A DNA stretch of 64,000 nucleotides from Pseudoxanthomonas suwonensis 11-1 (GTDB lineage: Bacteria; Pseudomonadota; Gammaproteobacteria; Xanthomonadales; Xanthomonadaceae), in NCBI RefSeq assembly GCF_000185965.1, contig NC_014924.1:682001-746000 (forward strand), in the 5' to 3' direction. The first letter of the stretch is position 1. Each line of letters begins with the position of its first letter. This document shows, one piece after another, positions 1 to 64,000 of this stretch. The notes under the pieces are model-generated. The model saw only the letters and a list, made by a program, of their open reading frames with translations, was not told the DNA's origin and did not search any database. Made by a program: the position numbers and the translations under genes.

Positions 1-382
1 GCTTGAAGAAGCGAAAAGGCAGCTGCTATCCATTCGCCCCGCGTTGGCCGGGGCCATCGGTGTTCCGAACTGGTTCGAGGGTCCCTGACAGCGCAGGCGG
101 CGCACGAGAAAAACGCGTGCGCTGTTCCTGTCTGCCCCAGGGATCGTCCGTGCCCGGCATGGGCTGCTGCATGGAGCGAAGGCCTCCAAAGGCGCCGTCC
201 GGAAAGCCCTGGGCGTAGGGAAACACCCATTCGAAAGTCCGGAGAGAGATGGAGGTTTTACAGGATGTACATGCTTTCCATGTCCAGCGCTGTCTTTGGG
301 CGTGACCGCGGCCGCAGGCGGCCCGCACGCGCCAGCGATGCCCGCCGGTACCCGACAACCCCCCAGTGCTGAGGACCCCCTG
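1..382. other. Non-coding leader upstream of the TonB receptor gene
   Basis: No convincing gene lies here; the open frames across it have no recognisable protein content. It ends at the receptor start codon and probably holds that gene's promoter and leader. An 8-base perfect palindrome, ATGTACAT (265-272), sits about 110 bases upstream of the start and could be part of an operator. No clear -35/-10 pair was recognised. Confidence 0.5.
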
Positions 383-3300
383 ATGAGCCACAAGCTGAAG
401 AAGAAGTTCCGCTCGCGGGCGATGTTCACCATCGTCGGCGGCATGATCGTCATCAATCCCGCGTTCGCGCAGGATTCGCAGCAAGCCACCCAGCTGGACA
501 CCGTGCAGGTCACCGGCCTGCGCAGTTCGCTGGACCAGGCGATGAACATCAAGCGCGATTCGGCGGGCATCGTCGACGCGGTCAGCGCCGAGGACATCGG
601 CAAGTTCCCGGATACCAACCTCGCCGAGTCCCTGCAACGCATCACCGGCATCTCGATCGAGCGCCGCGACGGCGAGGGCGCCCAGGTCACCGCCCGCGGC
701 TTCGGACCGCAGTTCAACCTGGTCACCCTCAACGGCCGCCAGGTGCCGGGTGCCGACGCCTTCGGCGCGCCGGGCCAGGTCGCGGTGGGCGGCGTGAACG
801 GCGGCACCCGCGCGTTCAACTTCGCCCAGCTGGCCTCCGAGGCGGTGGGCGGCCTGGAGGTCTACAAGACCGGCCAGGCGCATGTCCCGTCAGGCGGCAT
901 CGGCGCGACCATCAACATCCTCACCGCGCGCCCGTTCAACAACCGCGGCGGCGACGTGGTGGCCAGCGCTGGCGTGAAGGGCGTCTACGACAAGTCGCAG
1001 CCGTTCGACACCGACATCCAGCCGGAAGTCTCCGGCATCTTCAGCTACGCCAACACCGACAAGACCTGGGGCGTCAGCATCAGCGCCAGCCAGCAGAAGC
1101 GCCGTGGCGGCTCGGTCCAGGCCACCGAGAACGCCTGGAACGTGCAGGAGTGGACCGGCTCGCTGCCGGGCAACCCGGCCGTGGTCAACGCGCCGGACGC
1201 GGGCGAGCTGTACGCGTGGCCGAACGACATCCGCTACGCCTTCTCCGACTTCGAGCGCGAGCGCGTCAATGCCCAGGCCGTGCTGCAGTTCGCCCCCAGC
1301 GACGCCCTGACCTTCACCCTCGACTACACCCACTCGACCAACGAGATCACCGAGAAGCGCGGCGAGATGGGCATGTGGCTGCAGAACGACGCCTATACCA
1401 ACGTCGAGTTCGACCGCAGCGGCGCCGTCGCGACCCCGATCTACATCCGCGAGATCTCCACCGCAGGCTCCTCGCCGTTCAAGGACTTCGGCATGGAGCA
1501 GCAGCGCAACGCGCAGAAGTACAAGTTCGACCAGATCGGCCTGAACGTCGACTGGCAGGTCAACGACAGCTTCCGCCTGTCGTTCGACGCCCACAACTCC
1601 AAGACCGAGAGCAACCCGAACGACCCGCTGACCGGCGGCGGCGCGCTCTACGTCAGCATCGCCGGCACCAACAACTGCGTCGGCACCGGTGCGCCGAACT
1701 GCGGCGGCCACTACGTGCAGGAACTGCGCTTCAACAACGGCCTGCCGGTCGGCGCGCGCACCTGGTACCCGACCCTGGCCGACGCCCAGGCCGGCACCAA
1801 CGGCGTGGTCAACCCGCCGTGGGAGGAAGGCCAGGTCGGTTCGCAGGTCCTGCGCATCAATGCCCAGCGCCAGGAATCGGAGATCAAGCAGGGCCGCATC
1901 GACGGCGAGTGGGTGTTCGACGACGGCCGCTTCAGCTTCGGCGTGGACACCAACACCGTCACCCTGCGCCAGCAGAACAACTCCGAGAGCTACAACGCGC
2001 TGGGCAACTGGAGCGTGGACAACGTCGCCAGCGATACCCAGGCCGGGCTGATCGACCTGCTGACCCCGTACGACGTGGTCGGCATGTTCAACGACTTCAG
2101 CGCCACCGGCGCCTTCCGCAGTGGCTTCCGCGGCGACGCCGGCCAGCTGGCGGAGTGGGCCCGCTCGGTCTATGGCACCAACATCGGCGTCAACCCGATC
2201 CTCAACACCAACAGCACGGTGGAGGAGAAGACCCACGCGGCGTACTTCCAGGTGGACCTCGGCGGCGAGCTGGCCGGCCGCCCGGTGAACACCCGCCTGG
2301 GCCTGCGCTACGAGACCACCGACGTGTCGGCGGTCAACGTCGTGGCCAACCGCGCGGCGATCAACTGGCAGTCCAACAACGACTTCCAGATCCTGGACGG
2401 CGCCCCGGGCGACGTCACCGTGTACCGGGACGACAACAGCTACAGCTACCTGCTGCCGAACCTGGATTTCTCGATCGACTTCACCGACACCCTCAAGGGT
2501 CGTGCCTCGTTCAGCCGCACCATCGCCCGCGCGCCGTTCACCAGCCTGGCCGCCGGCCCCGGCAACGTGAACACCCCGACCGGTTCGATCCTGCTCAACG
2601 AATCCAGCCGTGCCTCGGCCGATACGCAGAACACCAAGCTGAAGCCGCTGGAGTCGAACAACATCGACCTGGCGCTGGAGTGGTACTTCGCCGACGCCAG
2701 CTACCTGAGCGCGACCTACTGGAACAAGCAGGTCAACAACTTCCTCGGCACCTCCGTCGAGCGCGGGACCATGTACGACCTGACCGACCCGACCTCCGGT
2801 CCGGACGCGCAGGCGGCCCTGGCGTTCCTCGACAGCTCGGCGTGCGTGGCCCAGGTGCAGGCGGCCGGCGGCAACCCGAACAGCGCGTGCGCGGGCAACG
2901 ACACCAACCTGTTCACCGCCCTGGCCATGCTTCGCAACGCCGCCGCGACCGGCGGCCTGGCCGCGTACAACGGCAGCCAGGCGCTGGCGATGGAGAGCCT
3001 GTACGACATCGAGGGCCTGCCGACCGACCCGCTGTACGTGTTCAACATCAGCCGTCCGGTCAACCAGAACACGGCCAAGCTCAACGGCTGGGAACTGGCG
3101 GGCCAGTACTTCTTCGGCGACAGCGGCTTCGGCGTGTACGCCAACTACACCATCGTCAACGGCGACGTCGGCTTCGACAACGGCTCCATCGCCGAGCAGT
3201 TCGCGCTGCTGGGCCTGAGCGACACCGCCAACGTGATGCTGATGTACGAGAAGTACGGCTGGTCGGCCCGCCTGGCGTGGAACTGGCGCGACGAGTACCT

Positions 3301-3529
3301 GATCCTCAGCAACGAGAATGGCAGCTCGCACAACCCGTACTACGTCGAGGAGTACGACCAGATCGACCTGAGCGTGACCTACCAGCTCAACGACAACTGG
3401 GCCTTCAGCGTGGAGGCGATCAACCTGACCGGCGAGGACGTGCGCTGGCACGGCCGCACCGGCAGCCAGATCGTCAGGCTGGTGGACCAGGAGCCGCGCT
3501 ACATGGTCGGCGTGCGCTACAAGTTCTGA
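383..3529 (+). CDS. TonB-dependent receptor (TonB-Xanth-Caul type)
   Basis: A 1048-residue outer membrane receptor that would import a large substrate, often a saccharide or oligopeptide in this family, using TonB energy. The ATG at 383 gives a typical signal peptide (MSHKLKKKFRSRAMF, a hydrophobic run, cleavage after PAFA). It is preferred over an in-frame start at 296, which would put a non-signal extension in front. A plug domain follows at about residues 45-200 (DIGKFPDTNLAESLQ, ITGISIERR, ARGF, LNGR motifs). The long beta-barrel ends in an aromatic residue (RYMVGVRYKF), as expected for BAM-dependent insertion. The next gene is sapC-like, a pairing common in xanthomonads and Caulobacter. 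The substrate cannot be read from the sequence. Confidence 0.95.
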   Translation: MSHKLKKKFRSRAMFTIVGGMIVINPAFAQDSQQATQLDTVQVTGLRSSLDQAMNIKRDSAGIVDAVSAEDIGKFPDTNLAESLQRITGISIERRDGEGAQVTARGFGPQFNLVTLNGRQVPGADAFGAPGQVAVGGVNGGTRAFNFAQLASEAVGGLEVYKTGQAHVPSGGIGATINILTARPFNNRGGDVVASAGVKGVYDKSQPFDTDIQPEVSGIFSYANTDKTWGVSISASQQKRRGGSVQATENAWNVQEWTGSLPGNPAVVNAPDAGELYAWPNDIRYAFSDFERERVNAQAVLQFAPSDALTFTLDYTHSTNEITEKRGEMGMWLQNDAYTNVEFDRSGAVATPIYIREISTAGSSPFKDFGMEQQRNAQKYKFDQIGLNVDWQVNDSFRLSFDAHNSKTESNPNDPLTGGGALYVSIAGTNNCVGTGAPNCGGHYVQELRFNNGLPVGARTWYPTLADAQAGTNGVVNPPWEEGQVGSQVLRINAQRQESEIKQGRIDGEWVFDDGRFSFGVDTNTVTLRQQNNSESYNALGNWSVDNVASDTQAGLIDLLTPYDVVGMFNDFSATGAFRSGFRGDAGQLAEWARSVYGTNIGVNPILNTNSTVEEKTHAAYFQVDLGGELAGRPVNTRLGLRYETTDVSAVNVVANRAAINWQSNNDFQILDGAPGDVTVYRDDNSYSYLLPNLDFSIDFTDTLKGRASFSRTIARAPFTSLAAGPGNVNTPTGSILLNESSRASADTQNTKLKPLESNNIDLALEWYFADASYLSATYWNKQVNNFLGTSVERGTMYDLTDPTSGPDAQAALAFLDSSACVAQVQAAGGNPNSACAGNDTNLFTALAMLRNAAATGGLAAYNGSQALAMESLYDIEGLPTDPLYVFNISRPVNQNTAKLNGWELAGQYFFGDSGFGVYANYTIVNGDVGFDNGSIAEQFALLGLSDTANVMLMYEKYGWSARLAWNWRDEYLILSNENGSSHNPYYVEEYDQIDLSVTYQLNDNWAFSVEAINLTGEDVRWHGRTGSQIVRLVDQEPRYMVGVRYKF

Positions 3530-3654
3530 CCATCGCCGGCCACCTTCGTGGTGGCGGGCAGGGATCGTCGCTTCCGGCGGCGGTCCCGCTTCACCGGCCG
3601 GCCCGCGGGTGGAAACGCCCGCGTGCCGGACGCCGGAAGGGACCGGGAGAAGGG

Positions 3655-4384
3655 ATGGCGCGCTACGAGCGTCTGAACGACTGGACCCACCGCGACCTGC
3701 GGATCGCTCGCGGGCATGGCCCGCAGTCCGGCGATGCGGTAGGCGAGGTGCCGGCGTTCCCGACCGAGTTCGCCGAGCTGCTGCAGGAGTACCCGATCCC
3801 TGCTCCAGCGCAATGCCGAAGGCTCCGGCTGGGACGCGTTCGCCCTGCTGGGTTTCGACCGGGACGAGAACCTGTTCCTGCAGGACGGCCGCTGGGAGGC
3901 GGCATGCCTGCCGGGCTACGTCGCCAAGGGGCCGTTCCTGATCGGCTTCCAGGGGCGGATCGGGTACGGGCGGGAAGTGCTGGAGCCGGTGATCCACGTC
4001 GGCATGGACCATCCGCGGGTGCGCGCGGCGGACGGCGTGCCGGTGTTCCTGCCGCAGGGCGGGCAGGCGCCGTACCTCGAACACGTGATCCAGGTGCTGC
4101 GTGGCGACGGCGTGCAGCCCGCCGGCCTCATGTACGCCGAGTTCGAACGGCTCGGGCTGATCCAGCCAGTGGAGTTCGAATTGAAGTCCGGGCCGACCAT
4201 GTCAGGCCGCCTGACCGGCTTCCACGCGATCGACCGCGAGCGCCTGGCCGCGTTGCCAGGCGCGGACCTGGTGGCCCTGCACCGCAGCGGCTGGCTCGAA
4301 GGCGCGTACCTGATGCTGGCCTCGCTGCACAATATCAACCGCCTGGTAACGCGCAAGCGCGCGCGGCTGGCGCTGGGCAACTGA
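3655..4384 (+). pseudogene. SapC family protein, interrupted by a +1 frameshift
   Basis: The first 48 codons from ATG 3655 (MARYERLNDWTHRDLRI...) and the segment from about 3800 to the stop at 4384 (LLQRNAEGSGWDAFALLGF...) together make one SapC-like protein of about 242 residues, but they lie in different frames. One extra C in the run at 3798-3800 accounts for the shift: reading GAG TAC CCG ATC then CTG CTC CAG restores a continuous protein. A good ribosome binding site (GGGAGAAGGG) precedes ATG 3655. SapC proteins are often found beside TonB receptors in this group, and their function is not well defined. The cause may be a real mutation or a sequencing error in a short C run. The tryptophan halogenase and cupin genes that often follow sapC are absent. 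Confidence 0.85.
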
Positions 4385-4473
4385 GCTGGCCCGACAGCTG
4401 TCGGTGACAGCCGGCGCCCAAGGGGGCCATCGACGCGGGCGTGATGCCCTGGAGGCGGATACGCCGCTGCAGC

Positions 4474-5790
<1,317 letters not shown>

Positions 5791-5927
5791 GGGGGGGCGG
5801 CCTGGAAACGGTGGATAGGGCCGCGTGGCGCGGCCGCCCGAAGCTTACCCCACGCTCCGGGCGCATCCCGTGTGGGTACGGCCGCCCCGGCGCGTATCAT
5901 GCGGCCACTGTTTGCCGGGGATGGCGG

Positions 5928-6704
5928 ATGTCGGATACCCAGTGCATGGAATGCGGGCATGCCGGCGAGCCGGGCCACATGTTCTGTCCTGCCTGCGGCC
6001 GGCAGGCGAGGGCGCCGCGGATCGACTGGCACTACCTGGCCGAGCAGGTCCGGCACGGGATCCTGAACCTCGAGCGCGGCTTCCTGTACTCGCTGTGCAA
6101 CCTGCTGCTGCGCCCGGGCAGGCTGATCCGCGACTACATCGACGGCCAGCGGGCGCGCCAGGTGAAGCCGCTGACGCTGCTGCTGGTCACCGCCGCGGCC
6201 GTCGTGCTGGTTGGACGCCTGGTCGCCGATGGCGATGTCATCGGCTCGACCATTTCCGCAGGCGCGGGGCTTGCCGGCAATCCGGAGCTGGCCGGGTCGC
6301 CCGCCGCGCAGGAGGCCACCCGGACGCTGGAGTCGTGGGTCAACCGCAATTTCGCCCTGGTGACCCTGCTGCTGCTGCCGCTGGAGGCGGCGGGCCTGCG
6401 GCTCGCCTTCCGCGGTGTCGGCGGCCTCAACTATCCGGAATGGCTGGTGGTGACCGCCTTCCTCTCGGCGCAGGGCTTCGTGTTCATGGCGGCGGGGCTG
6501 CTGCTGCAGCGCTGGATCCCGGGCGCGACCGCGTGGGCGGTATACGCAGCGATGGCCTGCCTGCTGTTCTCGCTGGCACAGTTCTTCGCCGGCTATCCGT
6601 GGTGGAAGACCGTGCTGCGCGGCCTCCTCGGCCTGCTCCTGTACGCGGTCGTGCAGTCGCTGGCGACGGCAGCGGCATTGGCCCTGTACGACGCGGTGCG
6701 CTGA
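5928..6704 (+). CDS. DUF3667-like zinc-ribbon membrane protein
   Basis: A 258-residue protein of unknown function. The N-terminus carries a zinc ribbon (C-x2-C at residues 6-9 and C-x2-C about 13 residues later, FCPACGRQA). A segment on RGFLYSLCNLLLRPGRLIRDYIDGQR matches the DUF3667 family, and several membrane segments follow (VKPLTLLLVTAAAVVLVG, FALVTLLLLPLEAAGL and later ones). ATG 5928 is chosen because it starts directly before the zinc ribbon; the longer open frame from 5811 adds only low-complexity residues. It is divergent from the NCS2 permease. It could be a membrane sensor or assembly factor, but nothing in the context decides this. Confidence 0.85.
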   Translation: MSDTQCMECGHAGEPGHMFCPACGRQARAPRIDWHYLAEQVRHGILNLERGFLYSLCNLLLRPGRLIRDYIDGQRARQVKPLTLLLVTAAAVVLVGRLVADGDVIGSTISAGAGLAGNPELAGSPAAQEATRTLESWVNRNFALVTLLLLPLEAAGLRLAFRGVGGLNYPEWLVVTAFLSAQGFVFMAAGLLLQRWIPGATAWAVYAAMACLLFSLAQFFAGYPWWKTVLRGLLGLLLYAVVQSLATAAALALYDAVR

Positions 6705-6728
6705 GCACGACGACAGCCCGGAAAAGGA

Positions 6729-6750
6729 AAGCCCGCCGGGTGGCGGGCTT
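6729..6750 (-). terminator. Rho-independent terminator after ettA
   Basis: A perfect 9-base-pair stem (AAGCCCGCC / GGCGGGCTT) with a 4-base loop. On the minus strand it is followed by a pyrimidine-rich, T-containing run (TTTCCTTTTCC), so it fits as the ettA terminator. It may also stop the plus-strand gene ending at 6704. Confidence 0.8.
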
Positions 6751-6762
6751 CCTGTGCGGCTC

Positions 6763-8427
<1,665 letters not shown>

Positions 8428-8491
8428 GGTCTCTCCGTGCGCGATCCGCCTGCCCGGCGGGCAGGCGGCGAGGGAATCTGGGGAATCGCCA

Positions 8492-8497
8492 ATTATA
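8492..8497 (-). promoter_or_regulatory. Consensus -10 element upstream of ettA
   Basis: On the minus strand this reads TATAAT, a perfect sigma-70 -10 hexamer, 65 bases upstream of the ettA ATG. No good -35 hexamer was seen at the expected distance, so the call rests on the -10 match and its position. Confidence 0.5.
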
Positions 8498-8651
8498 GCC
8501 GCGCTGGCTGGCGGCCCGCTGACCCGCCCGCGTGGCTGGCTGGATCCTGAACACCGGAAAGCAGGGGGAGTGCTGGAACCGGTTTCGCAAGGGCATCCAT
8601 TCAGGCGACTTCGGCAAGATGGGGCCGTCACAACCAGCGGGAGCCGCCCCA

Positions 8652-9113
8652 ATGAAGCGCACTCAACTGATCGCCCTGACCGTCGCCGCCCTGCTGGGCC
8701 TCGGTGCCGCGGTGCCCCCCGCCGAAGCCGCCGGTGCCGGCGACCGCCATGGCTGGAACCGTGGCCACGACCGCGGGCACGATCGCGGCCATGACCGCCG
8801 CGACCATCGCGGCCCGGCCAGGAAGCACCATGACCGTCGCGACGACCGCGCCTATTACGGTCCCGGCCATGGTTACCACCCGCGCCCGGTCGTGGTCCAC
8901 CACCGTCCGGCCCCGCCGCCGCGCCACGTCTGGGCCCGCGGCCAGCGCTTCCATGACCACTACCATGGTCCGGTCTACGTGGTGAGCGACTACCCGCGCT
9001 ACCACCTGCGCCGTCCGCCGCACGGCCACCACTGGGTGCGCGACGACCGCGGCAACATGCTCCTGGTGGCCATCGCCACCGGCGTCATCGCCGACCTGAT
9101 CCTGCACCACTGA
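8652..9113 (+). CDS. RcnB-like periplasmic protein, His/Arg-rich
   Basis: A 153-residue exported protein with a clear signal peptide ([26 protein letters not shown]). A low-complexity stretch of histidine, arginine, aspartate and glycine follows, including three tandem RGHD-type repeats at about residues 38-50. The C-terminal part ([18 protein letters not shown], then [19 protein letters not shown]) matches the RcnB family of periplasmic proteins; E. coli RcnB affects nickel/cobalt homeostasis. The many histidines would suit metal binding, but no metal efflux gene lies nearby, so the role is inferred. ATG 8652 starts exactly at the signal peptide. Confidence 0.8.
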
Positions 9114-9144
9114 GCCAGGCCCGTCCGGGCCCAGGCGACCCCCG

Positions 9145-9168
9145 GCCGGCCACCTTCGGGTGGCCGGC
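9145..9168 (+). terminator. Hairpin with TTCG tetraloop after the RcnB-like gene
   Basis: A perfect 10-base-pair stem (GCCGGCCACC / GGTGGCCGGC) closed by a TTCG tetraloop. It is followed by TGCGTTTCC, which is a weak T run. Its position just after the stop codon at 9113 supports termination. Confidence 0.65.
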
Positions 9169-9234
9169 TGCGTTTCCGGACCTGGCGGGCGACCCCGGCG
9201 CCTGTCGGGGCGGGCGCCGGGGCGGCGGGGGGCT

Positions 9235-9240
9235 TACAAT
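9235..9240 (+). promoter_or_regulatory. Putative -10 element of glyA
   Basis: TACAAT lies 40 bases upstream of the glyA ATG and follows the terminator of the preceding gene. No convincing -35 was seen. A glycine riboswitch was looked for and not found. Confidence 0.4.
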
Positions 9241-9279
9241 TGGCGGGCCTTTCCCCCTTCCTGCCTGCTGGAGCCGCCG

Positions 9280-10548
9280 ATGTACTCGCGTGATGCCCGT
9301 ATTGCGTCCTACGACCCCGAACTGGCCCAGGCCATCGCAGACGAGGCCCGCCGCCAGGAGGACCACGTCGAGCTGATCGCCAGCGAGAACTACGCCAGCC
9401 CGCTGGTGATGGAGGCGCAGGGCAGCCAGCTGACCAACAAGTACGCCGAGGGCTACCCGCACAAGCGTTACTACGGCGGCTGCGAGTACGTCGACGTGGC
9501 CGAGCAGCTGGCCATCGACCGGGTCAAGCAGCTGTTCGACGCCGACTACGCCAACGTGCAGCCGCACAGCGGCTCGCAGGCCAACCAGGCGGTGTACTTC
9601 GCCCTGCTGCAGGCCGGCGACACCATCCTCGGCATGTCGCTGGCCCACGGCGGCCACCTGACCCACGGTGCCAAGGTCAACGCCTCCGGCAAGCTGTTCA
9701 ACGCCATCCAGTACGGCGTCAACGACCAGGGCCTGATCGACTACGACGAGGTCGAGCGCCTGGCCGTGGAGCACAAGCCGAAGATGGTCGTGGCCGGCTT
9801 CTCCGCCTACTCGCAGGTGATCGACTGGGCGCGCTTCCGCGCCATCGCCGACAAGGTCGGCGCCTACCTGTTCGTGGACATGGCCCACGTCGCCGGCCTG
9901 GTCGCCGCCGGCGTGTACCCGAACCCGCTGCCGCACGCGCACGTGGTGACTTCCACCACCCACAAGACCCTGCGCGGTCCGCGTGGCGGCATCATCCTGG
10001 CCGGCGCCGAGGGTGCGGGCGAGAAGTTCGAGGAGATCAGCAAGAAGCTGCAGTCGATCGTGTTCCCGGGCATCCAGGGCGGTCCGCTGATGCACGTGAT
10101 CGCGGCCAAGGCCGTGGCCTTCAAGGAAGCCCTGGAGCCGGGGTTCAAGGCCTACCAGCAGCAGGTGGTGAAGAACGCGCAGGCCATGGCCGACACCCTC
10201 ATCGCGCGCGGCTACAAGATCGTTTCCGGTGGCACCCGGAACCACCTGATGCTGGTGGACATGATCGGCAAGGACGTGTCCGGCAAGGATGCGGAGGCCG
10301 CGCTGGGCAAGGCCCACATCACCGTCAACAAGAACTCGGTGCCCAACGACCCGCGTTCGCCGTTCGTGACCTCCGGCCTGCGCCTGGGTACCCCGGCGGT
10401 GACCACCCGCGGCTACACCGAGCAGGACTGCGTGGACCTGGCCAACTGGATCGCCGACGTGCTCGACGCGCCGAACGACGACAGCGTGATCGAGGCCGTC
10501 AAGGCGAAGGTCACCGAGCAGTGCCGCAAGTACCCGGTCTACGGTTGA
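9280..10548 (+). CDS. glyA: Serine hydroxymethyltransferase
   Basis: A 422-residue cytosolic PLP enzyme. It interconverts serine and glycine while charging tetrahydrofolate to 5,10-methylene-THF, the main one-carbon source. The PLP lysine is K229 in [14 protein letters not shown]. The N-terminal [10 protein letters not shown] motif and the NKYAEGYP segment are both present. Length is typical. The start at 9280 gives the usual N-terminus ([19 protein letters not shown]). The downstream exported protein appears to overlap its stop codon. Confidence 0.98.
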
Positions 10549-11060
10549 GCACGCACCGGTCCCGGGCCGTCGCCCGGGGCCTGGCGCTGGTCCTGGCGGT
10601 GGCGGGCGTCCCCGCCTTCGCCAGCGACGCGCCAGTGCGCTCGTCCGCCCTGGACTACACCGATCCGGCCGCGCGCCACCATCCGGTCACCTGCAAGGAA
10701 GGCGACCGCGAGCGCGAGCCCGGGCGCAGCCTTGGAGACGTGTTCGGCGAGCAGTGGCCCGAGCAGCCACTGCCACTGCCCGGCGGCGAGACCCGCAAGG
10801 CCCATGTGCGGGCCGTGCAGTTCAGCCGGGACATCGTGCGCGGCGCCCCCGCGCAGCGCGGCCTGGTGGTCGTGGCGGTGCTGGTCGACCCGGCCGGCAA
10901 GCCGCTGGCGGCGCGTCCCATCTGCGCCACCACCGATGGTTACGACAGCAAGGCCCGGCGCCTTGCCCTGCGCAGCTTCTACGAGCCGGCGCTGGTCAAC
11001 GGGCAGGCGGTGACCAGCGTGGCCATGCTCATCGTTCCGTTCGCGGGCGGCGCCCGCTGA
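10545..11060 (+). CDS. Small exported protein with TonB C-terminal-like fold
   Basis: Unrecognised by name. From a TTG at 10545 it would encode 171 residues with a signal peptide ([25 protein letters not shown]). A central region about 60 residues long ends in a segment like a TonB C-terminal repeat ([16 protein letters not shown], then [18 protein letters not shown]). The TTG overlaps the glyA stop as TTGA, which would give translational coupling. An ATG at 10521 inside glyA is the alternative and would add eight residues before the signal peptide. nrdR follows 10 bases after its stop. It is probably a periplasmic protein of unknown function. Confidence 0.65.
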
Positions 11061-11070
11061 GGAAAACCCA

Positions 11071-11613
11071 ATGCATTGCCCCTTCTGCCAGCACAACGAC
11101 ACCCGCGTGATCGACTCGCGCGTGTCCGAGGACGGCGCCACCATCCGTCGGCGCCGCGAATGCGAGGCCTGCGGCGAACGCTTCTCCACCCTCGAGACCG
11201 TGGAACTGAAGTTGCCGTCGATCATCAAGGGCGACGGCCGGCGCGAGCAGTTCGACGCCAAGAAGCTGCGCCAGGGCTTCGACCGCGCGCTGCAGAAGCG
11301 CCCGGTGGCCGAGGAGCAGGTCGAGGCCGCGGTGCGCGCGGTGGTCCACGCCGTGCGCATGAGCGGCGAGCGCGAGCTTCCGTCTCGGCGCGTCGGCGAG
11401 TTCGTGATGGACGAGCTGCGCAAGCTCGACCACGTGGCCTACGTGCGCTTCGCCTCGGTCTACCGCAGCTTCCAGGACGTGGACGATTTCCGCGAGGAGA
11501 TCGAGAAGCTCCAGCGCAGCCTGCCGTCCAGCGAGCAGCTGCCGCTGCTGGACGCCGCCGACGCGGCCGCGGCCGCGCACGGGCGCGTGGCCGAGCGGTC
11601 GAAGAAGCGCTGA
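11071..11613 (+). CDS. nrdR: Transcriptional repressor NrdR
   Basis: A 180-residue Zn-ribbon/ATP-cone repressor of ribonucleotide reductase genes. The zinc ribbon uses C3-x2-C6 and C31-x2-C34. The ATP-cone domain spans about residues 49-139 ([21 protein letters not shown]... [13 protein letters not shown]). The length is slightly above the usual 150-170 because of an acidic, alanine-rich tail. Placement between glyA and ribD matches the common gammaproteobacterial nrdR-ribD order. Confidence 0.97.
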
Positions 11614-11621
11614 GCCGCCGG

Positions 11622-12098
11622 GTGCGCATCGACTGGCTCAGCGCGCATCCTCGGCATGCCGCCGCGCTGGCCGAAGCCCATGTGCAGGCCTTCGGCGCGC
11701 TGCTGCCTGGCTGGACCGCGGAGCAGGCGCTGGCCGAACTGCGCGCGCACGACCGCCCGGCGACGGTTCCCTCCACCCTGGTGGCGCTCGACGGGGATGG
11801 CGAGTGGCTGGGTTCGGTAAGCCTGCTGGCCGAGGACCATCCGGACATCCCGCAATACTCGCCCTGGCTGGCCAGCCTGTACGTGCGCCCGGAGGCGCGC
11901 GGCAACGGCACCGGCCGCGCCCTGGTGGCGCGCGCGGTGGCCGAGGCGGCCGCGCTGGGGATCGGGACCCTCTACCTGTACTGCACGCCCGCCGTTGCCG
12001 GCTGGTACCTCGGCCTCGGCTGGCGCCAGCACGAGGTGCTGCACCTGGGGCCGCTGGTGGTGCACGTGCTCGCGATCGACTGCCGGGAACACGCATGA
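11622..12098 (+). CDS. GNAT family N-acetyltransferase
   Basis: A 158-residue acetyl-CoA-dependent acyltransferase fold. The acetyl-CoA loop is visible as VRPEARGNGTGRALVARAV (Q/R-x2-G-x-G/A), preceded by LASLY and followed by LYLYCTPAVAGWYLGLGW, the usual motif B. GTG 11622 is chosen because it lies just after the nrdR stop and leaves the full N-terminal strand (RIDWLSAHPRHAAALAEAH). The stop overlaps the ribD ATG by four bases, so it is probably co-translated with riboflavin genes. The substrate is unknown. Confidence 0.85.
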   Translation: MRIDWLSAHPRHAAALAEAHVQAFGALLPGWTAEQALAELRAHDRPATVPSTLVALDGDGEWLGSVSLLAEDHPDIPQYSPWLASLYVRPEARGNGTGRALVARAVAEAAALGIGTLYLYCTPAVAGWYLGLGWRQHEVLHLGPLVVHVLAIDCREHA

Positions 12099-13192
12099 CC
12101 ACGACCTTCGACGCCTTCGACCACGCATGCATGGCGCGCGCGCTGCAGCTGGCCGCGCGCGGGCTCTACACCGCGCGGCCCAATCCGGTGGTCGGCTGCG
12201 TGGTCGCGAAGGACGGCGCGGTCGTCGGCGAAGGCTGGCATCCGCGCGCCGGCGAGCCGCACGCCGAGGTCTTCGCCCTGCGCGAAGCCGGCGAACGCGC
12301 GCGCGGCGCCACCGCCTACGTGACCCTGGAGCCCTGCGCCCACCATGGCCGCACGCCACCGTGCGCCGAGGCGCTGGTGCAGGCCGGCGTGGCGCGGGTG
12401 GTGGCGGCCATGCGCGATCCGTTCCCGCGGGTCGACGGCGCCGGCTTCGCGCGGCTGCAGGCGGCCGGCATCGCGGTCGCCGCCGGCCTGATGGAGGGGC
12501 AGGCACGGGATCTCAACCGCGGTTTCCTGTCGCGCTTCACCCGCGGCCGGCCCTGGCTGCGGGTCAAGCTTGCCGCCAGCCTCGACGGCCGCACAGCGAT
12601 GGCCAGCGGCGAGTCCAAGTGGATCACGGGCGAGGCCGCGCGCGCCGACGTGCAGCGCTGGCGCGCACGCAGCGGGGCGATCCTGACCGGCGCCGACACC
12701 GTGCTGGCCGACGACCCGGCCCTGACCGTGCGCCTGGGCGACGCCACCCCGTTCCAGCCACCGCTGCGGGTGGTGCTCGACAGCCGCCTGCGCAGCCTGG
12801 CCATGCCCAGGGTGCGCGACGGCTCGGCGCCCACGCTTTACCTGCATGGCCCGGACGCGGTGCCGCCGCCGGGCCTGGATGCGGAGTTCGCCGTCGTGCC
12901 GACGCGCGATGGCCACCTGGACCTGGAGTCCGCGCTGCGGCTTCTGGCAGGACGTGACATCAACGAGGTCCAGGTCGAGGCCGGCCCGGCCCTGTGTGGG
13001 GCGTTGCTGCACGCCGGCCTGGTCGACGAGCTGCTGCTGTACCAGGCGCCGCTGGTCCTGGGCGACACCGCGCGTCCGCTGTTCGCCGGGCTGGGGATCG
13101 AGGCCATGGCCCAGCGCCTGCGGCTGGAGCTGGTCGAGGCGGCGATGGTCGGGGACGACCGCCGCCTGCTGCTGCGCCCGGCCCAGGCCTGA
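12095..13192 (+). CDS. ribD: Bifunctional riboflavin deaminase/reductase RibD
   Basis: A 365-residue enzyme for the second and third steps of riboflavin synthesis. The N-terminal cytidine-deaminase-like domain shows the zinc site H56-A-E58 plus C81 and C90 (PCAHHGRTPPC). The C-terminal reductase domain starts near residue 150 (RPWLRVKLAASLDGRTA) and has TGADTVLADDP and QVEAGPALCGALL. It overlaps the acetyltransferase stop as ATGA. The FMN riboswitch lies after this gene, not before it, so ribD would not be under the same switch unless another copy lies upstream. Confidence 0.97.
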   Translation: MTTTFDAFDHACMARALQLAARGLYTARPNPVVGCVVAKDGAVVGEGWHPRAGEPHAEVFALREAGERARGATAYVTLEPCAHHGRTPPCAEALVQAGVARVVAAMRDPFPRVDGAGFARLQAAGIAVAAGLMEGQARDLNRGFLSRFTRGRPWLRVKLAASLDGRTAMASGESKWITGEAARADVQRWRARSGAILTGADTVLADDPALTVRLGDATPFQPPLRVVLDSRLRSLAMPRVRDGSAPTLYLHGPDAVPPPGLDAEFAVVPTRDGHLDLESALRLLAGRDINEVQVEAGPALCGALLHAGLVDELLLYQAPLVLGDTARPLFAGLGIEAMAQRLRLELVEAAMVGDDRRLLLRPAQA

Positions 13193-13291
13193 ACCGCCGG
13201 GACGCTGCGTCCCGGCGCCGCGCCGGGGTCTTCGGGGCAGGGTGGTAGAATCCGCCCGCCGGTCCAGGCCGGCACCCAAACCAGAACCAAA

Positions 13292-13467
13292 CGTCTTCAG
13301 GGCGGGGTGGAATTCCCCACCGGCGGTAGGCGCCGTTCCCGGCAACGGGGCAGGCGTGAGCCCGCGAGCGCCTCCGGCCATCCGGAGGGTCAGCAGATCC
13401 GGTCAGATGCCGGAGCCGACGGTCGTGGCGCGCTGGTCGCGCCCTAGAGTCCGGATGAGAGAAGACG
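13292..13467 (+). promoter_or_regulatory. FMN riboswitch (RFN element)
   Basis: The P1 stem is CGTCTTC (13292-13298) pairing with GAAGACG (13461-13467). The conserved core follows the FMN aptamer consensus: CAGGGCGGGGTG, CCCCACCGGCGGTA, GTGAGCCCGCGAGCG, GTCAGCAGATCCGGT and the tail TAGAGTCCGGATG. It lies 144 bases upstream of ribE and controls riboflavin genes in response to FMN. A hairpin that could be its expression platform follows at once. Confidence 0.96.
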
Positions 13468-13470
13468 CCG

Positions 13471-13505
13471 CGCCCGGCCGCAAGGCCTGGGCGTGCGTGC
13501 TTTTG
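13471..13505 (+). terminator. Hairpin behind the FMN aptamer (expression platform)
   Basis: CGCCCGGCC pairs with GGCC-T-GGGCG around a GCAA tetraloop with one bulged T. TTTT follows at 13501-13504. Coming straight after the aptamer, it is a likely ligand-dependent terminator. The alternative is translational control at the GGGAGG ribosome binding site near 13596-13601. Confidence 0.6.
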
Positions 13506-13610
13506 CCCCTGGACGTTTTTCGCCATCGAACGCGGGAGACGCTCCATGCTGCAACCGACCACCATCCTCCATGCCGCGCGGACGCGCGCGTGCCGCGGGA
13601 GGACGTGCTG

Positions 13611-14231
13611 ATGTTCACCGGGATCATCGAAGGCGTCGGCCGCCTGGCCGCGCGCGAGCCGCGCGGCGGCGACGTGCGCTTCAGCTTCGCCACTGGCACC
13701 CTGCCGTGGCTGGACAGCGGCGCGGACGAGATTCGCCTGGGCGAGAGCATCGCGGTCAATGGCGTGTGCCTGACCGTGATCGCGTTCAATGCGCAGGGCT
13801 TCCAGGCCGACGCCTCCACCGAGACCCTGGCCCTGACCACCCTGGGCGAGCTACCGGTGGGCGCGGCACTGAACCTGGAGCGGGCCATGCGCCCCACCGA
13901 CCGCCTCGGCGGCCACATGGTCAGCGGCCATGTCGACGGCATCGGCCGGGTGCTGTCGGTGCACGAGGATGCGCGCGCGCAGCGCTGGCGCTTCGCCGCC
14001 CCGCAGCAGCTGCTGAAGTACATCGCGAAGAAGGGCTCGATCTGCGTCGATGGCGTCAGCCTGACCGTCAACGAGGTCGACGGCGAAGGCTTCGAGGTCG
14101 CGCTGATCCCGCATACGGTGGCCCATACCCGCTTCGCGGAGACGAAGGTCGGCGAGGCGGTGAACCTGGAGATCGACCTGGTCGCGCGCTACGTCGAACG
14201 CCTGCTGGGCGAGCGCGGAGGCCAGGCATGA
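13611..14231 (+). CDS. ribE: Riboflavin synthase, alpha subunit
   Basis: A 206-residue enzyme that dismutates two 6,7-dimethyl-8-ribityllumazines to riboflavin. It shows the internal duplication of lumazine-binding domains: MFTGIIEGVG with VNGVCLTV in the first, GHMVSGHVDGIG with VDGVSLTVNEV in the second. GGGAGG stands 9 bases upstream of ATG 13611. It is the first gene after the FMN riboswitch, and its stop overlaps the next start as ATGA. Some annotations use the symbol ribC for this protein. Confidence 0.96.
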   Translation: MFTGIIEGVGRLAAREPRGGDVRFSFATGTLPWLDSGADEIRLGESIAVNGVCLTVIAFNAQGFQADASTETLALTTLGELPVGAALNLERAMRPTDRLGGHMVSGHVDGIGRVLSVHEDARAQRWRFAAPQQLLKYIAKKGSICVDGVSLTVNEVDGEGFEVALIPHTVAHTRFAETKVGEAVNLEIDLVARYVERLLGERGGQA

Positions 14232-15322
14232 ACTTCGCCCCGGTTCCCGAGCTGCTGGAGGAGATCCGTGCCGGGCGCATGGTGGTCATCGTCGACGACG
14301 AGGACCGCGAGAACGAAGGCGACCTGATCATGGCCGCCGAGCTGGTGCGTCCGGCCGACATCAACTTCATGGTCACCCACGCCCGTGGCCTGGTGTGCCT
14401 GTCGCTGACCCGCGAGCGCTGCACCCAGCTGGGCCTGGTGCCGATGGTCCAGCGCAACACCGCGCAGTTCCATACCAACTTCACCGTCAGCATCGAGGCG
14501 GCCGAGGGCGTGACCACCGGCATCTCCGCCTACGACCGCGCCCACACCATCCGCACCGCGGTGCGCCCGGATGCCAGGCCTACGGACCTGAGCCAGCCAG
14601 GCCACGTGTTCCCGCTGATCGCCCAGCCCGGTGGCGTGCTGACCCGCGCCGGCCACACCGAGGCGGCCAGCGACCTGCCGATGCTGGCGGGCCTGGAACC
14701 GGCCGGCGTGCTGGTCGAGGTGATGAATGCCGACGGCACCATGGCCCGGCGCCCGCAGCTGGAGGAGTTCGCCCGCGCGCACGGGCTGAAGATCGGCTCG
14801 ATCGCCGACCTGATCGCCTGGCGCCTGGCCAACGAGCACACGGTGGAGCGGGTGGACGAGCGCGAGGTCCAGACCGAGTTCGGTCCGTTCCGGCTGGTCA
14901 CCTACCGCGACCGCATCGCCCACGAGCTGCACTTCGCCCTGGTCCGCGGCACCCCTGACCGCGATACCCCGACCCTGGTCCGGGTCCAGGTCGAGAACCC
15001 GCTGGCCGACCTGCTGCACTGGCGCCGCGACGACTTCGGCGTGGCCGGTACCGATGCGCTGCGCGCGATCGCCGCCGAAGGGCAGGGCGTGATGGTGGTG
15101 CTGTCGGCCCCGCGCGATCCGGAGGCCCTGCTGGCTCGCCTGCGCGCCGAGCCGGAGGCCCGCCGCGATCCCAGGGACGTGGGCCAGTGGCGGCGCAACG
15201 GCGCCGGCGCCCAGATCCTGGCCGATCTCGGCCTGGGCCGGCTGCGGGTGCTGGGCACCCCGCGCCGGCAGATTGGCCTGGCCGGCTATGGCCTGGAAGT
15301 GGTCGAGTACCTGTCGCCCTGA
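14228..15322 (+). CDS. ribB: DHBP synthase with degenerate GTP cyclohydrolase II domain (RibBX-like)
   Basis: A 364-residue protein. The N-terminal 3,4-dihydroxy-2-butanone-4-phosphate synthase domain (about 1-205) is intact: DDEDRENEGDLIMAAE, TGISAYDRAHTI and GHTEAASDLP carry the metal and substrate residues. The C-terminal domain (about 210-364) is shaped like GTP cyclohydrolase II but lacks the three zinc cysteines (GD-x-F-x-S-x-RCDCG); the corresponding segment reads VRVQVENPLADLLHW. It should therefore make only DHBP, and a separate ribA is expected elsewhere. Such RibBX variants are known in Proteobacteria. It would often be annotated as ribBA. Confidence 0.93.
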   Translation: MNFAPVPELLEEIRAGRMVVIVDDEDRENEGDLIMAAELVRPADINFMVTHARGLVCLSLTRERCTQLGLVPMVQRNTAQFHTNFTVSIEAAEGVTTGISAYDRAHTIRTAVRPDARPTDLSQPGHVFPLIAQPGGVLTRAGHTEAASDLPMLAGLEPAGVLVEVMNADGTMARRPQLEEFARAHGLKIGSIADLIAWRLANEHTVERVDEREVQTEFGPFRLVTYRDRIAHELHFALVRGTPDRDTPTLVRVQVENPLADLLHWRRDDFGVAGTDALRAIAAEGQGVMVVLSAPRDPEALLARLRAEPEARRDPRDVGQWRRNGAGAQILADLGLGRLRVLGTPRRQIGLAGYGLEVVEYLSP

Positions 15323-15398
15323 GGCGGCGGATACCCGGCATCCGGCCCCGGACCCCGGCGTCCGGTAAACTGTGCGGCCCCTGAGGATCCCCGAACCC

Positions 15399-15866
15399 AT
15401 GACCCTGTACGAAGGCGACCTGCGCGTGCCTGCCGGCGCCCGCTTCGCGATCCTGGCCAGCCGCTGGAACGCGCGCATCACCGACGCCCTGGTGGCCGGT
15501 GCGCGCCGCAGCCTGGCCGACAACGGCGTCCCCGAGGACGCGGTGGACGTGGTCCGCCTGCCTGGCGCCTGGGAGCTGCCGATGGCCGCGCGCAAGCTGG
15601 CCGGGGCCGGCAGCCACGCCGCGGTCATCGCCCTGGGCTGCGTGGTCCGCGGCGATACCCGCCACTACGAGCACGTCGCCGACCTGTGCGCCGAAGGCCT
15701 GATGCGCGTGGCGCTGGATACCGGCGTGCCGGTGCTCAACGGCGTGCTGGCGGTGGAGCGTTTCGAGGATGCCGAGGCCCGCGCCGGCGGCAGCCACGGC
15801 AACAAGGGTGAGGAAGCGGCGATGGCCGCGCTGGAAATGGTCAACCTGCTGGAGCGCCTGCCATGA
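15399..15866 (+). CDS. ribH: 6,7-dimethyl-8-ribityllumazine synthase
   Basis: A 155-residue subunit that condenses DHBP with 5-amino-6-ribitylaminouracil. It carries ASRWN near the N-terminus (substrate phosphate side), LPGAWELP, and [17 protein letters not shown], which includes the catalytic histidine region. ATG 15399 is chosen over 15372 because the family N-terminus begins a few residues before GDLRVP. The stop overlaps nusB as ATGA. Confidence 0.97.
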
Positions 15867-16333
15867 ACCGTCCGTTCCGTTCCCGCACCGGCGTCGATCC
15901 GGTCCTGCGCGCCCGCGCGCGCCGTCGCGCCCTGCAGGCGATCTACGCCTGGCAGATTTCCGGTGGCAACGCCCAGCAGGTGATCGCCCAGTTCGCCCAC
16001 GAGCAGGCGCACGAGATCGCCGACCTGACCTACTTCGAGGACCTGGTCACCGGCGTGCTCTCGCACCGTGCCAGCCTCGACGAGGCCCTGGCCCCGCACC
16101 TGGACCGCGCCGTCGAGGAAGTGGACGCGATCGAGCGCGCGGTGCTGCGCCTGGCCGCCTACGAGCTGCTGCACCGGGTGGATGTGCCGTACCGGGTGGT
16201 CATCAACGAGGCGATCGAGATCGCCAAGCGCTTCGGTTCCGAGCACGGCCACACCTACGTCAACGGCGTTCTGGACCGTGCCAGCGCGCAGTGGCGCCAG
16301 GCCGAGGTCCAGGCCTCGCGCAACGGCCGCTGA
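15863..16333 (+). CDS. nusB: Transcription antitermination factor NusB
   Basis: A 156-residue all-alpha protein that, with NusE (S10), binds boxA RNA to prevent early termination of rRNA transcription. Recognisable segments are [16 protein letters not shown], the central [17 protein letters not shown] and [14 protein letters not shown], then VNGVLDRA at the end. It is translationally coupled to ribH, the normal order in gammaproteobacteria. Confidence 0.97.
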
Positions 16334-16403
16334 TCCAGCAGTAATGCTCGCCGCCGGCGACCTGCCGACCGGCGCGCCCAGCCTCCCGCACGCCGGAGCC
16401 GCC

Positions 16404-17378
16404 ATGGCCGAGTTCGACCTGATCGGGCTGATCCGCGAGCGCGCCACGACGCGCGACGACGTGCTGCTGGGCATCGGCGACGACGCCGCACTGCTGCAAC
16501 CGCCACCGGGCCAGGCCCTGGTGGTGACTGCCGACACCCTCAACGGGGGCGTGCATTTCCCCGCCGACACCCGGCCGGCCGACATCGGCTGGAAGGCGCT
16601 GGCGGTGAACCTGTCCGACCTGGCCTCGATGGGGGCGAAGCCGGCGTGGTGCACGCTCTCGCTCTCGCTGCCGCGTGCAGACGCTGCGTGGGTCGAGGCC
16701 TTTATCGACGGCTTCCTCGAACTGGCCGGCCGCCACGGCATCGCCCTGGTCGGCGGCGACACCACCCGCGGGCCACTGTCGATCGGCGTGACCGCGATGG
16801 GCCTGGTCGAACACGGCGCTGCACTGCGCCGCGATCGCGCGCGGGTGGGCGACGATATCTGGGTCACCGGCACGCCTGGCGATGCCGCCGGCGCACTGGT
16901 GCTGGGCGGGCATATGCCTGGTCCGCAGCCAGCAGGCGAAGCGTCTGCCGCTGCACGCGCAATACTCGAGGCCCGTCTGGCGAGGCCCACCCCGCGGGTG
17001 GAGGCCGGCCGCGCGCTGCTGGGCCTGGCGCATGCCTGCGTCGATGTCTCCGATGGGCTGCTGGCCGACCTGGGCCATGTCTGCGCCCGCAGCGGCGTCG
17101 GCGCCGAGGTGTGGCTGGAAGCGCTGCCCGCATCGGCTGCGCTGCGCGAGGTCTTCGCCGATGCCGCGCACGTGCTGCAGGCCGCGGGTGGCGACGACTA
17201 CGAGCTTTGCTTCACCGCGCCACCGAACCTGCGCGAACAGGTCCAGCTTGCGCTGGAGCACGTGGGCGTCGATGGCACCCGTATCGGCCGCATCGTCGCG
17301 GGCCGGGGCGTGCGCGCGCTGGATGCGCAGGGCCAGCCGTGGCAGCCGCCACGCGCGGGCTACGAACACTTCGGCTGA
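16404..17378 (+). CDS. thiL: Thiamine-monophosphate kinase
   Basis: A 324-residue kinase that makes thiamine pyrophosphate from thiamine monophosphate. Family motifs are GIGDDAALL near the N-terminus, ADTLNGGVHF, KALAVNLSDLASMGA, GGDTTRG and DVSDGLLADLGH; the aspartates bind Mg-ATP. ATG 16404 gives the normal MAEFDLIGLI start. It follows nusB by 70 bases. The stop is 6 bases from the end of the convergent PatB-like gene. Confidence 0.97.
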   Translation: MAEFDLIGLIRERATTRDDVLLGIGDDAALLQPPPGQALVVTADTLNGGVHFPADTRPADIGWKALAVNLSDLASMGAKPAWCTLSLSLPRADAAWVEAFIDGFLELAGRHGIALVGGDTTRGPLSIGVTAMGLVEHGAALRRDRARVGDDIWVTGTPGDAAGALVLGGHMPGPQPAGEASAAARAILEARLARPTPRVEAGRALLGLAHACVDVSDGLLADLGHVCARSGVGAEVWLEALPASAALREVFADAAHVLQAAGGDDYELCFTAPPNLREQVQLALEHVGVDGTRIGRIVAGRGVRALDAQGQPWQPPRAGYEHFG

Positions 17379-17384
17379 GCCGAC

Positions 17385-18551
17385 TCAGCCGCGTCCTGCC
17401 ACCGCGGCGGCCATGCGCCGCACGGCTTCCTCCAGCAGCGGGCGCGGCATGGCGAAGTTGAGCCGCACATGGCCTTCGCCACCCTGGCCGCACTCGGCGC
17501 CATCGGTCAGCGCCACCTGCGCGTGGCGGCGGAAGAACTGCGCCGGCGGCACCTCCAGTTCCAGCGGGCGGCAGTCCAGCCAGGCCAGGTAGGTGCCCTG
17601 CGGCGCGATATAGCCGACCTGCGGCAGCAGTTCGGCCAGCAGCCGGCCCAACAGGTCGCGGTTGCCGCGCAGGTAGTCCAGCACCGCCAGCCGCCAGGGA
17701 TCGCCCTCGCGCCAGGCCGTGGTATGCGCGACCACGCCCAGGGTGGCGGTGCTGTTGCCGGCGAAGTGGCCGATGCGCCGCCACGTTTCCAGGTCGGCCG
17801 GATGGGTGAACACCAGCTGCGCGCACTTCATCCCGGCCAGGTTCCAGGCCTTGGACGCGGAGATCGCGGTGATCGCCTGGCGTGCGGCTTCCCCGCCGAG
17901 CGAGGCATAGGGAACGTGTCGTGCGCCGGGGTACACCAGCGGTGCATGAATCTCGTCGGCGAACACGCGCACGTCGTGGCGCGCGGCGATCGCGGCGATG
18001 CGCTCCAGTTCCTTGCGCGAGTAAACCTTCCCGATCGGATTGTGCGGATTGCACAGCAGCAGCATGCGTGCGCCGCCGGCCAGCGCGGCCTCCAGTGCAT
18101 CCTCGTCCAGCGTCCACTCGTCCCGGCCGCGGTGCATGGGCACCGGCACCACCGGGTTGCCGAGCAGTTCCAGCAGCGGCACGAACGGCATGTAGCACGG
18201 CATCGGCAGCGCCACCGGCGCGCCGGCGGGCAGGTAGTGGCGCAGCACGATCTCCAGCGCGGCGATCACGTCCGGCACCGCGCGCACCTGCGAGGCGTCG
18301 ATCTCCCAGGCGTGGTGTGCGCGCTGCCACTGCGCGCAGGCTTCGGCCAGCGTGCGCACCGGCGCGGCGGAGAGATAGCCGAGCTGGCCGGCATCCACCG
18401 CGGCGTGCAGCGCCTGGCGGATCGGCGCGGCCACGCCGAAGTCCATCTCCGCCACGAAGGCGCCGATGCAGTCGGGGAAGGCGCGCCACTTCAGGCCGCC
18501 GGCCTGGCGCAACTGCTCGAGGGTGATGCGGTCGAACTGGCTGGTATCCAC
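17385..18551 (-). CDS. MalY/PatB family PLP-dependent C-S lyase
   Basis: A 388-residue fold-type I PLP enzyme of the MalY/PatB group, usually cystathionine beta-lyase active. PLP lysine K234 lies in SASKAWNLAGMK, the signature of the group. Also present are the N-terminal FVAEMDFGVAAPI, the LLCNPHNPIGKVYS loop and ADEIHAPLVYPG with the PLP-nitrogen aspartate. The gene is on the minus strand behind the FAD oxidoreductase gene (40 bases apart), so the two may be co-transcribed. A role in methionine or cysteine metabolism is inferred from the family. Confidence 0.9.
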   Translation of the reverse strand: MDTSQFDRITLEQLRQAGGLKWRAFPDCIGAFVAEMDFGVAAPIRQALHAAVDAGQLGYLSAAPVRTLAEACAQWQRAHHAWEIDASQVRAVPDVIAALEIVLRHYLPAGAPVALPMPCYMPFVPLLELLGNPVVPVPMHRGRDEWTLDEDALEAALAGGARMLLLCNPHNPIGKVYSRKELERIAAIAARHDVRVFADEIHAPLVYPGARHVPYASLGGEAARQAITAISASKAWNLAGMKCAQLVFTHPADLETWRRIGHFAGNSTATLGVVAHTTAWREGDPWRLAVLDYLRGNRDLLGRLLAELLPQVGYIAPQGTYLAWLDCRPLELEVPPAQFFRRHAQVALTDGAECGQGGEGHVRLNFAMPRPLLEEAVRRMAAAVAGRG

Positions 18552-18590
18552 GCGCGTGCTCCGTGCCGGCGGACGATGGTCGGTGGCGCC

Positions 18591-19982
18591 TCAGCCCCGC
18601 GGGGGCGGCAGCACCTTGCCTGGATTGAGGATGCCATCCGGATCCAGCGCCGCCTTCACCGCGCGCATCGCCGCCAGGGTGGCCGCGTCGAAGGCGCGAT
18701 CCATCCAGTCGCGCTTGGCCGCGCCGATGCCGTGCTCGCCCGACAGCGTGCCGCCCAGGGCGATCACTTCGGCGAACAGTCCCTCCAGCGCGGCATGCGC
18801 GCGCGCGTCCTCGGCCGGATCGTCGGGGTGGTACATGATGTTGACGTGCAGGTTGCCGTTGCCGGCATGGCCGAAGGCCACGATCGGAAGCGCATGCTTG
18901 GCCGACAGCGCCTCCACCGCGGCGACCAGGTCGGGGATGCGCGACACCGGCACCACCACGTCCTCGTTGATCTTGCCGGGCGCGATGCTGCGCAGCGCCG
19001 GCGAGAGCGCACGCCGCGCCGCCCACAGGCGATCGCGCGCGGCGCCGTCCATGGCCACGTCCAGGTCGAGCATGCCGTCGCCTTCGGCCGCATCGGCCAG
19101 CGCCTGCAATGCAATCGGCAGGGTGTCCTCGTCGCCGTCGGCCTCGACCAGCAGCATCGCGCCGGCGTCGGGCACGTCCGTGCCGTTGCGGCGGAGCAGG
19201 GAGATCGCGCTGCGGTCCATGAATTCGAGCATCGCCGGCACCTGCGGCTGGCGCATCAGCCGCGAAACCGCCGCCGCGGCGCTGGCCGTGTCGCGGTAGA
19301 ACACGCGCAGCCCGGCCTGCGCCTTCGGCCGCGGCAGCAGGCGCAGGGTGGCCTCGACGATCAGCGCCAGCGTGCCCTCGCTGCCGACGACCAGATGGGT
19401 GAGGTCGTAGCCGGTGGCGTCCTTGGTCCAGGGGCCACCGCAGCGAATCACATCGCCCGTGCCGGTCACCGCCACCAGGCCGAGCACGTTGTCGCGGGTG
19501 GTGCCGTACTTCACCGCGCGCGGGCCGCCGGCATTGCAGGCGAGGTTGCCGCCGATGGTGCAGCGGTCCGCGCTGGAGGGATCAGGCGCCCAGAACAGGC
19601 CCAGCGGCTGCAGCGCCTGCTGCAGGTCGCCGTTGAGCACGCCTGGCTGGACCACGGCGCAGCGGTCGTCGGGGCGGATGTCGAGGATCCGGTCCATGCG
19701 CGCGAACGAGACCACCACGCCGCCAGCGAAAGGCACCGCGCCGGCGGCGGTGCCGGTGCCGGCGCCGCGCGCGACCACGGCCACGTGGTGCGCGCGGCAG
19801 GCGCGCACTATGGCGGCGACCTGGCCGCTGTCGGCGGGGATGGCCACGGCATCGGGCATGGCCCGGCGCCGCGAATCGTCCTGGCCATGGGCCCGGCGTG
19901 CGGCCTCGTCGGTGCGCCAACCCTCCGGACCGAGCAGGGCGGAGAGTTCGGCGTCGAGCGCGGCGGGCAGGGTGGCGGTCAT
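18591..19982 (-). CDS. FAD-binding oxidoreductase, GlcD/D-lactate dehydrogenase type
   Basis: A 463-residue flavoprotein of the PCMH/FAD-oxidase-C superfamily. The FAD domain includes VVARGAGTGTAAGAVPF, VQPGVLNGDLQ, DPSSADRCTIGGNLACNAGG and VKYGTTRDNVLGL, a textbook GlcD/Dld series. The C-terminal domain has the H-x-GDGN-like IVAFGHAGNGNLHVNIMY and LSGEHGIGAAKRDW motifs. It probably oxidises a 2-hydroxy acid such as D-lactate or glycolate and passes electrons to the quinone pool. The absence of glcE/glcF neighbours argues against a three-subunit glycolate oxidase. Confidence 0.92.
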   Translation of the reverse strand: MTATLPAALDAELSALLGPEGWRTDEAARRAHGQDDSRRRAMPDAVAIPADSGQVAAIVRACRAHHVAVVARGAGTGTAAGAVPFAGGVVVSFARMDRILDIRPDDRCAVVQPGVLNGDLQQALQPLGLFWAPDPSSADRCTIGGNLACNAGGPRAVKYGTTRDNVLGLVAVTGTGDVIRCGGPWTKDATGYDLTHLVVGSEGTLALIVEATLRLLPRPKAQAGLRVFYRDTASAAAAVSRLMRQPQVPAMLEFMDRSAISLLRRNGTDVPDAGAMLLVEADGDEDTLPIALQALADAAEGDGMLDLDVAMDGAARDRLWAARRALSPALRSIAPGKINEDVVVPVSRIPDLVAAVEALSAKHALPIVAFGHAGNGNLHVNIMYHPDDPAEDARAHAALEGLFAEVIALGGTLSGEHGIGAAKRDWMDRAFDAATLAAMRAVKAALDPDGILNPGKVLPPPRG

Positions 19983-20012
19983 CCCGGGATTGTAGGCCGC
20001 GCGCCGGCGGGC

Positions 20013-20411
20013 TCAGGCATCGTCCGCGCGGAACGCATCCTTGAGCCAGTGGATCGAAGGCGCGGCTGGATCGCCGCTGGCCTCGGCCACGTCGAAGCGG
20101 CACGGACAGCGGGCGAGTCGCGGATTGCCGGAGAGGTAGAGCTGCGCCGCGCGCACGAGGCGCCGGCGCTTGCCGCCGTCGACCGAGGCGAAGCCGCCAC
20201 CGAATGCGGCACCGGCGCGGTAGCGGACCTCGACGAAGACCAGGGTGTCGCCATCGCGCATCACCAGGTCCAGCTCGCCGCCGCGGTAGCCGACGTTGCG
20301 CGCCAGCGTGTGCAGGCCTGCACGTTCAAGGTGCGCCTGCACCGCGTCCTCGACCAGCGCGCCGCGGGCGCGGCGGTCGATCGGTCCCGGGCCCGTCCCT
20401 GGGCGCCGCAT
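20013..20411 (-). CDS. yraN: YraN/UPF0102 family nuclease-like protein
   Basis: A 132-residue protein of the UPF0102 family, with a restriction-endonuclease-like core. [13 protein letters not shown]-x-FVEVRYR supplies the E-x-D...E-x-R/K arrangement, followed by [13 protein letters not shown]. The biochemical role is unsettled. Its place just downstream of lpoA and divergent from rsmI matches the E. coli yraL-yraM-yraN order. Confidence 0.93.
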
Positions 20412-20420
20412 GGGCCGTGC

Positions 20421-22169
20421 CTAGTTGCCCAGCGGGATGGGCTGGCCACCGCTGAAGGTGGCCCAGGCCGGCTGCCGGACCACGTTGCCGAAGCCGTCCA
20501 GGCGCAGGTCGCCGGTGGCACCGCGCAGCTGGCCGTCGGCGCGGGTGGCCAGGTGCTCGAGGTAGGCGCTGATGCGCCAGGCGTCGTAACCGAAGGCGAA
20601 CAGGCGCGCAGCCGGGCCGCGCGCGGTCGGCAGCATCTCGGCGGCGCGGCCGGCCGTCGGTAGGCCACTGGTGCCGCGGGTCGGCCAGGCCTCGGTCGGG
20701 AACACGATGCCGTCCAGCGCGGCGTCCTCCTCGGCCTTGCCGGTGCCGGAGGCCAGCTGCGAGGTGCCGACCCGGGTGCGCGAAGCGAAGCCGGCCAGCG
20801 CCAGCTGCGGCGCCAAGGTGCGCGCCTGCGGGCCGCGCAGGGCCAGGAACACGCTGTCGGCGCCGGCGGCCGAGGCCTCGACCAGGGCGGCGGTGAGGTC
20901 GCGCGGCTGTTCGCCGACCGACAAGGTGGCGGCGACCTGGCCGCCACGGTCGGCCAGGCGGCTGCGGAAGGCCTCCACCGCGCGCAGCGCGTTCTCGTCG
21001 GTGCCGGCCAGGACCAGCACGTTGCGGCGCTCGCGCGCCAGCAGGTAGTCGGCGGCGGCAAGGCCGTCGTCCTCCGGGGCCAGCGAGAACATGGCATGGC
21101 CCGGCGGCGGTGCGCCGGTGCCGGCGCCGCTGTTCAGGGCGAGGCTGGGCACGCCGAGGTCCTGGCTGCGGAACAGCGCGGTGACCTCGTCGCGGCCGAG
21201 CGGGCCGACCACGAAGTCGCTGCCTTCGGACACGGCGCGGGCGTACGCGGCCTGCGCACCCGCGGGGGTGCCGGTGGTGTCGTAGAACACGATCTCCGGA
21301 CGCCGGCGGTTCTCGCCGTAGTAGCCGGCCAGCAGGCCGTCGCGCACCGGCGCGGCGGCGGTGGCCAGCTGGCCGGACAGCGGCAGCAGCACCGCGAGGC
21401 GGTTCGGCGGTCGGTAGCCGTCGGCGGCCGCCGGCGGGCGCGAATCGAAGTTCCAGCCTTCGCCGCGGTTGAGCGCGCGCGGCAGCGGCAGGCCACGCTG
21501 GACCAGGGCGCGCGCGGCGAAGTTGTAGAGCGGGTCGCCTTCCGGCAGCGAGGCGGCGTAGGCGCCGAGGCTGGCGTTGTCGAGCGAGGCCAGCAGGCGG
21601 TCGATCTGGCGGCGGTTGTCCTGGCGGACGTCGCCCGCCAGCCCGGCTTCGGCACGGGCGCGCGCGGCGGCGGCTGCGCGGACATCGCCGGCCGCCTCCT
21701 GGGCGACGGCCGAAGCCAGGTGCCAGCGCGACTGCAGCGCCGGCGACAGCGTGGTGGCGTCACTGCCGGCGAGGGCCGTGGCAGCCTCGGCGGGGCGGCC
21801 GTCCTGCACCGCCAGCTCGGCGTTGAGCAGGGCCAGGCGGAGCTTGCTGGCGCCGCCGACCCGGCGCGCGTCCACCTGCGACAGCAGGCTGCGGGCACGG
21901 GCCTCGTCGCCGGCCTCGCGCCAGGCGAAGGCGGCATCGGCCAGCAGCGCGGCGCGGCGGGCGCCGGTCGCGGCCTGGGCCTGGGCTTCGAGCTGGCCGG
22001 CGGCCTCGCGTGGCTGCCCGCCTTCCAGCTGGGCGATGGCCGCGGCGTACTCCGGCGCGGACGTCGTGGTGGGCGCGGTGGCGCAACCTGCGGCCAGCAG
22101 CACGGCCAGGCCCGGGGCCAGCAGGCGCAGGCGGAGGGACGGGGACTTCAGCGGCGCGGGATTCGGCAT
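20421..22169 (-). CDS. lpoA: Penicillin-binding protein activator LpoA
   Basis: A 582-residue outer membrane lipoprotein. The lipobox is LLAAGC with the lipidated cysteine at about residue 29, followed by a Thr/Pro-rich linker. An N-terminal helical TPR-like half (about 40-250) precedes a C-terminal periplasmic-binding-protein fold (about 255-580: LAVLLPLSGQLATAAAPVRDGLLAGYY, VVGPLGRDEVTAL, NVLVLAGTDENALR). LpoA activates PBP1A for peptidoglycan synthesis. It sits 9 bases upstream of yraN and 74 bases from the divergent rsmI. Confidence 0.93.
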   Translation of the reverse strand: MPNPAPLKSPSLRLRLLAPGLAVLLAAGCATAPTTTSAPEYAAAIAQLEGGQPREAAGQLEAQAQAATGARRAALLADAAFAWREAGDEARARSLLSQVDARRVGGASKLRLALLNAELAVQDGRPAEAATALAGSDATTLSPALQSRWHLASAVAQEAAGDVRAAAAARARAEAGLAGDVRQDNRRQIDRLLASLDNASLGAYAASLPEGDPLYNFAARALVQRGLPLPRALNRGEGWNFDSRPPAAADGYRPPNRLAVLLPLSGQLATAAAPVRDGLLAGYYGENRRRPEIVFYDTTGTPAGAQAAYARAVSEGSDFVVGPLGRDEVTALFRSQDLGVPSLALNSGAGTGAPPPGHAMFSLAPEDDGLAAADYLLARERRNVLVLAGTDENALRAVEAFRSRLADRGGQVAATLSVGEQPRDLTAALVEASAAGADSVFLALRGPQARTLAPQLALAGFASRTRVGTSQLASGTGKAEEDAALDGIVFPTEAWPTRGTSGLPTAGRAAEMLPTARGPAARLFAFGYDAWRISAYLEHLATRADGQLRGATGDLRLDGFGNVVRQPAWATFSGGQPIPLGN

Positions 22170-22243
22170 ATCAGTCCGTGTTGCCGGGGGGCGGGTCGGA
22201 AAGGGCTTAGGATTCTACCTTTCCGCCGCTTCCCGGACCCGTG

Positions 22244-23074
22244 ATGCCCGCCGCTACCCTGCATGTCGTCGCCACGCCCATCGGCAACCTCGGCGACCTT
22301 TCGCCGCGGGGGCAGCAGGTGCTGCGCGAGGTGGCGGCGATCTGCGCCGAGGACACCCGCCGCAGCGGCCAGCTGCTGTCGCACTTCGGCATCTCCACCC
22401 CGCTGGTCGCGCTGCACGAGCACAACGAGCAGCAGATGGCCGAGCGCCTGGTCGGGCGCCTGCTTGGCGGTGAGTCGCTGGCCCTGGTCAGCGATGCCGG
22501 CACGCCCTTGGTCAGCGACCCGGGCTACCGCCTGGTCCGCGCGGCGCGGGCGGCCGGGGTGAAGGTCAGCCCGGTGCCGGGTCCGTCGGCCCTGATCGCC
22601 GCCCTGAGCGTGGCCGGCCTGCCCAGCGACCGCTTCGCCTTCGAGGGATTCCTGCCGGCCAAGGCCAGCGCCCGTCGCGAGCGTCTGGCCGCGCTGGCGG
22701 GCGAGCCGCGCACCCTGGTGTTCTACGAGTCCTCGCACCGCATCGAGGAGTCCCTGGCCGACCTGCGCCAGGCCTTCGGCGAGGAGCGCCCGGCGGTGCT
22801 GGCGCGCGAGCTGACCAAGCTGTTCGAGACCGTGCTCGATGGCACCCTCGCCGAGCTGCACCGGCGCGTCCAGGACGACGCCGACCAGCGCAAGGGCGAG
22901 TTCGTGCTGGTGGTCCAGGGCGTGGGCGAGGACGCCGACGCCAAGCTGGCCGAGGGCCGCCGCGTCCACGCCATCCTCGCCAGGCAGCTGCCGCCCTCCG
23001 CCGCGGCCAGGCTGGCTGCCGAGATCACCGGCGCCCCGCGCAAGGCGCTGTACGGCGGCGGGCCGGAGGACTGA
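22244..23074 (+). CDS. rsmI: 16S rRNA (cytidine-1402-2'-O)-methyltransferase RsmI
   Basis: A 276-residue SAM-dependent tetrapyrrole-methylase-fold enzyme that 2'-O-methylates C1402 of 16S rRNA. Motifs are VVATPIGNLGDLSPRG at the start, AEDTRRSGQLL, LVSDAGTPLVSDPGYRLV and GPSALIAALSVAGLP, followed by FEGFLPAK. Two starts are possible: GTG 22241 or the adjacent ATG 22244; ATG is preferred. The C-terminus (AARLAAEITGAPRKALY) is the usual HTH-like tail. Confidence 0.96.
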   Translation: MPAATLHVVATPIGNLGDLSPRGQQVLREVAAICAEDTRRSGQLLSHFGISTPLVALHEHNEQQMAERLVGRLLGGESLALVSDAGTPLVSDPGYRLVRAARAAGVKVSPVPGPSALIAALSVAGLPSDRFAFEGFLPAKASARRERLAALAGEPRTLVFYESSHRIEESLADLRQAFGEERPAVLARELTKLFETVLDGTLAELHRRVQDDADQRKGEFVLVVQGVGEDADAKLAEGRRVHAILARQLPPSAAARLAAEITGAPRKALYGGGPED

Positions 23075-23407
23075 CCAGGCGGCTCCCGTTTCCCGCCGGG
23101 AGAGGGGCTGGGGGTGAGGGCTGGGCTCCCGGCTCCGCCTGTACACCGATCCTCGTCCCGACCCTGGCTTTGCGCCCCGGCGAGCGCGAACCGGTCGTCC
23201 GCAACGCTCCCCGAGCGCCATGCAGAGAAGGCCCGGTGACACATCTCTATCAGGGGCCCTCACGAGCGATCGATCCGGCCGCCACAGGCCCCTGGCAAGG
23301 GGGCCGCCGCGGCAACGGCGGGGGATTGGAGGTGAAGATTCGCGGGGTCCGCGCTCTGCTTCAGCAAAACATGGGGTATTCGTACGGCGAAGCCGTAGAA
23401 TAGCCCC
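23075..23407. other. Intergenic region between rsmI and rnpB
   Basis: No gene was seen. At 23092-23120 lies a G-rich element, CCCGCCGGGAGAGGGG followed by CTGGGGGTGAGGG. Similar text is found scattered in intergenic DNA of many Gram-negative genomes. The rest includes a GC-rich stretch with an internal inverted GGCCCCTGGC-like segment near 23281-23310 and the promoter of rnpB at the right end. Confidence 0.5.
23396..23401 (+). promoter_or_regulatory. -10 element of rnpB
   Basis: TAGAAT ends 6 bases before the first base of the RNase P P1 helix at 23408, the right distance for a transcription start there. No good -35 hexamer was seen. Confidence 0.6.
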
Positions 23408-23780
23408 GCGGAGTTGGCCAGACAGTCGCGTCATCACTCGCTTGCGAGGCGATGCCGAGGAAAGTCCGGGCTCCACAGGGCACGGTGCCAGGTAACGCCT
23501 GGGCGGCGCGAGCCGACGGAAAGTGCAACAGAGAGCAGACCGCCGATGGCCCGGCGCCCGCGAGGGTAAAGGGATCAGGCAAGGGTGAAACGGTGCGGTA
23601 AGAGCGCACCGCGAGCCTGGCAACAGGCCGGCACGGCAAACCCCACCGGGAGCAAGACCAAATAGGGAGACGATGCCGTGGCCCGCGGTGTCTCCGGGTA
23701 GGTTGCTTGAGCGTCGCGGTGACGCGGCGCCTAGAGGAATGACTGTCCACGACAGAACCCGGCTTATCGGCCGGCTCCGC
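23408..23780 (+). ncRNA. rnpB: RNase P RNA (class A)
   Basis: The catalytic RNA of RNase P, which matures tRNA 5' ends. The ends pair as P1: GCGGAG then GGCC at 23408-23419, with GGCC then CTCCGC at 23769-23780. Conserved blocks are present in order: CCAGACAGTCGCG, GAGGAAAGTCCGGGCTCCA (P4/J-region), GGGTAAGGC-like GGTAACGCC, CAACAGAGAGCAGACCGC, GGTAAGAGCGCACCG, CGGCAAACCCC, CAAATAGGGAGACG and TAGAGGAATGACTG. Length is 373 nt, normal for class A. Confidence 0.97.
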
Positions 23781-23789
23781 ACCCCATCC

Positions 23790-23820
23790 AGCAGCCCCCG
23801 CCCCGGCGGGGGCTGCTTTC
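23790..23820 (+). terminator. Terminator of rnpB
   Basis: GCAGCCCCCGCC pairs with GGCGGGGGCTGC with almost no loop, then TTTCGTT follows. It lies just 10 bases beyond the end of the RNase P RNA. Confidence 0.85.
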
Positions 23821-24126
23821 GTTGGGCCGCCGGGCGGGGCCGGGTCGCAGATCGGGCAGCGCCGACTTGGCCCCGCTGGGCGGATGGAGTGCCGCTTGCG
23901 CGCCAAGTGGGGAGACCAGCCCTGCTGCGCCGCGCAATACGCGGTCCACCGCACGGATCCGTACGTCCGGCCGGCCCGATTGCTACACACGGGTTTAACA
24001 CCCGCCCGGACGGGCCGAATCTCAAAATTTGAGACTAAACAGCGACTTGTGGAAAACCCTTGAACTTCTCTGTGAACATCTTCGCAAACCATTGACGCTA
24101 CAGGCGATTTTTCGCTCTACGGGTTG
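23821..24126. other. Intergenic DNA between rnpB and the dcw promoter
   Basis: No gene was recognised. The right half (24017-24120) is conspicuously A/T-richer than its surroundings and includes a second TTGAC motif (24092-24096), which could mark an additional promoter of the dcw cluster, although no matching -10 was seen. Confidence 0.4.
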
Positions 24127-24155
24127 TTGACAACCCTGTTGGTGGTGCTAAGGTG
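24121..24155 (+). promoter_or_regulatory. mraZ (dcw) promoter region with palindrome
   Basis: A consensus -35, TTGACA, lies at 24127-24132. It sits inside a near-perfect palindrome with 7-base arms, GGGTTGT (24121-24127) and ACAACCC (24130-24136). The -10 is poor (TAAGGT at 24149-24154, 16-base spacer) and runs into the first MraZ box, as expected for an autorepressed promoter. Confidence 0.6.
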
Positions 24156-24197
24156 GGCACCAGTGGGAAACCCGGGTGTTTGGTGGTTTTCCGTGGT
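24153..24197 (+). promoter_or_regulatory. MraZ operator: five phased GTGGG-type boxes
   Basis: Five boxes begin at 24153, 24163, 24173, 24183 and 24193, exactly 10 bases apart: GTGGG, GTGGG, CGGGT, GTGGT, GTGGT. MraZ is known to bind direct repeats of GTGGG separated by five bases upstream of its own gene. Here they cover the -10 and the transcription start of the dcw cluster, so they would autorepress it. Confidence 0.88.
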
Positions 24198-24228
24198 GAA
24201 GAACCTCCCCAGCAGCGGGTAGCACAGC

Positions 24229-24675
24229 GTGTTCCAGGGCGAGACCGCCATCACAGTGGACGACAAGGGACGGGTGGCCATTCCCACGGCCTACCGTGAA
24301 CTCGTCGCGCGCGAATGCGGCAACCGCCTGGTCATCACCTACAACCCGTTCGAAGCCGGCTCGCTCTATCTCTATCCGTACGCGGAGTGGGAGCGGGTGC
24401 GCGACTCGGTCAACAAGCTGCCCAGCACCCGCATGGCCCACCGCCAGCTGCAGCTGAAGCTGGTCGGCGCCGCCACCCCGGTGGAGCTGGACGGCAACGG
24501 CCGCATCTCGGTCCCCGCCAGCCACCGCAGCGCGGTCGGCATCGAGAAGAAGGCGGTGCTGCTGGGCATGGGCGACAAGTTCGAACTCTGGAGCGAGCAG
24601 GCGCACCACGCCCAGATCCGCCGGACCCTGTCCGACGAGGACCTGAGCGAGCACATGCTCGACCTGAGGTTGTGA
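24229..24675 (+). CDS. mraZ: Transcriptional regulator MraZ
   Basis: A 148-residue DNA-binding protein with two SpoVT/AbrB-like domains. The first is at about residues 5-50 ([20 protein letters not shown]), the second at about 77-122 ([19 protein letters not shown]). The start is GTG 24229, giving [11 protein letters not shown], the typical N-terminus. It is the first gene of the dcw cluster and its likely autorepressor through the boxes just upstream. The stop overlaps the rsmH start by one base. Confidence 0.96.
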
Positions 24676-25664
24676 TGGCGGGGGACCGGATGCGGACTGC
24701 GCAGCCCGGCCACCCCGCGGACCCGTCGACGCCGGCGGCGCACCTGCCGGTGCTGTTCGCCGAGGTCCTGGATGGTTTGCGCGTGGTGCCCGAGGGGCGC
24801 TACCTGGACGGCACGTTCGGCCGCGGCGGGCATGCGCGCGGCGTGCTGGAACGACTCGGCCCCGGAGGCCGCCTGCTGCTGATGGACAAGGATCCCGAAG
24901 CGATCGCGGTGGCCGAGGCCGGTTTCGGCAGCGACCCGCGCGTCTCGATCCGCCGCGGCAGCTTCACCGGCATGGCCCACTGGGACGAGGCACGCGACCT
25001 CGACGGCATCCTGCTCGACCTGGGCGTGTCCTCGCCGCAGCTGGACGTGGCCGAGCGCGGCTTCTCCTTCGGCAAGGACGGCCCGCTGGACATGCGCATG
25101 GACCCGGACTCGGGCGAGAGCGCGGCGCAGTGGCTGGCCCGCGCCGACGAGCGCGAGATCGCCGACGTGCTGTGGATCTACGGCGAAGAGAAGCAGAGCC
25201 GGCGCATCGCCCGGGCGATCGTCGCCGCCCGCGCCCAGGAGCCGCTCACCCGCACCGCGCAGCTGGCCAACCTGATCGGCAGCGTGGTCCCGCGCGGCAA
25301 GGACCGCAGCAACCCGGCGACCCGCAGCTTCCAGGCCATCCGCATCCACATCAACCGCGAGCTGGCCGACCTCGAGGCCGGGCTGGACGCGGCACTGGCC
25401 GCGCTGCGTCCGGGCGGTCGCCTGGCGGTGATCAGCTTCCACTCGCTGGAAGACCGCATGGTCAAGCAGTTCATCGCCCGCCATTCCAAGGCGCCGCCGG
25501 CCAACCGCCGGCTGCCGGAGGCGAGCGTGTTCGTGCCGGTGCTGGCCGCCCTGGGTGGCGCGATCCGCGCCGGCGAGGAAGAGCTGCAGGTGAACGTGCG
25601 TGCGCGCAGCGCGGTGCTGCGCGTGGCCGAGAAGCTGGACGGGCAGGGGGGGCGCGTCGCATGA
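24675..25664 (+). CDS. rsmH: 16S rRNA (cytosine-1402-N4)-methyltransferase RsmH
   Basis: A 329-residue SAM methyltransferase that N4-methylates C1402 of 16S rRNA, the same base RsmI modifies. The SAM site [14 protein letters not shown] is near residue 45; [26 protein letters not shown] and the C-terminal [14 protein letters not shown] motif are all present. ATG 24675 overlaps the mraZ stop (TGATG); GTG 24672 is an alternative. Also called mraW. Confidence 0.97.
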
Positions 25665-25924
25665 CCCGCTTCCTGGTCGCCATCGTGCTGCTGGCCACGG
25701 TCGCCACAGGCATCGCCGTGGTGTACGAGCGCTACCGCCACCGCCAGCTGTTCGTCGAGCTGACCCGCCTGGAGCGGCAGCGCGACGAGCTCAACATCGA
25801 ATTCGGCCGGCTCCAGCTCGAACAGGCCACCTGGGCCCAGGCCAACCGCATCGACCAGGTCGCGCGCGAGCGCCTGGGCATGAAGTTCCCCGAGGCCGAC
25901 GACATCGTGGTGGTGCGCCAATGA
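25661..25924 (+). CDS. ftsL: Cell division protein FtsL
   Basis: An 87-residue bitopic divisome protein. A short N-terminus is followed by one membrane segment ([19 protein letters not shown], about residues 4-22) and a periplasmic leucine-zipper-like coiled coil ([26 protein letters not shown]). It ends in the typical [19 protein letters not shown] overlaps join it to rsmH before and ftsI after. FtsL works in a complex with FtsB and FtsQ. Confidence 0.95.
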
Positions 25925-27744
25925 GCGAGCGCCGCCCGGTCCGCAACCGCAACCGCGCGCCCTTCAACCTGCGTGGCAGGATGATGCTGGTCGGCGTCGC
26001 CCTGGGCCTGTGCTCGGTGGCACTGGTCGGCCGCGCGGGGTGGGTGCAGCTGGTGGACGCGGAGTTCTACCAGCGCCAGGGCGAGGCGCGCTTCGTGCGC
26101 GAGATCCCGATCCCGACCTCGCGCGGCATGATCACCGACCGCAACGGCGAGCCGCTGGCGGTCTCGACCCCGGTCGAGTCGATCTGGGCCAACCCGCAGG
26201 AGCTGCTGCGCTATCCGGACCGCCTGCCGGAACTGGCCAAGGCGCTGGACGTGCCGCTGGACCAGCTCAGCACCCGGCTGTCGCAGCGGGCGGACAAGGA
26301 GTTCGTCTACCTCAAGCGCCGCATCAACCCCGACCAGGCCAAGGCGATCCTGGCGCACAACGTGCCGGGCGTGTTCTCGCAGCGCGAGTTCCGCCGCTTC
26401 TACCCGCAGGGCGAGGCGATGGCGCACGTGCTCGGGTTCACCAACATCGACGACCGCGGCCAGGAAGGCCTGGAGCTGGCGTTCGACGAGTGGCTGCGCG
26501 GCAAGCCCGGCGCCAAGCGCGTGATCCGCGACCGCCACGGCCGCATCGTCGAGAACATCGACCTGGTGCGTCCGGCCGAGCCGGGCAAGGACCTGGTGCT
26601 GAGCATCGACCGCCGCATCCAGTTCCTGGCCTACCGCGAGCTGCGCGCCGCGCTGGAGAAGAACAACGCCGCCAGCGGTTCGGCGGTGGTGCTGGACGTG
26701 CCGACCGGCGAAGTGCTGGCGATGGTCAACCTGCCCAGCTACAACCCCAATGCGGTCAGCGGCGGCAACCCGGACAGCCGCCGCAACCGCGTGGTCACCG
26801 ACCTGATCGAGCCAGGCTCGACCATGAAGCCGATCACCGTCGCCGCGGCGCTGAGCGCGGGCAAGGTGCGGCCGACCACCAGGTTCGACACCAGCCCGGG
26901 CTACATGGGCCTGGGCCGCTTCACCATCCGCGACCACCGCAACTACGGCGTGCTGGACGTCACCGGCATCATCACCAAGAGCTCGAACCTGGGCGCGGTG
27001 ATGCTGGCCCAGGGGATGGACGACCAGTACTTCTACGACTTCGTCCGCGGCTTCGGCTACGGCAGCCCGCCGCGCAGCGGCTTCCCGGGCGAGGCCGCCG
27101 GCGTGCTGCGTCCGCCGGCGCGCTGGGACGGCCTGACCAAGGCGACCATGTCCTACGGCTACGGCCTGTCGGCCACGCCGCTGCAGATCGCGCAGGCGTA
27201 CGCGGCGCTGGGCAACCACGGCCGGCTGACCACCCCGACCTTCGTCAAGGGCCAGATCAACGAGTCGCGCCAGGTCGTGGCCCCGGAGATCGCCGACGAG
27301 GTGCTGCGCATGATGCAGACCGTGACCGAGCCGGGCGGCACCGCTACCCAGGCCGCGATCCTCGGCTACCACGTCGCGGGCAAGACCGGCACCGCGCGCC
27401 AGGCTTCGGCCGGCGGCTACGCGCGACGCTACACCACCACCTTCGCCGGCCTGGTGCCCGCGTCCAACCCGCGCTTCGCCACCGTGGTGGTGATCAACGA
27501 CCCGCAGGCCGGCTCGTACTACGCCGGCCTGGTGTCCGGCCCGGTGTTCCGCGCGGTGATGGAAGACGCGCTGCGGGTGATGGACGTGCCGCCGGACGAC
27601 ATCGAGACCTGGCTGGCCGCCCAGGCCAAGGGCGAGGCCAAGCGCCAGGCGGCAGTGCCGCCGCTGCCGGAAGCGATCGACGATCCGGGCGCCGAGGATC
27701 CGACCCTGCCGCCGGCGATGGCCGGCGCGGGAGGCCTGCCATGA
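25921..27744 (+). CDS. ftsI: Peptidoglycan D,D-transpeptidase FtsI (PBP3)
   Basis: A 607-residue class B penicillin-binding protein that cross-links septal peptidoglycan. One N-terminal membrane anchor lies at about residues 20-42, followed by the pedestal domain ([13 protein letters not shown]) and the transpeptidase. Active site motifs are S300-T-M-K303, S354-S-N356 and K488-T-G490. It has an extended proline/alanine-rich tail. FtsI partners with the FtsW encoded five genes downstream. Confidence 0.98.
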
Positions 27745-29228
27745 GCCGCTCGATGCCGCTTTCCCGCCTGCTGCCCGACGTCGCGCTGCCGCGCGACATC
27801 GCCGTTTCCGGGCTGGTGATGGATTCCCGCGAGGTGAAGCCGGGCGATGCCTTCGTGGCCATCGCCGGGTTCGGCACCCATGGCCTGGCCTTCGCCGAGC
27901 AGGCGCGCCAGGCCGGCGCCGTGGCGATCCTGTTCGAACCGCCGGCCCCGGCCGAGTACCCGGCGCCGGCGGACGCCATCGCCGTGCCCGGGTTGCGTTC
28001 GCGCCTGGGCGCGATGGCCGACCTGTTCCACGGCCATCCCTCGCACGCGATGACGATGGTTGGCGTCACCGGCACCAACGGCAAGACCTCGACCGTGCAG
28101 CTGCTGGCCCAGGCCTGGCACCTGCGCGGACTGCGCGGCGGCAGCATCGGCACGCTCGGCGCCGGCCTGCACGGCGAGGTGCGCCCGACCGGTTTCACCA
28201 CCCCGCTGGTGCTGAGCATGCATGCGCTGCTGGGCGGGCTGCGCGACGCCGGCGCCGAGGCGGTGGCGATGGAAGTCAGCTCGCACGCCCTGGACCAGGG
28301 CCGGGTCGACGGCGTGCACTACGACGTGGCGGTGTTCACCAACCTCACCCGCGACCACCTCGACTACCACGGCGACATGGCCAGCTACGGCGAGGCCAAG
28401 GCCAGGCTGTTCCTGCGCGAGGGGCTCCGCTCCGCGGTGCTGAACCTGGATGACGAATTCGGCCGCGTACTGGCCGGGCGCCTGGCGGAAGGCGTGCGCC
28501 TGGTCGGGGTCAGCTCGCGCGGCCAGGAAGGCGCCGCCCTGCAGGCGCGCGGGCTGCAGTTCGACGCGCGCGGCATCGCCTTCGAGCTGTCCGATGGGGT
28601 CGAATCCCATCCGGTGCGCTCGCCGCTGCTGGGCCGTTTCAATGTCGACAACCTGCTGGCGGTGGGCGGCGTGCTGCATGCGCTGGGCGACAGCGTGGCC
28701 TGCGTGGCCGCGATCCTGTCGCGCCTGCAGCCGGTGGCCGGGCGCATGAACCGCCTCGGCGGCGACGGCGAGCGCCCGCTGGTGGTGGTCGACTACGCCC
28801 ATACCCCGGACGCGCTGGAGCAGGCGCTGGCCAGCCTGCGCGCCCATGCCGGCGCGCGCCTGACCTGCGTGTTCGGCTGCGGCGGCGAGCGCGACCGCGG
28901 CAAGCGCCCGATGATGGCGCGCATCGCCGAGCAGCATGCCGACCGGGTCGTGGTCACCGACGACAACCCGCGTGGCGAGGATGGCGATGCCATCGTCGCC
29001 GGGATCATGGCCGGCTTCGCCGCGCCCGAAGCGGTGCAGGTGGAGCGCGACCGTGCGCTGGCCATCGCCCGCGCCATCGCCCGCTCCGGCGCGCAGGACG
29101 TGGTCCTGGTCGCCGGCAAGGGCCACGAGCCTTACCAGGAGATCGCCGGCGTGCGGCATCCCTTCGACGACACCGAGGTGGCACGTGCCGCCCTGGATGC
29201 GTGGACCGCGACGGAGGTGCAGGCATGA
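27741..29228 (+). CDS. murE: UDP-MurNAc-tripeptide synthetase MurE (meso-DAP type)
   Basis: A 495-residue Mur ligase adding the third amino acid to UDP-MurNAc-dipeptide. The ATP loop is G111-TNGKTS117. The carbamylated lysine region and the D408-N-P-R411 motif are present; this motif is diagnostic for meso-diaminopimelate, so the organism should have DAP-type peptidoglycan. [10 protein letters not shown] and [10 protein letters not shown] are the usual C-domain motifs. It overlaps ftsI and murF as ATGA. Confidence 0.97.
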
Positions 29229-30640
29229 AGCGCACCCCGCTGTCGCTGCTCGCGCACTGGGCTGGCGGCGAGCTGCACGGCCCGGACGTGGCGGTGGACG
29301 CCATCGCCCATGACACCCGCGCGCTGTCCGCGGGCAGCCTGTACCTGGCCCTGCGCGGCGAGCGTTTCGACGGCCACGACTTCGCCGCCGACGCGCTGGC
29401 GCGCGGCGCGGTCGCGCTGCTGGTCGAGCGCCTGCTGGACGTGGACGCACCGCAGCTGCTGGTGGAGGACAGCGAACTCGCCCTGGCGCGCATCGCCGCC
29501 GGCATGCAGCGCGGCCGCGACGCGAAGGTGGTGGCGATCACCGGCAGCAACGGCAAGACCAGCGTGAAGGCCCTGGTGCTGTCGGTCCTGCAGCAGGCCG
29601 GCCAGGCCTATGCCAACCCGGGCAACCGCAACAACGAGATCGGCCTGCCGCTGGCGGTGATCGACGCCCCCGAGGACGCGGACTTCGCGATCTACGAGAT
29701 GGGCGCCGGCAAGCCGGGCGACATCGCCTACCTGACCGACATCGCCCGTCCGGACGTGTCGCTGGTCAACAACATCGCCGCCGCCCACCTGGAGCGGATG
29801 GGCGACCTGCTCGGCGTGGCCACCACCAAGGGCGCGATCTACGCCGCGCTGCCGGCCGGTGGCACCGCCGTGGTCAATGCCGACGACGCCTTCGGTGCGT
29901 GGTTCGAGCAGGAGGTGGTGCGCCCCGCCGGGACCGGCCGCCAGCTGCTGCGCTTCGGCCTGGATGCCAGCGCCGAGGTCACCGCGCGCGACGTGCAGGC
30001 CGGTGCCGAAGGCAGCCGTTTCGTGCTGGTCACGCCACAGGGCGAGGCCGCGATCGAGCTGGCGCTGCCGGGCCGCCACAACGTGCGCAACGCGCTGGCC
30101 GCCGCCGCGATCGGCCTGGCCTGCGGCGTGTCGCTGGCGGCCATCGCCGCGGGCCTGGGCCAGGCGCGCCCGGTCGCCGGACGCCAGGTCGCGCACGGCC
30201 TGCCGGGCGGGGTGGTGCTGGTGGACGACAGCTACAACGCCAATCCCGGTTCGGTGGCCGCGGCGATCGATGCCCTGGCCGCCAGCGGCGACGAGGCCTG
30301 GCTGGTGCTGGGCGACATGCGCGAACTGGGCCCGGAGGCCGCGACCCTGCACGCCGACGCCGGCCTGCGCGCGCGCCAGGCCGGGCTCGCGCGGCTGTAC
30401 GCGCTGGGCGAACTGAGCGCGCATGCCGCGCGCGCCTTCGGCGACGAAGGCCGCCATTTCGACAGCCACCAGGCGCTCGCGGCGGCCCTCGCCGCGGACC
30501 TGGCGGCACGCGCGCCGGCGGATGCGGCCGGCGCGGAAGGACGGCGCCTGCGGGTGCTGGTGAAAGGGTCGCGTGGCAGCGCGATGGACCGGATCGTGAA
30601 CGCGCTGCTGGCGCAGGGAGACGCTACGCATGCTGCTTGA
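29225..30640 (+). CDS. murF: UDP-MurNAc-tripeptide-D-Ala-D-Ala ligase MurF
   Basis: A 471-residue Mur ligase that adds D-Ala-D-Ala to the UDP-MurNAc-tripeptide. The P-loop is G107-SNGKTS113. Also visible are [34 protein letters not shown] and [12 protein letters not shown], all typical of MurF. ATG 29225 overlaps the murE stop; the GTG at 29201 is less likely. Its last 11 bases overlap mraY. Confidence 0.97.
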
Positions 30641-31721
30641 ACTGGCGCGCTGGCTGCAGGGACTGGAGAACTTCTTCGGGCTGTTCGCCTATCTGACTTT
30701 CCGCGGCATCCTCGCCGCGCTGACGGCGCTGTTCCTGTCGCTGTGGCTGGGCCCGGCGGTGATCCGCCGCCTCGGCCAGCTCAAGGGCGGCCAGCCGATC
30801 CGCAAGGACGGCCCGCAGTCGCACTTCTCCAAGGCCGGCACCCCGACCATGGGCGGCGCCCTGATCCTGATCACGGTGATGCTGTCGGTCCTGCTGTGGG
30901 GCGACCTGCGCAACAAGTACGTGTGGACCGTGCTGCTGGTGATGCTGTGCTTCGGCGCGATCGGCTGGTACGACGACTGGATCAAGATCGTCAAGCGCGA
31001 TCCCAACGGCCTGAAGTCGCGCTGGAAGTACCTGCTGCAGTCGATCTTCGGCCTGGCCGCCGGCCTGTACCTGTACCTGTACCTGTACGCCGACGTGCCG
31101 GCGGCCACGACCTTCTACGTGCCGCTGTTCAAGTCGATCGCGCTGCCGCTGGTCGGCATCTCGTTCGTGGCCATCGCCTACTTCTGGATCGTCGGCTTCT
31201 CCAACGCGGTGAACCTGACCGACGGCCTGGACGGGCTGGCGATCATGCCCACCGTGCTGGTGGCCGTGGCCCTGGGCGTGTTCGCCTACGCCTCCGGCCA
31301 CGCCGTGTTCGCCAACTACCTGCAGATCCCGCAGGTGCCGGGCGCGGGCGAGCTGGTGATCATCTGCGCGGCCATCGCCGGCGCGGGCCTGGGCTTCCTG
31401 TGGTTCAACACCTACCCGGCGATGGTGTTCATGGGCGACATCGGCGCGCTGGCGCTGGGCGCCGTGCTCGGGACCATCGCGGTGATTGTGCGCCAGGAAC
31501 TGGTGCTGGTGGTGATGGGCGGCATCTTCGTCATCGAGACCCTGTCGGTGATGATCCAGGTCGCCAGCTTCAAGCTCACCGGCAAGCGCGTGTTCCGGAT
31601 GGCGCCCATCCACCACCACTTCGAGCTCAAGGGCTGGCCGGAGCCGCGCGTGATCGTGCGCTTCTGGATCATCTCGGTGGTGCTGGTCCTGGTCGGCCTG
31701 GCGACGCTGAAGGTGCGCTGA
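30630..31721 (+). CDS. mraY: Phospho-MurNAc-pentapeptide translocase MraY
   Basis: A 363-residue integral membrane enzyme with about ten membrane segments. It transfers phospho-MurNAc-pentapeptide to undecaprenyl phosphate, making lipid I. Characteristic segments are [21 protein letters not shown] with the DD pair, [25 protein letters not shown] and [11 protein letters not shown] (the HHH motif). Its stop overlaps the ftsW start by one base. In many bacteria murD follows, but it is missing here. Confidence 0.98.
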
Positions 31722-33043
31722 TGAACGACCTGTCCCGCCAGGCGACCCGGCTGGAGGCCATCGGAGGCCGCTACGACCCGTGGCTGTGCTGCGCCGCCCT
31801 GGCGCTGGGCGCGCTGGGCGTGGTGATGGTCGCCTCGGCCTCGATCGCCATCGCCGAGAACCTGGGCGCGGGACCGTTCCACTACCTGGTCAGGCACGTC
31901 ATGTTCATCGCCATCGGCGCGGTGCTGGCGGTGCTGGCCATGCGCACCGAGCTGAAGCTGGTGGAGAAGTACAACCAGCAGCTGCTGCTGTGCTGCTTCG
32001 TCCTGCTGCTGCTGCCGTGGCTGCCGGGCCTGGGCGTGAGCGTCAATGGCGCGCGCCGCTGGATCAACCTGGGGATCTCGCGCTTCCAGGTGGTCGAGGC
32101 GGTCAAGGTCATCTACATCGTGTGGCTGGCCAGCTACCTGGTCCGCTTCCGCGACGAGGTCAACGCCACCTGGCCGGCGATGCTCAAGCCGCTGGGCGTG
32201 GCGGTGCTGCTGGTCGGCATGCTGCTGGCGCAGCCGGACTTCGGTTCGGCCACCCTGCTGCTGGGCATCACCGCCGGCATGCTGGTGCTGGGCGGGGTGA
32301 ACCTGCCGCGCATGTCGCTGCCGATCGTGCTGGGCCTGCCACTGCTGGTGGTGATCGCGGTCATCGAGCCGTACCGCATGCGCCGCATCACCTCGTTCAT
32401 GGATCCGTGGCAGGACCAGCTCGGCGCCGGCTACCAGCTGTCCAACGCGCTGATGGCGGTGGGTCGCGGCGAGTGGTTCGGCGTGGGCCTGGGTGCCTCG
32501 GTGCAGAAGCTCAACTACCTGCCCGAGGCGCACACCGATTTCATCTTCTCGGTGATCGCCGAGGAGCTGGGCTTCATCGGCGTGTGCGGGGTGATCGGCC
32601 TGTACATGCTGCTGGTCGGCCGCGCGCTGTACATCGGCATGAAGTGCGTGGAGATGCGCCGCCACTTCGCCGGCTACATCGCCTTCGGCGTGGCCCTGTG
32701 GCTGGGCATGCAGAGCTTCGTCTCGATCGGCGTGAACCTGGGCCTGCTGCCGACCAAGGGCCTGACCCTGCCGCTGATCTCCTCCGGCGGCTCCAGCGTG
32801 ATGATGACCTGCGCGGCGATCGGCCTGCTGCTGCGGGTGTCCTACGAGCTGGAGCGCGCCGAGCGCCAGGTCGCGCGCCTGCGTCCGGATGCCGTGGCGC
32901 CGGTCGCGGAGCCGGACGAGCCCGCGTCGGCCCCGGCGGCGCCGCGTCCGGCCCCGGTGCGCAACGTGGTGGCCAAGACCCCGGCCAAGTCCCCCGGCCG
33001 CGGCACCTCGCGCGTCGAGCCGACCTTCGGAGGCTTCGCATGA
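31721..33043 (+). CDS. ftsW: Septal peptidoglycan glycosyltransferase FtsW
   Basis: A 440-residue SEDS polymerase with about ten membrane segments that polymerises lipid II at the septum together with FtsI. Family motifs include [57 protein letters not shown] and [15 protein letters not shown]. The cytoplasmic tail (about 385-440) is long and rich in Pro/Ala/Arg. ATGA overlap with murG. Confidence 0.97.
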
Positions 33044-34161
33044 GCCGCGCCGCACGCGACGCCAACCAGGTGCGCCCGGTGATGCTGATGGCCGGCGGCA
33101 CCGGCGGCCACATCTTCCCGGCGCTTGCCGTGGCCCACGAGCTGCGCGCCATGGGCGTGCCGGTGGTGTGGCTGGGCGCTGCCGGCGCCATGGAAACCCG
33201 GCTGGTGCCGCAGCACGGGATCGAGATCGACACCCTGCCGGTGGCCGGCGTGCGCGGGAAGGGCGGTGCCACCCTGCTGGCCGCGCCACTGCGCCTGCTG
33301 CGAGCGGTGCGTGCCGCCAGCGCGGTGCTGCGCCGGCGCCGTCCGCGCGCGGTGATCGGCTTTGGCGGCTTCGCCTCCGGCCCCGGCGGCCTGGCCGCGC
33401 GCCTGGCCGGCGTGCCGCTGCTGGTGCACGAGCAGAACCGCGCGCCGGGCATGACCAACCGCGTGCTGGCGCGCATCTCCCGGCGCACCCTGTCCGGCTT
33501 CCCCGGCGCCTTCGCGCGCGAGGAAGTGGTCGGCAATCCGGTGCGCGAGGTGATCGCCGCGCTGCCGCCGCCGCAGCAGCGCCTGGCTGGTCGCAGCGGT
33601 CCGCTGCGCCTGCTGGTGCTGGGCGGCAGCCAGGGCGCGCGCGCGCTGAACCAGGCGGTGCCGGCTGCGCTCGCCGCGCTCGGCGGCGCGGACATCGAAG
33701 TGCGCCACCAGTGCGGCGAGCGCCTGCGCGAGGAGGCCCATGCCTCCTACGCCGCGGCCGGAGTGCAGGCCAGCGTCGAGGCATTCATCACCGACATGGC
33801 CGTGGCCTATGCGTGGGCCGACCTGGTGGTGTGCCGTTCCGGCGCCTCGACCCTGGCCGAGCTGTGCGCCGCCGGCATCGGCAGCGTGCTGGTGCCGTTC
33901 GCCGCCGCGGTCGACGACCACCAGACCCGCAACGCCGAGTACCTGGTCGAGCACGGCGCCGCGCTGCTGTTCCAGCAGGGCGAGGGGCTGGCCGCGAAGC
34001 TGGAGCAGGCGCTGCGCGAACTGGCCGCCGATCCGTCGCGGCGCATGGCGATGGCCGTGGCCGCGCGTGGCCTGGCGCGCCCGGATGCCGCCCGCCACAT
34101 CGCCCGGATCGTCCTCGACGAAGCCCTTCCTTCCCCCGATTCCCCTGGAGTTTCCCCATGA
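33040..34161 (+). CDS. murG: UDP-GlcNAc:lipid I transferase MurG
   Basis: A 373-residue GT28 peripheral membrane glycosyltransferase that makes lipid II. G-loops are visible at AGGTGGH (residues 18-24) and GFGGFASGP, with [10 protein letters not shown] in the C-domain and the UDP-binding segment [14 protein letters not shown]. The ATGA overlap with murC suggests coupling. Length is normal. Confidence 0.97.
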
Positions 34162-35597
34162 TCCGCCGCCTCCACGACACCGACAACCTGGTGCGTGCGT
34201 TCCCGCGCGTGCACTTCGTCGGCATCGGCGGCACCGGCATGAGCGGCATCGCCGAAGTGATGCTGACGCTGGGCTACGAAGTGTCCGGCTCGGACGCCGC
34301 CGACAACGCCGCCACCCGTCGCCTGGCCAGCCTGGGCGCGCGCATCGTGCGCGGCCACTCCGCCGCCAACGTGCTGGGCACCGACTGCGTGGTCGTGTCC
34401 TCCGCGATCCGCGACGACAACCCCGAGCTGATGGAAGCACGCAGCCAGCGCATCCCGGTGGTGCCGCGCGCGGCCATGCTGGCCGAGCTGATGCGTTTCC
34501 GCCGCGGTATTGCGGTTGCCGGTACCCATGGCAAGACCACGACCACCTCGCTGACCGCCGCGGTGCTGAGCGAGGGCGGGCTGGACCCGACCTTCGTGAT
34601 CGGTGGCCAGCTGCTGGCCGCCGGCGCCAACGCCAAGCTCGGCGGTGGCCAATGGCTGGTGGCCGAGGCCGACGAGAGCGATGGCAGCTTCCTGCGCCTG
34701 AACCCGTTGATGGCGGTGATCACCAACATCGATGCCGACCACCTGGAGAACTACGGCGGCGATTTCGCCCGCCTGCGTTCGGCCTTCGCCGAGCTGCTGC
34801 AGCGCCTGCCGTTCTACGGCCTGGCGGTGCTGTGCATCGACGACCCGGAAGTCGCGAGCCTGGCCGCGGAGACCCCGCGCCACGTGATGACCTACGGCAC
34901 CGCCGAGAACGCCGACGTGCGTGCCGAGGACATCGTCCAGGAAGGGCCGCGCATGCGCTTCACCCTGCGCCTGCCGGAAGGCGCCAGCGTGCCGGTGACC
35001 CTGGCCTTGCCTGGCCGGCACAACGTGCTCAACGCACTGGCCGCGGCCGCGGTGGGCTGGCAGCTGGGCGTGGCTCCGCAAGCGATCGCCGCCGCGCTGG
35101 AGAAGTTCGCCGGCATCGGCCGCCGCTTCAATGACCTGGGCGAAGTGACCACCGCCACCGGCGCGAAGGTGCGCGTGGTCGACGACTACGGCCACCATCC
35201 CCGCGAGCTGGCCGCGGTGTTCGCCGCCGCCCGCGGCGGCTGGCCGGACAAGCGCCTGGTGGTGGCATTCCAGCCGCACCGCTACAGCCGTACCCGCGAC
35301 CAGTTCGACGCCTTCGCCGCGGTTCTTTCCGAGGCCGACGCCCTGGTGCTGAGCGAGGTCTACCCGGCCGGCGAGGCGCCGATCCCCGGCGCCGACTCGC
35401 GCGCCCTGGCCCGCGCCATCCGCGCGCGCGGCCGCAGCGAGCCGGTGGTGGTGGGGCAGGTGGCCGAACTGCGCTCGGTGCTGCCGGACGTGCTCCAGGA
35501 CGGCGACCTGCTGCTGATGATGGGTGCCGGGGACATCGGCTACGTCGCCCACAAGCTGGCGGCGGAAGGCTTCATCGGCAAGGAGGCGCAGGCATGA
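34158..35597 (+). CDS. murC: UDP-MurNAc-L-alanine ligase MurC
   Basis: A 479-residue first Mur ligase, adding L-Ala to UDP-MurNAc. It has the Rossmann-like [12 protein letters not shown] at about residues 22-33, the P-loop G122-THGKTT128, [22 protein letters not shown] and [17 protein letters not shown] overlaps connect it to murG and ddl. Confidence 0.97.
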
Positions 35598-36547
35598 GCG
35601 CGACCCCGGTCCCGGCCCTGCGCTTCGACGACCCGGCCGTGTTCGGGCGCGTCGCCGTGCTCATGGGCGGCACCAGCTCCGAGCGCGAGGTCTCGCTGGA
35701 TTCGGGCCGCAACGTGCTGGAGGCGCTGCGCGCCCGCGGCATCGACGCGCAGCCGGTCGACGGTATCCCCGCGCTGGTCGAGGCGCTGGCGCAGGAGAAG
35801 TTCGACCGCGTGTTCAACATCCTGCACGGCGGCGACGGCGAGAACGGCGTGGTCCAGGGCCTGCTGCAGGCCCTCGGCGTCCCGTACACCGGCGCCGGCG
35901 TGCTCGGTTCGGCCCTGACCCTCGACAAGATCCGCACCAAGCAGGTGTGGCTGTCGCTGAACCTGCCGACCCCGCGCTACGTGCGCCTTGACCGTGGTGC
36001 CGACGCCGCGGCCGTGCGCGCCGCCGCGCGCAGCCTGGGCCTGCCGGTGATCGTCAAGCCGTCCTGCGAAGGCTCCAGCGTGGGCGTGTCGCGGGTGATG
36101 GACGAGGACGGCCTGGACGAGGCGATCGCCCTGGCCGCGCGCTATCCGGGCGAGATGCTGATGGAGCAGATGGTGGTCGGCGACGAGCTGACCGTCGGCG
36201 TCCTCGGCGACATCGCGCTGCCGTCGATCCGCATCGTGCCCAGGGGCGAGTGGTACGACTACAACGCCAAGTACATCGCCGAGGACACCCAGTACCTGTG
36301 CCCGGGCCTGGAAGGCGAGGACGAGCTGCGCGTGCGCGAGCTGGCCCTGGCCGCGTTCCGCGCCGCCGGCTGCAGCGGCTGGGGCCGGATCGACGTGATG
36401 CGTTCGCGCGCCACCGGCGCCCCGTACCTGCTGGAAGTGAACACTGCCCCGGGCATGACCAGCCACTCGCTGGTGCCCAAGGCCGCCGCCCAGCTTGGCA
36501 TCGGTTTCGAGGAACTGTGCTGGCGGATCCTGGAGCAGACGGTATGA
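35594..36547 (+). CDS. ddl: D-alanine-D-alanine ligase (DdlB type)
   Basis: A 317-residue ATP-grasp ligase making the D-Ala-D-Ala used by MurF. Motifs: [17 protein letters not shown] at the N-terminus, [31 protein letters not shown] (ATP loop), and [15 protein letters not shown] near the end. HGGDGENG differs slightly from the common HGxxGEDG. It is the last gene before a non-coding gap that carries a repeat element upstream of ftsQ. Confidence 0.96.
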
Positions 36548-36554
36548 AAGGGCC

Positions 36555-36675
36555 GGGATTCGTGATCCGGGATTGGGGATTCGTGGAAGCGGCGTCGCGC
36601 CGTGCTGGCCGTCTGTCGGCCCGGCTTCGCGTGGCTGTTGCTTCTTCGAATCCCCAATCCCCAATCCCGAATCCC
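36555..36675. repeat. Heptad-built inverted repeat between ddl and ftsQ
   Basis: The left arm, 36555-36590, is four 7-base units (GGGATTC, GTGATCC, GGGATTG, GGGATTC) capped by GTGGAAGC. The right arm, 36640-36675, is its reverse complement with 5 mismatches in 36 (units GAATCCC, CAATCCC, CAATCCC, GAATCCC after the cap GCTTCTTC). The 49-base spacer between is GC-rich. A second, diverged copy of the same design lies upstream of ftsZ. Confidence 0.85.
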
Positions 36676-36698
36676 GCGGAAGACCGGAGGTCTTCCGC
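36676..36698 (+). promoter_or_regulatory. Perfect hairpin over the ftsQ ribosome binding site
   Basis: GCGGAAGACC (36676-36685) pairs perfectly with GGTCTTCCGC (36689-36698) around a GGA loop. The Shine-Dalgarno GGAGG is at 36686-36690, in the loop and the first two paired bases. The ATG follows directly at 36699. The structure could limit initiation of ftsQ translation. Confidence 0.75.
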
Positions 36699-37472
36699 AT
36701 GAACACCCTGCTGCGCATCTCGGCCTGGCTGCTGGCACTGGCGCTCGTCGCCCTGCCGGTGGTCGCCGTGCTCAATGGCTGGGTCGGCGCCGAGCGCTGG
36801 CCGCTGTCGCGCCTGCGCGTGACCGGCCAGTTCGAGCGGGTCGAGGCGGCGCAGCTGCGCGCGGCGGTGGCGCCGTATGCGCGCGCGGGCTATTTCGCGG
36901 TGAAGCTGGACGAGGCACAGCGCGCGGTCGAGCGCCTGCCGTGGGTGGAAAGCGCGCACGTCGGCAAGCAGTGGCCGGACGTGCTGGAAGTGAGCGTGGT
37001 CGAACACCGCCCGTTCGCGCACTGGGGCGAGGACCGCATGCTTTCCGAGCGCGGCCTGCTGTTCCCGCGCCCGGCCGACCTCGCCGGCGCGCGCCTGCCG
37101 CACCTGGATGGCCCGGACGCGCGCAGCGCCGACGTGGTCGAGCTGTACAACGAGTGCCAGGCGCTGTTCGCGCCGCTGGGCTACCACGTCACCTACATGG
37201 CCGTGGACGCGCGCGGCAGCTGGTCGCTGGCCCTGGACAACGGTACCGAGGTGCTCGTGGGCCGCGACGATGCGCGCGCCCGCCTGCAGCGCTTCGTGCG
37301 GGTGCTGCCGCAGCTGCTGGCCGCCCAGGCGCGGCCGCTGGACCGCGCCGACCTCCGCTACACCAACGGCTTCACCCTCGCTTGGGGGCAGCCGCGCACC
37401 TCTTCCAATCCTCCTGCGCTTCCGCGGCCACTGGCCGCGCGGACGCGGGCAGCACAGGCGAGCAGTACATGA
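36699..37472 (+). CDS. ftsQ: Cell division protein FtsQ
   Basis: A 257-residue bitopic divisome protein. One membrane anchor (about residues 4-26: LLRISAWLLALALVALPVVAVL) is followed by the periplasmic POTRA domain (about 40-110: LSRLRVTGQFERVEAAQLRAAV... WVESAHVGKQWPDVLEVSVVEHRPFAHWGE) and a beta domain. The start at 36699 gives the membrane anchor directly, unlike the longer open frame from 36495. Its stop overlaps ftsA as ATGA. It recruits FtsL and FtsB. Confidence 0.96.
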   Translation: MNTLLRISAWLLALALVALPVVAVLNGWVGAERWPLSRLRVTGQFERVEAAQLRAAVAPYARAGYFAVKLDEAQRAVERLPWVESAHVGKQWPDVLEVSVVEHRPFAHWGEDRMLSERGLLFPRPADLAGARLPHLDGPDARSADVVELYNECQALFAPLGYHVTYMAVDARGSWSLALDNGTEVLVGRDDARARLQRFVRVLPQLLAAQARPLDRADLRYTNGFTLAWGQPRTSSNPPALPRPLAARTRAAQASST

Positions 37473-38704
37473 ACCGCAAAGGCGACAAGTCCCTCATCGT
37501 CGGCCTCGACATCGGCACCTCCAAGGTGGTGGCGCTGGTGGGCGAGTATTCGCCCGGCAACCCGATCGAGGTGATCGGCATCGGCTCGCACGAGTCGCGC
37601 GGCCTCAAGCGCGGCGTGGTGGTGGACATCGAGTCCACGGTGCAGTCGATCCAGCGGGCGGTCGAGGAGGCCGAGCTGATGGCCGGCTGCGAGATCCGCT
37701 CGGTGTACGCCTCGATCTCCGGCAACCACGTCCAGTGCAAGAACTCGCCGGGCATCGTCCCGATCCGCGAGGGCGAGGTCACCTGGCAGGACCTGGACCG
37801 GGTGCTGGACGCGGCCAAGGCGGTGGCGATCCCGGCCGACCAGCGCATCCTGCATGCGATCCCGCGCGAGTACGTGCTGGACGATTCGCAGGAAGGCATC
37901 CGCAACCCGGTCGGCATGACTGGCGTGCGCTTGGAGGTGCACGCGCATCTGGTGACCTGTGCGCAGTCGGCGGCGCAGAACATCAGCAAGTGCGTGCAGC
38001 GCTGCGGCCTGCAGGTGGACGACCTGATCCTGTCCTCGCTGGGCTCCTCGGTGGCGGTGCTGACCGCCGACGAGCGCGAGCTGGGCGTGGTCCTGGTCGA
38101 CATGGGCGCCGGCACCACCGACATCGCGGTGTTCGTGCAGGGCGCGATCTGCCACACGGCTTCGCTGCCGATCGCCGGCGACCACGTCACCAACGACATC
38201 GCGCACATGCTGCGCACGCCGACCCCGGAAGCCGAGCAGATCAAGGTGCGCTACGGCTGCGCGCTGGCCCAGCTGGCCACCGCCGAGGAAAGCATCCAGG
38301 TGCCGTCGGTCGGCGACCGTCCGCCGCGGCGCATGCCGCGCGCCTCGCTGGCGCAGGCGGTGCAGGGCCGTTACGAGGAGATCTTCGAGATGGTCCAGGC
38401 CGAGCTGCGCCGCTCCGGCTTCGAGGAGCTGGTGCGTGCGGGCATGGTCCTGACCGGCGGCGCTTCGAAGATGGAAGGCGTCATCGAGCTGGCCGAGGAA
38501 ATGCTGCAGATGCCGGTGCGCATCGGCATTCCGCAGCATGTCTCCGGCCTGGGCGAGGTGGTGGGCAACCCGGTGCACGCCACCGGCGTGGGCCTCCTGC
38601 TGATGGGCAGCCAGATCGAGCACCCGCGGCGGCCGTCGCTGCCCAGCGGCCGCGCCGGCAGCTTCCTGAAGAAGCTGCGCAACTGGTATCGCGGAGAGTT
38701 TTAA
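37469..38704 (+). CDS. ftsA: Cell division protein FtsA
   Basis: A 411-residue actin-like ATPase that tethers FtsZ to the membrane. ATPase motifs: VGLDIGTSKVVALVG (phosphate 1), VLVDMGAGTTDIAVF (phosphate 2), and MVLTGGASKMEGVIELAEE (adenosine). The inserted 1C domain is visible in the middle, and the C-terminus ends in an amphipathic helix (SFLKKLRNWYRGEF) for membrane attachment. The ATGA overlap with ftsQ suggests coupling. Confidence 0.97.
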   Translation: MNRKGDKSLIVGLDIGTSKVVALVGEYSPGNPIEVIGIGSHESRGLKRGVVVDIESTVQSIQRAVEEAELMAGCEIRSVYASISGNHVQCKNSPGIVPIREGEVTWQDLDRVLDAAKAVAIPADQRILHAIPREYVLDDSQEGIRNPVGMTGVRLEVHAHLVTCAQSAAQNISKCVQRCGLQVDDLILSSLGSSVAVLTADERELGVVLVDMGAGTTDIAVFVQGAICHTASLPIAGDHVTNDIAHMLRTPTPEAEQIKVRYGCALAQLATAEESIQVPSVGDRPPRRMPRASLAQAVQGRYEEIFEMVQAELRRSGFEELVRAGMVLTGGASKMEGVIELAEEMLQMPVRIGIPQHVSGLGEVVGNPVHATGVGLLLMGSQIEHPRRPSLPSGRAGSFLKKLRNWYRGEF

Positions 38705-38709
38705 AGACC

Positions 38710-38962
38710 GGGATTCGGGATTGGTGATTCGTGATTCGTAGAAGCGCGGGTCGCCAGTTCAGGACGGAATCACGGCCAGATGGGTTGGAAGCAGGACGGA
38801 AAGAGCGGAAGGAAGCGGAAGGGAAGGAAGGCGAAGCAAGTGGCAGTAACGCACCCGGCGGGTCCGCAGGAAAACGGACGAGCCGGGCAGACAAAACAAA
38901 GAAGAGAACCCCGGAGAGGTGGTGGTGCTTCGTCGAATCACGAATGACGAATGACGAATCAC
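38710..38962. repeat. Heptad-built inverted repeat between ftsA and ftsZ
   Basis: The left arm, 38710-38745, is GGGATTC, GGGATTG, GTGATTC, GTGATTC plus cap GTAGAAGC. The right arm, 38927-38962, is GCTTCGTC then GAATCAC, GAATGAC, GAATGAC, GAATCAC. The arms pair at 29 of 36 positions. The 181-base spacer holds a long purine-rich stretch at about 38793-38840 (GGAAGGAAG-like). The design is the same as the element upstream of ftsQ, but the heptads differ. Confidence 0.85.
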
Positions 38963-38999
38963 CAGCAACCGATCACGGCTCCACCAGAGGACAACGGAC

Positions 39000-40253
39000 A
39001 TGGCATGCTTTGAACTGATCGAAAAGATGGCTCCCAACGCGGTGATCAAGGTCATCGGCGTGGGCGGCGGCGGCGGCAACGCGGTCGCGCACATGGTCAA
39101 CAGCAGCGTTGACGGCGTTGAATTCATCATCGCCAACACCGACTCGCAGGCGATCAAGAACTGTGGCGCCAAGCTGCAGCTGCAGCTCGGCGGCAACGTC
39201 ACCAAGGGCCTGGGCGCCGGCGCCAACCCGGAAGTGGGCCGCCAGGCCGCGCTCGAGGACCGCGAGCAGATCATCGCCGCGCTGGAAGGCGCGGACATGG
39301 TGTTCATCACCGCCGGCATGGGCGGTGGCACCGGCACCGGCGCCGCGCCGGTCGTGGCCCAGCTGGCCAAGGAAATGGGCATCCTGACCGTGGCCGTGGT
39401 CACCAAGCCGTTCCCGTTCGAGGGTCGCCGCCGCATGCAGGTCGCGCTCAAGGGCATCGAGGAGCTGAGCCAGCACTGCGACTCGCTGATCACCATCCCG
39501 AATGAAAAGCTGATCACCGTGCTCGGCCGCAACGCCACCATGGTGCAGGCCTTCCGCGCCGCCAACGACGTTCTGCAGGGCGCGGTGCAGGGCATCGCCG
39601 ACCTGATCGTGCGCCCGGGCCTGATCAACGTCGACTTCGCCGACGTCCGCACCGTCATGTCCGAGATGGGCCTGGCGATGATGGGCACCGGCTCGGCCCG
39701 CGGCGACGACCGCGCCCAGGCCGCCGCCGAGGCCGCCATCCAGAACCCGCTGCTGGACGACGTCAACCTGGCCGGTGCCAACGGCATCCTGGTCAACATC
39801 ACCGCCGGCCCGGACTTCACCATGGCCGAGTTCGACGAGATCGGCCGCTCGATCGAGGCCTTCGCATCCGAGGACGCGACCGTGGTGGTCGGCACCGTGC
39901 TGGATCCGGACATGCAGGACGAGGTCCGCGTGACCGTGGTCGCCACCGGCCTGAACCGCGCCGTGGCCCGCCAGCCGGTCCGCGACCGCGAGTTCGGCGG
40001 CCGCGACATGGGCATGCGCCAGGAAGCGCAGCGTCCGATGCGCGTGGTCCGTGACGGCACCACCGGCCTGCCGATCGACGACGGCTTCAACGCCGACCCG
40101 GTCGCCAACGCGGTAAACGTGCTGGGCCTGCGTCGTTCCGGTGCCGCCACCGGCGCCGCCTCGACCAGCGCCCCGGCTGCCGCCGCACCGGCCGCCGAGC
40201 TGCCGAGCGACTACCTGGACATCCCGGCGTTCCTGCGCCGCCAGGCCGACTGA
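39000..40253 (+). CDS. ftsZ: Cell division protein FtsZ
   Basis: A 417-residue tubulin-like GTPase that forms the Z ring. The G-box GMGGGTGTG is at about residues 106-114. [18 protein letters not shown], the T7 loop NVDFADV and the C-terminal FtsA/ZipA-binding peptide ([12 protein letters not shown]) are all intact. AGAGG at 38986-38990 is a clear ribosome binding site. It has its own leader with the repeat element, then its own terminator. Confidence 0.98.
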
Positions 40254-40347
40254 CGCAGCACCCCCGCGGGCGGAACGCCATGTCCGCCAGCGGGGCATGG
40301 CCTGGTGTCGCCATCCCTGTCGACGCCGGGTGCCGTATGTCCTCCTG

Positions 40348-40376
40348 CTGCCGGGCCGCAAGGCCCGGCAGGTTTT
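40348..40376 (+). terminator. Terminator of ftsZ / dcw cluster
   Basis: A perfect 10-base-pair stem (CTGCCGGGCC / GGCCCGGCAG) with a GCAA tetraloop, followed by GTTTT. It lies 95 bases past the ftsZ stop and ends the dcw cluster. Confidence 0.85.
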
Positions 40377-40478
40377 GCGCCACAGGCGCCCGGGAGGCTG
40401 CAGGAAACAGTGCCCGAACCCCCGCCGCCATTGCGCTGCAGGCGTTTTTGCTGGGGAAGGGTTCATGTGCCTGCGTGT

Positions 40479-40484
40479 TATTCT
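40479..40484 (+). promoter_or_regulatory. Possible -10 element of lpxC
   Basis: TATTCT lies 48 bases upstream of the lpxC ATG and downstream of the ftsZ terminator, so a separate lpxC promoter is expected near here. No convincing -35 was seen at 16-18 bases. Confidence 0.35.
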
Positions 40485-40531
40485 CGTCGCGGCAAGCGAC
40501 AACCACCTCTTCGTCGCATCCTCCACAGTCC

Positions 40532-41443
40532 ATGACCCGGCAGCGCACCCTCAAGACCACGATCCGCGCCACAGGCGTCGGCCTGCATAGCGGCAACAAG
40601 GTCTACATGACCCTGCGCCCGGCACCGGCCGACCACGGCATCGTGTTCCGCCGCACCGACCTGGACCCGGTGGTGGAAGTGCCTGCCGCGGCAGCGCTGG
40701 TCACCGAGACCACGCTCTGCACCGGCCTGACCTGCGGCGAAGCCAAGATCCAGACCGTCGAGCACCTGATGTCGGCCGCCGCCGGCCTGGGCATCGACAA
40801 CATGATCGTGGAGCTGTCCTCGGCCGAGCTGCCGATCATGGACGGTTCCTCGGGTCCGTTCGTGTTCCTGCTGCAGTCCGCCGGCATCGAGGAGCAGGAC
40901 GCGCCCAAGCACTTCATCCGGATCCTGCGCGAGATCGAGGTCCGCGACGGCGACAAGATCGCCCGCTTCAGCCCGTTTGACGGTTTCCGCCTGGATTTCA
41001 CCATCCAGTTCGACCACCCGATGATCCCGGCCAAGCAGTCGCACCACCGGCTGGAGTTCTCCACCGCGGCGTACATCAAGGAAATCTCCCGCGCGCGCAC
41101 GTTCGGCTTCATGCGCGACCTGGAGTACATGCGCGACCTCAACCTTGGACTCGGCGGCTCGATGGACAACGCCATCGTGCTGGACGAGTTCCGCGTGCTG
41201 AACGAGGACGGCCTGCGCTACGCCGATGAGTTCGTCCGCCACAAGATCCTCGATGCGATCGGCGACCTGTACCTGGTCGGCGGCCCGGTCCTGGGCGCCT
41301 ACGAGGGCTACAAGTCCGGCCATGCGCTCAACAACAAGCTCGCCCGGGCCCTGCTGGCCGATGCCAGCGCCTGGGAAAAGGTGAGCTTCGAGGAAGCTGG
41401 CGCCCCGGCACCGCTGGCCTACGGCACCGCCGCACTGGCCTGA
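40532..41443 (+). CDS. lpxC: UDP-3-O-acyl-N-acetylglucosamine deacetylase LpxC
   Basis: A 303-residue zinc amidase, the committed step of lipid A synthesis. Motifs: [20 protein letters not shown] at the start, [18 protein letters not shown] with a zinc histidine, [10 protein letters not shown], and [22 protein letters not shown] with the other zinc ligands (H and D). ATG 40532 gives the common N-terminus. It follows ftsZ, as in E. coli, though here secA is separated from it by dciA-like and M23 genes. Confidence 0.98.
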
Positions 41444-41488
41444 GCGCGCCCGCGCCGCCTCGCGGCCGGACTGTCATGGTTTTCCTGG

Positions 41489-41509
41489 ATCCCTTGTGCC
41501 ACAAGGGAT
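41489..41509. repeat. 21-base perfect palindrome downstream of lpxC
   Basis: ATCCCTTGTG (41489-41498) and CACAAGGGAT (41500-41509) are exact reverse complements around one C. No T run follows on either strand, so it looks more like an operator for a dimeric regulator or a processing hairpin than a terminator. Confidence 0.75.
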
Positions 41510-41641
41510 TCCGCGTGCCTGCGCGCGGCCGCAGTTGCATCCCTGACGCCGTGTTCCTGCCGGCGGACAGCGATTTTTGCACCAATCCGGTGCATTTCAC
41601 CCAGCCTCCCAAACCGTGAACCCGGCTTGGAAATCTTTTCT

Positions 41642-41698
41642 TCACTAACGGGATGTTAACGAATCACTAACGACGTGAGCGAAATGTGAGGCTAGGAT
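41642..41698 (+). promoter_or_regulatory. Phased TAACG repeats with -10-like element
   Basis: TAACG occurs at 41646, 41657 and 41668, exactly 11 bases apart, the outer two inside the longer direct repeat TCACTAACG. TAGGAT (41693-41698) lies 20 bases beyond the last repeat, which thus overlaps the -35 position. The layout resembles a regulator-dependent promoter reading right toward the M23 gene across dciA. The surroundings are A/T-rich compared with the rest of the window. Confidence 0.5.
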
Positions 41699-41732
41699 GC
41701 CCCTCACCTGCTGACTGGTTGCGTTAACAACG

Positions 41733-42212
41733 TTATCGACGGCGGGGGGCGGTTCCCGGGAGGGGAGTACTTCCGGAGCCGTCGGGATTCCCCGGATGGG
41801 GATCCCGCAAGGATGCCAGTGCGTCGCTCACGGCTTTGAGGGCGGTCGCTGAAACCGGGGGGGACGTTGCCGGCGCCGAGGGCGCATGCAATGGCACGGT
41901 GGTCGTTTTGAGGATGACTGCGGTGGGGTTCAGGCCGACGGATCGGGCCGCATCGAGGAGTTCGGCTTCTGCCAGGCGCAAGCGCGCCCGCCAGACCGGC
42001 GAATCGGTGACAAAAACGAGTTGTCCGCCGGATACGTTGGCCAGCCTGCAGTGGGCTGCCGCACCGGGGGGCAGCAGGGGACGCAACTGCTGGTCCAGCG
42101 CATCGAGCCAGAGGGCACGACGCAGGGGAGCGCCAGTTTCACCCGCCAACGCGGCTTCGGCCGCTGGACGCGGAATGGTTGCCCTGCGGGCGTTGGGCTT
42201 CAAATCAGGCAT
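41733..42212 (-). CDS. DUF721/DciA-like protein
   Basis: A 159-residue protein of the DUF721 family. The conserved core is at about residues 20-105: LRRALWLDALDQQLRPLLPPGAAAHCRL, then ANVSGGQLVFVTDSPVWRARLRLAEAELLDAA. DciA proteins load the replicative helicase DnaB in bacteria that lack DnaC, and are KH-domain-like. The C-terminal half is Pro/Ser/Thr-rich and probably disordered. ATG 42212 starts directly before the core (MPDLKPNARR). It is divergent from the M23 gene with only 9 bases between. Confidence 0.82.
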   Translation of the reverse strand: MPDLKPNARRATIPRPAAEAALAGETGAPLRRALWLDALDQQLRPLLPPGAAAHCRLANVSGGQLVFVTDSPVWRARLRLAEAELLDAARSVGLNPTAVILKTTTVPLHAPSAPATSPPVSATALKAVSDALASLRDPHPGNPDGSGSTPLPGTAPRRR

Positions 42213-42221
42213 ACCTAAAGC

Positions 42222-43163
42222 ATGAGCTACAAACTGATCGTAAGGAACCCGCTTTCGGGCCGACAGGCCGGGCTGTGGGGCCGCATCCAGGCCTGGGGCG
42301 TACAGCGCCCGGCCGCGCTGGCTGGCGTTCTGCTCGCCGCCGGTGGACTTGCCGGCTTCGGTGCCGGCGCCGGCATGGGCCTGGCCAACGCCTCCCAGAC
42401 CGGTTCGGAACTGGCGCGCCACCAGCAGGAGCTGGAGCAGGTCCGTCGCCAGTCGCAGCAGGAAATCAACGCCCTGGCCGCGCGCCTGGGTGAACTCCAG
42501 GCCCAGGCCAACCGCCTCAACGCCCTCGGCGAGCGCCTCACCGAGGCCGGCCAGCTCGAGGACGGCGAGTTCGACTTCCAGGGATCGCCTGGCCAGGGTG
42601 GTGCGGAAGTCGCGCGTGACATGCCGAAGGAAGAGCTGGTCCAGGGCCTCGACGAGATCGAGCGCCAGTTTGCCGCCTCCGGACGTCAGCTCTCGGTGAT
42701 GGAATCGCTGCTGTTCGACATGCAGCTGGAAGCCAACGCGGTGCCGTCGCGCTCGCCGGTGCGGCGTGCGTACATCACCTCCAGCTTCGGCCGTCGCGCC
42801 GATCCGTTCGGCCGCGGTGGCCAGTTCCACAAGGGCATCGACTTCAACGCCAACGTCGGCGACCCGGTGATGGCCGTGGCCGACGGCGTGGTCAGCTTCG
42901 CCGACAACCGCAGCGGTTACGGCAAGACCATCGAGATCGACCATGGCAACGGCTACGTCACCCGCTACGCGCACAACTCGCGCCTGGTGGTGAAGAGCGG
43001 CGACCTGGTCCGTGCCGGACAGGAAGTGGCCAAGGCCGGTTCCACCGGACGCTCGACCGGTGCCCACGTGCACTTCGAGGTCTGGGAGAACGGCGCCGTG
43101 GTCAACCCGCGCAAGTTCCTGGGCGACAACCGCGCCCCGGTCGCGCGCCGCAGCCGCGGCTGA
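42222..43163 (+). CDS. M23 family metallopeptidase, membrane anchored
   Basis: A 313-residue predicted peptidoglycan endopeptidase. An N-terminal membrane segment (about residues 29-53: AALAGVLLAAGGLAGFGAGAGMGLA) leads into a periplasmic coiled coil (about 60-110: ELARHQQELEQVRRQSQQEINAL) and a LytM domain (about 180-300). LytM zinc motifs: HKGIDFNANVGDPV (H-x3-D) and HVHFEVWENG (H-x-H). All zinc ligands are present, so it is likely catalytic rather than an EnvC/NlpD-like activator. The 9-base gap to the divergent dciA means its promoter must lie inside or beyond that gene. Confidence 0.93.
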   Translation: MSYKLIVRNPLSGRQAGLWGRIQAWGVQRPAALAGVLLAAGGLAGFGAGAGMGLANASQTGSELARHQQELEQVRRQSQQEINALAARLGELQAQANRLNALGERLTEAGQLEDGEFDFQGSPGQGGAEVARDMPKEELVQGLDEIERQFAASGRQLSVMESLLFDMQLEANAVPSRSPVRRAYITSSFGRRADPFGRGGQFHKGIDFNANVGDPVMAVADGVVSFADNRSGYGKTIEIDHGNGYVTRYAHNSRLVVKSGDLVRAGQEVAKAGSTGRSTGAHVHFEVWENGAVVNPRKFLGDNRAPVARRSRG

Positions 43164-43184
43164 TCGACCCGAGGCCCTCGCCTG

Positions 43185-43219
43185 AGGCCCGCCCCGTCCA
43201 GGGGCGGGCCTTTTCGTTT
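43185..43219 (+). terminator. Terminator of the M23 peptidase gene
   Basis: GGCCCGCCCC (43186-43195) pairs perfectly with GGGGCGGGCC (43201-43210) around a 5-base loop. TTTTCGTTT follows. It is a strong rho-independent terminator. Confidence 0.92.
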
Positions 43220-43287
43220 GCGAAGGCAAGGTGATGGCCAACCGCCGGTCGGACGGGGTGTTGAGTTCGGCCGACGGCGTCCCAAGC

Positions 43288-43293
43288 TACAAT
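43288..43293 (+). promoter_or_regulatory. Putative -10 element of secA
   Basis: TACAAT lies 87 bases upstream of the secA ATG and after the preceding terminator. A TTGAGT at 43261 is 21 bases away, too far for a normal -35, so only the -10 is proposed. No secM-like leader gene was found. Confidence 0.4.
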
Positions 43294-43379
43294 GACCAAT
43301 TGCCGTGGGCGGAGCGGATGCTCCTGCCCCGGGGCGCCGGGTTGGCGTCCACGGCGTTCCATTCCAACCGGCCTTTTCG

Positions 43380-46118
<2,739 letters not shown>

Positions 46119-46154
46119 GCCCAGGCAGGCATCCGGCCCCGGCGCCGGTCGAGG

Positions 46155-46183
46155 ACGCCCCCGCAAGGGGGCGTTCGCGTTTC
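46155..46183 (+). terminator. Terminator of secA
   Basis: ACGCCCCC (46155-46162) pairs with GGGGGCGT (46167-46174) around a GCAA tetraloop, followed by TCGCGTTTCC. It sits 37 bases past the secA stop. Confidence 0.75.
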
Positions 46184-46261
46184 CGGGCTCCCGAAAGCCA
46201 GGGGTGCGGCCGGCGCTTTCAGGCGATACCAGTGGCGCCCATGCCCGGTTAAGCTTCCTCC

Positions 46262-47221
46262 ATGGAAGCACCGTTGCGATCGATCCACGTCGTGGCCGGC
46301 GTCATCACCGACGTCCGCGGCCGCATCCTGCTCACCCAGCGCGGCAAGGACAGCGACCTGGCGGGGCTCTGGGAATTCCCCGGCGGCAAGCGCGAGCCGG
46401 GCGAGAGCTCGCAGGCCGCGCTGGCGCGCGAGCTGGAGGAGGAACTGGGAATCGAGGTCGAGGTCGGCGACCGCCTGGTCGAGGTGCCCCAGCACTACCC
46501 GAGCAAGCGGCTGCGGCTGGAGGTGTTCCGGATCGCGCGCTGGAAGGGCTCGCCGCGAGGCCGCGAAGGCCAGGCCATGACCTGGGTCGAACCTGACCGC
46601 CTGCTGCGCTACTCGATGCCCTCGGCGGACCTGCCGGTGGTCGGCGTGCTGCGCCAGCCGGGGCTCTACCTGGTCACGCCGGCACCCGGCACGGACCTGC
46701 AGGCCTGGCTGGGCGCGCTGGACGCGGCGCTGGAGTCCGGCGTCAGCCGGGTCCAGCTGCGTGCGCCTGGAATGGAGGGCGCGCGCTGGCGCGAGCTGGC
46801 CGGCCTTGTCCTGCCGCGCTGCCGCGACGCCGGGGCCGAGCTGCTGCTCAACCGCGACATCGCCCTGGCCCGCGAGCTCGGAACCGGCGTGCACCTGGGC
46901 AGCGAGCAGCTCGGCGCGCTCGCGGAGCGGCCGCTATCACCCGGGCTGCCGGTGGGCGCGTCCTGCCACACCCTGGACGAGCTGAAGGCCGCCGAGGCCT
47001 TGGGCTGCGATTTCGCCGTGCTCGGCCCGGTGCAGGCCACGGCCACCCATCCCGGGGCCGCGCCGCTGGGATGGGAAGGGTTCGCCGAGCTGCGCCAGCA
47101 CGTGGGCCTGCCGATCTACGCGATCGGCGGCCTGGGTCCCGAAGACGTGGACGCCGCACGCCTCCAGGGCGCGCAGGGCATCGCCGCGATCCGGGGACTG
47201 TGGAGCCGGGTCGCCGCCTGA
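46262..47221 (+). CDS. Nudix hydrolase fused to a ThiE-like domain
   Basis: A 319-residue two-domain protein. The N-terminal MutT-type Nudix domain (about 1-130) has an intact Nudix box, G-x5-E-x7-REUxEExGU, at about residues 41-64 (GGKREPGESS, then ARELEEELGI). It would cleave 8-oxo-dGTP or related nucleotides. The C-terminal domain (about 135-319) is a TIM barrel like thiamine phosphate synthase: VQLRAPGM, LLLNRDIALAREL, GVHLGSEQL, GASCHTLDELKAAEALGCDFAVLGPVQAT, and IYAIGGLGPEDV. The C-domain lacks parts of the classic ThiE active site (no RxKxxx phosphate lysine seen), so its activity is uncertain. Such Nudix-ThiE-like fusions occur downstream of secA in gammaproteobacteria. Confidence 0.92.
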   Translation: MEAPLRSIHVVAGVITDVRGRILLTQRGKDSDLAGLWEFPGGKREPGESSQAALARELEEELGIEVEVGDRLVEVPQHYPSKRLRLEVFRIARWKGSPRGREGQAMTWVEPDRLLRYSMPSADLPVVGVLRQPGLYLVTPAPGTDLQAWLGALDAALESGVSRVQLRAPGMEGARWRELAGLVLPRCRDAGAELLLNRDIALARELGTGVHLGSEQLGALAERPLSPGLPVGASCHTLDELKAAEALGCDFAVLGPVQATATHPGAAPLGWEGFAELRQHVGLPIYAIGGLGPEDVDAARLQGAQGIAAIRGLWSRVAA

Positions 47222-47265
47222 GGGCCGGGCAGGGCAGTGCGCTGCGGCGCTGGGCCGGGGACGAT

Positions 47266-47889
47266 CTAGCCCGGGCGGTGGGCCGCGGCCAGCGCGATGT
47301 AGTCGGCGTGCAGCTGCGCCACCATCGCGTCCAGGTGCGAAGGATCGCCGTCGTTGGCCACCACGTCGTCGGCGATCGCCAGGCGTTCCGCGCGCGAGGC
47401 CTGGGCCTCGATCATCCGCCGGGCCAGCTGGTCGTCCGTACCATCGCGGCGGACCAGGCGGGCGTGCTGGATGGCTTCGGGAGCATCGACCACCAGGATC
47501 CGGTCCAGCCAGGGATAGCCCGCGCGCCCGCCCGCCTCGGCCAGCAGCGGAACCGCCGCGATCGCATAGGGGCCCGGGGCCTCGCGGCACTGGCGTTCCA
47601 GCGAGGCGCGGATGGCCGGATGGGTGATCGCCTCCAGAGCCTGGCGCGCTGCGGGGTCGGCGAAGATACGCTCGCGCAGCTGGCGCCGGTCGAGCTGCCC
47701 GTCGGCCTGCAGGACCCCGGCCCCGAACTCGCGCACGATCGCTGCCAGGGCCGGCTGGCCGGGGGCCACCACTTCGCGTGCGACCACGTCGGCATCGGCC
47801 ACGTGCACGCCCAGCGCCTCGAAGCGCCGGGTCAGCTCGCTCTTGCCGGAGGCCACGCCGCCGGTCAGGCCGATGATCAGGTTGCTCAT
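47266..47889 (-). CDS. coaE: Dephospho-CoA kinase
   Basis: A 207-residue P-loop kinase for the last step of CoA synthesis. The Walker A GGVASGKS is at residues 10-17, followed by FEALGVHVADADVVARE, TLEHPAIR-like ITHPAIRASL and the CoA-binding LLAEAGGRAGYPWLDRILVVDAPE. It lies downstream of pilD and pilC on the minus strand, the usual pilC-pilD-coaE order. A run of ten G (47924-47933, plus strand) lies in the gap to pilD. Confidence 0.96.
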   Translation of the reverse strand: MSNLIIGLTGGVASGKSELTRRFEALGVHVADADVVAREVVAPGQPALAAIVREFGAGVLQADGQLDRRQLRERIFADPAARQALEAITHPAIRASLERQCREAPGPYAIAAVPLLAEAGGRAGYPWLDRILVVDAPEAIQHARLVRRDGTDDQLARRMIEAQASRAERLAIADDVVANDGDPSHLDAMVAQLHADYIALAAAHRPG

Positions 47890-47923
47890 GCGGACATGGG
47901 GATGCGGGGACGTGGTGGCGGCA

Positions 47924-47933
47924 GGGGGGGGGG
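47924..47933. repeat. Run of ten G between coaE and pilD
   Basis: A homopolymer of ten G on the plus strand (C on the coding strand of coaE), in the 73-base gap between pilD and coaE, 34 bases from the coaE start. It is non-coding, so slippage would change only the spacing. Confidence 0.7.
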
Positions 47934-47962
47934 TAGCTTCCCGATCCCCCGCGGGGCCGGGC

Positions 47963-48826
47963 TCAGCCGAGCCCGGCGTAGCTCCTGTAGGCGCCGAGCA
48001 GCGAGTCGCCCCAGAAGAAGAAGATCCAGCCGGCGATCGCCAGGTACGGGCCGAACGGGATCGGCGTCGCGCGGTCGCGGCCCTTGTAGGCCAGCCACAC
48101 GCTGCCGATGACCGCGCCGACCACCGAGGACAGCAGGATGATCGGCAGGATGCCCTTCAGGCCGCACCAGGCGCCCAGCGCCGCCAGCAGCTTGAAGTCG
48201 CCATGGCCCATGCCTTCCTTGCCGGTGAGCTGCTTGAACAGCCACCACACGCTCCACAGCGAGACGTAGCCGGCCACCGCGCCGAGCAGGGCCGGCTTGG
48301 CCGGCATGTACAGATTGTCGAGGCTGGCGATCAGGCCCAGCCACATCAGTGGCAAGGTGAGCTGGTCGGGCAGCAGCCGGGTGCGCAGGTCGATCCCGGA
48401 CAGCGCTACCAGGTACCAGGTCAGCAGCATCGCGCCGAAGCCCTGCCAGCCGAAGCCGAAGCGCCAGGCGCAGGCCACGGTGAGCAGGCCGGTCAGCAGT
48501 TCAACCAGCGGGTACTGGATCGAGATGCGCTGGCCGCTGTAGCGGGATCGGCCGCGCAGCATCAGCCAGCTCAGGACCGGGATGTTCTCCCACCACTTGA
48601 GCCGGTCACCGGTGACCGGGTCGTGCGACGGCTCCACGACCACGCCCGGCGGGGGCGGGTCGTAGATCTCGGGCTCGCCGAGCACCTCGCGCGCGTCGCG
48701 CTTCCATTCCCACTCCAGCCGACGCGGCAGGCGCAGGATCACCACGTTTAGGAAGCTGCCGACCGCCAGCCCCACGCCGGCAATGAGCGGATAACCCAGG
48801 AGGGGCTGTTGGTCCAGGAACGCCAT
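47963..48826 (-). CDS. pilD: Prepilin peptidase PilD, cysteine-poor variant
   Basis: A 287-residue polytopic aspartyl protease/methylase that processes type IV prepilin leaders. The two catalytic aspartates fit D146 (SGIDLRTRLLPD) and D210 (GMGHGDFKLL, the GxGD motif). A cytoplasmic loop lies between residues 35 and 100, ending in WWENIPVLSWLMLRGRSRYSGQ. The four cysteines of the usual C-x2-C...C-x2-C zinc site in this loop are absent, replaced by Ser, Asp and Gly positions. It is cotranscribed with pilC upstream (15-base gap). Confidence 0.95.
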   Translation of the reverse strand: MAFLDQQPLLGYPLIAGVGLAVGSFLNVVILRLPRRLEWEWKRDAREVLGEPEIYDPPPPGVVVEPSHDPVTGDRLKWWENIPVLSWLMLRGRSRYSGQRISIQYPLVELLTGLLTVACAWRFGFGWQGFGAMLLTWYLVALSGIDLRTRLLPDQLTLPLMWLGLIASLDNLYMPAKPALLGAVAGYVSLWSVWWLFKQLTGKEGMGHGDFKLLAALGAWCGLKGILPIILLSSVVGAVIGSVWLAYKGRDRATPIPFGPYLAIAGWIFFFWGDSLLGAYRSYAGLG

Positions 48827-48841
48827 GTTGCGGATTGTGCC

Positions 48842-50101
48842 TTAAACGACCGATGCCAGTTTGAAGATCGGGAGGTACATGCCGATCACCATGCCGCCCA
48901 CCAGGACGCCCAGGATCACCATGATCAGAGGCTCGATCAGGCTGCTCAGCGCATCGACCGCGTTGTTGACTTCCTGCTCGTAGTACTCGGCAACCTTCTG
49001 CAGCATGGTGTCCAGCGCACCGGCTTCCTCGCCGATGGCCGCCATCTGGATGACCATGTGCGGGAACAGGTTGGTCTGCTTCATTGCCAGGTTCATCGGG
49101 TAGCCCACCGCGACATCGTCGCGGATGCGCAGCACGGCCTTCTCGTAGACCGAGTTGCCGGTCGCGCCGGCCACCGACTCGAGCGCTTCCACCAGCGGGA
49201 CGCCGGCGCGGAAGGTCACCGCTGTGGTACGGGCGAAGCGGGCGATGGCGCTGTTGTCGATGATCTGGCCGAGCACCGGCACCTTGAGGATCACCCTGTC
49301 CAGGAAGTGCTGGAACGGGGGCGAGCGCTTGTAGAAGAAGATGAAGCCGAAGATCGAGCCTGCGCCGGCGAACAGCATGATCCACCAGTAGGAGACCATG
49401 AAGTTCGATGCGGCCACGATCATCTTGGTGAAGGCCGGCAGGTCTGCACCGAAGCCCTGGAATACTTCCTCGAACTGGGGGATGACGAAGATCAGCAGGA
49501 TCGCGCTGACGATGATCGCCACGGCGATGGTCATCGCGGGGTAGAACAGCGCCTTCTTGATCTTGCCCTTGAGGGATTCGATGTTTTCCTTGTAGGTGGC
49601 GATCGTGTCCAGCACCGTTTCCAGCACGCCGGCGCTCTCGCCGGCGCGGACCAGGTTGCGGTACAGCTCGTCGAACTGGACAGGGTGCCTGCTGATCGCC
49701 TCGTACAGCGACGAACCACCCTCGATGTCGGTGCGGATCGTGTCGATCATGTTGCGCATGCGCGGGTTCTTGTGGCCGCCGGCGATGATCTCCAGCGCGC
49801 CCACGATCGGCACGCCGGACTTCATCATCGTCGCCATCTGGCGGCTGAAGAACGCGATGTCCTTGGGTGTTACCGCCGAGCCGGCCTGGCCGAAAAGCGG
49901 CTTGGGCTTGGGCTTGACCACGGTGGGCGTGATGCCCTGGCGGCGCAGCTCGGCCCGGAGAAGGTTGGCGTTCTTGGCCGACTGCTCGCCCTTCATCTTT
50001 ACGCCACGCTTGTCGGTTCCCTCCCAGACAAACGGCGCGAACTCACTGGTGCCCCGCTTTACGGGCACGGGCTTCCTGACGGCATTGCGGGTGGCGGACA
50101 T
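48842..50101 (-). CDS. pilC: Type IV pilus inner membrane platform protein PilC
   Basis: A 419-residue GspF-family protein that, with PilB, extrudes pilin subunits. Two T2SSF domains are visible (about 80-205 and about 285-405), each with FFSRQMATMMKSGVPIVGALE- or FARTTAVTFRAGVPLVEALE-like motifs, and three membrane segments (about residues 180-205, 230-250 and 385-405). ATG 50101 is chosen; the open frame continues upstream but GGGGAG sits just ahead of 50101. It is divergent from pilA. Confidence 0.96.
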   Translation of the reverse strand: MSATRNAVRKPVPVKRGTSEFAPFVWEGTDKRGVKMKGEQSAKNANLLRAELRRQGITPTVVKPKPKPLFGQAGSAVTPKDIAFFSRQMATMMKSGVPIVGALEIIAGGHKNPRMRNMIDTIRTDIEGGSSLYEAISRHPVQFDELYRNLVRAGESAGVLETVLDTIATYKENIESLKGKIKKALFYPAMTIAVAIIVSAILLIFVIPQFEEVFQGFGADLPAFTKMIVAASNFMVSYWWIMLFAGAGSIFGFIFFYKRSPPFQHFLDRVILKVPVLGQIIDNSAIARFARTTAVTFRAGVPLVEALESVAGATGNSVYEKAVLRIRDDVAVGYPMNLAMKQTNLFPHMVIQMAAIGEEAGALDTMLQKVAEYYEQEVNNAVDALSSLIEPLIMVILGVLVGGMVIGMYLPIFKLASVV

Positions 50102-50369
50102 GCGGTTCTCCCCAGCCGGCATCCCCACGCCGGCATATGGGTCGCATGGTATCCGGTAATGCCCGCTTCGGCATCTCGCCAACAAGGGGGTGGGGCTGGG
50201 TGCCCGGGAAGGGTGGCTTTCCGGTACCGGTTTGGGGTGGCGGTGACGCGATACGTCAGTTTTTGCCCTCCATGTGCCGTCGCAGGTATGTGCCGTGGAT
50301 CACGCTGGGCGGTATGTCCCCGCGAATCAAGATTGCTACCATGTGCCTGCAGGGGGGGCGTGGGGAAGT

Positions 50370-50384
50370 TGGCACGCAACCTGC
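50370..50384 (+). promoter_or_regulatory. Sigma-54 promoter of pilA
   Basis: TGGCACG, four bases, then CTGC: the invariant GG (50371-50372) and GC (50383-50384) are exactly 10 bases apart, as RpoN requires. The predicted start near 50396 leaves about 94 bases of leader before pilA. pilA is typically under PilS/PilR and RpoN. The remainder of the 388-base pilC-pilA gap (50102-50489) shows nothing else identifiable except a long A/T-poorer stretch beyond the pilC leader. Confidence 0.85.
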
Positions 50385-50489
50385 GACAGACGGGCAACGC
50401 GGGAAACCGCGCACCCGTGTTCCGGCAAGGGGCAAGGGTTCCTGAGGGAAGCGAGTCCCTTTCCAAACAACCGCTCTAGGGGAATGAAA

Positions 50490-50912
50490 ATGAAGAAGCA
50501 GCAGGGCTTTACCCTGATCGAACTGATGATCGTCGTCGCGATCATCGCCATCCTGGCCGCCATCGCGCTGCCGGCGTATCAGGACTACACCATCCGTTCG
50601 CAGGTTTCCGAAGGCGCCACCCTGATGGCCGGTGCCAAGGCCGGCGTGACCGAGTTCTGGTCCGACAAGGGCCGTTTCCCGGACAGCAACGGTTCGGCTG
50701 GCGTTCCGCAGGCCGGCTCGATCACCGGTACCTACGTGACCCAGGTTGAAGTTGGCGATGACGGCGTCATCACCGCCACCTACGGCAACAACGTCAACCA
50801 GAAGATCTCCGGCCAGGAGTGCTCGATCACCCCGCGCGACGGCGGTGGCAGCGTGGTCTGGGCCGGCACCTGCGACTTCCCGGAGAAGTGGCGTCCGTCG
50901 GCGTTCCGCTGA
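50490..50912 (+). CDS. pilA: Type IV major pilin PilA
   Basis: A 140-residue prepilin. The six-residue leader (MKKQQG) is cleaved before F7, and E11 (position 5 of the mature protein) is the conserved glutamate ([36 protein letters not shown]). A C-terminal disulfide loop is expected from C111 and C128. The protein ends WRPSAFR, without the C-terminal serine used by TfpO-type glycosylation. ATG 50490 is preferred over ATG 50484 because AGGGG at 50478-50482 is then correctly spaced. Confidence 0.96.
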
Positions 50913-50935
50913 TAAGCGATCCCTCGATCGCCTAG

Positions 50936-50968
50936 AAGAAGCCCGGGATTTCCCGGGCTTCTTTTTTT
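50936..50968 (+). terminator. Terminator of pilA
   Basis: GAAGCCCGGG (50938-50947) pairs with CCCGGGCTTC (50952-50961) around a 4-base loop, then seven T follow. It is a very strong terminator, so most pilA transcripts should stop here and the glycan genes beyond need readthrough or their own promoter. Confidence 0.95.
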
Positions 50969-51030
50969 GCAGCAGCGTCCCCTATGCTTTGGGACGTCGC
51001 CCACCGCGGCAAAGACACACCGGGGCACCA

Positions 51031-53034
51031 TTGAGAATCCTCCGACATCCGCCCGGCCCGCAGGCCGTTGCGGGCTGCATCCTCCTGCTGGTGGGCCTGC
51101 TGGCCTGGTTCCTCTACGGGCAGGCGCGTGGTCTGACGTGGCAGTTTGATGACCTGATCAACCTGCGTGGCCTTACAAGGGCCAGTACGCAGGATGGCCT
51201 GGTCGGATTCGTTTTCGGCGGCATCGCCGGACCTGGTGGGCGGCCCCTCGCCCTTGCGAGCTTCCTCGCCGATTACGCGTACTGGCCTGGGGATCCCTGG
51301 GCCCTCGTCCGCCACACGCTGGTGTGGCACATGATGACCGGAGCCCTGGTCTTCATGTTCTTCCTGGCCGTGCTTCGCCAGCATGAGCGGCTGCAGGAAC
51401 GGGCGATGACGCTCGCCGCCGCCGCTGCCGCGGTCTGGCTGCTGATGCCCATTCATGCCAGCGGCATCCTCATGCCGGTCCAGCGCATGACGGTGATGTC
51501 CGGCTTCTTCGTCATGGCGACGCTGGTGGCCTACGTCCACCTGCGCGTGCGCCTGGCCGGGCGCGGGACCGTGGTGCCGATCCTCATCCTGGGGCTGGTC
51601 TGCGGCACCGGGATGGCGCTGGCCTACCTCACCAAGGAAAACGGCCTGCTGCTGCTCGCCTTCGTGCCGCTGGTGGAATGGCTGCTGCTCCCGAACCTGG
51701 CAGCGCCCGGACCCTGGCGGCTCTGGCGCTGGGGCATGCGTATTTCCTTCCTGGCTGTTCCCGCGGCGCTGGCATGGCGGCTGTGGGACACCTGGAGCCG
51801 GATGCAGGTCCGCTACACCTACGACCGTGAGTTCAGCCTGGCCGAACGTCTCGCCAGCGAAGCAGTGATCCTGTGGGAATACCTGCGGCACATCTTCATC
51901 CCGCGGGCCGCCCTGCTGGGTCCGTTCCATGACGGCCATGCGATCTGGAACTGGAAGTCGGTGCTGCCGTGGCTGGCAGTGCTTGCCTTCGTCATCCTGC
52001 TGGTCGCGACCTGGCGCATGGCCCGACGCGGCAGTGCTGCCTGGCGCTGGGCCTTCTTCGCGCTCGCGTTCTACCTTGCTGCACATATGATGGAGTCCAC
52101 GGTCATCCCGCTGGAACTCTATTTCGAACACCGCAACTACGTCGCGGCGCTGGGCATTGCCGGGCTGGTGGTAGTAGCGGTCGACACAGCCTTGCGAAAC
52201 GCCTCCTCCAAGGCCGTCGTGGCGGTCGTGGTCCTGGTCATGGGGGCCTACCACGTCATCATGCTCCAGCAGACCACCTCTCTATGGGGCAACCGGTTGC
52301 TTGCCGGGGAGATGTGGTACCAGGCGCACCCATCTTCCGGGCGCGCCGCCCAGCATCTCTCCTGGCTTTACCGCCAGTACGACTTCGATGACGCATCGAT
52401 CGCCGTGCTCGATCGCTTCTCCAGCGCCCACACCGGACGCATCGATATCGGCATGCAGGCACTGGACTCTTCCTGCAGGACCGGGACGGGGGCTGCCCTC
52501 GGCGAGCGCCTCGAGCGGCTGATCGTAGAAGTGCCGGAGCTTCGCAATCCGGCGGGCGTCGCGGGGACGATCGGGCGGCTTGGAGGCGCGATCCGCGCCG
52601 GCAAATGCCAGGGCATCGAGCTGGAGCGCTACAAGGCGCTGCTCCTTGCACTGATGGAGAACCCGCGCATCCAGCACATGCCTCGGGTCAGGCACCATGT
52701 CGACCACGAACTGGCCGCGATAGCGCTGGTCCAGGGCGATAACGAAGCGCGCCTGGGCTATCTGCGGCAAGCCTTCGATGATTATCCGAGCCTGTCCGGT
52801 GCGCAGGTCGTCGCGAGGTTGCTGTTCGCCCAGGGGCGCAATGATGAGGCCATCGCCTGGATCGAGCATGCGCTGGCGAGATCGCCCGACGGGCTGTCGC
52901 GTCGCGCGTGGGGCGTGACCCTGGGGAGCCTGCGCGAGGCGATCGTCGAGGTGGAGCGGCTCCGCAGCTCATGGAAGCTGCCAGGGGGTGACGACCAGCC
53001 AGGGGGCGTTGACGCCGATGATCATGCTCGATGA
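51031..53034 (+). CDS. Polytopic membrane protein with C-terminal TPR-like region, candidate pilin modification transferase
   Basis: Not recognised with certainty. About 667 residues. The first two thirds contain about ten hydrophobic segments (e.g. QAVAGCILLLVGLLAWFLYG, TGALVFMFFLAVL, TVVPILILGLVCGTGMALAYL). The last third (about residues 480-660) is soluble and helical with TPR-like pairs (DDASIAVLDRFSS, LGYLRQAFDDYPSLSGAQVV, NDEAIAWIEHALA). Its place directly after pilA, with TfpZ-like and flippase genes nearby, recalls TfpW or other pilin oligosaccharyltransferases, which are also large polytopic proteins. No catalytic motif was seen that proves this. The start is uncertain: TTG 51031 has GGGG ahead and no ATG fits. 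The end overlaps the flippase gene. Confidence 0.6.
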   Translation: MRILRHPPGPQAVAGCILLLVGLLAWFLYGQARGLTWQFDDLINLRGLTRASTQDGLVGFVFGGIAGPGGRPLALASFLADYAYWPGDPWALVRHTLVWHMMTGALVFMFFLAVLRQHERLQERAMTLAAAAAAVWLLMPIHASGILMPVQRMTVMSGFFVMATLVAYVHLRVRLAGRGTVVPILILGLVCGTGMALAYLTKENGLLLLAFVPLVEWLLLPNLAAPGPWRLWRWGMRISFLAVPAALAWRLWDTWSRMQVRYTYDREFSLAERLASEAVILWEYLRHIFIPRAALLGPFHDGHAIWNWKSVLPWLAVLAFVILLVATWRMARRGSAAWRWAFFALAFYLAAHMMESTVIPLELYFEHRNYVAALGIAGLVVVAVDTALRNASSKAVVAVVVLVMGAYHVIMLQQTTSLWGNRLLAGEMWYQAHPSSGRAAQHLSWLYRQYDFDDASIAVLDRFSSAHTGRIDIGMQALDSSCRTGTGAALGERLERLIVEVPELRNPAGVAGTIGRLGGAIRAGKCQGIELERYKALLLALMENPRIQHMPRVRHHVDHELAAIALVQGDNEARLGYLRQAFDDYPSLSGAQVVARLLFAQGRNDEAIAWIEHALARSPDGLSRRAWGVTLGSLREAIVEVERLRSSWKLPGGDDQPGGVDADDHAR

Positions 53035-54784
53035 CCTTCGCAAGGTCTGGACGCTGTTCACACCGGACAGCCGGCGACGTGCTGTCGGGCTATTGGTCCT
53101 GGTGGTCCTGATGGCACTGGTGGAGGCGGCAGGCGTGCTGTCGATCCTTCCATTCCTGAGCGTGCTGGGGGATCCAGGGGTGGTGCAGCGGAACCCACTG
53201 ATCGCCGCGGCCTATCGCGAGTTTGGATTCCAGGGCGCGCGCCAGTTCACGGTTGCGCTCGGCATCTTCTCTGTCGTATTCGTCCTTGCATCTTCCGCGC
53301 TCAAGGTGACGACCCAGCACGTCCTCAACCGTTTCGTTCACCTGCAGCGGCATTCCATCAGCATGCGCCTGCTGGCGACCTATTTGCAGCAACCCTATGC
53401 CTTCTTCCTTGCGCGCAATTCATCGGATCTTTCGAAAGCAATCCTGTCCGAAACCGACCAGATCCTTTCCAACCTGATCCAGCCTCTGGCGCAGATGGTC
53501 GCGCAGCTGGTCGTGGTGATGGCAATGGTCACGCTGATCCTTTGTTATGACCCGCTGATGGCGCTGGTCTTGCTGGGTACCGTCGGCGCCCTGTATGCCG
53601 TCATCTACTCACTCGTGCGGAAGCGACTGGGACGCATCGGTGCAGAGCGTATCGCTGCCAACCGGGAGCGTTACCAGGCCTGCAATGAGGCGCTGGGTGG
53701 CATCAAGGACGTCAAGGTGACCAACTCGGCTGGCGCTTACATGTCGCGCTTCCGGCACGCATCACGGACCTTCTCGCGACACCTTGCGTCCAACGACACG
53801 CTGAGCCAGGCGCCGCTTTACCTGGTTGAGGCTGTGGGGTATTCGTGCCTCATCCTCGTGGCGCTGCTACTGCTGGCACGGGCGGAGAATGTCGGTGAGG
53901 TTCTGCCTGCGCTTGGCCTGTATGGTATAGCCGCCTATCGCATGCTGCCGGCTGCGCAGATCATCTACCGAGGCTTCGCCAAGTTGCGGTTCTCTTCTGC
54001 GGCTCTGGAGATGCTCTCCGCAGACCTGGGGCTGGAGATGCCTCTCCTTCCCTGCGTCTTGAATCCCGTCGAAATGGTGGAGCCACGCCACGAGATCCGC
54101 CTGGTGGGAATCACGTTCGCCTATCCGTCTGCTCCCGAGAAAAAGGTGATCGAGGGGTTCGATTTGGTCATTCCGGCGTGCTCGACCGTTGGTATCTGCG
54201 GGCGCAGTGGTGCTGGCAAGAGCACCTTGATGGACATCCTTCTCGGCCTGCTTCGCCCCTCGGAAGGGCGGCTCATGGTCGATGACGTCATCATCGATGA
54301 TGCATCTGTGCCGGCGTGGCAGCGCTCAATTGGGTATGTCCCCCAGCACATCTTCCTGGCAGACGCCAGCGTGGCGGCCAACATTGCCTTCGGCGTCCCC
54401 AAGGCCGAAATCGACATGGTGGCAGTGGAGAAGGCGGCTCGTGCAGCACAGATACACGAGTTCGTGGCAGGCGAGCTTGCGCAGGGCTACGCTACATATG
54501 TCGGAGAGCGGGGAGTGCGTCTTTCCGGTGGGCAGCGTCAAAGACTCGGAATTGCCAGGGCGCTTTACCGGGATCCGCCTATCCTGCTGTTCGATGAAGC
54601 GACAAGCGCGCTGGATGCCGACACCGAGCGGGCACTCAACGAGTCAATCAGGGCCCTGAAGGGCAAGAGGACCATGGTGGTCATTGCACACAAGGAAAGC
54701 TCGCTTGCAATGTGCGACCGGGTGATCGAGGTTGGCCGGACCAGAACGTCGGGAAATGATGCAGTTGGGGGAGCGCAGGCATGA
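53018..54784 (+). CDS. ABC-type lipid-linked glycan flippase (MsbA/PglK-like)
   Basis: A 588-residue half-transporter. The membrane domain (about 1-340) has six segments (e.g. AVGLLVLVVLMALVEAAGVLSILPFL, LAQMVAQLVVVMAMVTLILCY). The ATPase has Walker A GRSGAGKST at about residues 394-402, a signature LSGGQRQRLGIARAL near 500 and Walker B ILLFDEATSALD. The size and layout match lipid-linked oligosaccharide flippases such as PglK. It would carry a lipid-linked glycan or polyol phosphate chain across the inner membrane. ATG 53018 is preferred; GTG 52988 would lengthen it by ten residues. Overlaps at both ends suggest an operon. Confidence 0.85.
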   Translation: MIMLDDLRKVWTLFTPDSRRRAVGLLVLVVLMALVEAAGVLSILPFLSVLGDPGVVQRNPLIAAAYREFGFQGARQFTVALGIFSVVFVLASSALKVTTQHVLNRFVHLQRHSISMRLLATYLQQPYAFFLARNSSDLSKAILSETDQILSNLIQPLAQMVAQLVVVMAMVTLILCYDPLMALVLLGTVGALYAVIYSLVRKRLGRIGAERIAANRERYQACNEALGGIKDVKVTNSAGAYMSRFRHASRTFSRHLASNDTLSQAPLYLVEAVGYSCLILVALLLLARAENVGEVLPALGLYGIAAYRMLPAAQIIYRGFAKLRFSSAALEMLSADLGLEMPLLPCVLNPVEMVEPRHEIRLVGITFAYPSAPEKKVIEGFDLVIPACSTVGICGRSGAGKSTLMDILLGLLRPSEGRLMVDDVIIDDASVPAWQRSIGYVPQHIFLADASVAANIAFGVPKAEIDMVAVEKAARAAQIHEFVAGELAQGYATYVGERGVRLSGGQRQRLGIARALYRDPPILLFDEATSALDADTERALNESIRALKGKRTMVVIAHKESSLAMCDRVIEVGRTRTSGNDAVGGAQA

Positions 54785-55533
54785 GGATCTTCGGCAAGGG
54801 CGCCCAAGGGGCGGAGCCCCGGATAGAGCGCAGCAGCGTCGAGCGCTTCTTCGAGGAGCGGGCTGGCAAGCTTTCGCAGGTCGGTGCACTCAAGGCGGTT
54901 CTTTACCAGGACAAGCATCCAGATCTCGCCGAACGGCGGGACGCGGCAGAAAAGGCCCGCATCCGCCCGCTTCTCCGGCTGGCTGGGCACGAGCGGGTGC
55001 TGGACGTCGGCAGCGGGACAGGCCGTTGGACCGACGAGCTTGCAAGCTCGGTGGCGTACTACCACGGCATCGATTTCAGTGCCGGACTGGTCGAGTATGC
55101 ACGCCAGCGACACCCGCCCGGGCCTCGGGTTGGTTTCACTGTTGCGTCCGCGGATGACTACTCGCTTGAGTCGCTGGGCGTTGGCGAGCCCTTTGACGTC
55201 ATCCTCTGCTGCGGGGTGATGATTTATCTCAACGACGACGAAGTGGATCGCGCGCTTCGCTGCATGGCGGAGGTATGCGCGCCGCAGGCAAGGATAGTGT
55301 TGCGCGAGCCCGTGGGTATCGCGGACAGGTTGACCATCAGCGAGCACTACTCGGACGAGATGGAGCAGACCTACAACGCCATCTATCGCACCGAGGAGGA
55401 GCTGATCCGTCGCATCGGCCATGAACTAGGCACCAGGGGCTTCCATGTCAGTGATGCCGGCGACGTCTACGAGGCTGCGCTGAACAATCGGGCGGAAACC
55501 ATCCAGCGCTGGTTCGTCATGGAGCGTCCATGA
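54781..55533 (+). CDS. Class I SAM-dependent methyltransferase
   Basis: A 250-residue Rossmann methyltransferase. The SAM-binding VLDVGSGTGRW is at residues 73-83, the acidic end of beta-2 follows in HGIDFSAGLVEYA, and post-motif FDVILCCGVMIYL is near residue 140. The product is not determinable. It overlaps the flippase and HAD genes as ATGA, so it belongs to the polymer operon. In polyol-phosphate and O-antigen systems a methyltransferase may cap the chain end or modify a sugar; this is inference. Confidence 0.8.
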   Translation: MRIFGKGAQGAEPRIERSSVERFFEERAGKLSQVGALKAVLYQDKHPDLAERRDAAEKARIRPLLRLAGHERVLDVGSGTGRWTDELASSVAYYHGIDFSAGLVEYARQRHPPGPRVGFTVASADDYSLESLGVGEPFDVILCCGVMIYLNDDEVDRALRCMAEVCAPQARIVLREPVGIADRLTISEHYSDEMEQTYNAIYRTEEELIRRIGHELGTRGFHVSDAGDVYEAALNNRAETIQRWFVMERP

Positions 55534-56132
55534 GCCGTACCGCCTATTGCTTCGACCTGGACGGTACCCTCACGTCGACCGAAATCCTGCCTTCGATCGC
55601 GGCGGAACTGGGCTTGTCCGAGGAAATTGCGACGTTGACCCGCATCACCATGGAGGGGTGGATCACCTTTGCCGAATCCCTCCGTCTGCGCGTGGCCATA
55701 CTCGGGCAGGTCCCGCTGGATGTCGTCAGATCCATCGTGGATGACATCGATCTGGATCCGGCCCTTGAGGCTTTTATTCGCGCCCGCCCGGACGAGTGCT
55801 TCGTGGTCACGGGCAACCTCGACTTGTGGGTCGGGCATCTCGTCGGTCGGCTTGGATGCCAAGGAGTGACTTCCCGCGCCAAGACCCGCAACGGCGTCGT
55901 GGTTCTTGAGCGGGTGCTGGACAAGGGTGATGCCGTGAAGGGGCTGCGCACTGCAGGATTTGATCGCATCATCTCGGTCGGAGATGGTTCGAATGATGTA
56001 CCTATGTTCAAGGAATCCGATATCGCAATCGCGTTCGGGGGCGTGCACAGCCCGACGCAGGCCGCCATCTCGGAGGCTGAATTTGTTGTCCATGACGCGG
56101 AGGCGCTGTGCAGCCTGTTGAGTACGCTGTAA
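55530..56132 (+). CDS. HAD superfamily phosphatase (SerB-like)
   Basis: A 200-residue HAD-IB phosphatase. Motif I FDLDGTL carries the nucleophile D9 and D11; motif II is FVVTGN near residue 92; the motif III lysine is in VLDKGDAVKGL; motif IV is SVGDGSNDVPMF. The small cap between motifs I and II suits a small phosphoester. It is followed by a LicC-like nucleotidyltransferase overlapping it by 25 bases, so the two may act on successive intermediates. Confidence 0.85.
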   Translation: MSRTAYCFDLDGTLTSTEILPSIAAELGLSEEIATLTRITMEGWITFAESLRLRVAILGQVPLDVVRSIVDDIDLDPALEAFIRARPDECFVVTGNLDLWVGHLVGRLGCQGVTSRAKTRNGVVVLERVLDKGDAVKGLRTAGFDRIISVGDGSNDVPMFKESDIAIAFGGVHSPTQAAISEAEFVVHDAEALCSLLSTL

Positions 56133-56794
56133 TCGCATCGGCTGGCCTTGGATCCCGGCTCGGCCATGGTTTGCCCAAGTCCATGCTGGAGATTAACGGT
56201 CGCACCGTCCTCTCGCGCTTGATCGAGAGCCTCCGGCCGCACGTCAAGGGAGTCCGTGTAGTGGTGGGGTACCGCGAGGACCTGGTGATCGGTCTTTGTG
56301 CGTCCCTTCACCGGGACGTGGTGATCGTGCGCAACCCGGAGTTCCGGACGACCAACACGGTCCAGAGCATGGCCATGGGAGCGAGGGGGCTTTCAGGCAA
56401 GGTGCTCTTCCTGGACGGCGACCTGATCGTCGAGCCTGGGTCCTTGAGCCACTTCATCGCCAAGGCGGCGGATGTGCCGAGCCTGGTCGCGGTGGCGCCG
56501 AGTCGTAGCGAGAATCCAGTCAATGTCGTCGTGGACGGACCTGAATCGCGGATGCTGGTCACCAGATTTACCCGGGATGCTGGTCACCCCTACGAGTGGG
56601 CCAACGTGGTGGCTGGACCCGCCGACATGATGGATGGTGCCGAAGGTTACGTTTTCCAGCGGCTTGAGGAGCATCTCCCGCTTGATGCAGCGTTGCTGGA
56701 CCTCAGGGAGGTCGATACTCCTGCCGATCTCGAACTGGCCAAGGCCTTTGCCCTCCAGGTCGATGAGCAAGGCGCGTTGCGTGCACGAGCCTGA
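56108..56794 (+). CDS. Nucleotidyltransferase, LicC/MobA-like
   Basis: A 228-residue NTP transferase with the signature AGLGSRLGHGLPKSMLEINGR (residues 11-31, with conserved G-x-G-x-R and PK) and the metal motif FLDGDL near residue 95. Enzymes of this group activate a sugar phosphate or phosphocholine with an NTP. The start is a GTG (56108) inside the HAD gene. The LicD-family gene follows 9 bases later, recalling licC-licD pairs, but licA and licB are not here. Whether the product is CDP-choline, CDP-glycerol or a nucleotide sugar cannot be decided. Confidence 0.8.
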   Translation: MQPVEYAVIASAGLGSRLGHGLPKSMLEINGRTVLSRLIESLRPHVKGVRVVVGYREDLVIGLCASLHRDVVIVRNPEFRTTNTVQSMAMGARGLSGKVLFLDGDLIVEPGSLSHFIAKAADVPSLVAVAPSRSENPVNVVVDGPESRMLVTRFTRDAGHPYEWANVVAGPADMMDGAEGYVFQRLEEHLPLDAALLDLREVDTPADLELAKAFALQVDEQGALRARA

Positions 56795-56803
56795 GTAGGC
56801 GCC

Positions 56804-57697
56804 ATGCAATTTCCCGACGAACGCAACGCGGACGCAAGCCCGCTGCGCAGGGTGCAGCTGATCGAACTCCGGCTCCTGAAAATGGTTGACTGGATATGCC
56901 GGACCCACGGGCTGCGCTACTGGCTCGACGGCGGCACGCTGCTCGGGGCCATCCGGCACGGTGGCTTCATCCCGTGGGACGACGATGTCGATATCGGGAT
57001 GCCAAGGAGGGACTACCTGCGTTTCCTCGAAGTTGCGCCTGTCCTGCTGCCGGACGACGCCTTCGTCGAGACAGGCGCGGCAGGCAGTGGGAGGCACTAC
57101 AACATTCCCTGCAGGGTGCGGGACCGGCACAGCCGCATCATGGATACACAGAGCGAAGACAATGCCGGGCAAGGGATCTTCATCGACATCATCCCCTTCG
57201 ATCACTTTCACGAAGGGGGACTGATGGCGCTCACGGAGCGCATGGCCAAGTTGGCCTATCGGGAGCTGCTCAAGATCCACCAGCCGACGCGTTCGGCTGG
57301 GAGGATCCACAGATTCTCCAGCCGCCTGCTCTCCACGCCCATCCCCGGAGTGACGCCGGAACTGCCAATCCGCCTCTTCAGTCGGTTCTGCAAAGCCGCC
57401 TTCGTGGGGCGCACGCACAATTCCGGTGGCTGCCTCGGATACGGGTTCGACGTGCGCTGGACGAGGATCTTCCGTGAGATGGACATTCTCCCACTGCGCA
57501 TGGCGTCATTCGAAGGGGTGGAGTTCATGGTCCCCGCGAATGCCCATGCTGTCCTTGAGCTGTTCTACGGTTCCGACTACATGCAGCCGCCTCCGCCATC
57601 GGAGCGAGGTGCTAGGCACTTCGGCACGGTTGTGATCGACACGCGCCTTGGGGAGCGGCCGGAGATGGTCGGCTGGGAAGCGGCTGGTCAGTTATGA
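56804..57697 (+). CDS. LicD family phosphotransferase
   Basis: A 297-residue protein with the full LicD motif near residues 39-64: YWLDGGTLLGAIRHGGFIPW, then DDDVDIGM. The family transfers phosphocholine or phosphoryl-polyol units from CDP donors to glycans. The central region has GIFIDIIPFDH, typical of the family. The start at 56804 follows the LicC-like gene by 9 bases, and the end overlaps the next gene as ATGA. Confidence 0.9.
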   Translation: MQFPDERNADASPLRRVQLIELRLLKMVDWICRTHGLRYWLDGGTLLGAIRHGGFIPWDDDVDIGMPRRDYLRFLEVAPVLLPDDAFVETGAAGSGRHYNIPCRVRDRHSRIMDTQSEDNAGQGIFIDIIPFDHFHEGGLMALTERMAKLAYRELLKIHQPTRSAGRIHRFSSRLLSTPIPGVTPELPIRLFSRFCKAAFVGRTHNSGGCLGYGFDVRWTRIFREMDILPLRMASFEGVEFMVPANAHAVLELFYGSDYMQPPPPSERGARHFGTVVIDTRLGERPEMVGWEAAGQL

Positions 57698-58956
57698 AGG
57701 TGATCCAGAGGCGCGCCCTCTCCAATGCACTGCTGCTCTTGGGTAGCGTGGCCTGGTCGCTGCTGCGTCCGGTGGCGTGGCTGGTTCGACGCCGTGAAGA
57801 CCTGGTCGCTTTTTACGGGCGGGACGGCGGGCGATTCCTGGATAACTGCAAACACCTGTTCTGCGGGGGCTCCGCCGAGACGCTGCCGGGAATCAGGACG
57901 GTATACATCGCGCACAGCGACGAACTCGTGGAGTTGATCGCAGGGTACGGTCGCGAAGCGGTCCGCAAGGGTACCTTGGCGGAGCTCCTACTCTGGTTGC
58001 GCGCCGGGACGATCGTGGTGGACAGCGTGGACTGGACCGATGGCTTCCGGTTCGCGGCATCGCAGGGTGCCCGGATCGTGCAGCTCTGGCACGGAATTCC
58101 GCTGAAGCACGTACAGTTGGCCCGTGTCCGCGGTCGTGCGCGCCGACGGTTCGGCTTGGAGTGGGCATATCAGCTGTACCTGAGGGCGTCGGGACGCCTG
58201 CGCCCGGTCAGCTGGCTGCTTAGTACTTCACCGTTCGTTACGGAGCATGCATTCAGTCGCTCGTTCCTGTACGAAGCCGTATCTCACGCAGGATATCCGC
58301 GTAATGATGCCTTTTTCGACGGCAGCCCCCTGCGCATGCTAAACGTCGATCAGAGGGCCGCGTCGCTCGTAGCGGCCCAGCGCCAACGCGGTGGGAGCGT
58401 TGGCGTGTACGCGCCGACCTTCCGGGACTCGCTGGCCGACCCTTTTGCGAAAGGGGAACTGGATCTCGAAGGGCTATCCGCCGCCGCCATGGCAGTCGGC
58501 ACGCTGCTGCTGGTAAAGCTGCACCCGTGGATGCACGGTCACCTCAGGTCCACGGACCACCATGGCCTAGTGTTCGTCGCGCCCGATTCGGATATCTATC
58601 CGCTCCTGTGCCATGCCGACTTTCTCGTAACCGACTACTCGTCGATCTTCTTCGACTACCTGATGCTGGACCGTCCGGTGATCTTTTTCCCGTATGACCT
58701 TGACAGGTATCTTCGTCAGGAACGAGACATGTACTTCGAGTACGGGGAATTCACCCCCGGAGAGAAGGTGTTTGACCTGGATGGCTTGGAGGCCGCGATG
58801 CGGAAGGCAATCATGGATCCATCATATGGAGCAGGCGAGCGCGACCGGATCCGGCGCACGGTCTTCAGCCATGCCAGCGGATCTGCTGCGGAACGGCTCT
58901 ACCGGGAACTATTCCCGCGGGCCTCGAATTCCAGCGATGTTGGGACCGGACAATGA
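57694..58956 (+). CDS. CDP-glycerol glycerophosphotransferase (TagB/TagF-like), first copy
   Basis: A 420-residue GT-B transferase of the Glyphos_transf family, known for building teichoic acids from CDP-glycerol or CDP-ribitol. Motifs: LWHGIPLK at about residues 131-138, YAPTFRD near 253, and a DYSSIFFDYLMLDRPVIFF segment near 313-331. An N-terminal hydrophobic segment (ALLLLGSVAWSLLRPVAWLV) may bind the membrane. The length is shorter than Gram-positive TagF. It overlaps both neighbours as ATGA. Confidence 0.9.
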   Translation: MKVIQRRALSNALLLLGSVAWSLLRPVAWLVRRREDLVAFYGRDGGRFLDNCKHLFCGGSAETLPGIRTVYIAHSDELVELIAGYGREAVRKGTLAELLLWLRAGTIVVDSVDWTDGFRFAASQGARIVQLWHGIPLKHVQLARVRGRARRRFGLEWAYQLYLRASGRLRPVSWLLSTSPFVTEHAFSRSFLYEAVSHAGYPRNDAFFDGSPLRMLNVDQRAASLVAAQRQRGGSVGVYAPTFRDSLADPFAKGELDLEGLSAAAMAVGTLLLVKLHPWMHGHLRSTDHHGLVFVAPDSDIYPLLCHADFLVTDYSSIFFDYLMLDRPVIFFPYDLDRYLRQERDMYFEYGEFTPGEKVFDLDGLEAAMRKAIMDPSYGAGERDRIRRTVFSHASGSAAERLYRELFPRASNSSDVGTGQ

Positions 58957-59372
58957 GTCTGGCCGTGGATAGCAGCCGCGGTTCAATGATCGTCGTGACC
59001 TTCGGCACCTTCGACGTGCTGCACCTTGGTCACCTGCGCATCCTCGAGCGCGCTGCTGAGCTGGGCGACCGCCTGGTGGTTGGCGTCTCGTCGGATGCGC
59101 TGAACATCTCCAAGAAGGGGCGGGCACCAGTGTTCCCGGAGCACGAGCGGATGCGCCTGGTCGGGGCATTGCGCTGCGTCAGCGAGGTGTTCCTTGAGGA
59201 GTCGCTGGAACTCAAGCGCAACTACCTGCTGCGTTACCGGGCCGACGTGCTGGCCATGGGCGACGACTGGCGTGGCCGCTTCGACGAATTCTCGGATATC
59301 TGCAGGGTGGTCTACTTCGAGCGGACGCCGGCGATCTCCACCACCGCATTGATCGAGAAGATCCGGCTCTAG
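58953..59372 (+). CDS. Glycerol-3-phosphate cytidylyltransferase-like (TagD-like)
   Basis: A 139-residue cytidylyltransferase. The HxGH motif is in GTFDVLHLGH (residues 18-27), and RTPAISTT (124-131) corresponds to the RTxGISTT motif. The most likely product is CDP-glycerol, the donor for the two TagB/TagF-like enzymes. A related possibility is another CDP-polyol. ATG 58953 overlaps the previous stop as ATGA. Its TAG stop is the middle of a CTAG shared with the convergent gene. Confidence 0.88.
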   Translation: MSLAVDSSRGSMIVVTFGTFDVLHLGHLRILERAAELGDRLVVGVSSDALNISKKGRAPVFPEHERMRLVGALRCVSEVFLEESLELKRNYLLRYRADVLAMGDDWRGRFDEFSDICRVVYFERTPAISTTALIEKIRL

Positions 59373-60544
59373 CCGGACCGCTCCATGTACCCGGCCAGCC
59401 GCCCGGAGCAGCGCCGGGCGGCCGAGCCGTCCGCGATCCGGCCGTAGACGCGGGCGCGGATATCGGTGTGGCTTGCCCTGTACGCCTGCCAGTAGCCTTC
59501 TTCGTCGTCCAGGGCCGTGCCCAGCGCTTCCAGTAGCGCGGGGAGGCTGGGGATGACGGGGCCGAAGCGATATTCGGGGCCCAGAGAGAATCCCTTGCGG
59601 AACGGGGGAGGCACGTCGAGGAACAGCGTGGGCCGATCAAGTAGCAGGTAATCGAAGGCGATCGACGACCAGTCGCAGACCAGTACGTCGCTGGCCAGCA
59701 GGATGCCTTCCGTATCCGGGTAGCGCGATCCGGGGAGTTGGATCATGCCCGGGAGCCGGATCGTCGTGCCATCGCCGCTGTTGAGGTGGCTGCGGACCAG
59801 GAGCGTCGCATCGCGCTGTCGCACGAATGCGGCGAGCTGCGAGAGGAACTCGGCTTCCGTGTGGCCGAACGGATAGATGCTGCGTCCCTTCTGGTCCTGG
59901 GCCCAGGTGGGCGCGAACAGGACGACCCGGGACGAGTCGCTGATGCCGAGCTCCTCGCGCAGGCGCGTGCCGGAGCCATCGTCCGTGACCAGCCGGTCGG
60001 TGCGGGGATAGCCGGTGGCCACGACCTTGGCCGGTTCGAAGCCGAACTGGTCCACGTACAGTTGCCGGCACAGTCCAGAGGCCACCCAGGTTTCGTCGTA
60101 GCGGTGCTGCACGCGGAAGTCGTCGGCGTCGAATCCCTTGAACGGGATGCCATGCCACACGTCGAAGAAGCCCAGCCTTGCGCGTCGGTAAGCGGGTTGC
60201 AGGAGTTCAAGGGAATGCAGGCCATGGTCGCTGACCACGGCCCCGGCGGTGGCGAGCAGTCGGGCGCAGGCTGGGCTGCAGGCATGGCAGCTGTCGAAAC
60301 CCTGTGCCTGCAGCTGCCGGCGGTAGTCGCCATCCATGGTCAGGAACACGGCGCGCGGTGAACCGCGGCGACGCAACTCCTCGTGAAGTGCGAAGAGGTT
60401 GCCGTTCAGCTTGTGGCCGTAGAGCACCACCACATCTTCGGCGCGCCGCCTGCGCAGGTGGCGCAGCAACAGCCCCAGGATCGCCTGTGCGAGGAAGCCG
60501 ACCAGCAGCAGCCAGTGCAGGGGGCGTTTCCTGTCGATCTTCAT
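59369..60544 (-). CDS. CDP-glycerol glycerophosphotransferase (TagB/TagF-like), second copy
   Basis: A 391-residue Glyphos_transf protein. An N-terminal hydrophobic segment (WLLLVGFLAQAILGLLLRHL, about residues 11-30) is followed by the GT-B domain: FDVWHGIPFKG (128-137), VVLFAPTWAQDQKG and DWSSIAFDYLLLDRPTLFLD. ATG 60544 is preferred because it begins just before the hydrophobic segment. It differs clearly from the copy at 57694, so they are paralogues rather than a recent duplication. One may prime the chain and the other extend it, as TagB and TagF do. The stop is shared with the tagD-like gene. Confidence 0.9.
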   Translation of the reverse strand: MKIDRKRPLHWLLLVGFLAQAILGLLLRHLRRRRAEDVVVLYGHKLNGNLFALHEELRRRGSPRAVFLTMDGDYRRQLQAQGFDSCHACSPACARLLATAGAVVSDHGLHSLELLQPAYRRARLGFFDVWHGIPFKGFDADDFRVQHRYDETWVASGLCRQLYVDQFGFEPAKVVATGYPRTDRLVTDDGSGTRLREELGISDSSRVVLFAPTWAQDQKGRSIYPFGHTEAEFLSQLAAFVRQRDATLLVRSHLNSGDGTTIRLPGMIQLPGSRYPDTEGILLASDVLVCDWSSIAFDYLLLDRPTLFLDVPPPFRKGFSLGPEYRFGPVIPSLPALLEALGTALDDEEGYWQAYRASHTDIRARVYGRIADGSAARRCSGRLAGYMERSG

Positions 60545-61707
60545 GCCCGCGCCGGCTCCCGTGTGTCGAGCAGGTCGAGGAGCTGGCGGTCGAAGCGTTC
60601 CCAGGAGAAGGAGGTCGCGAACACCTTCGCCGAGGCGCGCAGTGGAGTCGGGTCGCCCGCCAGCAGCGTGCATACCTCGCGGGCGAATCCTTGATAGTCC
60701 TCCTCGGCGACCAGCACGCCACTGGTGCCGGGCTTCACCGCGTCGGGCACGCCGCCGGCTGCGAAGGCCACGGTCGGCAAGCCGTGCGCGGCTGCCTCGA
60801 TCGCGACCATGCCGAAGCCTTCCACATCGCCCGGGATCGAACGTACCGGGAACACATGCAGGTCGCAGCCCGCGTAGGCTTGTGAAAGCGTGGCATCGTC
60901 GCAGGGGCCGAGGATCGCCACGTGCGCTCCCATGCCTGCGCGTGTGATCGCCGCGTCCAGCCGGGCACGGGGATCGGTGGTCGAACGGTTCAGGGCGTCC
61001 TGGGCGTTGTCGCCGACCAGAACGAGCCGGGCGCCGGGATGTGCTGCCACGATCGCCGGCAGGCAGCGTTCGATGAACTCAACGATGCCCTTGCGCTCGG
61101 TAAGCCGTCCGACGCTCAGCAGCAGCGGGCCTTCCCCGAGCGCGAAGCGCCGGCGGAAGTCTCCACCGCCGGGTACGTCCCCAGGCAGGCGCGTGCCTGG
61201 GTGCACTACCGCGATATTGCCACCGGCCACGGCGAGTCCGCGCGCGATGCTGGCGGTATTGGCGCTATTGGCGATCGCAAGCCCGAGCCGGCGCAGGAAC
61301 GGCATCCACAGCATCCGGTAGACCGGGTGCCGGGTGACCAGGTCCAGGCCGTGGACATAGGCCATGCTTCGCGCGCCGCTGCGGCGCCCGGCCAGGTACG
61401 CCAACGGCGCGGTCAATCCGCTGCCGGCCAGGACCAGCTCCGCCGGTTCGGACGAGGCAGACCATGCCGCTGCCGCCGCGCGCGGCAGGAAGCCCGCGGC
61501 ACCCTGCGCGGGAATCTCGCGTACGCGGATGCCGGGTGGCAGGTGCCCGCTGCAGCCGCGTGGCCCGATCACCAGCAGGTCGAAGCGGCGGGACAGGGCG
61601 ATGGCGACATGCCAGTTGAGCCGCTCCATGCCGCCGCGCAGCGGCGGCAGGTTGCGCGTGACCAGGATGGCCCGCGGCCTGGCCGCGGTCGGCGTCTCGC
61701 CAGTCAC
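60541..61707 (-). CDS. Glycosyltransferase family 4
   Basis: A 388-residue GT-B transferase. The C-domain has VGRLTERKGIVEFIERCLP, VLVGDNAQDAL, VAILGPCDDATLSQAYAGCDLHVFPVRS and EGFGMVAIEAAAHGLPTVAFAAGGVPDAV, the typical E-x7-E of GT4. N-terminal PPLRGGMERL is the usual glycine-rich loop. It would add a sugar from a nucleotide donor. It overlaps the genes on both sides as ATGA on the minus strand. Confidence 0.9.
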   Translation of the reverse strand: MTGETPTAARPRAILVTRNLPPLRGGMERLNWHVAIALSRRFDLLVIGPRGCSGHLPPGIRVREIPAQGAAGFLPRAAAAAWSASSEPAELVLAGSGLTAPLAYLAGRRSGARSMAYVHGLDLVTRHPVYRMLWMPFLRRLGLAIANSANTASIARGLAVAGGNIAVVHPGTRLPGDVPGGGDFRRRFALGEGPLLLSVGRLTERKGIVEFIERCLPAIVAAHPGARLVLVGDNAQDALNRSTTDPRARLDAAITRAGMGAHVAILGPCDDATLSQAYAGCDLHVFPVRSIPGDVEGFGMVAIEAAAHGLPTVAFAAGGVPDAVKPGTSGVLVAEEDYQGFAREVCTLLAGDPTPLRASAKVFATSFSWERFDRQLLDLLDTREPARA

Positions 61708-62570
61708 GGGTCGTCGTGCCGCGCAGCCAGGTAAGTCAGGTTGGTGATCTGCTCGGAGATGAGCCCGATCAGGAAGATGATGACCGATGCGCTGAACAGC
61801 AGCAGGCTCATGTTGGTGAACCGGTGCGCGGTGAAGTACGTGTAGCCGTAATAGCTCATGCCGGTCAGGAAGAAGGCCACGGCGACCGGGGCGAACAGCT
61901 TGAGCGGCGAGTACAGCGTGGCGATCTTGAAGATGATCAGCAGGAAGCGCACACCGTCGCGTAGTGGGCGGATGTGGCTGGTGCCGATGCGCTTGGCCAC
62001 CGGGATGGGTTCGTACGCCACCGGATAGGCACTGCGGAAGAAGGCCATGGTGCTGGTCGTCGGATAGGAGAACCCGTTTGGCAGAAGGTGCAGGAACTCC
62101 CGGAACTTCGATGCCCGTACGGCCCTGAAGCCGGAGGTCAGGTCCTTGACCTCGAAGTTCGTCATCCTGCTGGCGAGCCAGTTGTAGAACGTGTTCGCCA
62201 TTCCACGGCTCACGCCGGCCTGGCCGGACCAGTCGCGCGCGCCGACCACCATGTCGTAGCCCTCGGCCATGCGCTCGAGCAGCCGCGGGATCGAGGCCGG
62301 GTCATGCTGGCCGTCGGCATCCATGAAGATCAGGATCTCGCCGGTCGCGTGGCGCGCGCCGCGCTTGATCGCCGCGCCGTTGCCCATCGAATACGGAGCG
62401 CCGAGGACGATGGCGCCGTGCGCCCGCGAGACCTCGGCGGTGGCATCCGTGGAGCCATCGTCGACGACGATGAGTTCTGCCCCGGGCATGAGTTCCCGCA
62501 ACGCGGGGAGGGTCTTGCGAAGGCCCTCCGCCTCGTTCTTCGCAGGCAGGATGATGCTGATGGTGGACAA
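61704..62570 (-). CDS. Family 2 glycosyltransferase with membrane anchors (DPM1/GtrB-like)
   Basis: A 288-residue GT2 enzyme. The GT-A domain (about 1-210) has IILPAKNEAEGL, VVDDGSTDATAEV and FMDADGQHDP (D-x-D). Two membrane segments close the protein (about 225-245 and 258-280), as in polyprenyl-phosphate sugar synthases. It probably loads a sugar on undecaprenyl phosphate. A 91-base gap separates it from the upstream tfpZ-like gene. Confidence 0.9.
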   Translation of the reverse strand: MSTISIILPAKNEAEGLRKTLPALRELMPGAELIVVDDGSTDATAEVSRAHGAIVLGAPYSMGNGAAIKRGARHATGEILIFMDADGQHDPASIPRLLERMAEGYDMVVGARDWSGQAGVSRGMANTFYNWLASRMTNFEVKDLTSGFRAVRASKFREFLHLLPNGFSYPTTSTMAFFRSAYPVAYEPIPVAKRIGTSHIRPLRDGVRFLLIIFKIATLYSPLKLFAPVAVAFFLTGMSYYGYTYFTAHRFTNMSLLLFSASVIIFLIGLISEQITNLTYLAARHDDP

Positions 62571-62661
62571 GTCGGCTCCCCAAGCCTATGTGCAGCCGGA
62601 TATTAGCCGAATGTCCCGATCGGAATTCGGAACCCGGCCATCAGTTCCGCGCGTGCGCCCC

Positions 62662-63333
62662 TCATCTGACGACCTTGCGCGGCATCCCGGTGCGGGCGTC
62701 GACCAGCATGGTGGCTTCCTCTCCACGGGCCATGATCGGCACCGCGCGGAGCCCGGCCGTGTCGCCCGGCCCGGCGACGGTCCTTGCCAGCATCAGCGGC
62801 GCGACCTCCTCGTACGGTTGGAACCAGGCCGGCATGACGTGCTGGTCGCGGCCGGTCTCCAGGAAGATCTGGAGGAGTTCGCTCCGGGCCTGGGGTGAGG
62901 CTGGCGGCATGACCCCCACGAGGGCCGGGCCGGTCAAGGAGAGGCGGCGCCACTCCGGCCGGGCACCCTGTTCCAGGTCCTGGGGGGCGATCTCGTGGGC
63001 GAAGACCAGGTTCAGGCGTACGTCGCTGGCGACCAGGAAGACCGGTCGCGATACCCAGAGGGTATGTAGTCCATACGCCAGGAACGCCAACTGCACGGTC
63101 GAGATCACGGCCAGGTCCAGGCGCAGGCCCGGCTTGCCATGGCGGTAGATGGCGAGGGTCAGCAGCGGCCCGGCAGTCACGTCAATGAACAGCATGATCG
63201 CCATCAGCCGGTCCAGTCCGGAGATCCGCCAAAGCCCGTGCGGGTACCACAGCAGCAGGGCCGCTATGGCGATGGACGAGATGACGAGGATGCTCAGCAG
63301 GAGGTGGAGGGCGGCGGCTTTCCAGCGGCTCAT
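62662..63333 (-). CDS. TfpX/TfpZ-type type IV pilin accessory protein
   Basis: A 223-residue protein with three N-terminal membrane segments (about residues 8-29, 42-62 and 76-93), then a soluble periplasmic domain. The pattern WRISGLDRLMAIMLFIDVTAGPLLTLAIYRHGKPGLRLDLAVI is typical of the TfpX/TfpZ family, which helps assembly or stability of particular pilin alleles in Pseudomonas. In Pseudomonas it lies beside pilA; here it is beside pilB, at the far end of the polymer block and on the other strand. ATG 63333 is chosen because it starts just before the first membrane segment. Confidence 0.85.
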   Translation of the reverse strand: MSRWKAAALHLLLSILVISSIAIAALLLWYPHGLWRISGLDRLMAIMLFIDVTAGPLLTLAIYRHGKPGLRLDLAVISTVQLAFLAYGLHTLWVSRPVFLVASDVRLNLVFAHEIAPQDLEQGARPEWRRLSLTGPALVGVMPPASPQARSELLQIFLETGRDQHVMPAWFQPYEEVAPLMLARTVAGPGDTAGLRAVPIMARGEEATMLVDARTGMPRKVVR

Positions 63334-63486
63334 CGGGGAATCCGGACCAGAAGATCGCCGGGGATCATGCAAAGCAGCCCCCGCGGCCTGCAAGCCCGGT
63401 TGGCCGGGGCTGGCCGAAGCGGCCTTTTTCGTCCCCATGCGCCCCCCGTTGCGTTATCTTTCCCCCCGTTCCAGGGGAAGCCGCAC

Positions 63487-64000
63487 ATGAACGTCGCCAC
63501 CACCGCCAACCTTGTCGGTATCACCGGCATTGCCCGCCGTCTCGTCCAGGACGGCGCCATGGACGAGGGTGCGGCCCGGACGGCCATGGCCCAGGCGGCC
63601 GAGGCCAAGGTGCCGCTGGCCCAGTTCATCGCCGACAAGAAGCTGGTCAGCCCGGCCCAGCTGGCGGCCGCCAACTCGGTCGAGTTCGGCATCCCGCTGC
63701 TGGATGTGACCGCGTTCGACGCCTCCCAGAACGCGATGAAGCTGGTCAGCGAGGAGCTGCTGCAGAAGCACCGCCTGCTGCCCCTGTTCAAGCGCGGCAG
63801 CAAGCTGTTCGTGGGCGTCAGCAGCCCCACCCAGACTGGCGCCCTGGCCGAAATCCAGTTCCACACCAACCTGGCCGTCGAGCCGATCCTGGTGGACGAG
63901 GAACAGATCCGCCGCACCTTCGAGCAGTGGCAGAACGCCAATGCCCAGCTCGAGGGCGGCCTTGACGAGGACGACGAGGGCCTGGAGGGGCTGGAAGTCA
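63487..64000 (+). CDS. pilB: Type IV pilus assembly ATPase PilB, N-terminal part
   Basis: The first 171 residues of the pilus extension motor, cut by the window end. The N-terminal MshEN-like domain is visible: NLVGITGIARRLVQDG, QFIADKKLVSPAQLAAANSVEFGIPLLDVTAFD, and KRGSKLFVGVSSPTQTGALAEIQF. The last residues are acidic (LDEDDEGLEG), a linker before the ATPase domain that lies outside. GGGGAAG precedes ATG 63487. MshEN domains often bind c-di-GMP. Confidence 0.95.
   Translation, partial: MNVATTANLVGITGIARRLVQDGAMDEGAARTAMAQAAEAKVPLAQFIADKKLVSPAQLAAANSVEFGIPLLDVTAFDASQNAMKLVSEELLQKHRLLPLFKRGSKLFVGVSSPTQTGALAEIQFHTNLAVEPILVDEEQIRRTFEQWQNANAQLEGGLDEDDEGLEGLEV

Follow-up and report, generated by a model that had tools for sequence, protein, structure and literature searches.

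The genes located between pilA and pilB in the studied window, a stretch of 64,000 nucleotides from the genome of Pseudoxanthomonas suwonensis 11-1, are rather likely to form a locus for pilin glycosylation in which two modules transfer phosphate groups from nucleotide-activated donors, as judged from homology and gene neighborhood. The encoded enzymes probably build a sugar chain that bears glycerol in phosphate linkage as well as a methylated amino acid, and attach this chain to the pilus. A first-pass annotation of this DNA had linked a glycan containing phosphate to the pilus locus, a proposal supported by our results, since marker genes of the block recur beside pil genes in related genomes. 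The position of the block at a pilus locus is not a matter of chance. From this location and from the co-occurring GT2 and Poly genes described below, we infer that the pilin is the acceptor.

Gene content of the region between pilA and pilB

The position of the block was borne out by open reading frame and Pfam analyses, and each gene type named in the first-pass annotation corresponds to an open frame in this region (Table 1). Thirteen genes extend from pilA to the gene for the TfpX/TfpZ-like protein. No tRNA gene was found in the window, and a search against Rfam covering 46–64 kb of it returned nothing at gathering scores.

Table 1. Features of the pilA–pilB region (positions refer to the window).
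Feature	Position	Strand	Evidence
PilA, major type IV pilin, proposed acceptor	50484..50912	+	Pfam Pilin 72 bits, N_methyl; sequence
Hairpin into T-run 3' of pilA, probable terminator/attenuator of downstream genes	50934..50965	+	RNA folding
Poly, polytopic, GT-C-like, TPR-like C-terminus, candidate pilin glycosyl-/oligosaccharyltransferase	51031..53034	+	AF2 models, Foldseek; start uncertain
ABC transporter, PglK-like, candidate lipid-linked-glycan flippase	52988..54784	+	ABC_tran, ABC_membrane; alternative ATG 53018
MT, methyltransferase, PA1088-position homologue	54781..55533	+	Methyltransf_25 64 bits
HAD, HAD-IB protein, SerB-like, PA1089-position homologue	55530..56132	+	PF12710 46.5 bits
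NTP, nucleotidyltransferase, PA1090-position homologue	56108..56794	+	NTP_transf_3 54.6 bits
LicD-family phosphotransferase	56804..57697	+	PF04991 148 bits, profile 1-227 of 227
GlyP1, Glyphos_transf (TagF/TarF-like) phosphotransferase	57694..58956	+	PF04464 195.7 bits
TagD-like glycerol-3-phosphate cytidylyltransferase (CDP-glycerol)	58953..59372	+	115 bits to 1coz
GlyP2, Glyphos_transf phosphotransferase, subfamily marking such loci	59369..60544	-	PF04464 129 bits
GT4-family glycosyltransferase	60544..61707	-	Pfam
GT2, polyprenyl-phosphate-sugar-synthase-like	61704..62570	-	Pfam, PDB matches
TfpX/TfpZ-like pilin accessory protein	62662..63333	-	NF041437 168.7 bits
PilB, gene start, continues beyond window	63487..64000	+	576 aa in L063

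The hairpin downstream of pilA was predicted by RNA folding with -27.3 kcal/mol (z -6.4), a value that none of 200 shuffled sequences reached, although it was not among the matches of a consensus terminator scan. A hairpin downstream of pilin genes having accessory genes is described in the consulted part of PMC11841053.

The polytopic protein expected behind pilA, here termed Poly, is present; its membrane part resembles GT-C proteins, and its C-terminus is TPR-like. TTG 50989, TTG 51031 and GTG 51091 are the candidates for its start, and no Pfam family was found above the cut-off. Among the best 50 matches listed for the full-length protein in the PDB, most were TPR proteins, and the membrane part alone (AF2 model, Foldseek) retrieved oligosaccharyltransferase-complex chains, EmbB, ArnT and PglB, all with E >0.001 (best E 0.016; TM-score by query 0.38–0.44 in the top seven, the matches being to complexes with the chain unspecified). 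With these weak scores, the model of Poly looks like a GT-C transferase.

Both glycosyltransferases claimed for the block were recovered by Pfam, and the proposed similarity of one of them, GT2, to polyprenyl-phosphate sugar synthases agrees with its PDB matches (ArnC, dolichol-phosphate mannose synthase and sll0501), with its best NCBIfam match (AglJ, 112 bits, cut-off 325) and with stretches of hydrophobic residues near the C-terminus seen on visual inspection. The ABC transporter was likewise confirmed as a gene, its flippase role being that of a candidate. It carries Walker A and LSGGQ motifs, and its best NCBIfam match is PglK (NF050066, 308 bits, cut-off 1000); PglK structure 5c73 aligned over residues 18–582, with several eukaryotic ABCB proteins scoring higher. 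For the TfpX/TfpZ-like accessory protein, also anticipated, NF041437 was the sole and best NCBIfam match, below the cut-off of 200, and no Pfam family was found.

A C-terminal Ser or Thr, corresponding to a TfpO-like site, was detected in 65 of 101 pilin-like open frames at loci with Poly and in 49 of 75 at loci without it, i.e., with no difference. Because this residue occurs independently of Poly, no glycosylation site is supported.

Two putative phosphate-transfer modules

The first putative module comprises MT, HAD, NTP and LicD. MT, HAD and NTP form one collinear run in the same order as the genes beside the b-type flagellin gene of P. aeruginosa, with identities of 40% (239 aligned columns), 52% (200 aa) and 41% (218 aligned columns) to the first, second and third genes of that cluster, respectively. 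HAD and NTP overlap by 25 bp as called, and the same overlap is found in locus L208. According to the consulted parts of PMC11833859 and PMC10714395, such genes are required for phospho-N-methylated-threonine glycans on flagellin; the former describes the b-type flagellin glycan of strain PAO1 as carrying phospho-N,N-dimethylthreonine, based on mass spectra obtained from the wild type and from mutants.

The methyltransferase and LicD named in the first-pass annotation are present, the latter covering its whole profile. A phosphatase and a LicC-like partner had also been named; the HAD-family and nucleotidyltransferase genes exist, but both labels were revised, the closest of the sequences compared being in each case the gene beside b-type flagellin. 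HAD is more likely a phosphotransferase, forming phosphothreonine, than a phosphatase, by analogy with the hypothesis in the consulted part of PMC10714395 that CD0241/PA1089 is a phosphotransferase. From its sequence relationships, NTP is a probable CTP:phospho(methyl)threonine cytidylyltransferase, and LicD is proposed to use its product.

The first-pass annotation had also considered choline-phosphate chains. Choline phosphate might be placed on the glycan by the LicC-like protein and LicD, being formed from ethanolamine phosphate via the methyltransferase, and this would agree with LicD family membership and with six of the ten plasmid matches listed for NTP, which are annotated as phosphocholine cytidylyltransferase family (27–32% identity). 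However, the LicA kinase and LicB permease of the Lic-1 set are absent from the thirteen genes from pilA to TfpX/TfpZ, the identities to the collinear genes beside b-type flagellin are higher, and the eight PDB matches of NTP include none named as a choline-phosphate cytidylyltransferase. The dimethylthreonine reported for the b-type glycan (PMC11833859, consulted in part) points in the same direction, as does locus L217 (15.4 kb), where LicD follows NTP and no TagD, GlyP1 or GlyP2 match was found. The choline reading is probably wrong, and we regard it as very improbable.

Assuming a phospho-methylthreonine donor, the transferring enzyme has to be considered. LicD follows NTP in L103 and, directly, in L217, as it does in the window; it is not the phosphotransferase type of the flagellin pathways. 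GlyP1 or GlyP2 might instead transfer phospho-methylthreonine, with LicD adding something else: the consulted part of PMC10714395 describes CD0244 and a portion of PA1091 as TagF-like, the PA1091-like protein contains a Glyphos_transf domain (Pfam) and is matched by GlyP1 with 43.9 bits over 79 columns only, and locus L207 has NTP and GlyP2 without LicD. In contrast, L217 combines NTP and LicD in the way described above, and in most of 19 GlyP2 loci TagD adjoins GlyP2 while HAD has no match. Transfer by a GlyP protein is somewhat doubtful, albeit a serious option, and LicD is retained as the proposed enzyme.

The second module, consisting of TagD and GlyP2, would fit a polyol phosphate, as deduced from sequence similarity. 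A TagD-like gene, claimed to encode a CDP-glycerol synthase, is present, as seen from its match to glycerol-3-phosphate cytidylyltransferase 1coz (aligned over 14–137), though it scored below the cut-off of the TIGR01518 equivalog (109.9 versus 165.4 bits). It contains HLGH and RTPAIST, which we take to be the HxGH and RTxxIST motifs of TagD. Two TagB/TagF-like glycerophosphotransferases were also found as stated, both with TarL/TagF matches in the PDB; GlyP1 additionally features WHG and LLVKLH, presumably with a catalytic role. A short pilin glycan bearing single phosphate substituents would fit at least as well as a long teichoic-acid-like chain.

Proposed pathway and comparison with known systems

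Based on homology and gene association, for all steps alike, GT2 would initiate the glycan on a carrier of polyprenyl phosphate, with subsequent extension by GT4. HAD, NTP and MT would provide CDP-N-methylated threonine, from which LicD would transfer phospho-methylthreonine to the glycan, and TagD would provide CDP-glycerol for the addition of glycerol phosphate by GlyP2 (with GlyP1). The PglK-like ABC protein may then flip the lipid-linked glycan, and the GT-C-like Poly may transfer it to PilA, with the hairpin downstream of pilA presumably holding the downstream genes below pilin level.

This gene set resembles the flagellin Type A system of C. difficile (cd0240-0244, compared by description only) and the b-type system of P. 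aeruginosa (pa1088-1091) in the homologous MT, HAD and NTP in the same order, the 25 bp overlap of HAD and NTP seen in L208, a nucleotide-donor phosphotransferase nearby and the adjoining gene for a surface-filament protein. Unlike these systems, the block belongs to a type IV pilin locus and has no flagellin gene in its vicinity; LicD, rather than a CD0244/PA1091 protein, directly follows NTP, and GT2, TagD, GlyP2 and the ABC and GT-C-like proteins are additional. The flagellin-domain genes of the studied genome are located approximately 0.93 Mb from the block, its neighbor being the pilin gene.

The TagD homologue and Glyphos_transf proteins are shared with the wall teichoic acid enzymes TagD and TagF/TarF/TarL, whereas the Gram-negative pil locus and the PglK-like transporter are not. 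The wall teichoic acid set also comprises the TagO/TagA linkage-unit enzymes and the TagGH exporter; no TagO-, TagA- or TagGH-like gene was found among the genes of the block.

Pilin glycosyltransferase cassettes of the TfpO/TfpW type (with TfpX/Y/Z) likewise feature a membrane protein beside pilA, a TfpX/Z-like gene, a hairpin after pilA and variable gene content; the block is set apart from their published descriptions, as far as consulted, by the TPR-like C-terminus of Poly and by the phosphate modules. Phosphate groups on pilin, as predicted here, are known from the PptA/PptB phospho-forms of Neisseria. PptA belongs to the alkaline phosphatase superfamily with a suggested lipid donor (PMC10434233, consulted in part), whereas the donors of the block are presumably nucleotide-activated, and no transferase of that superfamily was found in the block.

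A non-exhaustive literature search retrieved no description of methylthreonine in a type IV pilus glycan or of CDP-glycerol in type IV pilin glycosylation, and no such locus was described in the titles or abstract openings listed. If the proposed reading is true, glycans with phospho-methylated amino acids would occur on pilins as they do on flagellins, and TagD/TagF-type chemistry would act on a protein glycan in Gram-negative bacteria, extending to pili a chemistry familiar from flagella and teichoic acids.

Recurrence and proposed exchange of modules at pil loci of related genomes

Genomes of the family were analyzed as samples of 149 and 395 drawn evenly from a larger group; in the family search, a maximum of four candidates per genome for GlyP2 and eight for HAD were scored after a loose first look. 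GlyP2 was detected in five of the 395 genomes (five genera) and HAD in seven (seven genera), with pilC located within 10 kb in all five and all seven cases, respectively. A location of the block far from pil genes in relatives, which the first-pass annotation had named as evidence against its proposal, was not what was found: several genera have marker genes of the block next to their pil genes. Three of the seven HAD genomes had no flagellin match; in the other four, the nearest flagellin-domain match was 49 kb off (G072), further away or on another contig.

A PilC match at E <=1e-60 was obtained for 141 genomes, from which 120 pil loci were taken (11 of the other 21 lie near contig ends). 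Poly matches occurred at 65 and GT2 matches at 69 of these 120 loci. Leaving aside three loci without a PilB match >200 bits, both were present at 60 of 117 loci, GT2 only at four, Poly only at four, and neither at 49; GT2 and Poly hence stand together in 60 of the 68 loci having either, with related genomes counted singly and without kinship weighting. All four GT2-only loci (L131, L147, L173 and L174) have a Poly match within 25 kb of pilC, at or beyond the limits of the DNA taken. We propose a widespread GT2-plus-Poly core that would carry the phosphate modules as exchangeable cassettes. If true, the strong variation in gene content between pilA and pilB within the family could be explained in a testable way.

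A non-exhaustive contig scan with two peptide patterns yielded 19 GlyP2 loci (L187 and G042/L104 being the same contig of 159,562 bases and counted as one case; L184, from Stenotrophomonas daejeonensis, is possibly identical to G221; L201 has a partial match, with 27% identity). PilA, PilB or PilC matches were present in ten; nine had none in the DNA taken, two of which, L191 and L198, are shorter than 6 kb.

These nine loci would agree with a different function, namely the production of an O-antigen, a capsule or a teichoic-acid-like polymer at the cell surface, with the pil locus as a mere insertion hot spot and the pilin not an acceptor. PglK-, GT4- and TagF-like enzymes serve such polymers too, and strong Glyphos_transf genes with TagD-like neighbors were found away from pil genes in several family genomes, e.g., G010, G044, G063 and G065. 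Furthermore, GC3 values of 0.73–0.79 from the ABC transporter gene to GlyP1, compared with 0.86–0.94 for pilA, pilB, pilC and pilD, fit an insertion; TagD and GlyP2 lie outside this dip. The surface polymer is nevertheless unlikely, given the consistent pil linkage of the GlyP2 subfamily and HAD in the family genomes, the GT-C-like protein adjoining pilA, and the lack of a capsule polymerase or export set among the genes of the block.

Returning to pilin glycosylation, some donor-making enzyme was present in 18 of the 19 GlyP2 loci, with a TagD-type gene within 1 kb of GlyP2 in 14. An IspD-SDR fusion stands in place of TagD in L192 and L103, and a cytidylyltransferase-PEP mutase fusion in L187/L104 and L189. 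TagD thus appears to be replaced elsewhere by an enzyme of the CDP-ribitol or CMP-phosphonate type, CDP-ribitol being a presumed product, because these fusions satisfy the IspD model but fall short of the one for ribitol. HAD matches among the 19 loci were confined to L187 and L192. The pil locus of Arenimonas donghaensis encodes a Fom1-like fusion, a phosphonopyruvate decarboxylase, a PsrA-like dehydrogenase, GlyP2 and a HAD-NTP fusion; this likeness to Fom1-type cytidylyltransferase-PEP mutases and phosphonate tailoring (PntC) concerns relatives only, beside the pil locus, and a phosphonate would be predicted on a pilus.

More tentatively, several Lysobacteraceae and Betaproteobacteria may decorate their type IV pili with glycans having exchangeable, nucleotide-activated phosphate groups as caps (glycerol phosphate, ribitol phosphate, hydroxyethylphosphonate or phospho-N-methylthreonine), attached by teichoic-acid-type and flagellin-type enzymes and transferred by the GT-C/TPR protein. 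Such a modular pilus-surface code, possibly directed against pilus-binding phages, is plausible, though slightly less likely than not. Cap exchange could alter phage sensitivity, as extrapolated from the consulted part of PMC11841053 on P. aeruginosa and pilus-targeting phages.

A clean rule of one donor-making enzyme per transferase was considered and rejected, being broken by L207, in which GlyP2 occurs without TagD and NTP without LicD. The same locus also encodes a sulfatase-domain protein (L207:10522-11910).

Gene content and setting of the pilA–pilB interval

The host genome is a single contig of 3,419,049 bases, and its organism shares one family, Lysobacteraceae, with Arenimonas donghaensis (G042). 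Open reading frames and family matches confirmed the gene list that the first-pass annotation had given for the block between pilA and pilB (Table), in which every enzyme family is already known. From Poly (a polytopic protein) to TagD (a CDP-glycerol-type cytidylyltransferase), neighbouring genes are joined by small overlaps or small gaps, starting at Poly; the hairpin 3' of pilA was missing from the output of the terminator consensus scan. Curated cut-offs were not reached by TagD (TIGR01518; 109.9 bits, cut-off 165.4), the ABC transporter (PglK, NF050066; 308 bits, cut-off 1000) and the TfpX/Z pilin accessory protein (TfpZ, NF041437; 168.7 bits, cut-off 200). Gene content, gene order, homology and recurrence beside pil genes were observed directly; the individual reactions, the identity of the acceptor and the sequence in which the steps would follow one another are what we infer.

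Table. Features of the pil locus (window positions)
Feature	Position	Strand	Remark
pilD, pilC	before pilA	-	
pilA	50484-50912	+	
Hairpin with T-run	50934-50965		3' of pilA; -27.3 kcal/mol, z -6.4 (RNA folding)
Poly, ABC, MT, HAD, NTP, LicD, GlyP1, TagD	after hairpin, in that order	+	
GlyP2, GT4, GT2, TfpX/Z		-	convergent with the Poly-TagD run
pilB	from 63487	+	closes the block

The block would resemble the Type A/b-type flagellin pathway and TagD/TagF chemistry in its working, but differs from both by its location at a pilin locus and by a probable lipid-carrier route; no publication linking flagellin-type or TagD/TagF pathways to a type IV pilin was found in the literature search. The block was not assigned to wall teichoic acid, Lic-1 or PptA systems, because defining features of these, looked for in the block, were lacking. 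Overall, the pilin probably carries a phosphate-bearing glycan.

Linkage of GlyP2 to pil genes and exchange of its partners

GlyP2, one of two Glyphos_transf (TagB/TagF-like) phosphotransferases, was detected with a three-sequence profile (E up to 1e-50) in 5 out of 395 family genomes from five genera, always between 3.9 and 9.2 kb from pilC. The SerB-like HAD protein (E up to 1e-25) matched in seven of the 395 genomes (seven genera), in each case 5.3 to 9.5 kb from pilC, and neither search yielded a match in the 16 same-genus relatives. Since other strong Glyphos_transf genes of the family (e.g., in G010, G028, G044 and G065) are separated from pilC by over 100 kb or sit on a different contig, pil linkage is a property of the GlyP2 subfamily and not of the entire enzyme family. 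LicD occurred in 7 out of 149 family genomes; in G000 and G037, and with a weak match in G042, it belongs to the pil locus. The test of pil adjacency in relatives favoured the first-pass proposal of a pilin-linked polyol-phosphate system.

The GC3 values of the genes from ABC to GlyP1 (0.73-0.79) are below those of pilA, pilB, pilC and pilD (0.86-0.94), which fits acquisition of a cassette by transfer, at least for these genes; TagD, GlyP2 and GT4 range between 0.84 and 0.86. The pilB-to-pilin stretch was very variable in 120 family pil loci (L063-L182), from <1 kb to >14 kb.

Beyond the family, scanning genome_contigs with two peptide patterns (one genome per species, 84,980 species) revealed 19 GlyP2 loci. 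A PilA, PilB or PilC match lay within the fetched DNA of ten (L183-L188, L192, L195, L196 and L200), and none was found in that of the other nine, two of which are shorter than 6 kb. An enzyme for donor synthesis was present at 18 loci: a TagD-type match at most 1 kb from GlyP2 in 14 (including L186, counted by a 2-base overlap, and L190, weak with 65.5 bits) and, in L195, TagD at a distance of 4.8 kb. L192 has an IspD-SDR fusion, L187 and L189 each have a cytidylyltransferase-PEP mutase fusion, and no donor-making enzyme was found at L197. Mainly because the donor-making partner is exchanged between loci, as observed directly, GlyP2 may be read as transferring polyol phosphates, or mimics of them, from nucleotide-activated donors. 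Glycerol phosphate on the glycan is considered reasonably likely. In L103 and L192, the IspD-SDR fusion scores above the cut-off of the IspD model TIGR00453 (204.8 and 203.1 bits; cut-off 181.3) and close to, though under, that of the model for ribitol-5-phosphate cytidylyltransferase (147.0 and 153.6 bits; cut-off 166); we take such fusions (Bcs1/Acs1) to be makers of CDP-ribitol. In an Azoarcus MAG (L186:12548-18536), a NeuB-family synthase and a Polysacc_synt_2 dehydratase adjoin the pil-linked GlyP2-TagD pair.

In A. donghaensis, the pilA-pilB interval contains, at L104:3089-6662 (the same contig as L187), a Fom1-like cytidylyltransferase-PEP mutase fusion, a phosphonopyruvate decarboxylase and a PsrA-like dehydrogenase. 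PEP mutase (407.9 bits, cut-off 319.6) and decarboxylase (465.3 bits, cut-off 312.5) pass their models, and the dehydrogenase fails that of PsrA (350.2 bits, cut-off 423.7). PMC6697681 describes the N-terminal cytidylyltransferase domain of Fom1 as forming CMP-hydroxyethylphosphonate. The gene set predicts hydroxyethylphosphonate on the A. donghaensis pilus glycan. A comparable fusion, matching its L104 counterpart with 592 bits, was located about 0.5 kb from a GlyP2 gene in the marine gamma proteobacterium HTCC2148 (L189:11686-12978), with no pil gene match across 21 kb.

The GT2-Poly core

Of the 117 fetched family pil loci in which PilB was matched, 60 have both GT2 and Poly, 4 have GT2 alone, 4 have Poly alone and 49 have neither (Fisher 2.6e-23, without correction for kinship). 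At the four GT2-only loci, a Poly match lies at most 25 kb from pilC, beyond or at the edge of the fetched DNA. Poly and the nearest pilin gene were no more than 500 bp apart in 44 loci, out of 59 with matches to both and 64 with Poly. GT2 is similar to ArnC, dolichol-phosphate mannose synthase and sll0501 (PDB) as well as to archaeal AglJ (NCBIfam).

Poly was modelled with AF2 (pLDDT 84 for the full model, 77 for the membrane part alone). The top seven Foldseek matches of the membrane part in the PDB are chains of 644-706 residues from oligosaccharyltransferase-holding complexes, followed further down by EmbB, ArnT and PglB. These matches would agree with the catalytic oligosaccharyltransferase subunit STT3, 9n9j being counted among such complexes. 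Because E-values were 0.016 and worse and TM-scores 0.38-0.44, the predicted fold is GT-C-like, short of proof. The PglK-like ABC protein favours a glycan that would be flipped while lipid-linked.

The MT-HAD-NTP module and LicD

A plasmid search with NTP, the LicC-like nucleotidyltransferase, pointed to a record from P. aeruginosa. There, flgL and b-type fliC flank MT (a methyltransferase), HAD, NTP and a 1694-aa protein that combines Glyphos_transf and GT2 domains. The MT, HAD and NTP genes of this record are 40, 52 and 41% identical to those of the window, and HAD and NTP overlap by 25 bp, as called, in both. The names PA1088-PA1091 were given by order and role following the published description, the record being from another strain. 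According to PMC11833859, the deoxyhexose of b-type flagellin bears N,N-dimethylthreonine via phosphate, and only deoxyhexoses remain in pa1088, pa1089 and pa1090 mutants. PMC10714395 puts forward three activities as hypotheses of its authors: CD0241/PA1089 (HAD) would be a phosphoserine:threonine phosphotransferase, CD0242 (NTP) would be a CTP:phosphothreonine cytidylyltransferase, and CD0244, which is TagF-like, would be the transferase. By homology, the product of the window triad would be a CDP-N-methylated threonine, and a substituent of methylthreonine type is considered reasonably likely.

Within the family, the module was located at pil and never at flagellin: no flagellin-domain genes were found in G037, G042 and G319, while those of G000, G072 and G197 lie at least 49 kb from the module and those of G206 on different contigs. 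NTP is followed by LicD in the window and likewise in G037 and G319. Since no TagD or Glyphos match was found at the G319 locus (L217, 15.4 kb), LicD would be the likeliest transferase there; that LicD transfers methylthreonine is given an even chance. The G206 locus, L207, has neither LicD nor TagD and departs from the pattern of NTP with LicD and GlyP2 with TagD. It carries, with MT-HAD-NTP and GlyP2, a sulfatase-domain protein (L207:10522-11910; PF00884, 42 bits) that could be a lipid-donor phosphotransferase. In G072 (L109:8068-12860), a 496-aa protein (Glyphos_transf 20.2 bits, cut-off 22.1) follows MT-HAD-NTP in the place of LicD, and a Polysacc_synt flippase-type protein upstream takes that of the ABC protein.
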